Positions 1 through 64,000 of a stretch of 64,000 bases of DNA are shown here, piece by piece. The notes below the pieces were generated by a model. The model saw only the letters and a list, made by a program, of their open reading frames with translations. It did not search any database and was not told where the DNA came from. The stretch is from Bradyrhizobium sp. AZCC 1610 (lineage in GTDB: Bacteria; Pseudomonadota; Alphaproteobacteria; Rhizobiales; Xanthobacteraceae). Every line of letters starts with the position of its first letter. Position 1 is the stretch's first letter. Location of the stretch: contig NZ_JAZHRR010000001.1 in assembly GCF_036924515.1 (NCBI RefSeq), positions 4,249,001-4,313,000 on the forward strand, given 5' to 3'. The translations under genes were made by a program, and so were the position numbers.

Positions 1-1218
1 CAGCGGTGCGGCGATGGCCGCGGCCAGCAGCAAGCCCTGGATCAACCAACCGCCGGCCCCGTAGCTTTCGTGGAGCATCTTGTCGGCGCTCACGCCCAGC
101 AGGATCCCGCCGGCAGTCGCGGACACGGCGACGGCGAGCCACGATGCCAATGGCGTCGGCGACGGTCGGCGCTTCAGCGTGACCAAGGCTATTGTGAATA
201 CGCCTGTGCAAAGAAACAGCCCGCATGCCATCTGCAGCTTCCAGAACGGATAGTTGCTGATGGCCACCCCGGCCGGATATTTCAGCTTGCGTTCGGTCCC
301 GTCAAACAGCCCCCAATAACCGCCCACCGTTCCTTCCCAGCGGCGCTTCCACGGCTCGTCATAGGCCTCGAACAGATTGACGCGAAAATTGTCCCGCCTT
401 GCCCGCTCGAGAATCTCGGAAATGAAACGTGCCTGATTGACGCGGGAAGCCAGCGCGCCGTCGCGCATCCGTCCATGGCTTGGCCAGCCGGTCTCGCCGA
501 TCAGGATCTCCTTGCCGGGAAAGGCTGCCGCCACCTGCTTGCGAATGCCGTCGACATGCGCGGCCGCATCTTCGGCGCGCGGCGGAACGTCCTCCCAATA
601 GGGCAGGAAATGGGCGGTGACGAAATCGACGTCGTCGCCCACTTCGCGATAACGCAGCCAGAATTCCCAGACATCGGCGTAGGTCACGGGCACGTTCACG
701 CGCGGCTTGACCGAGCGGATGATCTGCCTCAGGTCGGCGACGGTCATCTCTCCGCGCAGCAGCACTTCGCTGCCGACGATGACCGCCGTCACCGTGCCGG
801 GATGATCCTTCACCAGCGAGACCGCAATGTCGGCGAGTTGGGCATTCTTCGCGCGATCGCGTCCGATCCAGACGCCGAGCAGAACCTTCAATCCGACCCT
901 GGACGCTAGCTCGGGGACCTTGTCGAGCCCGTTGTCGATGGAATAGGTGCGGATGCATTTTGAGACCTTGGCAAGTTCGGCCAGATCCTCCGCGATCTGC
1001 TCCGGACTGACGATCAGCGTCGGATCATGCGGCGTCTGATCGTTGCGGAATGGCGCGTAGGAAACGCACTCCAGCTTCGCCGCGTCATCGATCGGCGCGC
1101 GCGTCAGCGCCACCGGCGTGGCCAGCCACCACCACACCGCGGCAACGATGCCCAGCGATACGAAGAAAAGCGCCAGCGGCGTGCGAAAGCCGATCGTCCT
1201 GCTCCCAGATCGGTGAAT
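1..1218 (-). CDS. GH17-family membrane-anchored glucan enzyme (partial, runs off the left edge)
   Basis: The reverse strand reads continuously as a glycoside hydrolase 17-like protein. There is an N-terminal membrane segment (TPLALFFVSLGIVAAVWWWL), then a TIM-barrel region with CIRTYSIDNGL, VGSEVLLRGEM, ADVWEFW and the nucleophile-region motif LIGETGWPS, then FEAYDEPWK and several hydrophobic segments before the window edge. This resembles beta-1,3/1,6-glucan synthesis or remodelling proteins of rhizobia (NdvC-like); the exact product is inference. The start is unclear: after the in-frame stop at 1222-1224 there is no ATG, and the first ordinary candidate is a GTG at 1137 inside the membrane segment. 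The end coordinate uses a possible ATT at 1216-1218. Confidence 0.75.
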   Translation of the reverse strand, partial: MHRSGSRTIGFRTPLALFFVSLGIVAAVWWWLATPVALTRAPIDDAAKLECVSYAPFRNDQTPHDPTLIVSPEQIAEDLAELAKVSKCIRTYSIDNGLDKVPELASRVGLKVLLGVWIGRDRAKNAQLADIAVSLVKDHPGTVTAVIVGSEVLLRGEMTVADLRQIIRSVKPRVNVPVTYADVWEFWLRYREVGDDVDFVTAHFLPYWEDVPPRAEDAAAHVDGIRKQVAAAFPGKEILIGETGWPSHGRMRDGALASRVNQARFISEILERARRDNFRVNLFEAYDEPWKRRWEGTVGGYWGLFDGTERKLKYPAGVAISNYPFWKLQMACGLFLCTGVFTIALVTLKRRPSPTPLASWLAVAVSATAGGILLGVSADKMLHESYGAGGWLIQGLLLAAAIAAPL

Positions 1219-1384
1219 GGATCAGCCTATTTAACGGCGAGCGGCGGCCCTGTCGACCCGCCGATGCAGCCTGTTGCACAATTGCACCGAGACACGGAAG
1301 CGGCGATATTGGGCCTGCTTCAAACAATAAGCATCAAGGGTGAGCCTTGTTTTGCTCAAGATTGATCCCGGCACGGCGAGTGAA

Positions 1385-2870
1385 ATGATGCCATTCAAGA
1401 GATTTTCCCGGCGACAATTTGGCAGGATTGCAGGCTGGTCGGCGCTTGGAATGTCGATGCTGTCGGCCGGGTCCGGACTGGCCGAATCGGACGCGGACAA
1501 CGGAACACGGAATCGAACAACCTCTTCCGGTTTTCCGAACGGTTTTCTGTGGGGCACGGCGACCTCGGCCTATCAGATCGAGGGCGCCGTGCACGAAGAC
1601 GGCCGCGGCCCGTCGATCTGGGACCGCTTCGCCCACACGCGCGGCACGATCTCCGATCACAGCAATGGCGATACTGCGACCGACCATTACCGCCTGTTCA
1701 AAGAAGACATCCAGTTGATGAAGGCGCTGGGCGCAAAGGCCTATCGATTCTCGATTGCATGGCCGCGTGTCTTCCCGGAAGGCGCCGGCGCGCCAAATCC
1801 AAAGGGCCTCGATTTCTACAACCGCCTTGTCGACGAGTTGTTGGCGAACGGCATCGAGCCGTTTGCGACGCTGTATCATTGGGACTTGCCGCAGGCGCTG
1901 CAGGACCGCTTCGGCGGCTGGACCTCGCGCGACACGTCAATGGGATTTGCGGATTACGCGGCTTATGTCGCGGCGCGGTTGAGCGACCGCGTGAAATACT
2001 TTTTCACGATCAACGAATGCTCCCGGCTCGTTCATCTCGGCCACGGCATGGGCGCCGATGCGCCGGGCCTCAAACTATCCCAATCGGGATTGAACCAGGT
2101 CCGTCACCACGTCGCGCTCGGCCACGGCCTTTCGGTTCAGGCTATCAGGGCCCATGGGCGTACTGGGACCAGGGTCGGTCCGGCGGAGAATGCCGTGAGC
2201 TGCATCCCTGCCATCGAAACGCCAGCCAACATCCGTGCCGCCGAGATGGCGACGCGTGAGCTCAACGCCGGCTATCTGACTGTCATGATGGAGGGAAAAT
2301 ATACCGACGCATACCTGACGCGGGCCGGCCATGACGCGCCGAAATTCACGCCTGAGGATTTGCCCATCATTTCGTCACCGATCGATTTTGTCGGACTGAA
2401 TGTGTACACGCCCGACCATTATGTCGTGGCCGCCGACAACGAACGCGGCTTCACGCTGGCGCCGTTTCCGGCATCGTTTCCGCATATGAAAGCGGGTTGG
2501 CTGAGGCCCGGTCCCCGAGGCGATGTACTGGGTCCCGCGCCATGTGGCCAAACTGTGGAACGTGAAGTCGATCTACATCACCGAGAACGGAACGTCGGGG
2601 AGCGACCAGCCGGCCGCGGACGGGACTATCTACGACGTGGATCGCATCATGTATCTGCGCAATTATTTGACGCAGTTGCAGCGCGCGACGTCCGAGGGCG
2701 TGCCCGTGCTCGGATACTTCCTGTGGAGTCTGATGGACAATTTCGAATGGTCGGACGGATATGAACAGCGCTTCGGCCTCTACCACGTCGACTTCAATAC
2801 CAAGCGTCGGACGCCCAAGCTGAGCACGGCTTTCTACCGCGAGACGATCGCGCGAAACGCCGTGGCGTAG
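1385..2870 (+). pseudogene. GH1 beta-glucosidase, Tat-exported, broken by a one-base frameshift
   Basis: The protein belongs to glycoside hydrolase family 1, which hydrolyses beta-glucosides. The N-terminus carries a twin-arginine signal (RFSRRQFGRIAG), so export by Tat is likely. The barrel follows with FLWGTATSAYQIEGA, YRFSIAWPRVFPEG, FATLYHWDLPQAL and the acid/base region TINEC, where the usual NEP is NEC. At the CCCC run at 2513-2516 the frame changes: the first frame degenerates until a stop at 2764, while the next frame carries the true C-terminus with the nucleophile motif YITENG, GYFLWSLMDNFEW and the end at 2870. Removing one C restores GPEAMYW. An upstream GTG at 1340 is possible; ATG 1385 places the Tat motif near the N-terminus. 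This is a real pseudogene or a sequencing error. Confidence 0.8.
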
Positions 2871-2881
2871 TCAGGCGATTG

Positions 2882-4186
2882 TCAATCCTTGCGCAGGCCC
2901 TTGCCCAGCGCCTCAAACATCATCGTCTTCAGCACCAATTGGATCCGCCCGCCTTGCGTCGGGGCCTGCACCATGAAGACAACGAGCAGGTCGTCCTGCG
3001 GGTCGACAAAATAGAAACTGCCGCCCGCACCGTCCCAGCGGTATTCGCCGAGCGGCCATGTCGTATTCAGCGGCGGCGAGGTGCGCACGGCAAAGCCAAG
3101 GCCAAAGCCACTGCTCGGGCCCGGGAAATAGAAGGGGTCGTGAATGATCCTGGTCTCCGGCCCGATCTGATCCGACGTCATCAGCGCGACTGTCTCGGGC
3201 TTGAGGTAGCGCTTGCCGTCCAGCGTCCCCCCGTTGAGCAGCATTTGCAGGAAGCGAGCGTAGTCGCCAGCCGTGGAGACCAGTCCTGCGCCGCCGGATT
3301 CCCAGCGCCGCGCCACTGTCGGCTCCTTGATCCCGGCCACCCGAAAACGATCGACGGGAAATGCCTGGGCAATGCGCGGCCACTTCGCTTCATCGGCGAC
3401 GTAATACGCGGTCTCGGACATGCCGAGCGGATCGAACAATCTTTGCTTTTCGAATTGAAACAGCGTCTGCCCCGAGGCCACCTCGACGACACGGCCGAGT
3501 ACATCGGTTGAATGGCTGTAATTCCAACGCGTTGCGGGCTGATCGGCGAGCGGCAACGTCGCGATCCGGTCGGCGAATTCGGCATTGTCGAAATCGCCGG
3601 CGTACAGCTGTGGGTTGGCATAGAGTTTCTGCACCGCGGTTTCACCGAAGAAGCCGTAAGTGATGCCCGACGTGTGCCGGAGCAGATCCCTGATCGTGAT
3701 CGGGCGCTTCAACGGCTCGAGCTTGAGCGGATACTGTCCGGCTTCATCGGAAAGATCGACGCCGACCTTTGCATCCGCAAAGGCGCGAATGTATTTCGAC
3801 ACGGGATCGTCGAGGGACAGCTTGCCGTCGTCCACCAGCATCATCGCGGCAACCGAGGTGACGGCCTTCGACATCGAATAGATCTGGAAAATGGTGTCCG
3901 GTGTCATCGGCTGGCTGGACGCGGGGTCCCGCACGCCGAAACTTTCGAGATAGACCGGCTTGCCGTGCTGCTGGATCAGGAGGACTGCGCCGGGGATCTT
4001 GCCGGTCGTGACCTCGTTGCGAACGTAGTCGCCGATCCGGTCAAGGGCCGCGCGTGAAAAAGTTGGCGCGTCCGGCGCCTTCGGCTCGGCTCGCACCTCG
4101 TGCAGCGAGCCGCCGAGAACAAGCAGCGCGAGCGCCGCTGCAACGAGGCAGCGCCCTGCGGCGCCGTCAGTTCTCCAGCGCTTCAT
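2882..4186 (-). CDS. Exported serine hydrolase, class C beta-lactamase/esterase family
   Basis: The 434-residue protein begins with an apparent signal peptide (LVAAALALLVLGG) and has the class C beta-lactamase / D-aminopeptidase / esterase fold. It shows the nucleophile motif SMSK (in IYSMSKAVTS), the second motif YSH (WNYSHSTDVLG) where AmpC has YxN, and a C-terminal WDGAGG segment in place of KTG. Such proteins are periplasmic esterases or peptidases rather than true beta-lactamases; the substrate cannot be told. It overlaps the next gene upstream on the same strand by 20 bases (4167-4186), so the two are probably co-transcribed. It is clearly paralogous to that neighbour along its whole length. 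Confidence 0.88.
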   Translation of the reverse strand: MKRWRTDGAAGRCLVAAALALLVLGGSLHEVRAEPKAPDAPTFSRAALDRIGDYVRNEVTTGKIPGAVLLIQQHGKPVYLESFGVRDPASSQPMTPDTIFQIYSMSKAVTSVAAMMLVDDGKLSLDDPVSKYIRAFADAKVGVDLSDEAGQYPLKLEPLKRPITIRDLLRHTSGITYGFFGETAVQKLYANPQLYAGDFDNAEFADRIATLPLADQPATRWNYSHSTDVLGRVVEVASGQTLFQFEKQRLFDPLGMSETAYYVADEAKWPRIAQAFPVDRFRVAGIKEPTVARRWESGGAGLVSTAGDYARFLQMLLNGGTLDGKRYLKPETVALMTSDQIGPETRIIHDPFYFPGPSSGFGLGFAVRTSPPLNTTWPLGEYRWDGAGGSFYFVDPQDDLLVVFMVQAPTQGGRIQLVLKTMMFEALGKGLRKD

Positions 4187-5450
4187 AGACCAACTGCTTC
4201 AGCGTCCGCTGGACGCGCTGGCGCTCCGTCGGCGTCTGCTCCAGCACCACGAAGAACATGTCCTGCTTGCGGTCGACCACCATATAGCAGCCCGCGGCGC
4301 CGTCCCATTTCAGTTCGCCGAGCGATCCCGGTGGCGGCGGCTTGGCGTTGCCGGGATCGGTGCGCACGGCAAACCCAAGCCCCATGCCGAAACCGTCACC
4401 GGGAAAATAGTAATGATCCCGCGCGACACCGGAGGCCTTGCCGGCATGGTCCGACGTCATCAGTTCGAACGTCTTCGGGCTGAGATAGGTCTTGCCCTCG
4501 AAGGTACCGCCATTGACCAGCATCTGCGCAAAGCGCGAAAAGTCCGACATGGTCGAAACCATGCCGCCGCTGGCGGATTCCCACTTCTGGCGAACCTCGG
4601 TCCTGTATAGGCGGCCGACCCGGAAATCGCTGTCGTTCGGCACCGGTTGGGCTAGCCGCTGCAGCCGCTCCGGTTCGGTAACGAAGAAGCCGGTATCGGT
4701 CATGCCGAGCGGATCGAGCAGCATTTCCCGCTCGATCTCGAGCAATGATTTTCCGGACACGATCTCCATGATCCGCGCCAGGATGTCGGTGGAATGGCCG
4801 TATTGCCAGAGCGCGCCCGGCTGGTTGTGCAGCGGCAGCTTGGCGATCCGCTCGGCGAATTCGGCGAGGTCGAATTCGCCCGCGTAGATGTTGGCCTCCT
4901 TGTAGGCCTTGCGCACCAGGCTGTCGCCGTAGAAGCCGTAGGTGATGCCGGAGGTATGACGCATCAGGTCGAGAACGGTAATAGGCCGGGTCAGCGGCAC
5001 CAGCTCGAGCGTCTTGGTACCGTCCTCGGCCTTTTTCTCCTCACCGACCTTCATATTTGCGAAGGAGGGAATGTACTTCGAGACGGGATCGTCGAGCTTG
5101 ATCTTGCCGTCCTGGATCAACTGCATCGCCACAACCGAGGTGATCGCCTTGGTCAGCGAAGACAGGCGGAAGATGGTCTTGTCAGTGATCGGCGCCTTCG
5201 ACACCACGTCCTGGACGCCGAAGGTTTCGTGATAGACCGGCTTGCCGTGCTGCTGGATCAGGACGTTGGCTCCGGCGATCTTGCCGGTCGACACCTCGTT
5301 CTTGAAGAACTCGGTGATCTTCGCAAGCTTTTCCTTGTTGAAATGCGCGCCTGCGGGAAGATCGAAAGTGCCTTCCGCTTGGGCGGACGACAGCGTGGCA
5401 AGCATCAGCGCACCACAGGTGAGCGCGCGCCGCAATCGACGTAAATTCAT
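4167..5450 (-). CDS. Exported serine hydrolase, class C beta-lactamase/esterase family (paralogue)
   Basis: This 427-residue protein starts at MNLRRLRRALTCG, giving a typical signal peptide ending near AQAEG; an upstream GTG at 5504 would bury that signal. The nucleophile motif is SLTK (RLSSLTKAITS), followed by YGH (WQYGHSTDIL) and WDGAAG near the end. It matches the downstream gene through the shared PVSKYI, LMRHTSGITYGF, LADGM-type and FGMGLGFAVRTDP stretches, which indicates tandem duplication followed by divergence. The coding ends overlap the downstream gene by 20 bases. The substrate is unknown; a periplasmic esterase or peptidase is the family expectation. Confidence 0.88.
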   Translation of the reverse strand: MNLRRLRRALTCGALMLATLSSAQAEGTFDLPAGAHFNKEKLAKITEFFKNEVSTGKIAGANVLIQQHGKPVYHETFGVQDVVSKAPITDKTIFRLSSLTKAITSVVAMQLIQDGKIKLDDPVSKYIPSFANMKVGEEKKAEDGTKTLELVPLTRPITVLDLMRHTSGITYGFYGDSLVRKAYKEANIYAGEFDLAEFAERIAKLPLHNQPGALWQYGHSTDILARIMEIVSGKSLLEIEREMLLDPLGMTDTGFFVTEPERLQRLAQPVPNDSDFRVGRLYRTEVRQKWESASGGMVSTMSDFSRFAQMLVNGGTFEGKTYLSPKTFELMTSDHAGKASGVARDHYYFPGDGFGMGLGFAVRTDPGNAKPPPPGSLGELKWDGAAGCYMVVDRKQDMFFVVLEQTPTERQRVQRTLKQLVYEALEN

Positions 5451-5491
5451 TTGGCCCCCTCCGAAATATGCCTTTGAGTGTAGCTGTGGCG

Positions 5492-6046
5492 TCAGTCGGC
5501 GCAAGGGCCGCCAAAGGCCGCCATTGCCTCTTCATGCAGCCGACCGCCGTCGGGAGAGAAGCAGCAGAAGATGACCTTTGTCACGTAAGGCGCGGCAGCC
5601 AGCGCATCGACAACGGTGGCGACCGCAATACCGGCGGCGCGGTCGGCAGGAAAGCGATAGATGCCGGTGGAAATCGCTGGAAAGGCCACGGATGCGAGCC
5701 CGTGCTTCTGACAGAGCTCCATCGAGCGGCGATAGCAGGAGGCGAGCAGATCGTCCTCGCCGAGGGTGCCGCCGTTCCACACCGGCCCAACCGTATGGAT
5801 CACGTGCTTGGCTTTGAGCCGATAGCCCTCGGTGATCTTGGCGTCGCCGGTCTCGCAGCCGTGGAGCGTCCGGCATTCGGCCAACAACTCAGGCCCCGCA
5901 GCACGATGGATTGCGCCATCGACGCCGCCCCCACCGAGCAGCGACGAATTCGCGGCGTTGACGATGGCGTCAACGCGCAGCGTGGTGATGTCGGCAACAA
6001 TGACTTCCAGCCGCGCCGTGCCGATCTGGCGCGCGATCGCGCTCAG
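5492..6046 (-). CDS. Macrodomain protein, O-acetyl-ADP-ribose deacetylase type
   Basis: The protein is a single macrodomain of about 184 residues that should bind ADP-ribose and remove the acetyl or ADP-ribose ester. Seen motifs are [37 protein letters not shown] and [12 protein letters not shown], all canonical for the MacroD/YmdB class. The start is the odd point: from the catalytic motif back to an in-frame stop there is no ATG, GTG or TTG. The best-placed codon is CTG at 6044-6046, which overlaps the grxD stop codon (CTGA). A TTG at 5887 would delete the ADP-ribose-binding loop and is rejected. Probably translated in coupling with grxD. Confidence 0.82.
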
Positions 6047-6381
6047 GCGGAAGCTGCCGCGCTGACGGTGACGCCCTTGTCGGCGAACAGCTGCTGCAAT
6101 TCACCGGCCTGGAACATCTCCCGAATGATGTCGCAGCCGCCGACGAACTCGCCCTTGACGTAGAGCTGCGGAATAGTCGGCCAGTTCGAATAGGTCTTGA
6201 TGCCGTCGCGAAGTTCGGCGGATTCGAGAACGTTCAGGCCCTTGTAGCCGACGCCGACGTGATCGAGGATCTGGACCACCTGGCCGGAGAAACCGCACTG
6301 CGGAAACTGCGGCGTCCCCTTCATGAACAGCACGACGTCGTTCGACTTCACTTCGTTGTCGATGAATTGCTCGATGCTCAT
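6043..6381 (-). CDS. grxD: Monothiol glutaredoxin, Grx4/GrxD family
   Basis: The 112-residue protein has the monothiol active site CGFS at residue 29 in [11 protein letters not shown], the [16 protein letters not shown] segment that binds glutathione, and the usual Grx4 length. Family members carry a [2Fe-2S] cluster with BolA partners and deliver it to apo-proteins. In alphaproteobacteria grxD commonly follows purL-bolA. Here bolA is on the same strand but about 4.6 kb away, with other genes between. The stop codon overlaps the apparent CTG start of the macrodomain gene, which suggests one transcript. Confidence 0.95.
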
Positions 6382-6684
6382 ATTGCTTCCTTTTGGGACT
6401 TTGGCCCCTGCGGCTCTGTCTGACGGGCCGGCTCATCCCGTTTAACCCGGTTACTTGCCATATATGTAGCCCAAACCGTTGTGCATCCAAAGTAAAATGG
6501 CGAGTAGCTGGGATGCGCGGGGCCGATCGGGGCCCCTTGGGGGCGACCACCGCCCATAGTCTGACGACATCAATATCATAGCGGGGAAGGCTTTTTTCCC
6601 GGAAGGGAACCCCTATCTAGGACGGACCGCCCGTCGGGAACCAGTTTGCCGGACTAACGTTCTCCCCGCTCACCGGAGACACCT
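6382..6684. other. Divergent intergenic region grxD / egtB
   Basis: Some 300 bases separate the two divergent genes. No convincing reading frame was seen. It should hold the promoters of grxD and of the egtB-egtD pair; no strong operator palindrome was recognised by eye. Confidence 0.5.
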
Positions 6685-7932
6685 GTGACGAAATCAGTAG
6701 CCGCCGAGTTTGCGACCCCCGCCCCGTCACTTTTCTCCGATTCAGGGACCCTCGCCCAGAATTTGGTGGAAGCCTATATGGCCGTCCGCGGCGAGACCGA
6801 GCGCCGGGCCGCGCCCTTGAGCCCCGAGGACCAGCTCATCCAGTCGATGCCGGACGCGAGCCCGGCCAAATGGCACCGCGCCCATACCACCTGGTTCTTC
6901 GAGCAATTCCTGCTCGGCGAGCACTGCAAGGGCTACCAGCCCTTCCACCCCGACTACGCCTTTCTGTTCAATTCCTATTACGTCAGCGCAGGTCCCCGGC
7001 ATGCCCGGCACCAGCGCGGCCACCTCACCCGTCCGAGCGCGGACGAGGTCACTGCCTATCGCCGGCATGTCGATGCCGCCGTGGTCAAGTTCTTCCAGGC
7101 TGCCGGCGAGGCGGCCCTCGCCAGGCTGGTGCCGCTGGTCGAGGTCGGCCTCAACCACGAGCAGCAGCATCAGGAATTGATGCTGACCGACATCCTGCAC
7201 GCCTTTGCCCAGAACCCGATTCCGCCGGCCTACGACCCGTCATGGCGCTTCCCGGCGTCGCATCGCGACGGCGACGAATGGGTCGCCCTCAACGAGGGCA
7301 TCCACACCGTCGGGTATGCCGACGACAGCTTCCATTTCGACAATGAAAAGCCGGCGCACCGCGCCCTGGTCGGCCCGGTCCGGCTCGCCCGCAACCTCGT
7401 CACCAATGCCGAATGGCTGGCCTTCATGAGGGATGGCGGCTACGGCACCGCCACGCTGTGGCTGATGGACGGCTTTGCCACCGTGACCAACGAGGGCTGG
7501 CAGGCCCCCGGCCACTGGCGCCAGGTCGACGGCGAATGGCGAATCATGACGCTCGGCGGATTGCAGCCGATCGACCCCTCCGCCCCGGTCTGCCATGTCA
7601 GCTACTACGAGGCGGACGCGTTCGCGCGCTGGGCCGGCCGGCATCTGCCGACCGAAATGGAATGGGAGGTCGCCGCCCGCGCCGGCCAGTTCAACGACGC
7701 CTTCGGCATCGTCTGGCAGTGGACCCGCAGCGCCTACGCCCCCTACCCCGGCTACCGCGCCATCGAAGGGGCGCTGGGGGAATACAACGGCAAGTTCATG
7801 GTCAACCAGCTCGTGCTGCGCGGCTCCTCGCTTGCAACTCCACCCGGCCACAGCCGTATCACCTATCGCAACTTCTTCTACCCGCACCACCGCTGGCAAT
7901 TCACGGGGTTACGCCTCGCAGATTACGCCTGA
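6685..7932 (+). CDS. egtB: Ergothioneine biosynthesis sulfoxide synthase EgtB
   Basis: EgtB is the non-haem iron enzyme that joins trimethylhistidine (hercynine) to a thiol (gamma-glutamylcysteine or cysteine) with oxygen. The 415-residue protein has the N-terminal DinB-like domain with the iron ligands visible: WHRAHTTWFFE (His64/67) and NHEQQHQEL (His158 and His162, an HxxxHxE pattern). The C-terminal half is a formylglycine-generating-enzyme-like sulfatase-modifying domain (LPTEMEWEVAAR, VWQWTRSAY, RGSS, ITYRNFFYPHHRWQFTGLRLA). The start is GTG at 6685. It is followed after 47 bases by egtD, forming a two-gene operon. Confidence 0.93.
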   Translation: MTKSVAAEFATPAPSLFSDSGTLAQNLVEAYMAVRGETERRAAPLSPEDQLIQSMPDASPAKWHRAHTTWFFEQFLLGEHCKGYQPFHPDYAFLFNSYYVSAGPRHARHQRGHLTRPSADEVTAYRRHVDAAVVKFFQAAGEAALARLVPLVEVGLNHEQQHQELMLTDILHAFAQNPIPPAYDPSWRFPASHRDGDEWVALNEGIHTVGYADDSFHFDNEKPAHRALVGPVRLARNLVTNAEWLAFMRDGGYGTATLWLMDGFATVTNEGWQAPGHWRQVDGEWRIMTLGGLQPIDPSAPVCHVSYYEADAFARWAGRHLPTEMEWEVAARAGQFNDAFGIVWQWTRSAYAPYPGYRAIEGALGEYNGKFMVNQLVLRGSSLATPPGHSRITYRNFFYPHHRWQFTGLRLADYA

Positions 7933-7979
7933 CCCAACATGGATCATAGCGCGCCGGTAAGCGCGTTCGGGAGAGTATC

Positions 7980-8951
7980 ATGAATGTGCATGCCGCCGCC
8001 TTGGCCCAAAGCTACCCGTTCGATGAGCAGACTTCGGCCTTCGCCGGAGACGTGATCGGCAATCTGTCGCAATTTCCCAAGCGCCTGTCGCCGAAATATT
8101 TCTACGACGCCGCAGGCTCGGAGCTGTTCGAGCAGATCACGGTTCTGCCGGAATATTATCCGACCCGCACCGAGCTCGGCATTCTGCGCAGCCGCGGCGA
8201 CGAGATCGTTTCCATCATTCCGAGCGGCGCTGCGCTGGTGGAATTCGGCGCCGGCGCCACCACCAAGGTCCGCCTGCTGCTGGAGCGCTGCGATTTCGGC
8301 GCCTATGTCCCGGTCGACATTTCCGGCGACTTCCTGAACGCGCAGGCGAGCGCCTTGCGCAAGGATTTTCCCGAGCTCGGCGTCTATCCGGTTGCCGCCG
8401 ATTTCACCGCGCCGTTTGCCCTGCCGGCCGAGATCGAAGGGATGCCCAAGGTCGGCTTCTTTCCGGGATCGACGCTCGGCAATTTCGAGCCGCACGAAGC
8501 GCGCGCCTTCCTGCGCAGCGCGCGCGACATTCTGGGCGAAGGCGCGCAGATGATCATCGGCGTCGATCTCGAAAAGAACGAGCGGGTGCTTTACGATGCC
8601 TATAACGACGCCGCCGGCGTCACCGCGCGATTCAATCTCAACGTTCTGGTCCGCATCAACCGCGAGCTCGGCGGCAATTTCGACGTTTCCGCCTTCATGC
8701 ACCGCTCGGTCTATAACCGCGAGCGCCATCGCATCGAGATGCACCTGATCGCCAAGAAGGCGCAGACCGTGCGCATCCTCGGACGCAATTTTTCATTCCG
8801 TCCCGGCGAAAGCATCCACACCGAGTCGAGCTACAAATACAGCCTCGATCGCTTCACCGTACTGGCGCGCGACTCCGGCTGGTCGGTGCGGGAATCCTGG
8901 ACCGATCGGGACCGGATGTTTTCGGTTCACGCGCTGGCGGCGTCAGGCTGA
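7980..8951 (+). CDS. egtD: L-histidine N-alpha-methyltransferase EgtD
   Basis: EgtD trimethylates histidine with S-adenosylmethionine to give hercynine, the first step of ergothioneine synthesis. The 323-residue protein shows the family motifs SPKYFYDAAGSELFEQIT, LPEYYPTRTE, VEFGAGATTKVRLLLE (SAM-binding loop), FFPGSTLGNFEP and the C-terminal SYKYSLDRF. The ATG at 7980 follows GGGAGAGTATC, a good ribosome-binding site. It lies directly behind egtB. No egtA, egtC or egtE is present in the window, so the sulfur donor and the C-S lyase are either encoded elsewhere or replaced. Confidence 0.94.
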   Translation: MNVHAAALAQSYPFDEQTSAFAGDVIGNLSQFPKRLSPKYFYDAAGSELFEQITVLPEYYPTRTELGILRSRGDEIVSIIPSGAALVEFGAGATTKVRLLLERCDFGAYVPVDISGDFLNAQASALRKDFPELGVYPVAADFTAPFALPAEIEGMPKVGFFPGSTLGNFEPHEARAFLRSARDILGEGAQMIIGVDLEKNERVLYDAYNDAAGVTARFNLNVLVRINRELGGNFDVSAFMHRSVYNRERHRIEMHLIAKKAQTVRILGRNFSFRPGESIHTESSYKYSLDRFTVLARDSGWSVRESWTDRDRMFSVHALAASG

Positions 8952-8974
8952 GGATTGGTCGCGCGCTTTGCAAT

Positions 8975-9274
8975 TCACGTCTTGCAGTCCGATCTCGTGC
9001 GGTGCGGCCGCGGCCTGCGTGTTGGGGCGATCCGGGGCGCGGCAGATATCCAGTCATCGAACAATCGGTCTGCACCCAGCAACCACGCGTGAATGATCCG
9101 CCACTTGTCCTGTCCGCGAGACTGGAAATCCAGGAGCGGCGATCCGGTGTCCTGCAGTTCGTGGAAGAACTTCAATGAGTCTTTTCCAGTGGGCCGGTCC
9201 TGCTCGATCGACTGCGCTAAGATCCAGCGATCCCACTCCTGAATAATGCGTACTCTTGCTTCACTTTGTTTCAT
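8975..9274 (-). CDS. Small hypothetical protein
   Basis: A 99-residue protein of unknown function, read opposite to egtD and converging on it. The N-terminal 75 residues look folded and rich in aromatic residues (EWDRWILAQ, LKFFHELQDT, KWRIIHAWLLGADRLFDDW); the tail is arginine- and proline-rich. No signal peptide, membrane segment or known motif was recognised. Codon use fits the neighbours, and the ATG is plausible. Confidence 0.6.
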   Translation of the reverse strand: MKQSEARVRIIQEWDRWILAQSIEQDRPTGKDSLKFFHELQDTGSPLLDFQSRGQDKWRIIHAWLLGADRLFDDWISAAPRIAPTRRPRPHRTRSDCKT

Positions 9275-9552
9275 AGGCGCGTATTCCCACCACGGACCCC
9301 CGTGGGCACTGAGTGAATCGCGCTGGTCAAGGTCTGATGGAAAAGGTGCTACGCCGCCGCGCGTCCCCGCACCTTTGCCGCGCCCACTATAGACAAACTT
9401 CTTAACAAATCTTCATCTTTATCGACCCGCCCGCAAAACGCTCCATCTGCGCTCCCGTTTGCCCTTCGAAAGGTCCAATTTTTGACGCGGACTCAGTCGA
9501 GTTTCTGCGGCAGGCTCGGCTAGGGGTGAGTTCGTGCCAGGGGATTTCAGTT

Positions 9553-9786
9553 ATGGGGAATGCGTATCCAGCGTCCGGCAATCGGAAGCAATATTCCAGC
9601 TCGTCGTCCGTTCGCGAGGACTCCGCCTGGGATCAAGAGGCGGACACCGAACGGGCGTCCCTCATCGAGGAGAACGCCAGACTGCGGGCGCTCGTCGTAC
9701 AATTGTCAACTCTCGTTCTTCGAAACGTCGTCGATCAGAACAGCACGTCGCCATTGCTGCCGGTCAGGCGGTCGCTGCCTGACTAG
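9553..9786 (+). CDS. Small hypothetical protein with short coiled coil
   Basis: A 77-residue protein of unknown function. The ATG at 9553 follows a good Shine-Dalgarno (CAGGGGAT), and is preferred over an upstream GTG. The second half has a leucine-rich helix (IEENARLRALVVQLSTLVLR) typical of a short coiled coil. Similar small proteins are, from memory, common in Bradyrhizobium; the role is unknown. It converges on the LtrA-like gene with 5 bases between the stop codons. Confidence 0.6.
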   Translation: MGNAYPASGNRKQYSSSSSVREDSAWDQEADTERASLIEENARLRALVVQLSTLVLRNVVDQNSTSPLLPVRRSLPD

Positions 9787-9791
9787 AGGTA

Positions 9792-10970
9792 CTATTCTCT
9801 CGGGTCGGATCGCAGCGAGATCGATTCCCACACCGCGACCACGATCATGATCGCGGTGGTCAAGATGGACAGCATCAACGGTGACAGCTCGCTTGCGAAC
9901 CAGGCGAGCACACAGAGTGCGAGGATGCCGCCTCCGTGCGAGAGCTGAAGGAAGCCGCGAAAGCTGTACTTGAACAGGATGGTCCCGAACAGAAACAGCA
10001 AGGGACCTCCGGTCGCGCTTATCACTGTCTTGAGATCGGAATGACCGCTCGGGTGCTTCAGCACCAGTTCGTCCGCCACCGCCGTGACGATGATGCCGGC
10101 CACGATCGGCATGTGCAGATAGGTGTAGGCCAGCCGCGCCAGCCTTCCCGGCTCGCTCGATTTTGAAAGCTGTTCGGAGCCGGCCTCAGCGCCGATGTGG
10201 AAATAGATCCACCACATTGCGAGGCTGCCGAGGAAGGCTGCGACGAACGCCAGAACGTTTTCGGTCGTCCAGGTGAGTTCGGCAAAGGTCGCGCCGATGA
10301 CGACGATGGATTCTCCGAGCGCGATGATGATGAACAGCGCGCAGCGCTCGGCCATGTGGCCGCCTTCGATCATCCAGTCCGCGACGGAGGACGCGCCATA
10401 TCGGGGAATCCAGAACCGCACCGCCGGCGAAATATATTCGATGACGAGCGCGATCGCCCAGAGCACCAGCCGCGACTGACCTTCCATCACCCCGCCGGCG
10501 ATCCAGAAGATCGCCGATATCGACAGCCATGCTGCGATCCGGATGGCATTCATGCGCATCCGCGGGCGCGACGGCGGCGTCGATAACCACAGAAAGATCG
10601 TCTTGCCGACCTGCATCGCCGCGTAGGCGATGGCGAACCACAATCCTCGCGCTTCAAACGCGGCCGGGATCGAGGTCGACAACACCAGCCCGCCCAGCAT
10701 CATCGCAAACAGCAGGAGCCGGACCGGAGTCTTTTCGGGATTGAGCCAGTTGGTGATCCATGAGGTGAAAACCCACACCCACCACACCGCGAGGAACAGC
10801 AGCGTGACCTGCAGCGCGCCCAGCAGCGTAAAATGCGCGAGCAGCGTGTGCGAGATCTGGGTAACCGCAAAGACAAAAACGAGGTCGAAGAACAGTTCGA
10901 CGTAGGTGACGCGGTTATGCTGGTGCGGCACGATCGGGCGAAACAGCGCGCCGTGCGAATTGTCCGTCAT
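9792..10970 (-). CDS. Low temperature requirement protein A (LtrA) family membrane protein
   Basis: The 392-residue protein is a polytopic membrane protein with about ten hydrophobic segments. The N-terminal motif YVELFFDLVFVFAVTQISH is diagnostic of the LtrA family. It begins at MTDNSHGAL; the frame stays open upstream across the bolA 3' end, but that extension is arginine-rich and not conserved-looking. The family name comes from a Listeria cold-growth gene; the molecular function is unknown. It lies 28 bases downstream of bolA on the same strand, so it may be read from the bolA promoter. Confidence 0.88.
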   Translation of the reverse strand: MTDNSHGALFRPIVPHQHNRVTYVELFFDLVFVFAVTQISHTLLAHFTLLGALQVTLLFLAVWWVWVFTSWITNWLNPEKTPVRLLLFAMMLGGLVLSTSIPAAFEARGLWFAIAYAAMQVGKTIFLWLSTPPSRPRMRMNAIRIAAWLSISAIFWIAGGVMEGQSRLVLWAIALVIEYISPAVRFWIPRYGASSVADWMIEGGHMAERCALFIIIALGESIVVIGATFAELTWTTENVLAFVAAFLGSLAMWWIYFHIGAEAGSEQLSKSSEPGRLARLAYTYLHMPIVAGIIVTAVADELVLKHPSGHSDLKTVISATGGPLLFLFGTILFKYSFRGFLQLSHGGGILALCVLAWFASELSPLMLSILTTAIMIVVAVWESISLRSDPRE

Positions 10971-10998
10971 CGATGCCCCTGCGTGGCCCGTCCCGGGC

Positions 10999-11253
10999 TT
11001 AGCTTTCTGGCACCCCGGGTCCGCCAGGTACCCCGGTCTGCAGCGCCAGCGCATGCAGCAAGCCGCCCATCTGCCCCTTGAGCGACTGGTAGACGATCTG
11101 GTGCTGCTGCACACGCGACTTGCCGCGGAAGGATTCCGAGATCACGGTCGCGGCGTAGTGGTCGCCGTCGCCTGCGAGATCGCGGATCGTCACCTCGGCA
11201 TCGGGGATAGCTGCCTTGATCATCGATTCGATATCGTGGGCGTCCATCGGCAT
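10999..11253 (-). CDS. bolA: BolA family protein
   Basis: The 84-residue protein has the BolA-fold features: an N-terminal helix (DIESMIKAAIPDAEV), the central DGDHYAATVISESFRGKSRVQ, and the HQIVYQSL segment with the conserved His. BolA proteins pair with monothiol glutaredoxins through a shared iron-sulfur cluster and act in iron and redox regulation. In related genomes the gene stands between purL and grxD. Here it keeps the same orientation as both, but is separated from each by unrelated genes. Confidence 0.93.
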   Translation of the reverse strand: MPMDAHDIESMIKAAIPDAEVTIRDLAGDGDHYAATVISESFRGKSRVQQHQIVYQSLKGQMGGLLHALALQTGVPGGPGVPES

Positions 11254-11438
11254 TCCAGCATGTCTCCGTCAGGTGTTTCGAATCACGGCCGGCTCGCGCG
11301 ACCGTGACGGCCGAACCTAGCGCGTACGCTCTTCTAGGTCACGCCCGGCGGCACTATATTCCGCCTCCAACCGTTTGACACCGCGAGATCAAGTCGCGCC
11401 CGATTACGTCGGGCTGACCTAAAAAGAGGCTCAAAATC

Positions 11439-11795
11439 ATGAAATTGCCCGGTCCCGACCATCCGATCACGATTACGGCAAACCCCAAACGCGTCCGGGT
11501 CTCGGCCGGCGGCGTGGTCATTGCCGATACCACCCATGCGCTGACCCTGAAGGAAGCCAGCTATCCGGCGGTGCAATATGTGCCGCGCGAGGACGCCAAT
11601 ATGGCGCTCTTGGCCCGCACCGAGCGGACCACACACTGCCCCTACAAGGGGGATGCGAACTACTTCAGCATCAATGCCAACGGCAAGAGCATCGAAAATT
11701 CGATCTGGACCTATGAGACGCCCTTCCCGGCCATGGCCGAGATCGCGGGCCATCTGGCGTTCTATCCGGACAAGGTGACGATCGAGGAAGTGTAG
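11439..11795 (+). CDS. DUF427 domain-containing protein
   Basis: A 118-residue soluble protein matching the DUF427 family: HPITITANPKRVRVSAGGVV, TLKEASYPAVQYVPREDA, THCPYKGDANYFSI and WTYETPFPAMAEIAGHLAFY are the usual blocks. The family has a small beta-rich fold and no proven function. It stands alone between bolA (divergent) and an acyltransferase (same strand, 116 bases downstream). Confidence 0.9.
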   Translation: MKLPGPDHPITITANPKRVRVSAGGVVIADTTHALTLKEASYPAVQYVPREDANMALLARTERTTHCPYKGDANYFSINANGKSIENSIWTYETPFPAMAEIAGHLAFYPDKVTIEEV

Positions 11796-11911
11796 TGAGA
11801 GCCCGATCCAAAGGAAATTTGCCGCATCGCCGCACGCTGCGTCATAAGACTTGCTGAATCGAGTTCCCGGCTGCAACATTCGGCACAAGCAGCCTGGCCG
11901 GGGAGGCGCGC

Positions 11912-13096
11912 ATGACATCGATTTCTGCCGTGGGGCATGCCGAGTTGGGCGCAGTGCCCAAGGTCAAATCGCGAAACCTTTCGCTTGATCGCGCTCGCAC
12001 CTTCCTCACGCTGGTGGTGCTCCTCCACCATGCCGTCATCCCCTATACCTATTTCGGTCATACCGATCCGAAGTCATTCTTCGGCTTCGACATGATCGTG
12101 CTCGCCACTGACAGTTTCTTCATGGCGATGTTCTTTTTCCTGTCGGGACTGTTCGCCTGGTCTGGTATCGCCCGGAAGGGACCGCTGAGCTACTTGGCAG
12201 ATCGCCTGCTTCGGCTTGGCCTGCCGTTCGTGATCTGCGCATTCACGGTCATTCCGCTCGCCTATTACGCGATCTCACTGCGTCATCATCCCGAGATCGG
12301 CTTTTCGGAATACTGGTGGAATATGGTCACGAAGGGTCCGTGGCCGAGCGGGCCGATCTGGTTTCTCTGGGTCTTGTTCGCCTTCGACCTGGTTGCCTGC
12401 CTGCTGTACCGGCTGTCGCCCAATCTGCTCGATCCGATCAATCGCCTCTCGCTGCATGGCCGTCGCCGGCCCGCAGTGTTCTTCGCGGTCATGCTTGCTG
12501 TCACCGCTGCGTTCTACATTCCCGGGCTGGTTCACTACGGACATAGCAGTTGGTTTGAGTTCGGACCGTTCTCGGTCCAGCACGGGCGCGTGATGCTCTA
12601 TGCGAGCTACTTCTTTTTCGGTGCCGGCATCGGCGTTGCGCAAATGGATCGCGGGCTGCTCGCTGCAGACGGCCGGATGGCGAAGGTCAGCTGGGACTGG
12701 ATGGTGCTGGCGATCGTTCCGTATTGCCTCTTGTGGGTGCTGATCTTCATCAAGCGGGAAATACTGGGCAACCCGTCGCCGTTGCCGGACTGGTATGAGG
12801 TGCTCTATGCCATCTGCTTCACCGTCTTCAGCGTGGCCATCATGTTTCTGATCCTGGCCTTTTTCCAGAGGTTCAGACAATCAGGCTCAGCCAAGCTACT
12901 TGATCCGATGCAGGCCGACGCCTACGGCATGTTCCTGGTGCACTACCCGATCGCACTGTGGCTGCAATACTGGCTGTTCGACTACGACCTGCCGGCGATC
13001 GTCAAGGTCGCGATCGGGTTGGTGCTGACAGTCGCATTGAGCTGGGCGCTGACGCGAGCGTTGCGGCAGATTCCGGGCGCGACGAAGGTGCTGTGA
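11912..13096 (+). CDS. Acyltransferase family 3 membrane protein
   Basis: The 394-residue integral membrane protein has about ten hydrophobic segments and the acyltransferase-3 signature at its N-terminus (LDRARTFLTLVVLLHHAVIPY, with the conserved His-His). It also has FFFLSGLFAW and a late FLVHYPIALWLQYW. Members transfer acyl or succinyl groups to extracytoplasmic sugars, as OpgC does for periplasmic glucans; the substrate here is unknown. ATG 11912 follows a GGGGAGG site. The gene ends at a long perfect palindrome that separates it from purL. Confidence 0.86.
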   Translation: MTSISAVGHAELGAVPKVKSRNLSLDRARTFLTLVVLLHHAVIPYTYFGHTDPKSFFGFDMIVLATDSFFMAMFFFLSGLFAWSGIARKGPLSYLADRLLRLGLPFVICAFTVIPLAYYAISLRHHPEIGFSEYWWNMVTKGPWPSGPIWFLWVLFAFDLVACLLYRLSPNLLDPINRLSLHGRRRPAVFFAVMLAVTAAFYIPGLVHYGHSSWFEFGPFSVQHGRVMLYASYFFFGAGIGVAQMDRGLLAADGRMAKVSWDWMVLAIVPYCLLWVLIFIKREILGNPSPLPDWYEVLYAICFTVFSVAIMFLILAFFQRFRQSGSAKLLDPMQADAYGMFLVHYPIALWLQYWLFDYDLPAIVKVAIGLVLTVALSWALTRALRQIPGATKVL

Positions 13097-13100
13097 ACTC

Positions 13101-13182
13101 GTAGCCCGGATGGAGCGCAGCGCAATCCGGGACCGGTATCGCCGCGAAATTCCCGGATTGCGCTGCGCTCCATCCGGGCTAC
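13101..13182. repeat. Perfect 32-bp inverted repeat between convergent genes
   Basis: The left arm 13101-13132 and right arm 13151-13182 are exact reverse complements (32 of 32), with an 18-base loop. The arms begin GTAGCCCGGATGGAG, a sequence I associate with multi-copy palindromic repeats of Bradyrhizobium and other bacteria. It sits exactly between the stop codons of the acyltransferase and purL, so it could end transcription from both sides, although no T-tract follows. Confidence 0.9.
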
Positions 13183-13188
13183 AGGCAT

Positions 13189-15396
13189 CTACGACGCCTT
13201 GCCGCTCATGTACGCCGGCAGCCAGTGCTCGAATGCCGATTTGAGCGCATCCACCGACACCGCCGTTTCACCGGCAACCGCAATCGCGTCACCGCCCGTG
13301 GTGCCGATCCGCGCACACGGCACGCCCGCGCCTTTCATCTTGGCCAGCACGAGGCCGGCATCCGCCGCAGGCACCGTCACGATGTAGCGCGCCTGATCCT
13401 CGCCGAACCAGTACGCGTGCGGCACGATCGAGGCAGGCGCCGCCAATAGCTGCGCGCCGATGCCGCTTGCAATCGCCATCTCGGCGAGCGCGATCAGCAA
13501 GCCGCCGTCGGAAACGTCATGCACCGCGGTCGCGGTACCGGCGTGGATCATGCCGCGCACCACGTCGCCATTGCGTTTTTCGGCAGCGAGATCGACCGGC
13601 GGCGGCGCGCCCTCTTCGCGGCCGCAGACATCGCGCAGGTACGCGGACTGTCCGAGCCAGCCTTTGACGTCACCGATCAACAGGATCGCCTCACCGGAAG
13701 CCTTGAACGCCAGCGTGGCAGATTTCGTGAAATCGTCGAGCAGACCGACGCCGCCGATCGAGGGCGTTGGCAGGATGCCACGGCCGTTGGTTTCGTTGTA
13801 GAGCGAGACATTGCCCGACACGACCGGGAAGTCCAGCGCACTGCAGGCCTCGGAAATACCCCTCAGACAACCGACGAACTGGCCCATGATTTCCGGGCGT
13901 TCCGGATTGCCGAAGTTCAGATTGTCGGTGATCGCGAGCGGACGGCCGCCGACTGCCGTGATGTTGCGCCAGGCTTCCGCCACCGCCTGCTTGCCGCCTT
14001 CGAACGGATCGGCTTCGCAATAGCGCGGCGTCACGTCGACGGTGAGCGCGAGCCCCTTCGGCCCATCCTCAACGCGCACCACCGCCGCGTCGCCGCCAGG
14101 GCGCTGCACGGTATTGCCGAGAATGACGTGATCGTATTGCTCCCACACCCAGCGCTTCGAGCACAGCTCGGGCGTTGCGATCAGTTTTTCCAGCGCCGCC
14201 GAGATACCGAGCGGCGGGTTTACCTCGCGCGCTTGCACCACCGGCAACGGCGCGGACGCGACATGCGGCCGGTCATAGACCGGCGCCTCGTCGCCCAGTT
14301 CCTTGATCGGCAGATCGGCCATCACGTCGCCGCCATGCTTGACCACGAAGCGCTTGCTTGGCGTGGTGTAGCCGACGACGGCGAAATCGAGGCCCCACTT
14401 TTTGAAGATCGCCTCGGCCTCTTGCTCCTTTTCAGGCTTGAGCACCATGAGCATGCGCTCCTGGCTTTCCGAGAGCATCATCTCATAGGCGCTCATGCCG
14501 GTTTCGCGCGTCGGCACCGCGTCGAGATTGAGATCGACGCCGAGATCGCCCTTGGCGCCCATCTCAACGGCCGAGCACGTCAGGCCCGCCGCCCCCATGT
14601 CCTGGATCGCGATCACGCAATCGGCTTCCATGATTTCGAGGCAGGCTTCCAGCAGCAGCTTTTCCGCAAAGGGATCGCCGACCTGCACCGTCGGCCGCTT
14701 CTCGGCCGAATCGTCGTCGAACTCGGCCGACGCCATCGAAGCGCCGTGAATGCCGTCGCGGCCGGTCTTCGAGCCGAGATAGACGATCGGCATGTTCACG
14801 CCGGAGGCTGCCGCATAGAAAATCTTATCGGTCTCGGCCAGCCCAACCGCCATCGCATTGACCAGGATGTTGCCGTCGTAGCGGGTGTGGAAACGCACCT
14901 GCCCGCCAACCGTCGGCACGCCGAACGAGTTGCCATAGCCGCCGACGCCGGCGACCACGCCCGACACAAGGTGCCGCGTCTTCGGGTGTTCCGGTGCACC
15001 AAAGCTCAGCGCATTGAGGCAGGCGATCGGCCGCGCCCCCATCGTGAACACGTCACGCAAAATGCCGCCGACGCCGGTGGTCGCGCCCTGATAGGGCTCG
15101 ATATAGCTCGGGTGGTTATGGCTCTCCATCTTGAAGACGACCGCCTGGCCGTCGCCGATATCGATGACGCCGGCGTTCTCGCCCGGCCCCTGGATCACCC
15201 ATGGCGCCCTGGTCGGCAGCCCCCGCAGATGGATGCGCGAGGATTTGTACGAACAGTGCTCGTTCCACATCGCCGAGAAAATCCCCAGTTCAGTGAAGCT
15301 CGGCACCCGCCCAATCAGCTTGAGGATGCGCTCATACTCGTCGGGTTTCAGGCCATGGCTGGCGACGAGTTCGGGGGTGATCTGGGGCTCGTTCAT
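13189..15396 (-). CDS. purL: Phosphoribosylformylglycinamidine synthase subunit PurL
   Basis: The 735-residue protein is the small, bacterial-type PurL that converts FGAR to FGAM in purine synthesis together with PurQ (glutaminase) and PurS. It shows [14 protein letters not shown], the ATP-site [32 protein letters not shown]-type loops, [29 protein letters not shown] and the second-half repeat [12 protein letters not shown] and VHDVSDGGL. Length and order match the family. It is read in the same direction as purC, purS and purQ but lies 2.2 kb from the TctC-like gene that follows purQ. Confidence 0.97.
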
Positions 15397-15558
15397 GGGT
15401 CTCTTCTTAAGAAGATCGCGGGGGTGCGAAAAGGCCTTTTATGGCGCATTTCCGCCCTGTCCAGAGCTTTGCGGGGGAAGGTTATCGGGATCGGCGTTTG
15501 CACATCGTTCCCGGATCGGATTTAAGGGCTGAAACATCGATTTGAAGGGCCATTTTTA

Positions 15559-16047
15559 GTGAACGAACTCCCCCAAAACGCATTCCACCGCCGCCCCGAC
15601 CTGCATGTCGAAACAGAGGGCGAATTCGCGGGCTGGCGGACCTGGACCCGCGACAGTTTCGAGACCCATAACGGGCCGTTCTGGCACCGGATGGACGAAA
15701 GCGGCCGCGTGCAATGCGCGTTCCGGGTCGAGAAGAAGCACCTCAACGGCATGCGCAACGTCCATGGCGGCTGTTTCATGTCGTTTGCCGATTACTGTCT
15801 GTTCGCGATCGCCTCCTCCGTGCTGGAGGGCCCAGGCGTCACGGTTTCGTTCGCCTGCGAGTTTCTCGACGCCGCGCGCGAAGGCGAACTGGTCGAATGC
15901 GAGGGTGAAATCACCCGCGCCGGCGGCTCGCTGATCTTCCTGCGCGGCGTGCTGAAGTCCGGCGAACGCTCGCTGTTCACATTCTCGGGCACCATCAAGC
16001 GGGTGAAGTGGAAGAATCCGGCGGGCACAGGCGCCGTTGCCACCTGA
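15559..16047 (+). CDS. PaaI-family hotdog thioesterase
   Basis: The 162-residue protein has the 4HBT/PaaI hotdog fold: GMRNVHGGCFMSFADYCLF carries the HGG active-site motif, followed by VTVSFACEFLDAAREGELVECEGEI. It should hydrolyse an acyl-CoA of unknown chain type. The start is GTG at 15559; the gene is divergent from purL. Its last 11 bases overlap the start of the EamA transporter gene, so the pair is likely translationally coupled. Confidence 0.85.
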   Translation: MNELPQNAFHRRPDLHVETEGEFAGWRTWTRDSFETHNGPFWHRMDESGRVQCAFRVEKKHLNGMRNVHGGCFMSFADYCLFAIASSVLEGPGVTVSFACEFLDAAREGELVECEGEITRAGGSLIFLRGVLKSGERSLFTFSGTIKRVKWKNPAGTGAVAT

Positions 16048-16972
16048 CGCGCCACAGGCCCGCCGCGGCTGGCGCGACTATGCCTTGCTGCTCGCGCTGG
16101 CGTGCTGCTGGAGTTCGACCTATCCGCTGACCAAGATCGGCCTCGGCTCGATCCCGCCGATCACCTTCATCTCGGCGCGCTCGCTGATCGCTGCGGGCTT
16201 TCTGCTAGTGGTCTTGCGCGTGCGCGGCGTGCGGATGCCGGTGGACGCCAGGGCCTGGAAGCTGTTCGCCCAGCAGCAGACCATCAATTCGACGTTTCCG
16301 TTCCTGCTGATCACCTGGGCGCAGCAATATGTGCCGGCGGCAAATACGGTGGTGCTGGCCTCGACGACGCCGATCTTCGCCTTTCTCATCACCTGGGCCA
16401 TTACGCGGCACGAGCCGGCCACGCTGCTCAAGCTGATCGGCGCAATTCTGGGGCTTATCGGAACGGCCGTGATCATTGGCCTCGACGCGCTCGCTACCCT
16501 TGATGCCAATATATTTGCCGAGATCGTCATCCTGATCGCCACCATCTCGTTTGCCTGCGCCACGATCTTCGGTCTGCGGCTGACCGACTACGACCCGATG
16601 GTGGTGGCCGCGGGCTCGCTGTTGTTCGGCGGCACGGTGCTGTTGCCGTTCGCGCTGATCGTCGACCATCCCTGGACCTTGCGGCCGACGGCCGAGGCAC
16701 TGGTTGCCACGGCCGCGATGGGAATATTTTCGAGCGCATTCGGCCTGATACTGTTCTACATGTGCCTGACGCGGCTCGGCACGCTCACTACCAACGCGCA
16801 AGGTTATCTGCGCATCCCGATCGGCGTCGGCCTGTCGGTGCTGCTGCTCGGCGAATCCGTGCCGGCCAATCTCGCGCTCGGCCTCGTCCTTGTCATGGCC
16901 GGCGTCGCCGCGATGACCATTCCGGCCACGCAGTATCGAAACTGGCTTCGCCGGTTGCGCGCGAAGGATTGA
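16037..16972 (+). CDS. EamA/DMT-family transporter
   Basis: The 311-residue protein has ten hydrophobic segments arranged as two five-helix EamA repeats, as in drug/metabolite exporters of the DMT superfamily. Recognisable parts are WSSTYPLTKIGL, ARSLIAAGFLLVVLRVRG, TTPIFAFLITW and the second-repeat PIGVGLSVLLLGESVPANL. The start is a TTG at 16037 inside the thioesterase 3' end. The transported substrate is unknown. Confidence 0.85.
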   Translation: MPPDAPQARRGWRDYALLLALACCWSSTYPLTKIGLGSIPPITFISARSLIAAGFLLVVLRVRGVRMPVDARAWKLFAQQQTINSTFPFLLITWAQQYVPAANTVVLASTTPIFAFLITWAITRHEPATLLKLIGAILGLIGTAVIIGLDALATLDANIFAEIVILIATISFACATIFGLRLTDYDPMVVAAGSLLFGGTVLLPFALIVDHPWTLRPTAEALVATAAMGIFSSAFGLILFYMCLTRLGTLTTNAQGYLRIPIGVGLSVLLLGESVPANLALGLVLVMAGVAAMTIPATQYRNWLRRLRAKD

Positions 16973-17142
16973 AGGTTCCTTCCAATCTCCTGCGGAATGA
17001 ACGGCGACCACAGCACTCGTGCAATTTGTAAACTATTGCCGGCGGAAATCTTCGACGGAACAGCAAAGAACTGTGAACGGCACGCGGGAACGCATGCGAG
17101 CGCATCGTGTTGCGCCGTTGCGCAGCAAGAAAAGGAGCAATC

Positions 17143-17469
17143 ATGAAACTCGCAACATTGGGATTGGCAACGGCGCTGACATTCACGGGCACTTACGCGC
17201 TCGCGCAGACCAGTGGCGGCTCCGCCGGCGGAAGTTCGGCCACGGGCGGCCCTGCAACAAGCGGCACGACGACGGGATCTTCCACCACCGGAACGACTAC
17301 CGGCAACGCGACGGGCGGCACCGCTGACACTGGCGTGACCAACAACGCCGGCAGCGCCGCGGCCGGCCGGAACAGTGGGCTGAACCCGTCGGGGAACACG
17401 CTTATCAATCCCTCGCCCAGCGGTTCGACCCTGGCGCCGGCAGCACCCGGCTCGACACCTGGCAGGTAA
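17143..17469 (+). CDS. Small secreted Gly/Ser/Thr-rich protein
   Basis: The 108-residue protein starts at ATG 17143 behind AAAGGAGC, a strong ribosome-binding site. Residues 1-22 form a signal peptide (MKLATLGLATALTFTG, cleaved near ALAQ). The mature part is low-complexity: stretches of GGSAGGSSATGG, TSGTTTG and repeated TTG, then NSGLNPSGNTLINPSPSGS. It is probably an unstructured periplasmic or secreted protein of unknown role. It ends at an intrinsic terminator. Confidence 0.7.
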   Translation: MKLATLGLATALTFTGTYALAQTSGGSAGGSSATGGPATSGTTTGSSTTGTTTGNATGGTADTGVTNNAGSAAAGRNSGLNPSGNTLINPSPSGSTLAPAAPGSTPGR

Positions 17470-17503
17470 AGTATCTGGCAGGTAAGACAATCTGGCAGGC
17501 AAT

Positions 17504-17530
17504 AAAAAGCCCCGCTTGGCGGGGCTTTTT
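17504..17530. terminator. Bidirectional intrinsic terminator
   Basis: The stretch reads AAAAAGCCCCGC, a short loop, then GCGGGGCTTTTT. The GC stem flanked by A5 and T5 can end transcription of both the small secreted protein on the left and the TctC-like gene converging from the right. Confidence 0.92.
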
Positions 17531-17567
17531 CGTTCGCGCGGTCACCTTCATCACGTGATGACCGGTG

Positions 17568-18527
17568 CTACTTCTTCTCTTCCAGCAGCTTCCTGTATTT
17601 TCCGACGTCGCGCGTCACCAGTTGTCCCAGCACTTCGCTTGCGTGCTCGTTGGCGTCGGGCGCGACGGTGGAGAGATCGTGAAAGCGCTTCTTCACCGCC
17701 TCGCTCTCGACGGCGGCCTTGGCCGCGGCATTCAGTTTCGCGACGATCGCAGGCGGCGTGCCCTTCGGCGCGAACAGGCCGTTCCAGCCCTGCGCTTCGA
17801 AATCGGGAAGGCCGGCTTCCGAAGACGTTGGCAGATCGGGCAAGGTCGCAAGCCGTACTGTCGAGCCGACGACGATGCCCCGTACTAACTTGTCGTCGAT
17901 GGCCTGCGACACCGAGGCAGCCGAATCGCAGACGCCGTCGATCTGTCCGCCGATCGCATCCGTCAGCGCCGGCGCCGCGCCGCGATAGCCAACCAGCGTC
18001 ACCTCGATGCCGGCGGCCTGCGCAAAGGTCTTGCAGATCAGGAAATTCGATGAGCCAGCGCCGGCATGGCCGAGATTGACCTTGCCAGGATTTTTCTTCG
18101 CATAGGCGATGAAATCCTGCAGGTTCTTCGCCGGAAAATCCTTGCGCAGCGCGACGATGCCGAAGGTTTTTGCTACCACCGCGATCGGCACGAAGGATTC
18201 CGGCGTGAACGGCAGTTTTGGATAGATCGTATAGGTCGCCGCACTCGTGCCGGCATTGCCGATGGCGATGGTATAGCCGTCGGCTTCCGCGCGCGCCGCA
18301 CGCGTCAGCGCGGTCGAACCGCCGGCGCCCGCGACATTCTCGATCACGATCGGCTGCCCGAGCGACTTGGTCATCTCCTCGGCGACCACGCGCGCGATCA
18401 CGTCGGAAGTGCCGCCGGCCGCGAACGGCACGATCATGGTAATCGGACGCTTGGGATAGTCCTGCGCGTGGGCGGCAGCGGCGAAAGAAAAGGCCGCAGC
18501 AACGGCCACGCGCATCATCAAGCGCAT
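17568..18527 (-). CDS. TctC/Bug-family tripartite tricarboxylate transporter substrate-binding protein
   Basis: The 319-residue protein starts at MRLMMRVAVAAAF, with a signal peptide cut near AHAQD. It has the Bug-family blocks YPKRPITMIVPFAAGGTSDVIAR, GQPIVIENVAGAGGSTA, NPGKVNLGHAGAGSSNFL and GWNGLFAPKGTPPAIV. Such periplasmic proteins bind carboxylates or other small acids. No tctA or tctB partner is nearby, which is normal for orphan Bug proteins. It begins 11 bases after the purQ stop on the same strand, so it is probably in the purC-purS-purQ transcript. Confidence 0.9.
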   Translation of the reverse strand: MRLMMRVAVAAAFSFAAAAHAQDYPKRPITMIVPFAAGGTSDVIARVVAEEMTKSLGQPIVIENVAGAGGSTALTRAARAEADGYTIAIGNAGTSAATYTIYPKLPFTPESFVPIAVVAKTFGIVALRKDFPAKNLQDFIAYAKKNPGKVNLGHAGAGSSNFLICKTFAQAAGIEVTLVGYRGAAPALTDAIGGQIDGVCDSAASVSQAIDDKLVRGIVVGSTVRLATLPDLPTSSEAGLPDFEAQGWNGLFAPKGTPPAIVAKLNAAAKAAVESEAVKKRFHDLSTVAPDANEHASEVLGQLVTRDVGKYRKLLEEKK

Positions 18528-18538
18528 CACAAGAGATT

Positions 18539-19240
18539 TCACGCCGCTTTTTCCAGATGTGCAGCGAGGCCCGCGAACAGGCCGCGGCCGTCGGTGCAGC
18601 CCATGATGTCTTCGACGTGGTTTTCCGGGTGCGGCATCATGCCGAGCACGTTGCCGCGCTCGTTGACGATGCCGGCGATCGAATCCGCGGCGCCGTTGAT
18701 GTTGGATTCCTCGTCGACCACACCATCGGCGGAGCAATAGCGGTAGAGCACCCGCCCCTCGCCCTCCAGCCGCTTCACGGTCTCTTCGTCGGCTTCGTAA
18801 TTGCCCTCACCATGCGCGATCGGCACGCGAATGATCTGGCCGGCATTGTAGCCGCGCGTGAACGGCGTATCCGAGCGTTCGACTCGCAGATGCACATCCT
18901 TGCAGATGAATTTCAGCCGCGCATTGCGCATCAAGACGCCGGGCAGCAAGCCCGCTTCGCACAGGATCTGGAAACCGTTGCAGACGCCGAGCACGAGACC
19001 GCCATCGGCCGCAAACTTACGCACCGCATCCATGACCGGCGCCCGGGCAGCAATGGCGCCGCAGCGCAGATAATCGCCATAGGAAAAGCCGCCGGGCACC
19101 ACCACGAGATCGGTGCCCTTGGGCAGCGCGGTCTCGGCGTGCCAGACCATCGCGGCTTCGTTTCCCGAGGCCAGCTTGAGCGCACGCGCCATGTCGCGCT
19201 CGCGATTGATTCCGGGAAAGACGAGAACGGCTGATTTCAT
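18539..19240 (-). CDS. purQ: Phosphoribosylformylglycinamidine synthase subunit PurQ
   Basis: The 233-residue class I glutamine amidotransferase supplies ammonia to PurL. It shows [13 protein letters not shown], the nucleophile Cys87 in GVCNGFQIL, and the His/Glu pair region MMPHPENH near the C-terminus. It lies 11 bases after purS on the same strand, in the order purC-purS-purQ. Confidence 0.97.
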
Positions 19241-19251
19241 GGAAGGCGCGC

Positions 19252-19491
19252 CTAGAGCAGTTCGACCCGATAATTCTCGATCACCGTATTCGCCAGCAGC
19301 TTGTCGGCGGCATCCTTCAACGCCGCCTCCGCCTTGGCCTTGTCGGCGCCCGACAGTTCGATGTCGAACACCTTGCCTTGGCGGACGCTGGCAACGCCAT
19401 CGACGCCGAGCGATTTCAGCGCGCCTTCGATGGCCTTGCCCTGCGGATCGAGAATGCCGGACTTCAACGTAACGGTAACGCGTGCCTTCAC
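19252..19491 (-). CDS. purS: Phosphoribosylformylglycinamidine synthase subunit PurS
   Basis: The 79-residue protein bridges PurL and PurQ. Motifs include [34 protein letters not shown] and a C-terminal [14 protein letters not shown]. The start codon is GTG at 19491. It lies between purC (17 bases upstream) and purQ. Confidence 0.95.
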
Positions 19492-19508
19492 GAGACTTGC
19501 CCCTTAAC

Positions 19509-20276
19509 TCAGCTCTTCACCAGCACCGGACCGGTACCGGCCGGGCGCTCATTCTCCATCAGAATGCCCAGCCGCTTTGCCACCTCGGTATAGGCTTCCA
19601 GCAGGCCACCGAGGTCGCGGCGGAAACGATCCTTGTCGAGCTTCTCGTTCGACTTGATGTCCCACAGCCGGCACGAGTCAGGCGAGATCTCGTCGGCGAC
19701 GATGATCCGCATCATCTCGTTCTCAAAGAGGCGTCCGCATTCCATCTTGAAATCGACCAGACGGATGCCGATGCCCAGGAACAGCCCGGTGAGGAAGTCG
19801 TTGACGCGGATGGCTAGCGCCATGATGTCGTCGATTTCCTGCGGCGTCGCCCAGCCGAACGCGGTGATGTGCTCTTCCGACACCATGGGGTCGTTGAGCT
19901 GGTCGTTCTTGTAATAGAACTCGATGATCGAGCGCGGCAGCTGCGTGCCCTCCTCGATGCCGAGGCGCTGCGACAGCGATCCCGCCGCGACGTTCCGCAC
20001 CACCACTTCCAGCGGCACGATCTCGACCTCGCGAATCAACTGCTCGCGCATGTTGAGGCGGCGGATGAAATGGGTCGGCACCCCGATATCGTTGAGGTGC
20101 TGAAACAGGTACTCCGAAATCCGGTTGTTGAGGACGCCCTTGCCCTCGATCACCTGGTGTTTCTTGGCATTGAACGCGGTCGCATCATCCTTGAAGTGCT
20201 GGATCAGGGTTCCCGGCTCCGGACCTTCATACAGGACCTTGGCCTTGCCTTCATAAATACGGCGTCGACGGCTCAT
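19509..20276 (-). CDS. purC: SAICAR synthetase PurC
   Basis: The 255-residue enzyme joins CAIR and aspartate in purine synthesis. It starts at [18 protein letters not shown]; further seen are [42 protein letters not shown] and [13 protein letters not shown]. The frame is open far upstream, and [10 protein letters not shown] (ATG at 20306) is an alternative start. It heads the purC-purS-purQ group. Confidence 0.96.
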
Positions 20277-20591
20277 TGGGATGTACCGTGTTTTGTTGAA
20301 ATCCATGAAATTGGTGTGCTCCGGATGACAAGGGTTTGCGACCACGACGGAGCTGCCGTGAAGGCCAGATCCCGAACATACGACCGGAAACAGAACAAGA
20401 ACCTCGCCTGATGGCAACCTATCCGATTGGCCCATCCAGCACAATCGACCCGGCCCAATTGGGGCCAACTTATCCCGGTTGCCTGCGGCCTAACGGCCCG
20501 TTGTTTTACCGATTCGCCCCCTCTATCTAGGTAGGCGATCGGGCCGCGACAACACGGCCTTGTTTACCATTGCGGGGATTGGAACCGAAGA
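20277..20591. other. Divergent intergenic region purC / zeta-subunit gene
   Basis: About 315 bases contain the promoters of purC and of the DUF1476 gene. No gene, clear operator or riboswitch was recognised. Confidence 0.45.
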
Positions 20592-20915
20592 ATGAGCACT
20601 TTTGACAAGCGCGAGGAAGGTTTTGAGAAGAAGTTCGCCCTCGACGAGGAGCAGAAGTTCAAGGCTGAGGTGCGCCGCAATAAGCTGCTCGGTCTTTGGG
20701 CAGCGGAAAAGCTCGGCCTGTCGGGCGATGCCGCCAATGCCTACGCCAAGGAAGTGGTTTCGGCCGATTTCGAGGAAGCCGGCGATCAGGACGTCCAGAA
20801 CAAGGTCGTGAAGGACCTCGCCGCCAAGGGCGTCGCCGTCACCGCCGCCGAGGTGCGCGTCAAGATGGACGAGTTGATAGCGCTGGCGGCCGCCCAGGTG
20901 AAGGCGGGGACGTAG
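20592..20915 (+). CDS. DUF1476 protein, F1Fo-ATPase zeta-subunit (inhibitor) type
   Basis: The 107-residue protein matches the alphaproteobacterial DUF1476 family, whose Paracoccus member is the zeta subunit that inhibits ATP hydrolysis by the F1Fo-ATP synthase. Seen are the N-terminal MSTFDKREEGFEKKFALDEE inhibitory-type segment, then RRNKLLGLWAAEKLGLSG and AKEVVSADFEEAGDQDV. All-helical composition and length fit. In rhizobia the inhibitory strength of the homologue varies, so activity is not certain. Confidence 0.9.
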   Translation: MSTFDKREEGFEKKFALDEEQKFKAEVRRNKLLGLWAAEKLGLSGDAANAYAKEVVSADFEEAGDQDVQNKVVKDLAAKGVAVTAAEVRVKMDELIALAAAQVKAGT

Positions 20916-20918
20916 GCA

Positions 20919-20979
20919 GCGAATAGGGAGTAGCGAATGGCGAACAGATCCATTCGCTACTCGCTGTCAGCCATTCGCG
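20919..20979. repeat. Short palindromic repeat (GAGTAGCGAATGG type), copy 1
   Basis: Arms GAGTAGCGAATGG (20928-20940) and its exact complement (20950-20962) form a 13-bp stem. A related copy lies at 22811-22876. The LysR stop codon and last codons fall inside this copy. Confidence 0.8.
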
Positions 20980-21877
20980 CCTTTTTATACTCTCCACGAA
21001 CGATCTCCAGCAATCGCCGCGCCGCCGCGCTGAGAAAGCCGCCGCGGCGCGTTACTGTTACCACATCGTGGCTCGCCTTGAGATCGCGGACGGCGATGGT
21101 CGAAATCGTGCCGTGTCGCAGTTCCTCAGCGGCGTTGCTCTCCGAAAGCAACGCCACGCCGAGGCCTGCTTCGACCAGGCGCTTCTGCGCGGTCAGGCTG
21201 TCGACCGGCGTCCAGTCGACTTCACCCAGGCCATGGGTCTGAAATAGCGCAAAGACGTGTGCGGCCGTGATCTCGCGCCGTCCCGGCACGACAGGGAATG
21301 CGATCCAGCGCTCGCCGCGCAGTTCTGCAAGTTTTGCGACACGGCGCCCTGCGCGCGGATGATCCAGAGCACACACCACCTGCAAACGTTCGGACAACAG
21401 CAATTCGCAGTCGAGATCGCGCGAACGGTCGGCATCATAACGCAGGCCGATGGTCACTTCGCCGCGCCGGACCATATCGCTGACTTCCGCGCTCGTCGCC
21501 GTCCGCAGGGTCAATTCGACCTCCGGGTGCTCGGCCGCAAAGCGCTTTAGAATCTCGGACAGCCGCCCGCCGGCGAGCGTGCCGACCACCGCGAGCGCAA
21601 TCGGCCCTGAATTCGGCCGCGCCAGCGCGCGAACCGCATTCTCGGCATCCTGGGCGGCGGCGACCGCGCGCTCGGCATACGGCACCATCACCCGCCCGGC
21701 ATCGCTCAGCATCGTGCGCCCCGCGATCCGCTCGAACAGCGGCACGCCGAGCTCCTGCTCCAGAAGCGCAATGCGCCGCGAGATCGCCGGCTGCGAACGG
21801 TGCAGCGCCTTCGCCGCATTCGAAATGCCGCCGCGGCGATGAACGGTCAGGAACGTGAGAAGCGCATCGCTGTCCAT
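20957..21877 (-). CDS. LysR-family transcriptional regulator
   Basis: The 306-residue protein has an N-terminal winged helix (LLTFLTVHRRGGISNAAKALHRSQPAISRRIALLEQELG) and a LysR substrate-binding domain (GPIALAVVGTLAGGRLSEIL, GEVTIGLRYDAD, VDSLTAQKRLVEAGLGVALL). It is divergent from the isocitrate-lyase-family gene with about 120 bases between, the standard layout for a LysR regulator of its neighbour. Its last residues, about ARMADSE, are encoded by the palindromic repeat at 20919-20979. Confidence 0.92.
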   Translation of the reverse strand: MDSDALLTFLTVHRRGGISNAAKALHRSQPAISRRIALLEQELGVPLFERIAGRTMLSDAGRVMVPYAERAVAAAQDAENAVRALARPNSGPIALAVVGTLAGGRLSEILKRFAAEHPEVELTLRTATSAEVSDMVRRGEVTIGLRYDADRSRDLDCELLLSERLQVVCALDHPRAGRRVAKLAELRGERWIAFPVVPGRREITAAHVFALFQTHGLGEVDWTPVDSLTAQKRLVEAGLGVALLSESNAAEELRHGTISTIAVRDLKASHDVVTVTRRGGFLSAAARRLLEIVRGEYKKARMADSE

Positions 21878-21996
21878 GTTTCATCCATGCAAAAAGCTGA
21901 TGATGCATAGAGAAATAACAAATTTGGTTGATGGGCGATAGCCCGCTAGCTTCGCCGCCAACCAGAACCGGCCAACCAACGAAGCGGAGATTGCCG

Positions 21997-22818
21997 ATGC
22001 GAACCCAGATGGAAAAAGCCGAAGCGTTCCGCGCGCTGCATGCGCGCCCCGGCGCCTTCATCATTCCCAATCCCTGGGACGCCGGCACGGCAAAGCTGCT
22101 CGCCGCGATGGGGTTCGAGGCGCTTGCGACCACGAGCCTCGGCCTTGCCAATACGCTCGGCAGCGCCACCGTCAGCCTCGATGCCATCATCGCGAACTGC
22201 CGGATGATCGCTGATGCCACCGACCTCCCCGTCAACGCCGACCTGGAGAATTGCGGCGCGGACGATCCGAAGACCGCCGCGAAGGCGATCGGGCGCGCGG
22301 CCGAAGCAGGCTGCGTCGGCGGCTCGATCGAGGATTTTTCCGGCGATCCGCGCCAGCCGATCTACGATTTCCAACTCGCGGTCGAGCGCGTGCAGGCGGC
22401 GGTCGAGGCTGCGCGCGCACTCCCCTTCCCGTTCACGCTGACGGCGCGCGCCGAAAATTTCCTGCATGGCCGCATCGATCTGGACGATACGATCAAGCGG
22501 CTGCAGGCGTTCGAGGCTGTTGGTGCCGACGTATTGTATTCGCCCGGCGTCCACGACATCGACACCATCCGCACGGTGGTGTCGTCGGTCGGCAAGCCCT
22601 TCAACCTGGTGATGGGATTTGCCGATCCGACGCTGACGGTCGATCAGCTCTCGGCCGCCGGCGTCAAGCGCATCAGCGTCGGCGGCGCGATGGCGCGCTA
22701 TGCGCTGGCCGCGTTCTTAAAGAGCGCCCGCGAGATGAAGGATCACGGCGCGTTCACCTATGTGCGCGAGATGGCGCCGATCAAGGAAGTGCGGGCGGCG
22801 TTCGCAGTGGGCGAATAG
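21997..22818 (+). CDS. Isocitrate lyase / PEP mutase family protein
   Basis: The 273-residue protein has the ICL/PEPM barrel: FIIPNPWDAGTAKLLAAMGFEALATTS, LPVNADLENCG, GGSIEDFSGDP and FTLTARAENFLHGR, with VMGFADPTLTVDQL near the C-terminus. It could cleave a C-C or P-C bond of a 2-hydroxy acid such as a methylisocitrate or oxaloacetate-like substrate. The classical KKCGH loop of isocitrate lyase was not seen. The ATG at 21997 begins MRTQMEKAEAFRALH; a TTG at 21928 is less likely. The stop codon lies inside the repeat at 22811-22876. It is probably controlled by the divergent LysR. Confidence 0.86.
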   Translation: MRTQMEKAEAFRALHARPGAFIIPNPWDAGTAKLLAAMGFEALATTSLGLANTLGSATVSLDAIIANCRMIADATDLPVNADLENCGADDPKTAAKAIGRAAEAGCVGGSIEDFSGDPRQPIYDFQLAVERVQAAVEAARALPFPFTLTARAENFLHGRIDLDDTIKRLQAFEAVGADVLYSPGVHDIDTIRTVVSSVGKPFNLVMGFADPTLTVDQLSAAGVKRISVGGAMARYALAAFLKSAREMKDHGAFTYVREMAPIKEVRAAFAVGE

Positions 22819-22876
22819 CGAGTAGCGAATGGCGAGCAGCAGATCTCCATTCGCTATTCGCCACTCACCATTCGCG
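22811..22876. repeat. Short palindromic repeat (GAGTAGCGAATGG type), copy 2
   Basis: The copy reads GCGAATAGCGAGTAGCGAATGG followed by a complementary CCATTCGCTATTCGCC arm. It is closely related to 20919-20979 and provides the TAG of the isocitrate-lyase-family gene. The cyanase stop is 5 bases further on. Confidence 0.8.
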
Positions 22877-22880
22877 TCCC

Positions 22881-23369
22881 TCACCCCTCCTTGAACCCGT
22901 ATTCCGACACGTTGCCGCTGGCGCCGTAATATTTGTATGGCAGGAATTTTCCGGACATCGTGATCTTGACACGGTCGCCCTTGGGATTGGGCAGGCGTTC
23001 CATCACCATGTCGAAGTCGATCGCCGACATGATGCCGTCGCCATATTCCTCCTCGATCAGCGCCTTCCACGCCGGACCGTTGACCATCACCAGTTCGTAG
23101 AAGCGGTAGATCAAGGGATCGGTCGGCGGCATCGGCGTTCCGGTGCCGCGCATCGGAACTTCGTTGAGCATGGCGATTTCGGATTTGGACAGTCCGAATA
23201 GTTCGCCGGCATTGGCGGCCTGCGGTTTTGTCAATTTCATCTGGCCGAGAATGGCGCCTGTTATCAGCACCTCCGAATAGCCGCCGATCTTTTCGCAGAT
23301 ATGTTTCCAGCTCCAGCCCTTCTCGCGCTTGATGTCGAGCAGCTTTTCGGTGAGGTCTTCGCGTTTCAT
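22881..23369 (-). CDS. cynS: Cyanate hydratase (cyanase)
   Basis: Cyanase decomposes cyanate with bicarbonate to ammonia and carbon dioxide. The 162-residue protein has the N-terminal helix bundle (REDLTEKLLDIKREKGWSWKHI) and the catalytic C-terminal domain, with Arg89 and Glu92 in IYRFYE and Ser115 in GIMSAIDF, matching the E. coli catalytic triad. The tail GKFLPYKYYG is typical. It is the last gene of a leftward group with an ABC transporter, 65 bases after the ATPase gene with a palindromic repeat in the gap. Confidence 0.97.
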   Translation of the reverse strand: MKREDLTEKLLDIKREKGWSWKHICEKIGGYSEVLITGAILGQMKLTKPQAANAGELFGLSKSEIAMLNEVPMRGTGTPMPPTDPLIYRFYELVMVNGPAWKALIEEEYGDGIMSAIDFDMVMERLPNPKGDRVKITMSGKFLPYKYYGASGNVSEYGFKEG

Positions 23370-23387
23370 GAATGGTCTCCTCTATTT

Positions 23388-23474
23388 GTCATGCCCGGCC
23401 TTGTGCCGGGCATCCACGTACTTGTTTCGCGCACCTAGGAAGACGTGGATGGCCGGGCCAAGCCCGGCCATGAC
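23388..23474. repeat. Palindromic repeat, GTCATGCCCGGCC type, copy 1
   Basis: The element has outer arms GTCATG/CATGAC, two local hairpins (TGCCCGGC...GCCGGGCA and TGGCCGGG...CCCGGCCA) and CATCCACGT paired with ACGTGGATG. A close copy in opposite internal orientation is at 46249-46324. It encodes the last 13 residues and the stop of the upstream ATPase gene. Confidence 0.85.
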
Positions 23475-24361
23475 GCCTGTATTGTATCCTCTGTTTCCGA
23501 CGCGATGATGAGTTCGGGTTTACCCGGCCGCACCACTGGCACGTTGCGGGGATCGTGATTGGTCACATCAGACGCAAATGTCTTGCTGCGGCTGACCAGG
23601 AAATCGACGATGTGATTGCGCAGCGCGTAGTAATAGGGATGGCGGTGCAGGTCGATGCGGCCGCGGTCCTTCGGCAACGGATTTTCCACGATCTCGGCCA
23701 GCACGGCGCCCGGGCCGTTGGTCATCAGAAAAATCTTGTCGGCGAGATAGATTGCTTCATCGACGTCATGGGTGATCATGAACGCAGTCTGCCCGGTCTC
23801 CAGACAGATGCGGCGCACCTCGTCCTGCAACGTGCCGCGCGTCAACGCATCGAGCGCCGAGAACGGCTCGTCCATCAGCATGATTTTCGGCGTGATAGAG
23901 AGCGCACGCGCAATGCCGACGCGCTGCTTCATGCCGCCGGACAGTTCGGACGGGCGCTTGTGCTCGGAGCCGGTCAGCCCGACCAGGTCGATGAAGGTCT
24001 GCGCGTGCGCCTTCACCTTGGCGCGATCCCATTTGCGCCATTTCGAGGTCACGGCGTAGGCGACGTTGCCGAGCACGGTGCGCCAGGGCAGCAGCGCGTG
24101 GCTCTGGAAGATCACGGCGCGGTCGAGGCTGGTGCCCTCGATCGCCTGCCCGTCGACGATGACGGCGCCTTCGCTCGGCTGGTCGAGGCCGGCCAGAATA
24201 TTCAGCACCGTGGTCTTGCCGCAGCCGGAGTGACCGATCACGCAACCGAACTCGCCGCGGTTCATCGACAGCCACAGATTCTCGAACACCGTGGTCTCTT
24301 TGCCATCCGCTCCGGGATAGCGCCGTGCAATCGCTTCGATGGAAATGAATTTGTCGGTCAT
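23435..24361 (-). CDS. ABC transporter ATPase, nitrate/sulfonate/cyanate type
   Basis: The 308-residue NrtD/SsuB/CynD-like ATPase begins at MTDKFISIEA. It has Walker A GHSGCGKT at 43-50, the signature LSGGMKQR and Walker B IMLMDEPFSALDA, with the H-loop in MITHDVDEA. It energises the import complex with the next two genes, most likely for cyanate given cynS. The start is 4 bases before the permease stop region. The last residues, about ASWPGLARPSTSS, are translated from the palindromic repeat at 23388-23474, so the natural C-terminus appears to have been replaced or extended. Confidence 0.94.
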   Translation of the reverse strand: MTDKFISIEAIARRYPGADGKETTVFENLWLSMNRGEFGCVIGHSGCGKTTVLNILAGLDQPSEGAVIVDGQAIEGTSLDRAVIFQSHALLPWRTVLGNVAYAVTSKWRKWDRAKVKAHAQTFIDLVGLTGSEHKRPSELSGGMKQRVGIARALSITPKIMLMDEPFSALDALTRGTLQDEVRRICLETGQTAFMITHDVDEAIYLADKIFLMTNGPGAVLAEIVENPLPKDRGRIDLHRHPYYYALRNHIVDFLVSRSKTFASDVTNHDPRNVPVVRPGKPELIIASETEDTIQASWPGLARPSTSS

Positions 24362-24365
24362 GGCG

Positions 24366-25205
24366 CTATTCCGGGAACGTGACCATGCGCGTGAACCGCG
24401 CCAGGATCTGGTCGAGCAGCATGCCGACGACACCGATAAGGAGGATGGCGATGATGACGTTGGTGATCGAAAGGTTGTTCCACTCGTTCCAGACGAAGTA
24501 GCCGATGCCGGTGCCGCCGACCAGCATCTCGGCCGCGACGATGACGAGCCAGGCGATGCCGATCGAAATCCGCATGCCGGTGAGAATCGTCGGCGCGGCC
24601 GCCGGCAGGATCACCGTGAAGGCGCGCCTGACGGTGCCGACCTCCAGCGTGCGCGCGACGTTGATCCATTCCTTGCGCACGGCGGCTACCCCGAACGCGG
24701 TGTTGAGCAGCATCGGCCACACCGAGCAGATGAAAATCACGAAGATCGCCGAGATGCTCGAGTCCTTGATGGTGTAGAGCGCGAGCGGCATCCAGGCGAG
24801 CGGCGAAATCGGCTTCAGCACCTGGATGAAGGGATCCAGCGCCTTGCTGATCAGGGGCGACATACCGATCAGGAAGCCGAGCGGAATAGCGACAATGACG
24901 GCAAGAAAATAGCCGAGGCCGACGCGCGCGATGGAATAGCCGAGCTGGATGCCGAGCCCCTTGTCGTTTGGCCCGTTGTCGTAGAACGGTTGCCTGAGGT
25001 GCTCCCACAATTTCGCGCCGACATCGAGTGGGCCCGGCATCGCCGACTTACCGGCGGTCGCGGTCAGTCCCATCAGCTTGGCGTATTCCGGCGTCATGTT
25101 GGCGACAGCGCCCGTTCCGCGCGTGGCAAGATGCCAGATGCCGAGGAAGGCCGCGAGCAGCACAATCGAGACGACGGCTGCGCGGAAGCGAAGGGAGAAG
25201 TTCAT
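24366..25205 (-). CDS. ABC transporter permease, nitrate/sulfonate/cyanate type
   Basis: The 279-residue inner-membrane protein starts at MNFSLRFRAAV and has six to seven hydrophobic segments. The EAA-type coupling loop is seen in WINVARTLEVGTVRRAFTVILPAAAPTILTG, and the end is VIIAILLIGVVGMLLDQILARF. It forms the channel of the cyanate-type importer with the ATPase (4-base gap). A repeat-filled gap of 163 bases separates it from the binding-protein gene. Confidence 0.93.
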   Translation of the reverse strand: MNFSLRFRAAVVSIVLLAAFLGIWHLATRGTGAVANMTPEYAKLMGLTATAGKSAMPGPLDVGAKLWEHLRQPFYDNGPNDKGLGIQLGYSIARVGLGYFLAVIVAIPLGFLIGMSPLISKALDPFIQVLKPISPLAWMPLALYTIKDSSISAIFVIFICSVWPMLLNTAFGVAAVRKEWINVARTLEVGTVRRAFTVILPAAAPTILTGMRISIGIAWLVIVAAEMLVGGTGIGYFVWNEWNNLSITNVIIAILLIGVVGMLLDQILARFTRMVTFPE

Positions 25206-25218
25206 GGCTGCGATATCC

Positions 25219-25354
25219 GTGTCCCGGGCGCGGTGCAGCACGAAGCGAAGCGAAGTGGTGCTCCGCAGAACCGGGACCCACCGCCTGCAAGGTCCCGGCT
25301 CAGCAATGCACCGCTACGCACTCCGTGCTGCGCGCTGCATTGCGTCCGGGACAC
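25219..25354. repeat. Palindromic repeat, GTGTCCCGG type
   Basis: The gap between the binding-protein and permease genes is filled by an imperfect palindrome with ends GTGTCCCGG and CCGGGACAC, and an internal pair around GGTCCCGG/CCGGGACC. It looks like a multi-copy genomic repeat. It might lower downstream expression or protect the upstream message. Confidence 0.75.
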
Positions 25355-25368
25355 GAGAGCATCGCCTA

Positions 25369-26751
25369 TCACGACGCCTTCCTGATCTTGAAGCTTGCGA
25401 GATATTCCTCAGGTCTTGCCGGGTCGAACGTCTTGCCCATCACCGAAAAACTCTTGGTGGTGGTGGTCGGTGGCGTCAGCCCGGCCTCCTTCATCAGGCG
25501 CGTGGCGTCGGTCGCGAGATAGACCTGCGAAGCGATGCCGGCATAGTCGATGTCGCCCTTGATCTGCCCCCAGCGCTTCATCTGGGTCATGATCCAGACG
25601 GCAAAGGATTGCCACGGGAACGGATCGAAATCGACGCGGTTCGGCTGCGTGACGATATTGCCGAGACCGTCGGCGAAAGTGCCGGTCAGGATCTGCTCCA
25701 GCACGATCTGCGGCTGGTTGAGATAATTCGCCGGCGCGATCGCGGCCGCAATCTGCTTGCGGTTCTCCGCCTTGTGCGCGAACGCGGTCGCCTCGATGAT
25801 CGATTTCAGCAGCGCGCCATAGGTGTTCGGCATCGCCGTGATGAATTCCTTCGAGGCGGCGAAGGCGCAGCACGGATGGCCCTCCCAGATATCCTTGGTC
25901 AGGATGTGAATGAAGCCGGCGCCGTCGAACACCGCGCGCTGATTCATCGGATCGGGCCCGAGGAAGCCGTCGATATTGTCGGCGCGCAGATTGGCGACCA
26001 TTTCCGGCGGCGGCACCGCGCGGATCTGCACGTCGGTATCGGGATCGATGCCGTGCTCGGCGAGATAGTAGCGCAGCAGGTAATTGTGCATCGAATAGTC
26101 GAACGGCACCGCGAATTTGAAACCCTTCCAGTCCTTCGGATTGCGCTTGTCCTTGTGCTTGACCGAAAGCGTGATCGCCTGGCCGTTGATGTTTTCGACC
26201 GCCGGCATGGTGTAGGGAATCGGATTGGAGCCGGCGCCCATGGTGATGGCGAGCGGCATCGGCGACAGCATGTGCGCCGCGTCGTATTCCTTGTTGATGG
26301 TCTTGTCGCGAATGACCGCCCAGCCCGCGGTCTTGATGACTTCGACGTTCAGGCCGTTCTTGGAGTAGAACCCCATTGGCGCCGCCATGATGATCGGCGT
26401 GGCGCAGGTGATCGGGATGAAGCCGACCTTGAGGTCTTTCTTCTCGAGCGGCCCGCCAGCTGCGAAAACTTCGGTCGCGGTCTTGAGCGGGAAGAACTGC
26501 GATACGGCCGCCACGGCGGTTGCCGCACCCACCGATTTCAGAAACGCGCGCCGCGCGACGTCCCTCGGAAACATCGCGCGCATCACGGCGGAGGCGACCA
26601 CGCCTTCGTAGCGCTTTTGCTCGCTCTCGATGGCGGACTGGGTCTGAAGCTGGGCGGCCTGATGCTCGGCTTCGCTGAGATGCCGGCCACAACTGCAGCC
26701 ACCGGCATGAAGACGGCGGTTGGGATCGAATGGGTTGTCGAAGGTAGACAT
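25369..26751 (-). CDS. ABC transporter substrate-binding protein, CmpA/NrtA type, Tat-dependent
   Basis: The 460-residue protein starts at MSTFDNPFDPNRRLHAGG behind AGGAGG. It matches the CmpA/NrtA family that binds nitrate, bicarbonate or cyanate: LKVGFIPITCATPIIMAAPMG, AAHMLSPMPLAITMGAGS, PFDYSMHNYLLRYYLAEHG and DNIDGFLGPDPMNQRAVFDG. A twin-arginine export motif RRAFLK is at 67-72, preceded by an unusually long N-tail with a CSC at 19-21. With the downstream permease, ATPase and cynS it most likely captures cyanate. A sigma-54 promoter lies just upstream. Confidence 0.94.
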   Translation of the reverse strand: MSTFDNPFDPNRRLHAGGCSCGRHLSEAEHQAAQLQTQSAIESEQKRYEGVVASAVMRAMFPRDVARRAFLKSVGAATAVAAVSQFFPLKTATEVFAAGGPLEKKDLKVGFIPITCATPIIMAAPMGFYSKNGLNVEVIKTAGWAVIRDKTINKEYDAAHMLSPMPLAITMGAGSNPIPYTMPAVENINGQAITLSVKHKDKRNPKDWKGFKFAVPFDYSMHNYLLRYYLAEHGIDPDTDVQIRAVPPPEMVANLRADNIDGFLGPDPMNQRAVFDGAGFIHILTKDIWEGHPCCAFAASKEFITAMPNTYGALLKSIIEATAFAHKAENRKQIAAAIAPANYLNQPQIVLEQILTGTFADGLGNIVTQPNRVDFDPFPWQSFAVWIMTQMKRWGQIKGDIDYAGIASQVYLATDATRLMKEAGLTPPTTTTKSFSVMGKTFDPARPEEYLASFKIRKAS

Positions 26752-26783
26752 CAGCCCTCCTGCGCGACGTTGCACCCTAATTA

Positions 26784-26799
26784 AGCAAGGCACATGCCA
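26784..26799 (-). promoter_or_regulatory. Sigma-54 (-24/-12) promoter of the cyanate operon
   Basis: On the reverse strand the sequence is TGGCATGTGCCTTGCT. It has the invariant GG and GC with the correct 10-base spacing and fits the RpoN consensus TGGCAYR-N4-TTGCW. It is about 32 bases upstream of the binding-protein start, with AGGAGG in between. The adjacent gene is a sigma-54 activator. Confidence 0.88.
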
Positions 26800-26856
26800 G
26801 CCCCGCATTTGGGCGACGGCGCTGATATCGCAGGAATTTCGCCCCGATTGGCGGCT

Positions 26857-26906
26857 ACGAAAATTCGTGATACACGAAAATTCGTAGTTCGATTACGAAT
26901 TTTCGG
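26857..26906. promoter_or_regulatory. Candidate activator-binding sites, three ACGAAAATTCGT boxes
   Basis: ACGAAAATTCGT occurs at 26857-26868 and 26874-26885, and a reverse-oriented copy (ACGAATTTTCG) starts at 26895. The second and third make a perfect 12-bp inverted repeat with a 7-base spacer. They lie 58-120 bases upstream of the -24/-12 promoter, the usual place for an enhancer-binding protein, and immediately before the activator gene, so autoregulation is possible. Confidence 0.75.
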
Positions 26907-26918
26907 AGTATTGGCCAG

Positions 26919-28841
<1,923 letters not shown>

Positions 28842-28920
28842 TTAAATTAGGGCGTGTACTCATAAACGTCGGCTTCCCAGAGGGATAAGTGGAAATTTTC
28901 TGCTCAATCGGTGCATTACA

Positions 28921-29262
28921 TTACCGGTTGCGGCCCTTACATGGCCAATCTCGACCATGCACACGGCCAAGACCGAAAGCGTTCGCCAGCCACAACGGGA
29001 CCGTTTCCTCTTGAGGCCCATAGCGTATTACCGGCACTACGGGCCCGCCGCATGGATCGACCCGGTCGTCCTCAGGGCGATAACGATATCGTGGAACAAT
29101 ATAGTAATCCCAGTAAGGAGTTGTCCTTACCACGGGCACCCTGATGATAGGCCTTTCCCGTGGTTCACGAACGACATTGGCCTGCGCATGCGCTGCGGTA
29201 CTAAACGTGCTCAGGCTACACAGGACTAGGGCCGCTCCAAAAGCTACGATTACTATCCTCAT
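28921..29262 (-). CDS. Small secreted hypothetical protein
   Basis: The 113-residue protein starts at MRIVIVAFGAALVL, with a signal peptide cut near AHAQA. The mature part is Arg/Pro/Tyr-rich (RPIIRVPVVRTTPYWDYYIVPRYRYRPEDD) and has two cysteines. Function is unknown. An upstream start (29283) only adds MWQGGQG before the signal. Confidence 0.65.
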   Translation of the reverse strand: MRIVIVAFGAALVLCSLSTFSTAAHAQANVVREPRERPIIRVPVVRTTPYWDYYIVPRYRYRPEDDRVDPCGGPVVPVIRYGPQEETVPLWLANAFGLGRVHGRDWPCKGRNR

Positions 29263-29384
29263 GCCTTGGCCTCCTTGCCACACACAGCTAGGCCCAACTC
29301 GGACATCCGGCGACGTTCGACTTCGTGCCGCTGTTGAGGGTATATTAAAGTAAAGCGGACCTGACTCAATTACGAGTATATGCC

Positions 29385-29996
29385 CTAATAGCGGCGGCCG
29401 CCGACGGCGAACGGCGAGGCGCCGGGCAGCGAGTTGAACTCGCTGTCGATCCGGCCCGACTGCTGGACGTAGCCGACCCCGAGCGACAGGCTGAGATTCG
29501 ACGTCGCCTGGAATTCGACGCCGGCATTCACGCTGGAGATCGGCAGCGTGCCGGACTTGGAGTCGAACGGCGCGAACGGGCCGCCGATGCCGGTATTGTA
29601 TTTCAGCGTGTCGAATCCGGCATAGAAGGTGACGGGCAAGCCGCTGTTCTTCAAGCTGTAGCCGAACTGCACGCCTTCGCTATAGAGCGAACCGAAACTG
29701 CCGAACGCACTCTGGCTGATCCCGCTGAGGCCCATGCTGCTGCGCTGGCTGCCGACAAAAAAGCCGTTCGAAAAATTGTACCGCGCATAGGAAGAGCCGT
29801 TTCCGACGTCGCGGAAGTCGAAGCTCGGAAAGCTCCCGTACGCGTTCGGGCTCTCGCCCGCATCTCCGCTGAAGCCCATCGGCCAGCCCGGGATCCAGTA
29901 ATTCACCGGTGAGGCCTGGGCGTTGGCCGTGCGTGCGCCCAGGCACAGCATCGCTGCGACCAATGCGAGACCAAATCTGCGTGAGAACATCGACAT
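29385..29996 (-). CDS. Outer-membrane beta-barrel-like protein
   Basis: The 203-residue protein starts at MSMFSRRFGLALVAAML with a signal peptide ending near ANAQA. The rest has alternating hydrophobic strands rich in Gly, Ser, Phe and Tyr (YARYNFSNGFFVGS, GVQFGYSLKNSGLPVTFYAGFDTLKY, NLSLSLGVGYVQQSG). This is typical of small outer-membrane barrels, though it ends in GGRRY rather than a terminal Phe. The role is unknown. Confidence 0.7.
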   Translation of the reverse strand: MSMFSRRFGLALVAAMLCLGARTANAQASPVNYWIPGWPMGFSGDAGESPNAYGSFPSFDFRDVGNGSSYARYNFSNGFFVGSQRSSMGLSGISQSAFGSFGSLYSEGVQFGYSLKNSGLPVTFYAGFDTLKYNTGIGGPFAPFDSKSGTLPISSVNAGVEFQATSNLSLSLGVGYVQQSGRIDSEFNSLPGASPFAVGGRRY

Positions 29997-30159
29997 CCGC
30001 GCGACCACCACCTGTGCCGCAATTATACCCACGGATATCGGGAACGCCAGAGCGTTGCCATGGCGCGGTTCCACCCATTGGCGATGTTGCGTCGATATCG
30101 CAGGCCGCGAGGTTGCAACCTGATCGGTCGAATCAGGCCGCAACCATCAGACGCATTGC

Positions 30160-31038
30160 TTACGCCGCCTTGGTGGTGAGCTTGGCCTCCGTCGGCAGGC
30201 CCTCCTCGATCGGCAACGACGGATCGCGCGACCATTCGTTCCAGGAGCCGAAATACATCCGGACATCCTTCACGCCGGCGTTCTTCAATGCGAGGAAGGT
30301 GTTCGAGGCACGCGCGCCCTTGAAGCAGTAGAGATAGACCGGCGTGCTCTGGGTTATGCCGACGGTGGCGCATTCCGCCAGGATTTCGTTCTTCGACTTG
30401 AAGCGCGGCCCTTCCGCAGTTGGCTTCATCATGCGGTACCATTCGAGCCAGACGGCGCCGGGGATGCGTCCCTTGCGCGGGCAGAAGTCTTTCCCATAAG
30501 GCGAAGAGCTCTCGCCGATCCACTCATCGATATCGCGGACGTCGAGCAAGGCGATACCGGCCTTGCCGACGGCGGCGAGCATGGTCTTGGCGTCGATCAG
30601 GATGTCGCCGGCTTCGGGCAGAACCGAGAACGACGCCTTCACCGGCGACGGCACGTCCGTAGTCACCGGCAGGCCGGCCGCCACCCAGGCATCGTAGCCG
30701 CCATGCAGCACCTTGATCTTGGGATAGCCGAGCATGGTGAGCAGGTAATAGCCTCGGCAGGACTGGCCGAAGCCGGAATTCATCGACTGTTCGTAGATGA
30801 CCGCGGTCTCTTTACCCGAAAGCCCGGCGGCGCCGAACGCGTCGGCGAATTTCGTCTTCAGCTCCTGCATGCCTTCCGGCGTCGAGGTCGCGAGGTAAGT
30901 GAAGATTTCATGGACATTGACGGCGCCTGCGAGATGCCCCGCGCCGTAAGCCTCGGGATTGCGGGTGTCGATGATGACACACGGCTCTTGCTTGAGGAAT
31001 TCCGCGAGTTCGCCGGCAGTAATCAGAACGTCCGTCAT
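30160..31038 (-). CDS. Rhodanese-type sulfurtransferase (two-domain)
   Basis: The 292-residue protein has two rhodanese domains. The first has VIIDTRNPEAYGAGHLAGAVNV and lacks a catalytic Cys loop; the second has ALLDVRDIDEW, GRIPGAVWLEWYRMM and the active-site loop YCFKGARAS with Cys238. It transfers sulfane sulfur from thiosulfate or a related donor to thiol acceptors. It follows an acyl-CoA-dehydrogenase-like gene and an OsmC gene on the same strand, suggesting a shared role in sulfur or persulfide handling. Confidence 0.9.
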   Translation of the reverse strand: MTDVLITAGELAEFLKQEPCVIIDTRNPEAYGAGHLAGAVNVHEIFTYLATSTPEGMQELKTKFADAFGAAGLSGKETAVIYEQSMNSGFGQSCRGYYLLTMLGYPKIKVLHGGYDAWVAAGLPVTTDVPSPVKASFSVLPEAGDILIDAKTMLAAVGKAGIALLDVRDIDEWIGESSSPYGKDFCPRKGRIPGAVWLEWYRMMKPTAEGPRFKSKNEILAECATVGITQSTPVYLYCFKGARASNTFLALKNAGVKDVRMYFGSWNEWSRDPSLPIEEGLPTEAKLTTKAA

Positions 31039-31088
31039 GGCAGGCCTCTCCTGTTATGGTTGCTGGTTGGGGTCGATCGGAAATCCCT

Positions 31089-32210
31089 TTAGTGCTCGTC
31101 GCCGGCCAGCATCTTGCGAAGCTGCTTGGTGGCGGGCGTGACGATGGCAACGAAATAGGCTTCGCGAAGCCTCCGCTGCGCGCGGTGGCTCTTCAGGTAG
31201 CCCCGCGCGCCGCAATGGAGCATTGCCGCATGCGCGGCCGCGACGCTGGCATCGCCGGCGCGCAGGCGAAGCGCCACCACGCGCCGCCAGTAGCTGTCGT
31301 CGGCGCTGTAGGGGTCGCGCGCGAGCGCCATGGCCTCCTTCTCGAACTCGGCATGGAGTTCGCGGAACTGAACCGGTTGCTGCGGCAGGTAGCGGTTGAC
31401 GTGGCCGAGCGGCGCCTCGACCTCGTCCATGATCTGGATGCAATCCTTGATGAGACCCAGCGCCATGCCGACCTGCAGCAGGATGAACCCTGCGCGGATC
31501 TTCTTGACGAACGGCCCCGCCGGCTCGGCCAGGATCAATTCGTCCGGCACGAAGACATCGCGGAACTGCACGCCATAGGTGCCGGTGCCGTCCATCGCCA
31601 GGAACGGCTTGCACGGCTGCAGCGTGATCGCGGGATTGGAGCAGTCGGCGAGGAACATCACGATGCCGCCATGCTCGTCCTCGCGCTCGAAGATGGTGCC
31701 GAAGAAATGATCGGCGCCGAGGTTCGACACCCAGGGCAGCGCGCCGCGCACGACGTAACCGCCTTCCACCTTGCGGCCTTTCAGCTTGAGCTTCTCGATG
31801 CCGAAAAAACTCTTCATCGGGTTGGACAGCCCGGTGCCGCCGAGGATCTCGCCGCTGGCGAACTTGCCAGCAAACTTGGCGACGAGCTTTGGATTGCCCG
31901 AATTCGAGGCGTACCAGACCAGCGTGTTCTGGCACCACGCCATGAAGGCGGTGGCGCCGCAGACTTCGCCTAGCGCTGCGATCGATTGAATGGCGCAGCG
32001 CAAATCGGCCGCGCCATTCATCGGTTGATGGCTGCCCCACGCACCGGCATCGCCAAGGCGCTTGAGCAGCGCATCGGGATAGACCGTGCCTTCATCGATG
32101 GCGCTCGCCAGGGGTGCGAGGTCTTTGCGCGCGATTATCCCGACCTGATCGGCGATCGATGCCGATGGGAGATCGTCTACCGCGAGCCGGGATACCGCCA
32201 ATGAACCCAT
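31089..32210 (-). CDS. Acyl-CoA dehydrogenase family flavoprotein
   Basis: The 373-residue protein starts at MGSLAVSRLAVDD. It has the acyl-CoA dehydrogenase fold: AIQSIAALGEVCGATAFMAW, GGTGLSNPMKSFFGIEKL, VSNLGADHFFGTIFE, then the helical C-terminal domain (AGFILLQVGMALGLIKDCI). It resembles flavin-dependent monooxygenase or desulfurisation-type members as much as beta-oxidation enzymes; no decisive catalytic residue was identified. It sits 50 bases before the rhodanese gene, so a thio-substrate is plausible but inferred. Confidence 0.82.
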   Translation of the reverse strand: MGSLAVSRLAVDDLPSASIADQVGIIARKDLAPLASAIDEGTVYPDALLKRLGDAGAWGSHQPMNGAADLRCAIQSIAALGEVCGATAFMAWCQNTLVWYASNSGNPKLVAKFAGKFASGEILGGTGLSNPMKSFFGIEKLKLKGRKVEGGYVVRGALPWVSNLGADHFFGTIFEREDEHGGIVMFLADCSNPAITLQPCKPFLAMDGTGTYGVQFRDVFVPDELILAEPAGPFVKKIRAGFILLQVGMALGLIKDCIQIMDEVEAPLGHVNRYLPQQPVQFRELHAEFEKEAMALARDPYSADDSYWRRVVALRLRAGDASVAAAHAAMLHCGARGYLKSHRAQRRLREAYFVAIVTPATKQLRKMLAGDEH

Positions 32211-32261
32211 GAAACCCTCCGCACCCAAGACTGTTCGCACTCAAAGGCTTGTCGTGGCTGT

Positions 32262-32807
32262 TTAAGCGTTGACTTCGAGATTGACCGGGCGAGTGAAGGT
32301 GTTGGCGACCGGCGACCACTTCTTGACATGCGCCACCAGCGCATCGATCTCGCTCTTCGGAACGCCCTCGCATTCCATGTCGACCTTGACGCGGACATCG
32401 GTGAAACCGACCGGTTTCTCGCTGACGTCGCCGGTGCCCCACACCGCCGTGATGTTGAGATCGCCTTCCAGTTCGAGTTCGAGCTTGTTGACGATCCAGC
32501 CGCGGTGAACGGCGTTGGCGTGCAGGCCGACCGCAAGGCACGAGCCCAGCGCGGCCAATGACGCCTCCGACGGATTGGGCGCGGTGTCGTCGCCGAGCAG
32601 GCCCGGCGGTTCGTCGACGATGTAGGGCGCGAGGTTGCGGATGTAGTTGGCGTGGCGGAACTTGCCCTCCGCCACCGTCTTGCACTTCAAGGTCTTGATG
32701 ACCTTCGGATTGGCCTTGCCGTTGGCGATGAGCTGCTCGAGCCCATTTTTGTCGATCGGCGCCAGGCAGCCTGTGAGCACCGTTTTTTGAGCGACCGCGG
32801 TCATCAT
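32262..32807 (-). CDS. OsmC family protein
   Basis: The 181-residue protein has the OsmC/Ohr fold with both redox cysteines: GSCLAVGLHANAV and VDMECEGVPKSEIDAL. Members reduce organic hydroperoxides or act on persulfides. The ATG at 32807 (or the next one at 32804) follows AGGGAGAG. It is the first gene of the leftward OsmC / flavoprotein / rhodanese group and is divergent from a TetR regulator. Confidence 0.9.
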   Translation of the reverse strand: MMTAVAQKTVLTGCLAPIDKNGLEQLIANGKANPKVIKTLKCKTVAEGKFRHANYIRNLAPYIVDEPPGLLGDDTAPNPSEASLAALGSCLAVGLHANAVHRGWIVNKLELELEGDLNITAVWGTGDVSEKPVGFTDVRVKVDMECEGVPKSEIDALVAHVKKWSPVANTFTRPVNLEVNA

Positions 32808-33029
32808 TTCTCTCCCTAGTAGGATACTGAACGTTCTGTTTCCTGCATTAAGCGTGCCAGGAGCAGCCAAAATCAAAAGCCGAACGTCTCTCGCCGCTTA
32901 GCTGTGCCTGCCCGGAAATTGGTCAGCGCGGGGCTGCTCACGCGCGATGCAGTTGCCGCGTGCTTGCGATTACTTTCGACGCAAAGATGCGGCTTGATGA
33001 TTGCGCCGCGGTTCGATTAACTGGCGCGC

Positions 33030-33674
33030 ATGGGCAAATCGGTTTCAAAGAGGAAAACTGTCGCGGCAGGCTATGAAGAATCCGCACGCGGACGCCTGCT
33101 CAGCGCTGCGACGCATCTGTTCTGCAAGAACGGTATCAACGCCACCGGGATCGATGCGATCATCGACGAGGCCGGCACCGCCAAGACCACGCTCTACAAA
33201 TTGTTCGGCTCCAAGACCAACCTCGTCAACGCCGTGCTGGAAAGCGAAGGCAAGGCGTGGCGCGAATGGTTCATCGGCGCGATGGAAGATGGCGGCGGTG
33301 ACGCGCAGGCGAAGCTTAAGCGGATTTTTCCGGCGCTGAAGCGCTGGTTCGCAGAGGAGCGTTTCTACGGCTGTCCCTTCATCAACGCGGTCGCCGAGCA
33401 CGACAAGGACGCCAAGCAGTTCCGCAACATCGCGCTGCGCCACAAGAAGGTCGTGCTGGCGCATATCGAAAAGCTCGCCGCTGAAATGGGCGCGACCGAG
33501 CCGCGAATACTCGCCCATCAGCTAGCGCTGCTGATCGACGGCGCCATCGTCGCCGCCATGGTCTCGCGCGACCCGGGCGTCGCCGACACCGCAGGCCTCG
33601 TCGCGGGCAATCTGTTCGGGCCGTCCAGAATGAAGAAGCCGAAGCGTAGCCCTGCAGAACTTGTCGCCGTCTGA
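33030..33674 (+). CDS. TetR/AcrR-family transcriptional regulator
   Basis: The 214-residue protein has a TetR helix-turn-helix (RLLSAATHLFCKNGINATGIDAIIDEAGTAKTTLYKLFGSKTNLVNAVLE) and an AcrR-like C-terminal ligand domain (GCPFINAVAEHDKDAKQFR). It is divergent from the OsmC group with about 220 bases between, so it probably represses that operon in response to a reactive or sulfur-containing ligand. Confidence 0.9.
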   Translation: MGKSVSKRKTVAAGYEESARGRLLSAATHLFCKNGINATGIDAIIDEAGTAKTTLYKLFGSKTNLVNAVLESEGKAWREWFIGAMEDGGGDAQAKLKRIFPALKRWFAEERFYGCPFINAVAEHDKDAKQFRNIALRHKKVVLAHIEKLAAEMGATEPRILAHQLALLIDGAIVAAMVSRDPGVADTAGLVAGNLFGPSRMKKPKRSPAELVAV

Positions 33675-33692
33675 GGCACCGGCGATGACGAG

Positions 33693-34490
33693 CTAGAGGG
33701 ACGCGGAAGCCGTGGCGGTCAGGCCGCGCGCGAGGACAACTGCGCCAGCCACAATCAGGCCCACGCCCGCGGCGCGGCTGAGCCATTGGCTGCGCGGCAG
33801 CAGCCTCTCGAAGGCGACATAGATCGCGACGGCTGCGACCCAGGCCAGGTTCATGACACCGCTGACGAAAAGCAGCGCCATCAGGAACCAGCAACAGCCG
33901 ACGCAATAAGCGCCGTGCCGGAATCCCATGCGCAGCGCGCCCATGGTGCCGCGTTGCCAGTAGCTCGAGAGGAACAGCAACGGGCTCTGGCAGTATCGAA
34001 GGCAGGCGCGCTTGATCGGCGTCAACTGATAGAGCCCGGCCGCAAGCAGGATGATCCCGGCGAGCACGCTGCTGGTGCTCGCCATCATGCCGGACAGCAG
34101 CCCGGCCTGATCAAGTCCCCACTGCAGCGAGACCGCGATGAGGCTGAAGCCTGCCCAGATCACGAGATAGCCGGCCAGAAACAGCCAGCTTGCGATGACG
34201 GGACTGTCCGCAGTCGCCTGCTTGCGCTTGATGGCGGCGAACAGTAGGACCATGGGGGCTGCGCTGGGCACCATCATCGCGACCATCATCACCCACCACA
34301 TCGCGAACATGAGCCATGCCTGGGCCAACGACCACGGCTCCGGGTCCATCGGCATGTCGGCCATGCTCATGTCGATGCCGGCGCCGGCAAGCAGATAGGA
34401 CCAGGAGAATGCGACCACCGTGGCTATTCCGATTGCCACGATCAGGCGATCGTACCGCAGGGTCTGCTCGAGCGCCGAGGTCCTCATCAT
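33693..34490 (-). CDS. DUF2182 integral membrane protein
   Basis: The 265-residue protein (MMRTSALEQTLRYD) has about seven hydrophobic segments with many Met, Trp and Cys residues. MSMADMPMDPEPWSL, WLMFAMWWVMMVAMMVPSAAPMVLL and GFRHGAYCVGCCWFLM are the family blocks of DUF2182, annotated as predicted metal-binding membrane proteins. It lies 51 bases downstream of the DUF1326 gene on the same strand; the two families commonly occur together. Function unknown. Confidence 0.9.
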   Translation of the reverse strand: MMRTSALEQTLRYDRLIVAIGIATVVAFSWSYLLAGAGIDMSMADMPMDPEPWSLAQAWLMFAMWWVMMVAMMVPSAAPMVLLFAAIKRKQATADSPVIASWLFLAGYLVIWAGFSLIAVSLQWGLDQAGLLSGMMASTSSVLAGIILLAAGLYQLTPIKRACLRYCQSPLLFLSSYWQRGTMGALRMGFRHGAYCVGCCWFLMALLFVSGVMNLAWVAAVAIYVAFERLLPRSQWLSRAAGVGLIVAGAVVLARGLTATASASL

Positions 34491-34541
34491 GAATCCACCC
34501 CGCTGCTGGAGCGGCACGTAGAGTTGGATTCGGGTGCGGCG

Positions 34542-35174
34542 CTAGGCCGCGACGCCCTCCGGCGTCTGGACGACGTTGGCGAGCGAACTATGCGTGCCCT
34601 TGGTTTCGAATTTTATGGCACCGGTCGAGCGGATGTTGGCCGAAGCGACCTCGGCCGCCAGGTGCTCGAATCCTTCGGGCATCACCACCTGAATGCGGTG
34701 CGGCGCTCCGGTCACCGGATTCTTGATCGGCTCGACCTCGGTCTCGAGCACGCCCTTGGCCACGACACGCGCGACGCGTCCATTCTTGTCGAACGAGAAC
34801 TCGATGGGCGCGAACAGCGGTTCGTGCATTTTGGTGACGATCAGGCTGAAGATGTGGAACAGCGTGCCTTCGGCGGAGAACTTGCCCGACATGATGTTGA
34901 ACAGCGCTTCGCGCTGTTCCGCCGTCGCGCGCTCGTCGATGATCGGCTGCAGCTGGCCATTGCCCTCGTGCAGCGCGCCGGGAAAATCAACGGTGGCTGC
35001 GAAGACCAGGCCGTCGAGTTTGGTTTTCTCGAAATGTCCCTTGGTGATCCGCATGCCGACCAGGCCCTTGCAATAGCCCTCGGTCGGCAGGGCGTTGAAA
35101 TCGCACGGACAGCCAAACGCGCAATTGCAGTTCTTGATCCATTCGCCTTCGAGACGCCAGTCAGATGTAGCCAT
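34542..35174 (-). CDS. DUF1326 domain-containing protein
   Basis: The 210-residue protein has the N-terminal cysteine cluster CNCAFGCPCDF (Cys16, 18, 22, 24), which looks like a metal or cluster site, followed by the DUF1326 core (GMRITKGHFEKTKLDGLVFAATVDFPGALHEG). No signal peptide is seen. It pairs with the downstream DUF2182 membrane protein, as in many proteobacteria. Role unknown; metal handling is the usual guess. Confidence 0.9.
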   Translation of the reverse strand: MATSDWRLEGEWIKNCNCAFGCPCDFNALPTEGYCKGLVGMRITKGHFEKTKLDGLVFAATVDFPGALHEGNGQLQPIIDERATAEQREALFNIMSGKFSAEGTLFHIFSLIVTKMHEPLFAPIEFSFDKNGRVARVVAKGVLETEVEPIKNPVTGAPHRIQVVMPEGFEHLAAEVASANIRSTGAIKFETKGTHSSLANVVQTPEGVAA

Positions 35175-35278
35175 CGCACACCTCCCGTTGCGTATTCGAT
35201 TGGACAGCAGCCGCCTGAAATGCTCCTCAGAGGCGAGCTTACCCCGTTTGTGTCCTCAGGGACAGGGAGCGGGCTGCC

Positions 35279-36484
35279 CTAACCACGTTCACGCAGGCTC
35301 GCTTCCAGCCGCGTCAGTTCCGCTTCCAGATCCGCCTCCACATCGGCGACCCGCATCTCGATCACGCGGTAATCGCGCGCCTCTAGCCACGTCGTCCGGT
35401 TGGCACGGTCGGCGACAATGGCCTCCGACTCGTTCGGATTGACCAGCTCGATCGCCAGCCGGTGGACGAAGGAGACGAAATCCGGAATGTGGCGCCCCAC
35501 CGGCGTCTGGCGCTTGAACTGGCCGGCAAAACGCCGATCGCGGGTCAGCGCCTGCCACAGGACGCGCTCGGCGTCGGTCGGGTTCCGCCGCAGCAGCCGG
35601 GCGAGCCCGCGCACGGTAGAGCTGTCGCCGGGCACCGCCGGGCCCTGCCCGTGCTCGGCCAGCAAAGCGCGCAGCCTTGTGGCCTGCTCGCCGTCCAGCA
35701 CGCCCCCTTTGGCCGGACCCTTGCGGCCTTCGGCGATCGCCATCACCACCCCATGCAGGGTGTGCATGTCCTGCTTGGTCGGGTCCATCCGGGTGAAGAT
35801 GTTGCGCAGGTTCACCAGCATGGTCTCCCGCTTCTCGCGCGGGCGGAGGAATTCGACCTTGTCGAGTTCCCGGACCAGATTGTCGAAGAAGGCCTGCATC
35901 TGGTGCTGCGAGGCCGGCTCGGAACGTTCGGGCATCGCGAACGGCAAGGCGCCGCCGGTCGACAGCTTGAACCACTCATAGCCGATCAACAGCACCGCCT
36001 GCGCCAGATTGAGCGAGGCGAAGCCGGGATTGACCGGGAAGGTGATGATCCGGTTGGCGAGCGCCACCTCCTCGTTCTGGAGGCCGTAGCGCTCCCGGCC
36101 GAACAGGATGCCGGCCCCGCCACCGCCGCCGACATGGGCCACGATCTCGGCCGCCGCTTCCATCGGGGCGACCACCGGCTTGGCCTGGTCATGGGCGCGG
36201 GCGGTGGTGGCAAACAGCAAGGTCAGGTCGGCGACCGCCTGCTCGACCGTGTCGAACAGTTGCGCCTGCTCCAGAATCTGGTCGGCGCCGGCGGCCGCCC
36301 GCTGCGCCGCGATGTTCGGCCAGCCGTCGCGCGGATTGACGATCCGCAGACGCGAAAGCGCGAAGTTGCCCATCGCCCGCGCCGCCATGCCGATATTCTC
36401 GCCGAGCTGCGGCTCGACAAGGATCACAACAGGTCCAGCTAAGTCCCAACCAGACTTGGTTTTATCGGTGCCCGAACCGGACAT
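35279..36484 (-). CDS. trmJ: TrmJ-like SPOUT RNA methyltransferase fused to a DUF559-like domain
   Basis: The 401-residue protein starts at MSGSGTDKTKSGW. Residues about 15-175 form a TrmH/TrmJ SPOUT methyltransferase (VVILVEPQLGENIGMAARAMGNF, GILFGRERYGLQNEEVALANRII, FASLNLAQAVLL) that 2'-O-methylates RNA. After a helical linker, residues about 286-401 match the DUF559/Vsr-like fold (LLRRNPTDAERVLWQALTRD, FKRQTPVGRHIPDFVSF, LAIELVN). The segment that is usually IELDGxxH is here IELVNPNESE, so nuclease activity may be lost. An earlier in-frame start (36562) adds a Leu-rich leader. Confidence 0.85.
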   Translation of the reverse strand: MSGSGTDKTKSGWDLAGPVVILVEPQLGENIGMAARAMGNFALSRLRIVNPRDGWPNIAAQRAAAGADQILEQAQLFDTVEQAVADLTLLFATTARAHDQAKPVVAPMEAAAEIVAHVGGGGGAGILFGRERYGLQNEEVALANRIITFPVNPGFASLNLAQAVLLIGYEWFKLSTGGALPFAMPERSEPASQHQMQAFFDNLVRELDKVEFLRPREKRETMLVNLRNIFTRMDPTKQDMHTLHGVVMAIAEGRKGPAKGGVLDGEQATRLRALLAEHGQGPAVPGDSSTVRGLARLLRRNPTDAERVLWQALTRDRRFAGQFKRQTPVGRHIPDFVSFVHRLAIELVNPNESEAIVADRANRTTWLEARDYRVIEMRVADVEADLEAELTRLEASLRERG

Positions 36485-36899
36485 TCGTAGCTTCACTTTC
36501 TGATTCAACTTCTGAAGTTGATTCAACATATGAAGGTTTTGAACCAGCGCGCGACGCGGCACGATTCAAAGCCTTATCATTTGCCCGTTTTCGGAATTCT
36601 CAAGGCTGAGAATCGGGTTAGTAGCGCTTCGTGCCGTTCTTGGCGATATGCGCCGTGATCGCGACCTTCACCTGGCGGCGGACCGGCTCCAGCCTGCCGG
36701 GCGCCTGATCTGCGGCCTGTTCGTGACCTGGTATGTGGTGGCGGGGACGGCGACCCAGGCAGCAATCTAATCTAAAGGATGGGCTGAAAGTGCATAACGG
36801 CTTGGCTTTCGCCAGCCGGTTTGCAGTGCTATAGGCCGCCTATAATCATCCCACCCCGCCCCAAACGCGCGGTTTTCCGAAGAAAAGGCCCCCTCCGTC
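36485..36899. other. Intergenic region between trmJ and icd
   Basis: About 415 bases contain the divergent promoters. A possible 40-residue plus-strand reading frame at 36648-36770 ends in a hydrophobic stretch (LICGLFVTWYVVAGTATQ), but it has no clear ribosome-binding site and another frame is equally open. I do not call it a gene. Confidence 0.4.
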
Positions 36900-38114
36900 A
36901 TGGCAAAAATCAAGGTGACCAACCCCGTCGTCGAACTCGATGGCGACGAGATGACCCGGATCATCTGGCAGTACATCAAGGACAAGCTGATCACCCCGTT
37001 CCTGGATGTCGAGCTTTTGTATTTTGACCTCGGAATGGAGTACCGCGACCAGACCAACGACCAGGTCACGATCGACGCCGCCAACGCCATCAAGAAGGTC
37101 GGTGTTGGCGTCAAATGCGCCACCATCACCCCCGACGAGGCCCGGGTGAAGGAATTCGGCCTGAAGGAGATGTGGAAGTCGCCGAACGGCACCATCCGCA
37201 ACATCCTCGGCGGCGTGATCTTCCGCGAGCCGATCATCTGCAAGAACGTGCCGCGCCTGGTTCCCGGCTGGACCAAGCCGATCATCATCGGCCGCCACGC
37301 CTATGGCGACCAGTACCGCGCCACCGACTTCAAGTTCCCCGGCAAGGGCACACTCTCGATGAAGTTCGTCGGCGAGGACGGCACCGTGATCGAGAGGGAA
37401 GTGTTCAAGGCCCCCGAAGCCGGCGTCGCGATGGGAATGTACAATCTCGATGATTCCATCATCGACTTCGCTCGCGCCTCGCTGAACTACGGCCTGCTGC
37501 GCGGCTATCCGGTCTACCTCTCGACCAAGAACACGATTCTCAAGGTCTATGACGGCCGCTTCAAGGACATCTTCCAGGACATCTACGACCGCGAGTTCAA
37601 GAAGGAATTCGAGGCCAAGCGGCTGACCTACGAACACCGTCTGATCGACGACATGGTGGCTTCGGCGCTGAAATGGTCCGGCGGCTATGTCTGGGCCTGC
37701 AAGAACTACGACGGCGACGTGCAGTCGGATACGGTGGCGCAGGGCTACGGTTCGCTCGGCCTGATGACCTCGGTGCTGCTGACGCCCGACGGCAAGACGG
37801 TGGAAGCCGAAGCCGCGCACGGCACGGTGACCCGGCACTACCGCGAGCACCAGAAGGGCAAGGAGACCTCGACCAATTCGATCGCGTCGATCTTCGCCTG
37901 GACCCGCGGCCTGTCCCACCGCGCCAAGCTCGACAACAACGAGGCGCTGGCGAAATTCGCCGACACGCTGGAAAAGGTCTGCGTTGCGACCGTCGAGGAA
38001 GGCTACATGACCAAGGACCTCGCGCTGCTGGTCGGCGCCGACCAGCGCTGGCTGTCCACGACCGGCTTCCTCGACAAGGTTTCGGACAACCTCGCCAAGG
38101 CGATGGCGGCGTAA
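36900..38114 (+). CDS. icd: NADP-dependent isocitrate dehydrogenase
   Basis: The 404-residue enzyme oxidises isocitrate to 2-oxoglutarate in the TCA cycle. It is of the dimeric, eukaryote-like NADP type: [81 protein letters not shown] and [16 protein letters not shown]. The length is normal. A 30-base copy of its 3' end (38078-38107) recurs at 38831-38860. Confidence 0.97.
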
Positions 38115-38138
38115 GCCACCCTTCACGACTCCCTCCAC

Positions 38139-38279
38139 GTCATTGCCTGCGACAAACGCGAAGCGTTTGCGCAAGGGGCAGAGCGACGAGCAATCCATGT
38201 CTCAGCTTGGGGCACGATGGATTGCTCGGAGCCTGTCGCTGGGCCGCGCATTCGCGCGGCCCGTTGGCTCGCAGTGACA
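38139..38279. repeat. Interspersed palindromic repeat downstream of icd
   Basis: The segment has GAGCAATCCAT facing ATGGATTGCTC, GCGAAGCGTTTGCGC, and GGGCCGCGC facing GCGCGGCCC, with CGTCATTG and GCAGTGAC at the ends. It looks like the CGTCATTGCGAGC-type multi-copy repeat of Bradyrhizobium. Confidence 0.75.
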
Positions 38280-38303
38280 GAAAACCAACGACGGAGCATT
38301 ACC

Positions 38304-38810
38304 GTGTCGTTCCCTAAGAACGCCGTACTCACTGCCATCTTTCTCACCGGGTCGCTCGTCAACGCGGCCGCCCAGAAATCACTTCCCGAGGCCATCGCTG
38401 CTCCGGGTGAAACCGCAATACTCACGCTGCATGCCGAAGGCGCGCAGGTCTACGAATGCAAGACCAGCGCCGACGGCGCACTCGCCTGGGCGTTTCGCGA
38501 GCCGATCGCGACGCTTTTTTCGGACGGCAAGACGGTCGGCCGGCATTATGCCGGACCGAACTGGGAGTACAGCGACGGCAGCGCGGTGGTCGGCCAGGTC
38601 GTCGGCACGGCCCCAGGCACCGTCGCGAACGACATTCCCTGGCTGAAGCTCGGAGTGACTTCCCGGCGCGGCAGCGGTGTTCTCAGTCCGGCGACGACAG
38701 TGCAACGGATCAACACGGTGGGTGGAAAGCTCAATGGCGCCTGCTACAAGGCAGGCACCTATGAAAGCGTCCCCTACTCGGCCGATTACGTGTTCCTGCG
38801 CAAGGGCTGA
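38304..38810 (+). CDS. DUF3455 secreted protein, copy 1
   Basis: The 168-residue protein starts with GTG at 38304 and has a signal peptide (VLTAIFLTGSLVNAAAQ). The mature part matches DUF3455: LTLHAEGAQVYECKTS, WAFREPIATL, GRHYAGPNWEYSDGSAVVG, VQRINTVGGKLNGACYKAGT and PYSADYVFLRKG. The pair of cysteines (YECK, GACY) may form a disulfide. It is highly similar along its length to the next gene. Function unknown. Confidence 0.88.
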   Translation: MSFPKNAVLTAIFLTGSLVNAAAQKSLPEAIAAPGETAILTLHAEGAQVYECKTSADGALAWAFREPIATLFSDGKTVGRHYAGPNWEYSDGSAVVGQVVGTAPGTVANDIPWLKLGVTSRRGSGVLSPATTVQRINTVGGKLNGACYKAGTYESVPYSADYVFLRKG

Positions 38811-38830
38811 TACGACGCTGCCATCCGGAT

Positions 38831-38860
38831 GGTTTCGGACAACCTCGCCAAGGCGATGGC
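38831..38860 (+). repeat. 30-base exact duplicate of the icd 3' end
   Basis: Bases 38831-38860 (GGTTTCGGACAACCTCGCCA and the next ten bases) are identical to 38078-38107, the end of icd coding for [10 protein letters not shown]. In the copy the frame then reads ATA ATT. It lies between the two DUF3455 genes and marks the duplication unit. Confidence 0.95.
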
Positions 38861-38910
38861 ATAATTGGCTGATAATGGTGTTGGTCCTTCGGGGCCAACA
38901 CCATGGATTC

Positions 38911-39420
38911 ATGATGCCGATTATCCGGAATACCGCACTCGCTCTGCTTTTGTCGTCGGCGTCAGTTTTGAGCGCCTCCGCCCAGACACCACTTCCCGAC
39001 GCCATCGCCGCGCCCGGCGAAACGATCGTGCTCACGCTCCACGCCGAGGGCGCGCAGGTCTACGAATGCAAGGCTGGTAGCGACGGCAAGCTGGCCTGGG
39101 CGTTCCGCGAACCGATCGCGACATTATTGCTCGACGGCAAGACCGTCGGCCGGCACTACACCGGGCCGAACTGGGAACACATCGACTCTAGCGCCATCAT
39201 CGGCAAGGCGGTCGGCAACGCCCCCGGTGCGACGGCGAACGATATTCCGTGGCTGAAGCTGAACGTGACAGCCGGGCGCGGCACCGGGCTTCTCAACGGC
39301 GTCACCACCGTGCAGCGGATCAATACATCAGGCGGAAAGCTCGAAGGCGCCTGCGACAAGCCGGGCACCTATCGCAATGCTCCCTACTCAGCCGACTACG
39401 TATTCCTGCGCAAAAGCTGA
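38911..39420 (+). CDS. DUF3455 secreted protein, copy 2
   Basis: The 169-residue paralogue starts at MMPIIRNTALALLLSSASV, with a signal peptide ending near ASAQT. It shares with copy 1 LTLHAEGAQVYECK, WAFREPIATLLLDGKTVGRHY, GPNWEH, VQRINTSGGKLEGACDKPGT and PYSADYVFLRKS. The preceding icd fragment shows that it arose by tandem duplication of a unit containing the icd tail and DUF3455. Function unknown. Confidence 0.88.
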   Translation: MMPIIRNTALALLLSSASVLSASAQTPLPDAIAAPGETIVLTLHAEGAQVYECKAGSDGKLAWAFREPIATLLLDGKTVGRHYTGPNWEHIDSSAIIGKAVGNAPGATANDIPWLKLNVTAGRGTGLLNGVTTVQRINTSGGKLEGACDKPGTYRNAPYSADYVFLRKS

Positions 39421-39476
39421 ACGCTTTATCCGTCATGGCCGGGACACTTGGCGTGAATACGCGCTTCGCGCTACCG

Positions 39477-40151
39477 CTAACCCATCGCCACCTTGTCGCT
39501 CCTGTGCTCGCGTTGGTCGAGCCACATCGTGCCGAGCGCGAACGCCAGCCAGCCGAAATTGTAGGCAAAGCCTACCATCAGAACGACCCAGCCGGGAATC
39601 GGTCCGACGGCGGCGCGGTCGACATATTCCGCCAACGTTGACACAGGCGTCGGATGGATCGCTATCTTGCCGTAATAGGCAATCACCTGGACGGCGAGAA
39701 TCCAGACGTAGTTGCGGCGCAGCCGCCGCCCCGCCGCGCGGACAAACGAAATGTGGTGGCGGGGCGCAGTGTAGTCGCGCCCGAGAATCGCCTGCCAGCT
39801 ATCGTCGCGGGCTTCACCGGTGAATATTGGCGCGTAGAAATTCATCTCCATCCATCGAGCTCGGGCGCGCCAGACATTGAAGTAGCGATAACGTCGCGCC
39901 TCCATGCCGAGAAACACGGCAATGAGCAGGCCTACGAGCAGGAGTGGCAGGGGAGAAGCCTCCGGGCTCGAAAAGGTCGTCGACAGGGCGATGCCCATTG
40001 TGACGATCGCCCAGTTGGTCGTGTTGTCGAGCCGCGTTCTCCAGATCGTCGAACGGTAGACTTCGCCCCGGTAGAGATGGGCGATGGCGCCCATTTCAGC
40101 AGAATTGAAGGTGTGCTGGTGGTGTGTTTCGCTGGAAGCCGTAACAGACAT
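39477..40151 (-). CDS. DUF2270 membrane protein
   Basis: The 224-residue protein starts at MSVTASSETHHQHTF and matches DUF2270: MGAIAHLYRGEVYRSTIWRTRLD, AVFLGMEARRYRYFNVWRAR, MEMNFYAPIF and RRNYVWILAVQVIAYYGKI. About four hydrophobic segments are present. Function unknown. It converges on the DUF3455 gene. Confidence 0.88.
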   Translation of the reverse strand: MSVTASSETHHQHTFNSAEMGAIAHLYRGEVYRSTIWRTRLDNTTNWAIVTMGIALSTTFSSPEASPLPLLLVGLLIAVFLGMEARRYRYFNVWRARARWMEMNFYAPIFTGEARDDSWQAILGRDYTAPRHHISFVRAAGRRLRRNYVWILAVQVIAYYGKIAIHPTPVSTLAEYVDRAAVGPIPGWVVLMVGFAYNFGWLAFALGTMWLDQREHRSDKVAMG

Positions 40152-40606
40152 GGCGGGACTCCGGTTGTCCGAACCGCGGATCACCGGCGTTGACCGGGAG
40201 AGTCCATATCATCAACGCCGATGAACCTATCCGGAATTGTGATGCCGCAACTATGCTCGCCCTGAGGTCGAATTGCCAGCAACAGGATCGCGCAATAGAG
40301 CGGTGCACCGCACTATCCCGACCTGGCGTCCGCATTGGGTCGCGCCTTGCGGCTCGCCATCTCGGGCCGCCCGCCGCCGCCCTTGCGGCCGAGCGTTTCG
40401 GAGCCCTCGCGCACCAGTTCGACTACGTTGAATCGCGCCGTATCAAATTCGAAGCGCAGTGAAATGACGCGCTGTGCCGACAGGCAACGTCGCAAGCTTG
40501 TCCTGATATGAACGAGGCCGCCAACCAAGGCGGCCTCGGGATGACCGGTGTGCGGGGCGGTCCGGGCGATGCCGGACCACGCTGCAACACCAAGAATTAG
40601 CGACCT
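40152..40606. other. Intergenic region with an alaS remnant and a hairpin
   Basis: This stretch holds a decayed alaS 3' fragment (40355-40441) and a perfect hairpin of AGGCCGCC type (40513-40538) just beyond the small Cys-repeat gene, probably its terminator. No intact gene was seen. Confidence 0.6.
40355..40441 (-). pseudogene. Fragment of an alaS 3' end
   Basis: The reverse strand encodes ARFNVVELVREGSETLGRKGGGGRPEMA. The genuine alaS end at 41651-41737 encodes [28 protein letters not shown]. By eye there are about 8 differences in 87 bases. The copy is in the same orientation as alaS, about 1.2 kb beyond its end, and has no domain of its own. Confidence 0.9.
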
Positions 40607-40957
40607 TTACAACCGACCTCTACAAGTCTCGCGATACCTGCGGCAATTTCCTTCGCCTCGTTCGCCCAGTTCGTCCTTGTTGAGGCAGGCTTGTCTCAAT
40701 TCGGCGCACACGTCCCTGCGAACGGGCCTTTGGCAGGTCTCACGGTATCTGCGGCAATTTCCTTCGCCCCGCTCCCCCAGCGCGTCCTTGTTTTCGCAGG
40801 CACGCCGCAATTGCTCGCATTGCCCTCCTCGACCGTCGTACACTCGGACGCCTCCCGGTCCAACCTCAATGGATTGGGAAAAGGCCGAGATCGGAAATAC
40901 GAAAAGTGCAGTTGCCGCTGCGGCGCCGAACACATATTTGCGCATTGCTTTCGACAT
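40607..40957 (-). CDS. Small secreted protein with two cysteine-rich repeats
   Basis: The 116-residue protein has a signal peptide (MRKYVFGAAAATALFVFPIS, start 40957 or 40945). Its mature part holds two copies of a unit of about 32 residues: CEQLRRACENKDALGERGEG...CRRYRETC and CAELRQACLNKDELGERGEG...CRRYRETC. Each repeat has four cysteines in the pattern C-x6-C-x15-C-x6-C, which suggests two disulfide-linked helical hairpins. The DNA of the repeats is also very similar, so the duplication is recent. Function unknown. Confidence 0.8.
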   Translation of the reverse strand: MSKAMRKYVFGAAAATALFVFPISAFSQSIEVGPGGVRVYDGRGGQCEQLRRACENKDALGERGEGNCRRYRETCQRPVRRDVCAELRQACLNKDELGERGEGNCRRYRETCRGRL

Positions 40958-40991
40958 TCTCTGATCCTCCAGTTGCTATGTGCCGTGATTA

Positions 40992-41015
40992 GAGAGGCCG
41001 CTTCGGCGGCCTCTC
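40992..41015. terminator. Perfect 10-bp hairpin with tetraloop
   Basis: GAGAGGCCGC-TTCG-GCGGCCTCTC is a perfect stem with a UUCG loop on the plus strand. It lies between two small secreted-protein genes read leftward and probably ends the upstream (right-hand) one, although a T-tract is weak. Confidence 0.6.
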
Positions 41016-41059
41016 ACTTTTCGATGGGAGCGGCATTATCGTTTCTCGCCACCGTCCCC

Positions 41060-41284
41060 TTAGTTCGCGCAGACCTTCATGGTCTTCATTCCGGTTTCAG
41101 CTGCGGTGCGCGACTTGAACACCTTGCCCTCGTCAACAACGACAGTGGTGGCGGTGGTCGGCTTCTTGTCCACGATGGTGCATTTCTTCGTGGAGGTATC
41201 TTGCACGACATAGAATCCCGTCTGAGCGTAGGCAGCGCCTGTCATGAATGCTGCGGCAGCCGCCGGAATGAGAAACTTCTTCAT
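41060..41284 (-). CDS. Small secreted hypothetical protein
   Basis: The 74-residue protein begins MKKFLIPAAAAAFMTGAAYAQ, a clear signal peptide, behind GGAGGAGA. The mature part of about 53 residues (YVVQDTSTKKCTIVDKKP, VVVDEGKVFKSRTAAETGMK) contains two Cys and is Lys/Thr-rich. Similar short periplasmic proteins occur in Bradyrhizobium; the function is unknown. Confidence 0.78.
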   Translation of the reverse strand: MKKFLIPAAAAAFMTGAAYAQTGFYVVQDTSTKKCTIVDKKPTTATTVVVDEGKVFKSRTAAETGMKTMKVCAN

Positions 41285-41575
41285 GATGTCTCCTCCATTG
41301 TGAGTGTGTCCCTGCGTAGATTATTGGGTGGCGTGGGGTCGGTTCCACGGCCGGGAACACCGTCTACGGGGCACTAACTTTCAGTTCCTGGATGGAGACC
41401 CTAAAGGGTTGACGTGAACGCCGGCCGAACGAGCAGTTCAGAGATTGTTTATCTCGAGCTCACCGATCTTCGCCTTCACACGCGCGACTTCCCATCCCGT
41501 TCGCTTTGCGACCGGGTCGAGCCAGCAGATTCTGGCCTTGTGCGTTTATGAGTCCACGCGCCGGCTTGTCTGCGC

Positions 41576-44257
<2,682 letters not shown>

Positions 44258-44470
44258 CCAATCGGAAATAGGGCCGGGTCAGGCCGCAACCAGCTCTTAA
44301 ACCTTCCGGCGGAACGCTTTTAGACAAGGCGGCCTGCGGTGTCCAGAAACTGTGCAGGCGGATCATAGGCTTGCCGCAGCACACAAGATGGGCACGCACA
44401 TCCCGTTGATAATGCTGCGGCTGCGTTGACAGGCTTGGCAGGCCTGTGTTTTTCTACCTATATTCTAGAC

Positions 44471-44645
44471 GTCACGTCGGGAGAGATCGGCTTAAGCGCC
44501 GGCGCCGAAGGAGCAACCGCCCCGGAAACTCTCAGGCAAACGGACCGCGTGACGAAATAGCATCTGGAAAGTGACGCCGGGCGGCTTTGGCCCAGGGCGT
44601 CCGCCGACGGGATAATACTCTCAGGCACAGCGACAGATGGGGCTT
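44471..44645 (+). ncRNA. Tandem glycine riboswitch upstream of gcvT
   Basis: Two consecutive glycine aptamers are visible. The first has GGGAGAG, GCCGAAGGAGCAA and ACTCTCAGGCAAA (about 44478-44540). The second begins near 44563 and ends with ATACTCTCAGGCACAG (44615-44630) before GATGGGG. These are the hallmark P1/P3 elements of the gcvT riboswitch. A hairpin (GGGTTTTCGGAGG...TCCGGAACCC, 44651-44680) follows just before the gcvT ribosome-binding site and may be the expression platform. Glycine binding should switch on the gcvTHP operon. Confidence 0.95.
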
Positions 44646-44694
44646 TCTTTGGGTTTTCGGAGGCTGGTCTCCGGAACCCACGAGGGCCTGACGG

Positions 44695-45840
44695 ATGCTG
44701 GCGAAAGACGAATCCTCACTGAAACGCACACCATTGCACGCGCTCCATGTGGCGCGCGGCGGCAAGCTGGTTCCCTTCGCGGGTTACGCGATGCCGGTGC
44801 AATTCCCGGCCGGCGTGCTGAAGGAGCATCTGCACACAAGAAGCGCCGCCGGGCTGTTCGACGTCTCGCATATGGGCCAGCTCGTGCTGCGTCCCAAATC
44901 AGGCCAGGTCGCCGATGCGGCGCTGGCGCTGGAACGGCTGGTGCCACAGGACATCGTGGCGGTTGCGCCGGGGCGGCAGCGTTACGCCCAGTTCACCAAT
45001 GAAGACGGCGGCATTCTCGACGATCTGATGGTGGCGAATTTCGGCGACCACCTGTTTCTGGTCGTCAATGCCGCCTGCAAGGCCGAAGACGAAGCGCATC
45101 TGCGCGCGCATCTCTCCGAGACCTGCGTCATCGATTCGCTGGCTGATCGCGGCCTGATCGCGCTGCAGGGACCGAAGGCCGAACGGGCTCTGGCGAGACT
45201 TGGTGCAGACGTGTCGGCGATGCGGTTCATGGATACCGGCCCGCGCAAGGTCTCCAGCTTCGACTGTTTCGTCTCGCGGTCCGGCTACACCGGCGAGGAC
45301 GGTTTTGAGATTTCGGTACCGGCCGCACAGGCCGAGGCGCTGGTGACGATGCTGCTCGAAGACCCCGACGTGCTGCCGATCGGATTGGGCGCGCGCGACA
45401 GCCTGCGGCTCGAGGCCGGCCTTTGCCTCTACGGCCACGACCTCGACACCACGACGACGCCGGTCGAGGGCGCACTGGAATGGTCGGTGCAGAAGAGCCG
45501 TCGCACGGGTGGTGCCCGCGCCGGCGGATTTCCCGGCGCGGACGATATCCTCTCGCAGTTTGAAAAAGGCGCATCGCGCCGCCGCGTCGGCCTGCGCGCC
45601 GAGGGCCGCGCGCCGGTGCGCGAAGGCGCGCTGCTGTTTGCGGACGCCGCCTCAAGCGAAGCGATCGGCAAGGTCACCTCGGGCGGCTTCGGACCCAGCC
45701 TCAATGCGCCGGTGGCGATGGGCTATCTGCCGACATCGCTGTCCGCCAACGGCACGCAAGTTTTTGCCGAAGTGCGCGGCCAGCGCCTGCCGCTGCAGGT
45801 CGCAGCCATGCCCTTCGTTCCCAACACTTACAAACGCTAG
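44695..45840 (+). CDS. gcvT: Glycine cleavage system T protein (aminomethyltransferase)
   Basis: The 381-residue protein transfers the methylene group from the H-protein lipoyl arm to tetrahydrofolate. It shows TPLHALHVARGGKLVPFAGYAMPVQF, SAAGLFDVSHMGQL, ALQGPKAERALARL, SGYTGEDGFEIS and GLGARDSLRLEAGLCLYGHDL. It starts at ATG 44695 after the glycine riboswitch and is followed after 33 bases by gcvH. Confidence 0.96.
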   Translation: MLAKDESSLKRTPLHALHVARGGKLVPFAGYAMPVQFPAGVLKEHLHTRSAAGLFDVSHMGQLVLRPKSGQVADAALALERLVPQDIVAVAPGRQRYAQFTNEDGGILDDLMVANFGDHLFLVVNAACKAEDEAHLRAHLSETCVIDSLADRGLIALQGPKAERALARLGADVSAMRFMDTGPRKVSSFDCFVSRSGYTGEDGFEISVPAAQAEALVTMLLEDPDVLPIGLGARDSLRLEAGLCLYGHDLDTTTTPVEGALEWSVQKSRRTGGARAGGFPGADDILSQFEKGASRRRVGLRAEGRAPVREGALLFADAASSEAIGKVTSGGFGPSLNAPVAMGYLPTSLSANGTQVFAEVRGQRLPLQVAAMPFVPNTYKR

Positions 45841-45873
45841 TTCTGCAAACGCTAGATCACCAGAGGACGTTTC

Positions 45874-46239
45874 ATGACGACGTTGTTCACATCAGACCAT
45901 GAATGGCTCCGTATCGAGGGCGATGTCGCCACCATCGGGGTCACCGACTATGCGCAATCGCAGCTCGGTGACGTCGTGTTCATCGAACTGCCCAAGGTCG
46001 GCCGCTCCCTGAAAAAGGCCGAAGCCGCCGCCGTGGTCGAATCGGTAAAGGCCGCCTCGGACGTCTACGCGCCAATATCGGGCGAGGTGGTCGAAGTCAA
46101 CGAGGCGCTCGCCGCAGAACCCGCGCTGGTGAATTCCGACGCCGGCGGCAAGGCCTGGTTCTTCAAGCTCAAGATTGCGGACAAGAGCGAACTCGACGGC
46201 CTGATGGATGAAGCCGCTTACAAGGCACATACGGCGTGA
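45874..46239 (+). CDS. gcvH: Glycine cleavage system H protein
   Basis: The 121-residue lipoyl carrier shows [27 protein letters not shown] and the lipoylation site Lys59 in [11 protein letters not shown]. The end matches the family ([15 protein letters not shown]). It lies between gcvT and gcvP; a palindromic repeat fills the gap to gcvP. Confidence 0.97.
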
Positions 46240-46248
46240 ATATCCGCC

Positions 46249-46324
46249 GTCATGGCCGGGCTTGTCCCGGCCATCCACGGGCGCCAAGGAAGACGTGGAT
46301 GCCCGGCACAAGGCCGGGCATGAC
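46249..46324. repeat. Palindromic repeat, GTCATGCCCGGCC type, copy 2
   Basis: The copy has ends GTCATGG and CATGAC with hairpins TGGCCGGG...CCCGGCCA and GATGCCCGGC...GCCGGGCA, and shares AGGAAGACGTGGATG with the copy at 23388-23474. It sits inside the gcv operon between gcvH and gcvP. Confidence 0.88.
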
Positions 46325-46362
46325 GGAGTAACTGCTCCCTGCTACGTGACGAGGAAAGACCC

Positions 46363-49251
46363 ATGAACGCGCCGCTGAAAACCACCGCCGAAGCCGCCAC
46401 CGATTTCGTGCGCCGGCATATCGGCCCCTCGCCCCGCGACATCAGTGCGATGCTGAATAGCGTCGGCGCGAACAGCCTCACTGAGCTGATGAGCCAGACG
46501 CTGCCGTCGTCGATCCGGCAGAAGACGCCGCTCGACCTCGGCCCTGCGTTGAGCGAAACCGAGGCGCTGGCGCATATGCGTGAGCTCGCCGCACAGAACC
46601 AAGTATTCACCTCGCTGATCGGCCAAGGCTATTCCGGCACCATCCTGCCCGCGGTGATCCAGCGCAACATCCTGGAGAACCCGGCCTGGTACACGGCCTA
46701 TACGCCGTATCAGCCGGAGATCAGCCAGGGCCGGCTGGAGGCGCTGTTCAACTTCCAGACCATGATTTGCGACCTCACCGGGCTCGACGTCGCCAACGCC
46801 TCGCTGCTCGATGAAGCAACCGCCGCGGCCGAGGCGATGGCGCTCGCCGAGCGGGCGTCGCAGGTAAAGACCAAATCGTTCTTCGTCGATGCCGAGGTGC
46901 ATCCGCAGACGCTCGCGGTGCTGCGCACCCGCGCTGAGCCGCTCGGCTGGAATCTGATCGTCGGCGACCCCCTCACCGATCTCGATTCCGCCGAGGTGTT
47001 CGGCGGCCTGTTGCAGTATCCGGGCACATCAGGCGCGGTGCGCGACCTCAGGCCCGCGATCGCGGCGCTGCGCGCCAAGGGGGCGCTTGCCGTCATGGCG
47101 GCCGATCTGCTGGCGCAGACGCTGATCGCTTCGCCCGGCGAACTCGGCGCCGATATCGCCATCGGATCGGCGCAACGCTTTGGCGTGCCGATGGGCTATG
47201 GCGGCCCGCACGCGGCCTATATGGCGGTGCGCGATGCTTTAAAACGCTCGCTGCCCGGCCGCATCGTCGGACTGTCGGTGGATTCGCGGGGACAGCCGGC
47301 CTATCGGCTGGCGCTGCAGACCCGCGAACAGCATATCCGCCGCGAAAAGGCCACCTCCAACATCTGCACCGCGCAGGTGCTGCTGGCGGTGATCGCCTCG
47401 ATGTATGCGGTCTATCACGGCCCCGAGGGGCTGACGCATATCGCGCGCACCGTGCACCGGCGCGCGGTGGTGCTGGCGGCGGGACTGGCAAAGCTCGGCT
47501 TTGCGCCGACGTCGCAGGCCTTCTTCGATACCGTCACGGTTCAGGCCGGCGGAAAGCAGAGCGAGATCGTCGCGCGCGCGCTCGCCGAAAAGATCAATCT
47601 GCGGATCGGTAACGGCACGCTTGGGATTGCGGTCGACGAGACCACCACGCCTGCCGTCGTCGAGGCGGTGTGGCGCGCGTTCGGCGGCAAGCTTTCCTAT
47701 GCCGACGTCGAGGTCACGGCGCGCGAAACGCTTCCCCTCGAATTGAAGCGCGACAGCGCCTTCCTTGTCCATCCCGTGTTCCATACGCACCGCTCCGAGA
47801 CTGAATTGTTGCGCTATATGCGCAAGCTCAGTGATCGCGACCTCGCGCTCGACCGGGCGATGATCCCGCTCGGCTCCTGCACCATGAAGCTGAACGCGAC
47901 CACGGAAATGATTCCGCTGACCTGGCCCGAGTTCGGCAGCCTGCATCCGTTCGCACCTAGCGAGCAGGCCCGCGGCTATCACGCGTTGTTCAAGCGGCTG
48001 GAACAATGGCTGTGCGACATCACCGGTTATGACGCGGTCTCGCTGCAGCCGAATTCCGGCGCGCAGGGCGAATATGCCGGGCTGCTCGCGATCCGCGCCT
48101 ATCATGCCGCGCGCGGCGAGCCGCACCGCAAGGTGTGCCTGATCCCCTCCTCCGCGCACGGCACCAATCCGGCCTCCGCCCACATGGCCGGCATGGAAGT
48201 GGTGGTGACCGCCTGCGACATCAGAGGCGACGTCGATGTCGACGACCTCCGCACCAAGGCGGAGAAGCATTCGAAAAATCTCGCAGCTGTGATGATCACC
48301 TATCCCTCGACGCATGGCGTGTTCGAGGAGCACATCAGCGAGATCTGCGACATCGTTCACAGCCACGGCGGCCAGGTCTATCTCGACGGCGCCAACATGA
48401 ATGCCCAGGTCGGGCTGTCGCGGCCTGGCGATTACGGCGCCGACGTCTCGCATCTCAATCTGCACAAGACCTTCTGCATTCCGCATGGCGGCGGCGGCCC
48501 GGGGATGGGGCCGATCGGCGTCAAGGCACATCTTGCGCCCTATCTGCCAAGTCATCCTTCAAATTGCCACCCCGCCACCGACGGCACGGCGCCGGCTTCC
48601 GTGGGACCGGTGTCGGCGGCGCCGGCAGGCTCGGCCTCGATCCTGACCATTTCCTACATCTACATTTTGATGATGGGCGGCGAAGGCTTGAGGCGCGCCA
48701 CGGAGATCGCGATCCTCAACGCCAACTACATCGCCAACCGGCTCGATCCGCATTTCCCGGTGCTCTACAGAAATGCAAAAGGCCGCGTCGCCCATGAATG
48801 CATCGTCGATCCTCGCCCGCTGAAAACCACGAGCGGCGTCACCGTCGACGATATTGCAAAGCGGCTGATCGACTACGGCTTCCACGCGCCCACCATGAGT
48901 TTCCCGGTGCCGGGCACGCTGATGATCGAGCCGACCGAATCGGAATCGAAGGCGGAGCTGGATCGCTTCTGCGACGCCATGATCGCGATCCGAAGCGAGA
49001 TCACGGAGATCGAAATCGGCCGCTGGAAGGTCGAAGCCTCGCCCTTGCGCCACGCCCCGCACACCGTGCACGACATCGTCGACGATGCGTGGAACCGCGC
49101 CTATAGCCGCGCCACGGGTTGCTTCCCCGACGGCGTCTCGCGCACGGACAAATACTGGTGCCCGGTGGGCCGCGTCGACAACGTCTATGGCGACCGCAAT
49201 TTGGTGTGCTCGTGCCCGCCGGTCGCGGATTACGCGCAAGCCGCGGAGTAG
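46363..49251 (+). CDS. gcvP: Glycine dehydrogenase (decarboxylating), P protein
   Basis: The 962-residue single-chain P protein decarboxylates glycine with PLP and loads the H protein. Seen are [17 protein letters not shown], the N-half [22 protein letters not shown], and in the C-half [16 protein letters not shown] and the PLP lysine Lys702 in [21 protein letters not shown]. The tail [23 protein letters not shown] is typical. The gene has ATG at 46363 and ends the riboswitch-controlled gcvTHP operon. Confidence 0.97.
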
Positions 49252-49257
49252 CGCCTT

Positions 49258-49349
49258 GTAGGATGGGTGGAGCGAAGCGATACCCATCATCGTGCCGCAT
49301 CTGCGATGATAGCCGCGATGGGTTTCGTTTTTGTTCACCCCATCCAACG
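49258..49349. repeat. Palindromic repeat, GTAGGATGGGTGGAGCGAAG type
   Basis: The element begins 6 bases after the gcvP stop and ends just before the DUF1835-like stop. Ends GTAGGATGGGT and ACCCCATCCAAC are complementary, with GATACCCATC facing GATGGGTTTC. It is a typical multi-copy repeat in convergent gene ends. Confidence 0.8.
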
Positions 49350-49358
49350 GCCACGCCG

Positions 49359-50342
49359 CTACGGCACGAGCAGGACCGGGTCCCAGCGCCACAGCCGGTC
49401 GTTGGTCAGTCTCGTGCCGCCCCACCAGCGATCGATCGGGTTGTGGCGGCTGAAATCCTCGGTGCCCGCCAAAATTGCCTTGCCGAGCGCGGTGAGCGAT
49501 AGCCGGCTTTCCTTATATCGCTCGTATCGTTCGCGCAGATTGTGCATCTCAGGCGTGAACGGCCACTCCGCAAGGCCCGAAATAGCGGGCATCGGCGCAA
49601 GCGCAAGTCCTTCCAGGAGAGCGCCAGCTTCCCAGTAGCCGAACACGCGGCGCTGAAAGCGCTGCTTGAAATGAGGAAACACCTCGAACGGATGCTCGTA
49701 GCCCGCCGCGATCAATTCCAGAATTCGCAACTCCGACGCGCCAAGCCCGGTTGCGCGACCGGGAAGCTCTTCGAGCATTTCCAGAACGCATCGCCGAAGC
49801 TGTGGCAAGACACTCAGGTCCTTGCTCAGCAGATTGAACCAGGCGTGTGGCGCCGGTGCCCGGTAAGCGCCCCACGCCAGGCTTGCGATCTCGAGATGAT
49901 GATCGTTGATCGCAACGCCCGGAAACTTCCATTCGGCGAGACGCGCCGGTTCTGTCTCGCCGAGAGAGGCATCCACGTGTCGCAGAATGATGCCCAAGCT
50001 TTTCGCCTGCGGGCCGAGATAGTCCAGCAGCCAGATCAATACCAGTTGGGCATTCGGCTCCGTTTCCATCCAGAGTTCGACCGTTTCGCAACGCTCGCAA
50101 GCCTCGATCAACCCGAGTTCGCTCATGTCGAATTTCTGCAGGCGCAGCTGCGGCACTGAATCGAGCCAGTGGGAGCCCGGCTCTTGGCTGGTCCTCGCCG
50201 CCAAAAACGCTGCAAGCTCCGCGTCGGAACGTGGCGGCCCCCAAACCATCCGAAGCTCGATCGCGACAGCCAGATCGGCGTGACCGGCTGACACAACGCA
50301 ACCTGCGCTCGAGGAATCTGCCGTCAGGATCAGACGCGTCAT
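49359..50342 (-). CDS. DUF1835-like hypothetical protein, copy A
   Basis: The 327-residue protein has no signal or membrane segment. It has the family pattern I associate with DUF1835 proteins: ETVELWMETEPNAQLVLIWLLDYL in the middle, LGASELRILELIAAG, LSLTALGKAILAG and the C-terminal NPIDRWWGGTRLTNDRLWRWDP. It is a clear paralogue of the next gene upstream (26 bases away). The function is unknown; the tryptophan-rich C-terminal motif is the best-conserved part. Confidence 0.78.
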   Translation of the reverse strand: MTRLILTADSSSAGCVVSAGHADLAVAIELRMVWGPPRSDAELAAFLAARTSQEPGSHWLDSVPQLRLQKFDMSELGLIEACERCETVELWMETEPNAQLVLIWLLDYLGPQAKSLGIILRHVDASLGETEPARLAEWKFPGVAINDHHLEIASLAWGAYRAPAPHAWFNLLSKDLSVLPQLRRCVLEMLEELPGRATGLGASELRILELIAAGYEHPFEVFPHFKQRFQRRVFGYWEAGALLEGLALAPMPAISGLAEWPFTPEMHNLRERYERYKESRLSLTALGKAILAGTEDFSRHNPIDRWWGGTRLTNDRLWRWDPVLLVP

Positions 50343-50368
50343 GGTACGCCTCGTTTAGACTACACGTA

Positions 50369-51349
50369 TCAGGGGGCGACCAGCGCCGGATTCCAGCGCC
50401 ACAGATTATCATTGGTCAGCCTCGTACCGCCCCACCAGCGGTCGATTGGATTGTGTCGGCTGAAGTCTTCCTTGTGGGCGAGAACAGCCTTGCCGAATTC
50501 GGTGAGCGACAGCTCGCTTCGCAGGTAAGCCGTGTGCCGGTCCCGCAAATTTTTGCGGTCAAGCGTGCGCAGTTTCTCATCGAGGCCCGCCACGGCCGGT
50601 TTGGGCCCGAACGCCAGCCCGTCGAGCAAATAGCCATATTCCCACTCGCCGAAGATGCGCGTTTGGCGCAGTTGGTAGAGATGGAAGAGCGCGTTTGTGA
50701 GCGAATATCCCCGCGCGATCAGTTCGAGCATCCGCATTTCCGAGGCGCCAAGTCCCGTCGAACTTGACGGCAGTTCTTCGAGCAGATCGATCAGGACGGG
50801 TCTCAGAAGCGGAAGAGCGCTTAAATCCTTGCCGAGCAGATCGAAGCAGGCCTCCGGCGTCGGCGACCGATAGGCCTGCCAGGCTGCGCTTGCCGTCTCA
50901 AGCTCCTTTTCGGTGACATCGACGACCGGCGGCCGCCACCTGCCAAATTTCTCAAGCGCGCTCATCTTCAGATCGACAAGACGCAGCTTCAACCTGCTAA
51001 TGGTTTCAGGATAAGAGCGGAAATAATCGAGCAGCCAGATCAGTTTCAGCTGCGCGCCCGGCCGTATGTCGAACCATAGTTCGACGGTTTCGTATTGCTG
51101 GCAGAATTCGGCCAGGCTCCGATTACGGTGCCTTCTGTTTTTGCTCCGGTGGGTGCCCCAGTCCGACCAGTGTGTGGCCCGGTTCCGGTCGTGACTCCCG
51201 GTGCGAGGGCCAAGATGGGCTGCGAGTTCATCTGGCGAGGGCTGCGGTCCCCACACGAAGTTGAAAAAATCCAAATTTAGCACGAGATCGGCGAGGTCAT
51301 TTTCCATAAAGTCCGGCATCAACCATCCGGTCAGGACGAGAGGCTTCAT
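50369..51349 (-). CDS. DUF1835-like hypothetical protein, copy B
   Basis: The 326-residue paralogue of the next downstream gene shares ETVELWFDIRPGAQLKLIWLLDY, TGLGASEMRMLELIARGYS, LSLTEFGKAVLAHKEDFSRHNP and WWGGTRLTNDNLWRWNP. The N-terminal half has a basic insertion (HWSDWGTHRSKNRRHRNRS) that the other copy lacks. Both are read with recA, which lies about 120 bases upstream. Function unknown. Confidence 0.78.
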   Translation of the reverse strand: MKPLVLTGWLMPDFMENDLADLVLNLDFFNFVWGPQPSPDELAAHLGPRTGSHDRNRATHWSDWGTHRSKNRRHRNRSLAEFCQQYETVELWFDIRPGAQLKLIWLLDYFRSYPETISRLKLRLVDLKMSALEKFGRWRPPVVDVTEKELETASAAWQAYRSPTPEACFDLLGKDLSALPLLRPVLIDLLEELPSSSTGLGASEMRMLELIARGYSLTNALFHLYQLRQTRIFGEWEYGYLLDGLAFGPKPAVAGLDEKLRTLDRKNLRDRHTAYLRSELSLTEFGKAVLAHKEDFSRHNPIDRWWGGTRLTNDNLWRWNPALVAP

Positions 51350-51468
51350 TGAACTCTCCGACGATACCTACCCACCAAACAAAACGGGCGCCAAAGACGT
51401 CGGCAACTCAACGTCCGCAGCGCCCGTCTGTCGCGTCTCAGGCCTTTGCGGCCTGAAGCGTTGGAAAC

Positions 51469-52560
<1,092 letters not shown>

Positions 52561-52685
52561 AATACGTGCTCCTTATGGCGGGGATTCGCGAGCGGGACAA
52601 ACGGGCGGTGGCAAGTTCGGGATTCGACTTCGGGATTCTTCGGGATTCGACAGCGTACGGGAATCTCGTACCACCTTTGTTCTAT

Positions 52686-52700
52686 GTTCGCAATATGTTC
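52686..52700 (-). promoter_or_regulatory. LexA (SOS) box of recA
   Basis: The reverse strand reads GAAC-ATATTGC-GAAC, an exact match to the alphaproteobacterial LexA site GAAC-N7-GAAC. It lies about 126 bases upstream of the recA start. Confidence 0.88.
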
Positions 52701-52710
52701 TTTTCCGGGA

Positions 52711-52800
52711 TTTGGTGCTGGCCTGTTTTAACCCCTCGTGGCCTAAATTGAATTTGTGGGTGGCCTAGTTTGACCGCCCTACACTTTCTAGCGGGTAGGA
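52711..52800 (+). repeat. TGGCCTGTTT repeat cluster A
   Basis: TGGCCTG/A units start at 52719, 52739 and 52761 (spacings 20 and 22). They follow CCGGGATTTGG and are followed by CACTTTCTAGCGGGTAGGAA. Cluster C (54608-54700) has the same units at the same spacings and a related tail. Confidence 0.8.
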
Positions 52801-52951
52801 ACTTGTGCCAGGAACCGGTCACAAGGGGGCCATGTCGGTGACAATCACGCGCCGCAAAGTCGCCGACACCTGTTCTCGGTAAATCTACGTGCAATGGGAA
52901 TTTTGAGGTACCTCAAGGGTATTAAACTTGGGGTAGAATCCGGCGCGAGAA

Positions 52952-53143
52952 ATGGCCATGGACAGCGCGCAGCACTGCCAGGATCAGGCGGCAGAATGCC
53001 GTCGCTTGATGAAATCAGCGCGGAGTGAGGCTGAGGCTAAGACTCTGAAAGAGATCGCCCAAAGTTGGACGAGAGTCGCCGGCCAGATCGATCGATACCA
53101 CGCGCTCATGCGTGAACTGGCCCGCCACGTCGCCCGGAAGTAA
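52952..53143 (+). CDS. Small helical protein of the post-recA island
   Basis: The 63-residue protein (MAMDSAQHCQDQAAECRRLM) is predicted to be two long helices: AAECRRLMKSARSEAEAKTLKEIA and QSWTRVAGQIDRYHALMREL. It contains the AAECRRL motif found, from memory, in many small rhizobial proteins of unknown function. No membrane segment or signal is present. A near-perfect hairpin (AGGCCGCC...GGCAGCCT, 53141-53173) follows the stop. Confidence 0.65.
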   Translation: MAMDSAQHCQDQAAECRRLMKSARSEAEAKTLKEIAQSWTRVAGQIDRYHALMRELARHVARK

Positions 53144-53167
53144 GGCCGCCTCAGTTGGCAGCCTCTT

Positions 53168-53320
53168 TCATTTTGTATAGTCCTGCGGTGGCGGTGGTAG
53201 CCCCTCCGTCCCCTTAGGCGAATCTTTGTAGATCATCTTGAAGATGCTTGCCGCAGTACCGTCCACCTTGAACTGAATGCGCAGCGGCTTGGCTATGTAA
53301 TGCAGCAGTTGCAGTCTCAT
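53168..53320 (-). CDS. Small hypothetical protein behind a terminator-like hairpin
   Basis: A 50-residue reading frame (MRLQLLHYIAKPLRIQFKVD...PPPPQDYTK) with a good ribosome-binding site GGAGA. The 11-bp GC-rich hairpin followed by T7 at 53332-53365 lies directly upstream of that site on the same strand. If transcription comes from further right, the hairpin would stop it. It might therefore be an attenuator leader arrangement, or the gene might be transcribed only by read-through. Function unknown. Confidence 0.5.
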   Translation of the reverse strand: MRLQLLHYIAKPLRIQFKVDGTAASIFKMIYKDSPKGTEGLPPPPQDYTK

Positions 53321-53331
53321 TTTGGTTCTCC

Positions 53332-53365
53332 AAAAAAAGACCCCCAGCACCATTGCTGGGGGGTC
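53332..53365 (-). terminator. Strong intrinsic terminator or attenuator
   Basis: In the leftward direction the sequence is GACCCCCCAGCA-ATGG-TGCTGGGGGTC followed by TTTTTTT. The stem is about 11 bp with a short loop. No gene ends on its right, so it is either an attenuator of the 50-residue frame or the remnant of a lost gene. Confidence 0.85.
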
Positions 53366-53375
53366 AATTCGTTAG

Positions 53376-53490
53376 TGGCTTGTTTTGAAAAGCGGAGTGG
53401 CCTATTTCGGCCAGTACCCGGGATTTGGTACTGGCCTGTTTCCGACCTCAGGGACCCGGTTCGAAAAATCGCAATGGCCTGATTTGAGTT
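53376..53490 (+). repeat. TGGCCTGTTT repeat cluster B
   Basis: Units start at 53376 (TGGCTTGTTTTGA), 53398 (TGGCCTATTTCGG), 53432 (TGGCCTGTTTCCGAC) and 53475 (TGGCCTGATTTGAG), with spacings 22, 34 and 43. CCGGGATTTGGTACTGGCC is shared with cluster A, and CTATTTCGGCCAGTAC is shared with 55011-55029. Confidence 0.8.
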
Positions 53491-53563
53491 TTGTCGGCTG
53501 CCGGACAGACGGAATGAAACAACCGGCCTTTAATTAGCGATGGGTGGGCTCAAGAGGGACCCC

Positions 53564-53803
53564 ATGGCTCAGCAGCGTAAGCGCGTCACTCACACGGCGA
53601 CCTTTGAAGAGCGGCTAGCGGAAGAGGCGATTAAATTCAAAGCGGCCGCTGAAAAGCAACCTCCCGGCAGCATGGCCCGAGAACTGCTTTTGCGGCGTGC
53701 CCGGCAGGCCGAGACGGCCGCTCACATCAATGAGTGGCTGAGATCGCCCGGCCTGCGGCCCCCAAACTCATTGGAAAACTTGCTGTCCGATCAGAAGAAG
53801 TAA
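53564..53803 (+). CDS. Small helical protein of the post-recA island
   Basis: The 79-residue protein (MAQQRKRVTHTATFEERLAE) starts at ATG 53564 behind AAGAGGGA. It is predicted helical with a basic N-terminus: EERLAEEAIKFKAAAEKQP, GSMARELLLRRARQAETAAH and INEWLRSPGLRPP. It is followed closely by the next small gene. Function unknown; a nucleic-acid or scaffold role is only a guess. Confidence 0.65.
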   Translation: MAQQRKRVTHTATFEERLAEEAIKFKAAAEKQPPGSMARELLLRRARQAETAAHINEWLRSPGLRPPNSLENLLSDQKK

Positions 53804-53844
53804 GGCCGCACCCCAGTGTCCTGGACTGGCAAGGGGACCCGGAA

Positions 53845-54039
53845 GTGAAGGACTATCGAGCCTCTCTGGAGAAGCTTCGGAGCAATGCGGCTGAAGCGGC
53901 GCGGATCCGCGACCTTGCAACGGACATGACCAAGCGCGAAATGTTCGACCGGCTGGCCAAGCATCTGGGCCAACTGGCTGATGACGTTGAGCGGTCCATG
54001 AACGGGTCCATGAACGCGCCAAAAGCCAGCTACGAGTAA
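53845..54039 (+). CDS. Small helical protein of the post-recA island
   Basis: The 64-residue protein starts at GTG 53845, with AAGGGGA eight bases before it. It is two amphipathic helices (YRASLEKLRSNAAEAARIRDLATDM and MFDRLAKHLGQLADDVERSM). The pattern AAEAARIRDLATDM...REMFDRLAKHL resembles other small rhizobial proteins. It lies 41 bases after the previous small gene, in the same orientation, possibly one transcript. Confidence 0.65.
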   Translation: MKDYRASLEKLRSNAAEAARIRDLATDMTKREMFDRLAKHLGQLADDVERSMNGSMNAPKASYE

Positions 54040-54369
54040 GGCCGCCGGCAAAGTTCGTCAGTATCACCACGGCCGCCTGCTGTCCCCGGGCCGGCCCCCC
54101 AACTACGCAAAACATACGGAGGTGACCCGCCGCGCAAGTTCGACATATTCCGCCGATGGGCCGACATATCCTTTTCAAATGTCTGCACCCGGCCTCATTT
54201 CATCCACAAGGAAACCGGGAAACTCCTCGGCGAGGACTGACGCCGCAACCGTGTCTGTCCGGACACAGGCGCCGCCTTGAGCTCACTTTTGTGCTGTTCC
54301 CTGCGGAACGGATTCCGCCGCAGTGCGTAATTGCATCGGACGTGACGGGTAGTAACGGGGAACCAGATT
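54040..54369. other. Intergenic stretch within the small-protein island
   Basis: About 330 bases with several open frames but no convincing gene. A short hairpin (CTGCGG...CCGCAG, 54301-54324) is visible. It probably contains the promoter of the next small gene. Confidence 0.4.
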
Positions 54370-54549
54370 GTGCCGGGCAAGAAATATCTAACGGAACAAG
54401 CAGCAACTTTTCTCAAATTTGCAATGGCCACCACGGATCCGGACGTCGCCGCGGGCTTTCTCGAAAAGGCCGCCGACCTTTCGGCAAGGAGTGCAAAGGC
54501 GCCGGATGCCAGCCCCCGGCCGCCTGATGTAGAGCAGCCGGAACGCTAG
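54370..54549 (+). CDS. Small helical protein, paralogue 1 (59 aa)
   Basis: A 59-residue frame starts with GTG 54370 behind ACGGGGAA. It reads PGKKYLTEQAATFLKFAMAT, then DPDVAAGFLEKAADLSARS and a Pro/Asp-rich tail (PRPPDVEQPER). It aligns with the frame at 54756: G-K-x-Y, QAA, FA-AT-DP, EKAADL and the PPDVE/PPAPDIE tail are shared. Both use the same GTG start context. A perfect terminator follows. This protein falls below common length cut-offs for gene calling. Confidence 0.65.
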   Translation: MPGKKYLTEQAATFLKFAMATTDPDVAAGFLEKAADLSARSAKAPDASPRPPDVEQPER

Positions 54550-54555
54550 CTCTCG

Positions 54556-54589
54556 CGATGAGGCCGCCAACGAGCGGCCTCATCGTTTT
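54556..54589 (+). terminator. Intrinsic terminator
   Basis: CGATGAGGCCGC-CAACGA-GCGGCCTCATCG is a perfect 12-bp stem followed by TTTTA, just after the 59-residue gene. Confidence 0.9.
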
Positions 54590-54607
54590 ATCGGTCCATC
54601 CGCAAGT

Positions 54608-54700
54608 CGGTCCCGGCCTGTTTCGACCCCTGGTGGCCTGGCTTGAATCCGCCAGTGGCCGGTTTGATGTGTTCACTTTTTGCAACTCATAGGAACCTTT
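54608..54700 (+). repeat. TGGCCTGTTT repeat cluster C
   Basis: Units start at 54614 (CGGCCTGTTTCGACC), 54634 (TGGCCTGGCTTGAA) and 54656 (TGGCCGGTTTGA), the same spacings (20 and 22) as in cluster A. The tail CACTTTTTGCAACTCATAGG also resembles that of A. The cluster precedes the second paralogue. Confidence 0.8.
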
Positions 54701-54755
54701 GCCCCATTTCTGCGTACCGTCGGTGGCGCGCTGGGATACCACGGGGAAAATTCAT

Positions 54756-54944
54756 GTGATTGGTAAAGCGTACTTCGTGCGTCAAGCGGCGATTTTGTAT
54801 AGGTTTGCCAAGGCAACCAAAGACCCCAAAATTTCCGCTGCGTTAATGGAGAAAGCGGCTGATTTAAAATTGCGAGTGGACGATCCAGCGTCATGTGACT
54901 TGACGCCACCAGCACCGGATATCGAGCCGCCGTCCACGACATGA
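54756..54944 (+). CDS. Small helical protein, paralogue 2 (62 aa)
   Basis: The 62-residue protein starts at GTG 54756 with ACGGGGAAAA before it, the same arrangement as its paralogue at 54370. It reads GKAYFVRQAAILYRFAKAT, DPKISAALMEKAADLKLRV and an acidic Pro-rich tail (TPPAPDIEPPS). An ATG-less extension to 54699 is less likely. A perfect terminator-like hairpin follows. Function unknown. Confidence 0.68.
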   Translation: MIGKAYFVRQAAILYRFAKATKDPKISAALMEKAADLKLRVDDPASCDLTPPAPDIEPPSTT

Positions 54945-54950
54945 ACGGAT

Positions 54951-54980
54951 GAAGGCCGCCTCAGTTGGCGGCCTCTTCCT
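54951..54980 (+). terminator. Intrinsic terminator
   Basis: AAGGCCGCC-TCAGTT-GGCGGCCTCTT, then CCTTTCC, forms a 9- to 10-bp stem after the 62-residue gene. The same TCAGTT loop occurs in the hairpin at 53141-53173. Confidence 0.75.
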
Positions 54981-55011
54981 TTCCATCCATATACGCCAGC
55001 GCATAGACAGT

Positions 55012-55191
55012 CTATTTCGGCCAGTACTCGCAAGTCGAGGTGCGGGTGACGTCGCTTACAATTTTAGGCGTGCTTGCGGTTTTGCCTGAACCGTCCGTCA
55101 AGATGCGCACGCTATGCGTTACCACATGCACATACAGGTTGCCTTCACCCCCGAACCGGTCCTGCCGATGCTTCAACAGCATAGCGCCCAT
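55012..55191 (-). CDS. Small hypothetical protein (59 aa)
   Basis: A leftward frame MGAMLLKHRQDRFGGEGNLY...STCEYWPK. It looks protein-like (beta-rich centre VHVVTHSVRILTDGSGKTAS) but has only a weak ribosome-binding site. Its last codons (EYWPK and stop) lie in CTATTTCGGCCAGTAC, a segment also present in repeat cluster B. A frame reading GYWPK-stop is visible there too. The gene may itself be part of the repeated unit. Confidence 0.4.
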   Translation of the reverse strand: MGAMLLKHRQDRFGGEGNLYVHVVTHSVRILTDGSGKTASTPKIVSDVTRTSTCEYWPK

Positions 55192-55436
55192 CTTCTCACA
55201 TGGCTGTTGAGTCTCAGCCGCACCCCGGAGCCCTCGCGGGTGCCGCCGCCGGTCCGGCCGGACGCGCCATCGAGAACCCATATGCCGCCGCGGCAGCCTT
55301 CTCCAACGCGCCAGGAATAGGCGCCGGCAAATCCACCAGGCGGCATGGCATGCCTTGCGTGCGGGCCATGGCAGGGATCGCAACCCGCTGCGATCGGCAA
55401 CGCAACGCCGCAGCCAAACGACCCCGCCGCATGGGG

Positions 55437-55580
55437 CTATGCAGCGAGGTCGCCGATGACGGGGGAAATCTGGAAGACCACCACCCGCCCTCGCGAGCGG
55501 ATACGTTCGCCGCAAGGCAGCGTTTCCAGTTCGCAAATCGCCCGGCAAATTCGTCTCAAACGGCGTTGAACCTTTTTCAT
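55437..55580 (-). CDS. Small basic protein (47 aa), tentative
   Basis: A 47-residue leftward frame MKKVQRRLRRICRAICELET...VVVFQISPVIGDLAA, starting at ATG 55578-55580. It is strongly basic at the N-terminus with a hydrophobic C-terminal strand. The ribosome-binding site is weak, so the call rests on amino-acid composition only. Confidence 0.35.
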   Translation of the reverse strand: MKKVQRRLRRICRAICELETLPCGERIRSRGRVVVFQISPVIGDLAA

Positions 55581-55992
55581 TCCGGTTCAGACAAAATTCT
55601 TGCCTGGGACATTGCATCACTCGGGGAATAGGCCTGCGCCGCCAAGCGACCATACTCCGCTTGCGCGGCGCAGCGCTTTTCGGCGAGCGCGGAAGCGGTT
55701 CCGGCGCGGGAATTCGGACACCCCGCGGGGTTAGAACGCACAGCGCGAGGATTTCTGCCGTGCTGGCGCGCGGCAAATCTATTTGCCAGCGCATGGAATA
55801 TGGAACTTTGTGGTTCCGCTCCCGTTACCCGCAGAGGAGTCCGCGCGGGTACTCCCCGCCCCCTCTCCGCTCCCTCGCAGGCGTCCAACCGACGCTCGAT
55901 CAAGCCTTATAATAGTTGCATTCATTAATATTTGCAATTTTAAGTATCAGGTTTGGATTCGAAGCGGTTGAGGCCGCAGCGGGATTTTTTAT
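55581..55992. other. Intergenic stretch with low-confidence open frames
   Basis: A leftward frame ending at 55577 contains ALAEKRCAAQAEYGRLAAQA, which looks protein-like only at its C-terminal end. The segment 55910-55960 is AT-rich (TTAATATTTGCAATTTTAAG) and probably contains the promoter of the next gene. Confidence 0.35.
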
Positions 55993-56220
55993 ATGATCTA
56001 CAAAGGCGTTGAATTCACCGTGACGGCGGCCGCTCTGGGCATTTGGAAATGGCAATTCCGCATCGGCGACAGGGTCATCGCGGGAAAGACCGAAGCCAGG
56101 CTCAATCTGCTCGCCATCCGGCGGGTCCAGCTTCGGATCGATCGGGAGCTAAAAAAAGCCGAACGGGAACAACTCGCTTCGCCGGATCCTTCTACCGGCC
56201 GCCCGCCGGGAAAGCCTTAA
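55993..56220 (+). CDS. Small hypothetical protein
   Basis: The 75-residue protein (MIYKGVEFTVTAAALGIWKW) appears to be a beta-hairpin followed by a helix: FTVTAAALGIWKWQFRIGDRVIAGKTEA, then LAIRRVQLRIDRELKKAE and a Pro-rich tail. Similar MIYKGV-type proteins are, from memory, frequent in Bradyrhizobium. Function unknown. Confidence 0.7.
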   Translation: MIYKGVEFTVTAAALGIWKWQFRIGDRVIAGKTEARLNLLAIRRVQLRIDRELKKAEREQLASPDPSTGRPPGKP

Positions 56221-56391
56221 GCAATTTCAGCACGTTACGGCTACATGATGACATGACGCATGTGCCCGACAACGGGCATGAGCCCGTAAAAACCCGGAGT
56301 TGATCTTTCCGCGCGCCAGGAATCCACTCCGCCCGCTCTCGCGCGTTCTCGGAGCCAACGGCGGCCCATTTTGCATCTGGTTCAGCTTGCC

Positions 56392-56634
56392 ATGCCGATC
56401 TTCTTCTTCAGCGTTCGACATGGCGAGGATGCATGCGTCAACAACGACGGTGCGGAGTTTGCCGATCATAACGCCGCCTGGAAGGAAATGACCGACGTCT
56501 GCGGGGACATGATCGCGGACATTTCCCGAAAACTCTCCGAAAACGCCGAGTGGCAGATGGAATTGCTGGATGAATCCAGGAGGCCGGTATTCCGGATCCG
56601 CCTGGTTGCGGAGACGCTGCAGGACACCGATTAA
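56392..56634 (+). CDS. DUF6894-like small protein
   Basis: The 80-residue protein begins MPIFFFSVRHGEDACVNNDG and continues EFADHNAAWKEMTDVCGDMI and EWQMELLDESRRPVFRIRLVAET. This is the pattern of the DUF6894 family, small proteins with many paralogues in rhizobia. The ATG at 56392 is preferred over an upstream GTG. Function unknown. Confidence 0.8.
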   Translation: MPIFFFSVRHGEDACVNNDGAEFADHNAAWKEMTDVCGDMIADISRKLSENAEWQMELLDESRRPVFRIRLVAETLQDTD

Positions 56635-56642
56635 GGAGCGCG

Positions 56643-56978
56643 CTAGGCGTGCGCCTTTTTGGGAGCCGCATCCGGTTCACCGGCCGGCGCAACGCCCTTC
56701 CGCAGCTCCCGGGCGGAGATGAATCGGACGCCGACCAATTCGCCCTTGCGCCAGATCAACGTGCATAGCCGCCGCACCTCGCCGCCGGCGGTCAGCGAAA
56801 GGCCGAACACCTTCGGCACCGCGAGGTCACCCACGTCGAGGCAGGCGCCGTTTTCGGAAATGTCGAGGATGTAGCACTGGATCCATGCCGCATCCGGCGC
56901 CGGAATCAGGAATCCCGGCTTGCGCAAGTCGACCCGAACGAACTTGCGGGCACCTAGGTCTTTGCGGTCTCTCGCCAT
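56643..56978 (-). CDS. PilZ domain protein
   Basis: The 111-residue protein is a single PilZ domain: the RxxxR-type motif (RKFVRVDLRKPGFL) at the N-terminus and DISENGACLDVG (D-x-S-x-x-G) follow the c-di-GMP-binding pattern, then VRRLCTLIWRKGELVGVRF. It may bind c-di-GMP, though the first arginine pair is spaced RKFVR. It is read leftward, overlapping nothing. Confidence 0.88.
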   Translation of the reverse strand: MARDRKDLGARKFVRVDLRKPGFLIPAPDAAWIQCYILDISENGACLDVGDLAVPKVFGLSLTAGGEVRRLCTLIWRKGELVGVRFISARELRKGVAPAGEPDAAPKKAHA

Positions 56979-57107
56979 GATTTCTCCTGCGCGGGGAAAT
57001 CCTAGCTAGGCGGAATACCTGAATACCGAGTTATCGGAATTCGGCAAAAACCGAGGTATTGATATCAATTCTGACGTGCAGCGGGATGGCAAAGCGGAAA
57101 GCATTGC

Positions 57108-57338
57108 CTAGTCGGCGCTGGCGAGCCGGCGCATCGTGAATTCGATGTCGCCATCGGGCAGCTCGCGCCAGCTCTCGACCGAGCTCATATAGGCCGCCTT
57201 GGGATAGCGGTCGAGAAAGTCGCGCGCCCGCGCCCTGGCCTGGTCGCGCGGCAGCGTGAAGGTCTCGCGCAGATAGCCGTCGTCCGGCTTGCGCCGGCCG
57301 GCCATCCGGCTCGCGAGATCGCGCGGACGAAAGACCAT
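57108..57338 (-). CDS. Small hypothetical protein
   Basis: The 76-residue protein (MVFRPRDLASRMAGRRKPDD) has a basic N-terminus, then LRETFTLPRDQARARARDFLDRYPKAAYMSSVESWRELPDGDIEFTMRRL. The central part looks like a helix followed by a beta strand. Function unknown; it is plausible as a conserved Bradyrhizobium protein. Confidence 0.65.
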   Translation of the reverse strand: MVFRPRDLASRMAGRRKPDDGYLRETFTLPRDQARARARDFLDRYPKAAYMSSVESWRELPDGDIEFTMRRLASAD

Positions 57339-57419
57339 GTCGTAACTCCAGACATAGGACGACAGGTCGAATATAGGGATGGCGGCGAACGAATCCTACT
57401 CGCCGCTTGGTACGGCCGC

Positions 57420-57704
57420 CTACTGACTGCTACTGCCGGTCTTGTTCTTCCTGGGCGCCGCGGCGGCCTTCGCCGAGTCCTTGGGCGCGTCGGTGCTGCG
57501 CACGGTGCCCCAGGGATCGGAAGAGCCTTTGGCATCGGGAATCTTCCTCAGGGAATCCTTATAGGCTTTCTCCTTGATCGCATCCGCCTCCTTCTCCTCC
57601 GGCGATTTGGACTGGAACTCCGGCATCAGGTTGATGTTCGGGGTCTGCGCGTAGGCCGGCACCGTCAACAACACCACCACCGCGGCCGCGCTCAGCATTC
57701 TCAT
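57420..57704 (-). CDS. Small secreted hypothetical protein
   Basis: The 94-residue protein starts at MRMLSAAAVVVLLTVPAYAQ, a signal peptide. The mature part is charged and Lys/Pro-rich (PEFQSKSPEEKEADAIKEKAY, PDAKGSSDPWGTVRSTDAPK, PRKNKTGSSSQ), probably disordered. Function unknown. Confidence 0.72.
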   Translation of the reverse strand: MRMLSAAAVVVLLTVPAYAQTPNINLMPEFQSKSPEEKEADAIKEKAYKDSLRKIPDAKGSSDPWGTVRSTDAPKDSAKAAAAPRKNKTGSSSQ

Positions 57705-57939
57705 GACGCTCTCCTTTGGGACGCTGACTTTGCGTTTCCGGGAAGGATACCACCGGCGCAACCGCCCCGCCAAGCATGAGGGCCCCAGCCTTTGGTTAGG
57801 CGCGCCGAACCCGCCCGCAAAGCGCGGCCAGACTCGCAGGATTTCGTGCCGTATTTGTGGCCCGCCGCCGCTGTTCCCTTCGCCGCAATGACCACTACAA
57901 TACGGCCTGAAACAATATCGGCTAAGGAAACCGGCGTTC

Positions 57940-58401
57940 ATGCAGCAACAGCCACAAGCAACGGAATTCGGCATCGCGGAAGCCAGGCGGGTGCTTGGCG
58001 AGATATTTGCGCCCTGGGTGATGGATCTCAATCTCTCGATCGAGCGCTTTGACTTTGCCCCGCCCGGTGATGCCGCCGACTGGCAGCCGGGCGCGATCCT
58101 GCGCCTGCCGTTCTCGGAACGGCTGTGCCGCAATGGCGGCACAGTCTCGGGCCAGGCGCTGATGGCCTTTGCCGACACCGCGATGGTGATCGCCAACCTC
58201 GCCGCCAACCGCGGCTATCGCGCAATGACGACGGTCGACCAGACCACGCATTTCATGCGCGCGGCCTCGGCCTCCGACGTCCTGGCCGATGCGCGCGTGG
58301 TCCGCCTCGGGCGCACCATGAGCTTCGGTCGCGTCACGCTTCTTTCCGCCACCGACAACAAGCCGGTGGCGATGGTCTCGAGCGCGTTCGCGATGCTGTA
58401 G
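57940..58401 (+). CDS. PaaI-family hotdog thioesterase
   Basis: The 153-residue protein has the 4HBT/PaaI pattern: CRNGGTVSGQALMAFADTAMVIA (the HGG of the family replaced by NGG), then TTVDQTTHFMRAASASDVLADARV and LGRTMSFGRVTL. It should act on an acyl-CoA. It is a different subfamily from the thioesterase at 15559. Confidence 0.82.
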   Translation: MQQQPQATEFGIAEARRVLGEIFAPWVMDLNLSIERFDFAPPGDAADWQPGAILRLPFSERLCRNGGTVSGQALMAFADTAMVIANLAANRGYRAMTTVDQTTHFMRAASASDVLADARVVRLGRTMSFGRVTLLSATDNKPVAMVSSAFAML

Positions 58402-58439
58402 AGAGATGCTGTAGAGAATCGCAAAAGCGCGTCTATCGC

Positions 58440-58541
58440 GCCGTGACCACCATCTATCACCGAACGCGCTTCCTGGTGGTGGACACACGGAGCCTGTCAT
58501 CGGGCGCGCGTTCGCGCGACCCGTTGGCTTTGTCCACCCTA
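58440..58541. repeat. Interspersed repeat, ACCACCATCTATC type
   Basis: The segment begins ACCACCATCTATC and ends GTCCACCCTAC. It resembles the repeat at 58881-58974 but carries an extra block (TCATCGGGCGCGCGTTCGCG). The 300 bases between the thioesterase and the small membrane protein hold nothing else recognisable. Confidence 0.65.
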
Positions 58542-58700
58542 CAAGATTGCATCAAGCGTCGTCGTGCTGGAAATCAGGATACCGCAGGCCCGACCATCCC
58601 TTTGCAATATGCAGTAATGGGCCGTCCCCCGTAGTTATCTCGTCTTGCGGGAACACAATTCGTCTGGCGTCTTGGTGTTGAAATTGTCGAGGGACGAACC

Positions 58701-58832
58701 ATGCTCAAGACCACTCTTGTGATGGCGACCATCACCATCATCGCTTGCGTCGCAGTGATCGCGATTTACGAGCTTCTCTCTCGTGGGCGCCAACCGCAAG
58801 CTGGCCCTCCTCCGCGCCGCCGGGCCTTTTAA
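58701..58832 (+). CDS. Small single-pass membrane protein (43 aa)
   Basis: A 43-residue frame starts at ATG 58701 with GAGGGA before it. It has one hydrophobic segment (MATITIIACVAVIAIYELL) followed by a basic tail (SRGRQPQ, RRRAF). Many bacteria have such small membrane proteins. The function is unknown. Confidence 0.5.
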   Translation: MLKTTLVMATITIIACVAVIAIYELLSRGRQPQAGPPPRRRAF

Positions 58833-58880
58833 CGACAAGGCCGCCGTGCCGAGCTGATTGCTGGCAGATTCATTTCGGCT

Positions 58881-58974
58881 GTAGGGTGGGCAAAGGAGCG
58901 TCAGCGACGTGCCCACCATCTATCGTCGAGCGCGTTTCTTGATGGTGGGCACGCTGTCGCTTTGCTCACCCTAC
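58881..58974. repeat. Palindromic repeat, GTAGGGTGGGCAAAG type
   Basis: The ends GTAGGGTGGGCAAAG and CTTTGCTCACCCTAC are complementary apart from one base, and GTGCCCACCATC faces GATGGTGGGCAC. This is a typical Bradyrhizobium interspersed repeat. Confidence 0.85.
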
Positions 58975-59319
58975 GCACTGCGAACTGATTTGCTTCGCGC
59001 ACAAGCGCAACTTCATGCAGTGGCCTGCGACAAATCAACACGACGGGCAAATCAGTCAAAACCTGTCCAGCCCCTTCAGCAAAAATATTCCGCTTAACTT
59101 CCAAAGCAAATCATCGGCATAACTCCGCTTGTCTCACGGCAGATGAGGGGCGTTGGCCATCGTCACGAACGTGCGGTGAGATGCGATGGACGCGAGAGCT
59201 GCGACTGACGTGTGTGGCTCAAGCGTACGGCGAAGTCGTGTGGTCCTGACGCCGCGGTGCTGGCGCTAAGTTGCGTGGATGTATTCACGCAGCGATGGTG
59301 GCAAGAAAGCCGTTCACCA

Positions 59320-59475
59320 GGGAGAGCACGCTATAAGCCGTAAGGCCATTGCGCAGGGAAGGCCGGAATGCTCCCGCTGCCCTGTATGCTCGTGTGCACT
59401 TTTGTTTGCGCAAATCGCACGCGAGACCGCGGGTGCAGCAAGCACCCGGTCTTCCCTGCGCCCTCTGTTCTCGAT
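59320..59475. repeat. Structured interspersed element with nested stems
   Basis: GCGCAGGGAAGGCCGG (59351-59366) pairs with CCGGTCTTCCCTGCGC (59446-59461) with one mismatch. Inside, CTCGTGTGC faces GCACGCGAG, and GGGTGC...GCACCC forms a further hairpin. The arrangement looks like a folded RNA or cruciform. From memory similar sequences are repeated many times in Bradyrhizobium and produce spurious protein calls. Confidence 0.75.
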
Positions 59476-59585
59476 GAGGGCAAACGAAGATACAAACCTC
59501 GGACGCAATGCGCCGCGAGAACGCGACGTCATATCCACGTCATTGCGAGCGACCTGCTTGATGGCGAATCCGAAATCCATCCTCC

Positions 59586-59728
59586 GTCGTCCCTGCGAAC
59601 GCAGGGACCCATAGCCACCGGCCTAAGTTGTTTGTGAGGTCGTTGTTATCTTGTCTTTTCCAACAGGAACTGCCGCGGAGTATGGGTCCCTGCGCCCCGT
59701 GCGCAATTGCGCACTAGGCAGGGACGAC
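59586..59728. repeat. Palindromic repeat, GTCGTCCCTGC type
   Basis: GTCGTCCCTGCGAACGCAGG and GGACCCATA pair with TATGGGTCC and GGCAGGGACGAC at the other end. It is a classic multi-copy rhizobial repeat and lies next to the PQQ dehydrogenase stop. Confidence 0.88.
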
Positions 59729-59751
59729 GATGGAGCGGTTGTTGCGGTAAC

Positions 59752-61791
59752 CTACGCCCTCCCCACCCTGCTCCGCCGCCAGCGCCAGACCAACACCGCC
59801 ATCAGCAGCACCACAAACCCAGCCGCAATCGCCCCGCTCATGAATCGCCCGCCCGGCCGGTCGATTGTGCGCGACCGCAGCGAAGGCGTTTCGCCCGGCC
59901 GCGCCAGGCGGAACGCGACCACGCTGTCGCCGATGGTCGTGCCCGACTCGGAATGACCGCCGGCGCCGATCGCGACATATTGCTCGCCCTTCCACAGATA
60001 CGTCATGGGATTGGCGACGCCCGGCACCGGCAGTCGGCCCTGCCACAGCTCATGCCCCGACCTCGCGTCGAAGGCGCGCAGATAAGCGTCCATCGCGCCG
60101 GTGAAGGCGAGACCGCCGGCGGTGATCGCGACGCCACTGACGAGCGGCGTGCCGAACGGAAAGGCGATGCCGAGTGGCGCGCGGTCCTCCGTGGTGCCCA
60201 CGCGCGAACGCCAGAGAATCTTGCCGGCCTTCAGATCGACCGCGACCATCTCACCCCAGGGCGGCTTGTTGCACAACAGCCCCAAAGGCGACACTGCGAC
60301 CGCGCGCGTCATCGCGAACGGCGCGCCCTGCTGCCGTCCGAAGTCGTGGCCGGGCGGCGGGTTGAACCCGTCGGCCACGGCGGCGCGCGGAAGCAGCTTG
60401 ACGATATGGATCGCCCGCGTCGTGTTGGCGTAAAGAATCTGATTGACGGGATCGAAGGCGGCGCCGCCCCAGTTCACGCCGCCGCCGGTCATCGGGAAAA
60501 CCACCGTGCCTTGCGTCGACGGCGGCGTGTAGAGGCCGTCATTGCGTGCGGACGCGATCTGGTCGCGGCAGATCCCGCTGTCGCGAAACGGAATGACGCC
60601 GAACACGTCGTCGGCCGAAATTTGTTGCGGTAGCAGCGCCGGCACGTGGGTCGGAAACGGCTGTGTCGGCGAGAGCTGCTCGCCTTCGGCGCCGCCTTGC
60701 GGCACGGCGCGTTCCTCCACCGGCCATACCGGCCTGCCGGTATCGCGGTCGAGCACGAACACAAACCCCTGCTTGGTCGACTGGATCACGACGTCGCGCA
60801 AGCCTGCGCCGGTGTCGATGCGCGCCAGCGTCGGCTGCGCCGGCAAATCGTAATCCCAGACATCGTGATGCACGGTCTGATACGACCAGAGCCGCTCGCC
60901 GGTCTCGGCGCGCAGCGCCACGACCGAATTGGCGTAGTCGTTGTTGCCGGGCCGCTTGCCGCCCCAGAAGTCCGGGCTCGGCGAGGACGTCGGCAAGAAC
61001 ACCAGGCCACGTTCCTCGTCCACCGACATCGGCGCCCAGACATTGGCGTGGCCGGAGACGATGCCATCATGCACCAGCGGATCGAACGACCAGCGCGGAC
61101 GCCCGGTTCGCGCATCGAAGGCGCGCACCGTGCCGGGTGGCGCCTCGACGCGGCGGTTGTCCGCGATCGCAGAACCGACGATGACGGTGTCGCTGATAAT
61201 GACGGGGGCCGACGTGATCTGGAATTCGCCGGGCCATTCCAGCGGCGCGCCGATCTCGATCCTGATCTCGCCATTGTTGCCGAAATCGGCGCAGGGAATG
61301 CCGGATCTCGCGTCGAGCGCGATCACGCGCGCGTCGTTGGTGCCCATGAACACCCGCGCGCGGCAGTCGGCATTTTCAGCCGCGCGCTCGTCGACCCAAT
61401 AGGCCACGCCGCGGCAAGTGTAGCGGTTGGCCGGGCGTTGAGCGGTCGAGATATCAGGATCATATCGCCACTTCTGCACACCACTGCCGGGGTCGAGCGC
61501 GATCACTTCGTTGAACGGCGAGCAGAAGATCAGGCTGTCTTCGACCAACAGCGGCGTGGCCTGAAACTTGGTCCGCTTCATCACCTCGGGCGCGCGGCTG
61601 TCGAGATCGCCGGTACGAAACTCCCAGGCGCGGACGAGATTGCCGACATTGTCCGGCGTGATCTGGTTGAGCGGCGAAAACCGCGATCCGCCGCGATCGC
61701 CGCCCCAATGCTCCCAGGCGGAAGCCGGAAGCGCGATACTCGCGCAGAAAATGGCAACGATGAAAGTGAACAGACGAACCGGATTTCGCAT
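59752..61791 (-). CDS. PQQ-dependent dehydrogenase (membrane-anchored)
   Basis: The 679-residue protein has a signal peptide (LFTFIVAIFCASIALPASA) and an eight-bladed quinoprotein propeller. Seen are WEHWGGDRGGSRFSPLNQI, RYTCRGVAYW, GTNDARVIALDARSG, VHHDVWDYDLPAQPTL, MTGGGVNWGG and the W-motif repeats GKILWRS and GHELWQGRL. A C-terminal membrane helix (AGFVVLLMAVLVWRW) anchors it. It resembles glucose/quinate-type PQQ dehydrogenases; the substrate is unknown. No cytochrome or pqq genes are nearby. Confidence 0.93.
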   Translation of the reverse strand: MRNPVRLFTFIVAIFCASIALPASAWEHWGGDRGGSRFSPLNQITPDNVGNLVRAWEFRTGDLDSRAPEVMKRTKFQATPLLVEDSLIFCSPFNEVIALDPGSGVQKWRYDPDISTAQRPANRYTCRGVAYWVDERAAENADCRARVFMGTNDARVIALDARSGIPCADFGNNGEIRIEIGAPLEWPGEFQITSAPVIISDTVIVGSAIADNRRVEAPPGTVRAFDARTGRPRWSFDPLVHDGIVSGHANVWAPMSVDEERGLVFLPTSSPSPDFWGGKRPGNNDYANSVVALRAETGERLWSYQTVHHDVWDYDLPAQPTLARIDTGAGLRDVVIQSTKQGFVFVLDRDTGRPVWPVEERAVPQGGAEGEQLSPTQPFPTHVPALLPQQISADDVFGVIPFRDSGICRDQIASARNDGLYTPPSTQGTVVFPMTGGGVNWGGAAFDPVNQILYANTTRAIHIVKLLPRAAVADGFNPPPGHDFGRQQGAPFAMTRAVAVSPLGLLCNKPPWGEMVAVDLKAGKILWRSRVGTTEDRAPLGIAFPFGTPLVSGVAITAGGLAFTGAMDAYLRAFDARSGHELWQGRLPVPGVANPMTYLWKGEQYVAIGAGGHSESGTTIGDSVVAFRLARPGETPSLRSRTIDRPGGRFMSGAIAAGFVVLLMAVLVWRWRRSRVGRA

Positions 61792-61841
61792 CCTGCCCCC
61801 GCAAGCGCAACGCTTGCGGGATCGATTACCCTATCGGCAGG

Positions 61842-63287
61842 TCAGTATCTACCCCGGCCGCCATGGTCGCCATAGTGGCCGCCGCGACCGCCGCCAAACC
61901 CGCCGAGGCCAATGCCGATGCCGATGCTGACCGGCGGTGGCGGCGGCGGATCGTACACCACGCGCGGGGGCGGACGGCGAACGACCACGACGTCATCATC
62001 CGGCTCGCTCCGACGCGGCGGCTTGCGATCGACCCGCTTCTTCGGCGGATCCGGCTCGACGCGCCTGATCGGGACATTGACCTTCAGCGGCTGCGGGGGC
62101 GGCGGCTGCACGTTGCAGGGACAGGTCGGCGCGGCCAGCGCAACGTTTTGCGGCACGGCGGCGTTGGCGGCGGCAACCGCCGGTGTGAACTCGGGACGGT
62201 TGCGCAGCCGCTGTTCCAGCTTGCGCGCGGTCGCGCTGAGATCGCTGTCGGGGAATTTCGCCAGGAACGAGCGATATCCGGACGCGGTGTTGGTGAGCAC
62301 GGCCTCGTTCCATGCCACCATGCGCCGGTGCCGAACCAGCCAGTCGCGCGCCAGCCGCCCAAGCGCTGTCTGCGGGAAGAGGCCCGCAAAGGCCTCATAC
62401 GATTCGTCGGTGCCGTCGGCCACGATCAGCTCGTTCGCCGCCTCGACCGGCTTGCCCTTCAGATCGCGGGTCCACTCGGCGACCGTCTTCTTCGGAGCGG
62501 CCGCAGGCTTCGGCCCGGCGACCGACGCGCCCGAAAAGCGGAAATCCTCGGTCAGCGAGGAGCTGTCCCACGGGGTCTGCCGCCCTTCGGTGACCTTGTT
62601 CACCGCAAGCCGCACCCGCTTGAAAGTCTCCTCGATCGGAATGTTCTGCTCCTTGCCGGCCGCCAGCAGCGCATTCGTATACGGGCTGTTGGAGCCGGAG
62701 CCGTCCTCCGCGACCGCGCCGGGCGACGTCGAGAACGACAGGAACGTACCGGGAGCGCCGACCTTGGCATCGATGAGGGCAAGCCCGCCGCCGGCGGTCT
62801 TGAGGTCCGGGAACGGATTGTTGCGACAGGCGTCGAGCATCAGGATGCGCATCTTGCTCGGCACCGACGTCAGCGTGTTCAGGATGTCGTTGAGGCGCAC
62901 CGCCTGGATCGGAATGTCGGCTTCCCGCTTCGGATCGATATCGATCGGAACCAGAAAGTTCTCGCCATCGATCTGCAGCCCGTGACCGGCGTAAAACACC
63001 AAAGCTACGGTATCAGCGCCCTTGGCCGCCACCTTGCCGGCGAATTCGCTGACTGCCTCCCGCATCTGGCCTTGCGAAAGATCGGCCGCGGTCGAGACCT
63101 CGAAGCCGGAATCGGTCAGCATTTGCGTGATCGCCCTGGCGTCATTGGCCGGATTGGGCAGCGCCGGCACCGAACGATAGGCGGACTGGCCGATCACCAG
63201 CGCGAGGCGACTTTCAGCAGACGCCGAATGTGTTCCCAGCAGAACCGCAGCGGGAATCATCAGCTTGAGCAGCGTGTCACGGAACAT
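61842..63287 (-). CDS. Caspase-family (peptidase C14) protein
   Basis: The 481-residue protein starts at MFRDTLLKLMIPAAV, with a signal peptide cut near ASAES, and GGGAGG upstream. The caspase domain (about 27-260) has the catalytic His102 in FYAGHGLQ and Cys154 in LMLDACRNNP. The C-terminal half has a helical segment, then a long Pro/Arg-rich, Gly-rich low-complexity tail (VRRPPPRVVYDPPPPPP, GLGGFGGGRGGHYGDHGG). Exported bacterial metacaspase-like proteins are often of unknown substrate. It lies 50 bases upstream of the PQQ dehydrogenase on the same strand. Confidence 0.92.
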   Translation of the reverse strand: MFRDTLLKLMIPAAVLLGTHSASAESRLALVIGQSAYRSVPALPNPANDARAITQMLTDSGFEVSTAADLSQGQMREAVSEFAGKVAAKGADTVALVFYAGHGLQIDGENFLVPIDIDPKREADIPIQAVRLNDILNTLTSVPSKMRILMLDACRNNPFPDLKTAGGGLALIDAKVGAPGTFLSFSTSPGAVAEDGSGSNSPYTNALLAAGKEQNIPIEETFKRVRLAVNKVTEGRQTPWDSSSLTEDFRFSGASVAGPKPAAAPKKTVAEWTRDLKGKPVEAANELIVADGTDESYEAFAGLFPQTALGRLARDWLVRHRRMVAWNEAVLTNTASGYRSFLAKFPDSDLSATARKLEQRLRNRPEFTPAVAAANAAVPQNVALAAPTCPCNVQPPPPQPLKVNVPIRRVEPDPPKKRVDRKPPRRSEPDDDVVVVRRPPPRVVYDPPPPPPVSIGIGIGLGGFGGGRGGHYGDHGGRGRY

Positions 63288-63506
63288 GATGCCACCTCCC
63301 GGCAATGCAGGCTACGGATTGGTCATGGCCCCGGAGCCAAAGGTTCAAGCCGGCGGCGCGTTGTGAGGCGTGACAAGGGCTCGATTCAACGGCGATCTTG
63401 CCGCAGGCCCAAGTCCTGCGCAGTGATGCAAATCACAGTATCGGGATCGTTATCTGGGCAACATGCCCTGTTCTGGCGCAGCGTGTTCGGGTTAAAACAC
63501 CCTCCG

Positions 63507-63914
63507 ATGCGGCGGATCGTGAATCATATAGCGCTGGTTGTGGGCGCAGCGCTGGCGCTTGCGGGTTGCGGCTTTGCCGACGTCCGCTCGCCGGTGCCCG
63601 AGTTCATGCGCGCCAAGGCGCCCGAGCCGCCCCCGCTCGAGCCGGCGCCCGACGCCAAGCGGATGCTGAAGGAGAAACTGGACTCGGTGTTCACGGCGGC
63701 CTCGCAACCGACCAATGTTCGCGTTTCCGAGCCGCGCCCCAACCTGCGCGGACCGGGCTGGACCGCCTGCGTCAAGGCCGAAGTGATTTCGGTGACCGGC
63801 AAACCGCTGGGCACGCAGACCTACCGAATCGAGATTTCCGAAGGCGTGATTGCGGATCGCCGGCAGATCGAGCCGGAAGACACCTGTACCAGCGAGAGCT
63901 ACGAGCCGATCTAG
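63507..63914 (+). CDS. Small lipoprotein
   Basis: The 135-residue protein begins at MRRIVNHIALVVGAALALAG and has a lipobox (LALAGC), so it is probably a lipoprotein. The mature part has a Pro-rich linker (MRAKAPEPPPLEPAPD) and a small domain (PGWTACVKAEVISVTGKPLG, TYRIEISEGVIADRRQIE, DTCTSESYEPI) with two Cys. It is divergent from the caspase gene. Function unknown. Confidence 0.8.
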   Translation: MRRIVNHIALVVGAALALAGCGFADVRSPVPEFMRAKAPEPPPLEPAPDAKRMLKEKLDSVFTAASQPTNVRVSEPRPNLRGPGWTACVKAEVISVTGKPLGTQTYRIEISEGVIADRRQIEPEDTCTSESYEPI

Positions 63915-63916
63915 CC

Positions 63917-64000
63917 CTATAGACAGCGGGTTGCCGCCCGGACCGGACAGAGCTTCAGCGCACTCGAAAGCGAGAACAGCACCCGCACGCCGCGGGTGGG
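63917..64000 (-). CDS. C-terminal end of a leftward gene (partial), tentative
   Basis: The reverse strand at the right edge is open from the window end to a TAG at 63917-63919 and would encode TRGVRVLFSLSSALKLCPVRAATRCL-type sequence. It is too short to identify. It may be the end of a gene that lies mostly outside the window. Confidence 0.3.
   Translation of the reverse strand, partial: PTRGVRVLFSLSSALKLCPVRAATRCL

Follow-up and report, generated by a model that had tools for sequence, protein, structure and literature searches.

Tandem small-protein cassettes beside recA in Bradyrhizobium probably belong to an IS1-like transposable family with a preference for GTTC arrays

Small genes and repeat clusters between recA and a PilZ-domain gene

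The window, the 64,000-nucleotide stretch of Bradyrhizobium sp. AZCC 1610 DNA that was analysed, contains an island of small genes between recA and a PilZ-domain gene (Table 1). Seven small ORFs in it encode proteins of 63, 79, 64, 59, 62, 75 and 80 aa; the count of at least seven given in an earlier note on this DNA stands, and its size range of 47-80 residues narrows to 59-80 aa. Four of the seven (p1, p2, p3 and p5) are cargo of the elements described below, and the other three (54370, 55993 and 56392) are conserved native genes of the recA-PilZ interval. No cargo protein scored above a Pfam cutoff and no function was found for any of them, which leaves the previously suggested defence or stress locus without direct support. 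p1 has relatives of 57-65% identity at five other loci, and the possible minus-strand gene of element 1 has a single weak relative (25 aa at 80%, in L059). p2 has 1186 homologues, and its predicted structure is a three-helix model with a mean pLDDT of 75.7. p5 is a paralogue of the native p4 (46% identical), which itself is found in many other recA loci at 71-95% identity.

Hairpin folding covered the first five of the seven small genes. The 59-aa gene (-26.5 kcal/mol) and the 62-aa gene (-22.8 kcal/mol) are followed by strong hairpins, the 63-aa gene (-11.9 kcal/mol) by a moderate one and the 79-aa and 64-aa genes (-8.5 and -9.4 kcal/mol) by weak ones, which partly bears out the hairpin once proposed after each gene.

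Three TGGCCT-type repeat clusters with 20-22-base spacing had been described, and this was confirmed: they comprise nine TGGCCTGTTT-like units, all on the plus strand (52719, 52761, 53376, 53398, 53432, 53475, 54614, 54634 and 54656), which lie about 20-22 bp apart inside the clusters. Allowing up to 2 mismatches, the whole window has 63 unit matches, compared to a mean of 36.6 and a largest value of 50 in 100 shuffles. When the 7.75 Mb genome is scanned with a loose two-unit pattern, all three window clusters are found; the pattern gives 262 matches, versus 177 for the reversed control, and those outside the three clusters look like chance.

Table 1. Features of the recA-PilZ interval, in window positions.
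Feature	Position	Strand	Remarks
recA	51469..52560	-	near border of island; identified by eye from sequence
recA upstream operator GTAC-N7-GTTC-N3-GTTC-N7-GTTC	52668..52700	+	insertion target
SOS box GTTCGCAATATGTTC	52686-52700		last half-site pair of the operator
Left 8-bp target duplication of element 1, CGGGATTT	52706..52713	.	
Element 1	52714..53418	+	705 bp, non-autonomous; ends and 8/8 duplication
Element 1, left end	52714-52773		3 units
Element 1, right end	53372-53418		2 units
p1	52952..53143	+	63 aa; cargo of element 1
Possible gene of element 1	53168..53320	-	50 aa from ATG at 53320; ORF open from 53353
Duplication CGGGATTT	53419..53426	.	common to element 1 (right side) and element 2 (left side)
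Element 2	53427..54072	+	end coordinate is the point where ancestral sequence resumes
Element 2, left end GGTACTGGCC	53427-53488		
p2	53564..53803	+	79 aa; cargo of element 2; large unnamed family
p3	53845..54039	+	64 aa; GTG start; cargo of element 2
p4	54370..54549	+	59 aa; native gene of recA-PilZ interval, not cargo
Left duplication of element 3, CGCAAGTC	54601..54608	.	
Element 3	54609..55028	+	420 bp; worn ends GGTCCCGGCC / GGCCAGTACT
p5	54756..54944	+	62 aa; GTG start; cargo of element 3
Right duplication of element 3, CGCAAGTC	55029..55036	.	
p6	55993..56220	+	75 aa; native; relatives in most fetched recA loci
DUF6894 gene	56392..56634	+	80 aa; native; PF21834, 60 bits
PilZ-domain gene	56643..56978	-	native; far border of island; PF07238, 33.9 bits

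Element ends and the transposase of longer relatives

Judged from their sequence, the TGGCCT clusters are ends of transposable elements and not free-standing regulatory arrays, and presumably they serve as transposase-binding sites. A left end consists of GGTRCTGGCCTGTTT and two further TGGCC units, and a right end of two units, closing with GGCCAGTACC. Both ends carry several direct TGGCC units, and the terminal inverted repeat measures 10 bp (GGTRCTGGCC / GGCCAGTACC). Among 18 end pairs the target duplication agrees in 8/8 positions in 13 and in 7/8 in 5. Moreover, the site of element 3 is empty in three of four relatives (L053, L055 and L064), and the fourth is consistent with this. Mobile gene cassettes, one of the earlier readings, was right in kind: the elements are bounded by inverted repeats and 8-bp duplications, and their relatives include genomes in which the site is empty. 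The uniform unit of cluster, gene and hairpin was not confirmed, since cluster 2 is the right end of element 1 followed by the 8-bp duplication and the left end of element 2, and three of the genes are native. A right end of element 2 was looked for and not found; the element is also present in B. sp. 190 (L144).

Longer relatives with the same ends encode an IS1-like DDE transposase, which matches PF03400 (27.2 bits, cutoff 24.1) and scores under the cutoff of the NCBIfam IS1 model (56.6 bits, cutoff 100). Its D66/D136/E201 residues are invariant across 23 aligned homologues. According to the ORF list the window copies of the elements are without transposase, and a search of their own genome for a P0001-like transposase detected none. 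Eleven transposases share at least 57% identity with P0001, and nine of them lie within 5 kb of recA; among those at most 50% identical, G145 is the only listed case that does not lie away from recA. Several other elements with these ends encode a transposase and larger genes, which goes part of the way towards the finding that the earlier note had named as refuting its reading, repeat clusters mostly without small ORFs. IS21 ends had been our first guess for the clusters, and it was dropped because the longer elements have an IS1-like transposase.

Insertion sites at recA and elsewhere

recA is matched at E <= 1e-150 in 142 of 146 genomes of the genus, and the half-site pattern of its upstream operator is present in 61/61 recA loci examined. 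GTTCN7GTTC is the published LexA box of Caulobacter. Element 1 begins 13 bp past the recA SOS box. A recognisable left end occupies this spot in 39 of the 61 recA sites, a right end in one (L066) and neither in 21, compared to 9/3050 in a random-position control. The gap between left end and SOS box is 12-14 bp in 36 of the 39, and three end families are represented at the spot (19, 16 and 4). A right end is also found there in B. uaiense (L172). The 51 right ends include 20 that are situated no more than 7 kb upstream of recA; 19 of these are within 5 kb, and the one in G011 (538249) is 6.7 kb away. Of 13 perfect element pairs, 11 are at the recA site, with duplications that match within a genome and differ between genomes. 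B. sp. 190 has element 2 in common with the window and carries other elements where element 1 sits. Some 8-bp sequences at the recA spot are mere variants of the host sequence CGGATTTG.

Away from recA, GTTC lies at -16 to -18 in 20 of 53 TGGCC-family flanks, with about 0.6 expected (about 2 by chance at the flanks' own GTTC rate of 0.0136 per position), and at a gap of 12-14 in 13 of 44 TGTCC-family left ends, with about 0.5 expected; the 13 include one orthologous trio and one pair. These are the fair counts: a count of 30/79 is inflated by 11 flanks from loci that had been fetched by GTTC pattern match. The filter that took recA sites out of the 30/79 and 20 of 53 counts also dropped L284, a site away from recA whose box resembles that of recA. 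The remaining 33/53 flanks and 31/44 left ends are without GTTC at that offset, as is the target of element 3, which has no GTTC. At unrelated places the GTTC peaks fall at -17, -28, -35 and -46, a spacing that equals the recA pattern GTTC-N7-GTTC-N3-GTTC-N7-GTTC. The full box, read by eye, occurs in 7 of 30 aligned non-recA sites, and strict targeting of LexA operators only was dropped because most non-recA flanks do not have it. Many targets other than recA are not among the known SOS genes.

Statistically, these data show that in Bradyrhizobium the left end of many elements lies about 13 bp past the last GTTC of a direct-repeat array, a distance made up of 5 bp and the 8-bp duplication, and that the site these elements use most is the conserved recA LexA operator.

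Probable stacked cassettes, alternatives and known systems

We consider it probable (roughly 0.8) that the island consists of stacked non-autonomous transposable cassettes, of an IS1-like family whose copies favour GTTC arrays resembling LexA operators and form stacks beside recA. A transposase of the kind encoded by the longer relatives, not found in this genome today, would have moved the cassettes. The array would form because newcomers insert at the same 8-bp site beside the SOS box and push older copies outward; the recency order within arrays is taken from one comparison. Target recognition could work in either of two ways, in that the transposase may read the GTTC array itself or LexA may guide it.

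The near-identical position of the left end in 39 of 61 recA loci, and the 8-bp sequences that merely vary the host sequence, would also fit one ancient insertion upstream of recA, inherited genus-wide, whose left end is a relic and whose tandem copies arose by local duplication without target preference. This is improbable, as the spot is held by three end families and in two genomes by a right end, the duplications of the 11 perfect pairs differ between genomes and the GTTC offset recurs at non-recA sites. Insertion could instead be random, with copies surviving mainly where they do no harm, for example in the space upstream of recA; in favour of this, the recA-PilZ gap is intergenic and most non-recA flanks do not have the motif. 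Such survivorship predicts neither the fixed gap nor the single orientation (39 to 1) nor the GTTC peaks at unrelated places, and we regard it as slightly more improbable still.

Finally, direct units about two helical turns apart and a small-gene array that runs mostly in one direction could suggest that the clusters are regulator binding sites, or serve recombination in an integron-like array, and are not transposon ends. The inverted terminal repeats, the 8-bp duplications and the empty site led us to reject a regulator array and, together with the DDE transposase of the longer copies, make either version very improbable. Since the clusters are element ends, the regulator-binding array proposed earlier is wrong in that form; what holds is that the point of insertion is marked by the recA SOS box, which is a regulator site.

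The preferred reading, stacked cassettes of an IS1-like family, can be compared with several known systems. IS1 family members have target duplications of about 8-9 bp and inverted repeats of roughly 15-25 bp. The DDE transposase matching PF03400 (in the longer relatives, not the window copies), the 8-bp duplication and the ends beginning with GGT are alike; the several subterminal direct units, the cargo genes and probably the preference for GTTC arrays are not. We use the label IS1-like, and not typical IS1 member, because the inverted repeat here is only about 10 bp; the closest branch is presumably the single-ORF, ISMhu11-type one. Mobile insertion cassettes (MICs) likewise have IS-type ends around passenger genes, and elements 1 and 3 are without transposase, but the cassettes here form a tandem stack at a single favoured site next to recA. 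Tn7-type transposons insert in fixed orientation and at a set distance from a sequence that is recognised outside the duplication, as do these elements, whose only gene certainly common to full elements, compared by eye, is in contrast one IS1-like transposase. Integron cassette arrays are similar in that the array here, too, consists of small mobile genes, seemingly grows at one side and has a LexA-related neighbourhood, but its ends and target duplications fit transposition in place of attC recombination.

More tentatively, IS1-like transposons might use host LexA operators as a landing signal that ties insertion or cargo expression to the DNA-damage response. The recA promoter would then be a chromosomal platform on which small-protein cassettes collect in order, and transposition would have built a gene-capture site akin to an integron. 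To our knowledge, a preference for LexA operators has not been described for any insertion sequence, and full-text searches of an open-access library brought up no such case. If the GTTC preference is direct, the family would provide a compact model for how a transposon chooses its target without being of the Tn7 type or CRISPR-guided, and if LexA takes part, DNA damage would be coupled to transposition. Cassette stacking offers an explanation for the varied uncharacterised small genes beside recA in Bradyrhizobium, and the element ends are a means of finding and comparing such cassettes. Among the fetched loci, 16 of 72 unique p2-like genes start at most 600 bp inside a left end.

The recA-PilZ island and the ends of its elements

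The window (4,249,001-4,313,000 in a genome of 7.75 Mb, assembled as a single contig) contains an island of small genes bordered by recA and a PilZ gene. The TGGCCT-type units which the earlier note described there are borne out: they are all on the plus strand, with 63 matches compared to a shuffle mean of 36.6 and a largest shuffle of 50. Likewise, the seven small proteins it predicted are open reading frames, of 59-80 amino acids. Its hairpins behind the small genes held up in part: of the five that were folded, two proved strong, one moderate and two weak. Since the hairpin stretch of the small cargo ORF p1 (query 538-575) has counterparts of 95-97% identity in other genomes, it seems to be a widespread kind of terminator rather than a hallmark of this cassette system. 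Another dispersed repeat, a 44-56 bp stretch at window ~55637-55692 (query 3038-3093), has scattered matches in more than 10 other genus genomes. Elsewhere, at 44467-44639, the window carries a tandem pair of glycine riboswitch aptamers (RF00504; 69.5 and 33.5 bits).

Borders of the island and the elements within it (window coordinates)
Feature	Position	Strand	Remark
recA	51469-52560	minus	one border of island
Element 1	52714-53418		cassette without transposase
Element 2	53427-54072 (no right end found; 54072 marks the return of ancestral sequence)		cassette without transposase
Element 3	54609-55028		cassette without transposase
PilZ gene	56643-56978	minus	other border of island

The TGGCC clusters are present again upstream of recA in genus mates, of which we sampled 60 regions, chosen chiefly from long contigs and including some already known to match the island, out of 142 genomes with a recA match (146 searched). 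Reading the clusters side by side resolves two different ends, a left end (GGTRCTGGCCTGTTT...GTGGCC...GTGGCC) and a right end (GTGGCCTA...GTGGCCTATTTCGGCCAGTACC); a five-unit cluster is made up of a right end and the left end that follows it, with one duplication between them. All fetched loci were then scanned for left and right ends with matching flanking 8-mers. This yielded 18 end pairs, 13 with 8/8 identity, element 1 among them, and five with 7/8. The 13 elements with an 8/8 duplication are 423 to 4708 bp long; 11 are found at recA, one at a RadA-like gene (L135) and one elsewhere (L165). Element 3 was missed by the scan because its right end is worn, and was found by eye: its ends, GGTCCCGGCC and GGCCAGTACT, are both flanked by CGCAAGTC. 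We compared its position in four relatives. In L053, L055 and L064 the match reaches 54608-54609 and restarts at 55028-55030, and its two parts have 8-9 bases of the subject in common; this is the empty site, with a single copy of the duplication. L051, where the match stops at 54605 and restarts at 55042 with 8 subject bases in between, is consistent with the same empty site, though less exact.

Insertion next to the recA operator

The array GTNC-N7-GTTC-N3-GTTC-N7-GTTC is found upstream of recA in 61/61 loci (the 60 regions and the window). The last pair is a LexA box (SOS box) of the published Caulobacter type, GTTCN7GTTC (PMC12700426; PMC9578287, Table 1). Next to this box there is a left end in 39 of the 61 loci, a right end in one (L066) and neither recognised in 21, whereas only 9/3050 random positions score in the control. 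The gap between box and left end is 12-14 bp in 36/39 cases and exactly 13 in 25/39. A looser test, allowing at most 2 mismatches, gives 44/61 against a background of 7.6%. The spot is occupied by three end families: TGGCC-type (19), TGTCC-type (16) and TGGCCCC-type (4). The third of them, which reads GGTGCTGGCCCCTTTC and has TGGTCCC units, accounts for 4/61 sites and is seen at the recA site of L060, L067, L068, L075 and L144. In B. uaiense (L172) it is a right end that adjoins the SOS box.

Of 51 right ends found genus-wide, 20 are located upstream of recA at a distance of at most 7 kb, and for 19 of these it is at most 5 kb (hand comparison); one of the 51 belongs to a genome without a recA match. 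The pattern of box plus left end occurs at 85 places in 69/142 genomes, compared to 10 in the reversed control. By our reading 55 of these are at recA; roughly half of the remaining 30 seem to be chance hits, one example being a repeated coding-like match.

B. sp. 190 (L144) shares the recA side and element 2 with the window (53398-54004 at 90%), but in the position of element 1 it has some 2.95 kb of different sequence that includes element ends. This one comparison fits new copies inserting on the SOS-proximal side. In L082 successive left ends are preceded by TGAATCTG, TGAATCTG and TGAATTTG.

Target choice away from recA

Searched without regard to flanks, TGGCC-family left ends are found in 57/142 genomes (reversed control, 0), and 54 non-recA places were retrieved. 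The flank set comprised 53 unique non-recA sequences; loci of the recA regions were added and left ends right behind another right end excluded. GTTC stands at -16 to -18 in 20/53 flanks, where chance predicts 0.6 if each position has a rate of 1/256, and about 2 if the flanks' own GTTC rate is used, a rate that takes in the further GTTC peaks. TGTCC-family left ends number 55, in 42/142 genomes; GTTC at a gap of 12-14 accompanies 24 of them, 11 at recA and 13/44 elsewhere, the 13 including one orthologous trio and one pair. In 49 flanks GTTC peaks at -17 (15), -18 (4), -28 (6), -35 (5) and -46 (6), other positions having at most 3, and the peak spacing of 11, 7 and 11 is that of the recA array. 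Aligned insertion sites read GTTC-N7-gTTC-N3-kTTC-N7-GTTC-YYATG, in a set that includes flanks of loci chosen by GTTC pattern.

The neighbours of these insertions are named here from their sequence. A presumed RadA-like gene starts 86 bp from an element with an 8/8 duplication, groES is upstream of the insertion in two genomes and a MerR-type gene precedes it in two; several further insertions are intergenic, by terminators. Given these neighbours and the GTTC peaks away from recA, we assign the preference of the elements to the GTTC array as read from the flanks, and infer that LexA may take part in target choice. Adjoining an element in L305 (G087) and L311 (G104) is a small gene (MPTPAPDQSPDLNRIEAAADQAIEACGG...) with GTAC-N7-GTTC-N2-GTTC-N7-GTTC upstream, which is recA-like but has a middle gap of 2; it is perhaps an undescribed SOS gene. 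In G077 the target seems to lie in repeated host sequence, because three TGGCC-type copies (L241, L243, L244) have near-identical flanks.

In the GTDB set, 42 stretches contain the exact right end. They come mainly from Bradyrhizobium, with further ones in Tardiphaga, Nitrobacter, a Pseudolabrys MAG and other genomes. Some of these matches, such as L145, L169 and L182, are without a second unit and look like chance; in the Pseudolabrys MAG (L164) an element is found at a recA-like operator. Since 7/199 genomes of an order-wide sample matched, four of them of the same genus as the window, the insertion habit seems to be concentrated in Bradyrhizobium and its close relatives. Titles and abstract openings from an open-access full-text literature search mentioned no IS1-type elements preferring LexA operators. 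SOS control of an ISCR transposase is reported (PMC13393415), which is a matter separate from target choice.

Transposase and cargo

Translation of 13 elements revealed a related long transposase ORF in five (L059, the 4302-bp element of L082, L095, L156 and L165) and a shorter one in two (the 2319-bp element of L082, and L094). The L165 copy, P0001, has 315 amino acids. It passes the Pfam cutoff for PF03400 (DDE_Tnp_IS1), and its match to the NCBIfam IS1 model stays short of that model's cutoff. Homologues make up 7969/8000 scored candidates, and many among the 120 matches listed are named IS1 family transposase. D66, D136 and E201, which we take as the DDE triad, are kept in 23/23 aligned sequences. 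The structural model (mean pLDDT 77.6) has three N-terminal helices, and we read its strand-helix order as an RNase-H-like core. P0001 has matches in 35/142 genus genomes and none in the window's own genome. Transposases at least 57% identical to it over at least 70% of its length lie within 5 kb of recA in 9/11 cases, compared by hand; among the matches listed with at most 50% identity, one does. The larger elements of L059, L082, L156 and L165 each also have a minus-strand protein of 264-320 amino acids in which 'FPY.DL' occurs and which may be the product of an accessory gene.

Within the window, p1, p2, p3 and p5 lie inside elements, and p4, p6, DUF6894 and PilZ are native. Of the candidates for the p2 family, 1186/1193 are homologous, those among the matches listed being named 'hypothetical protein'; the predicted structure has three helices. 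In the fetched loci 16/72 unique p2-like genes, the window's p2 included, start at most 600 bp inside a left end. By this placement p2 is a recurrent cargo, though it is found mostly where no ends can be recognised. The window's own genome holds six p2 matches including p2 itself, and around the other five one weak end-like pattern was seen.
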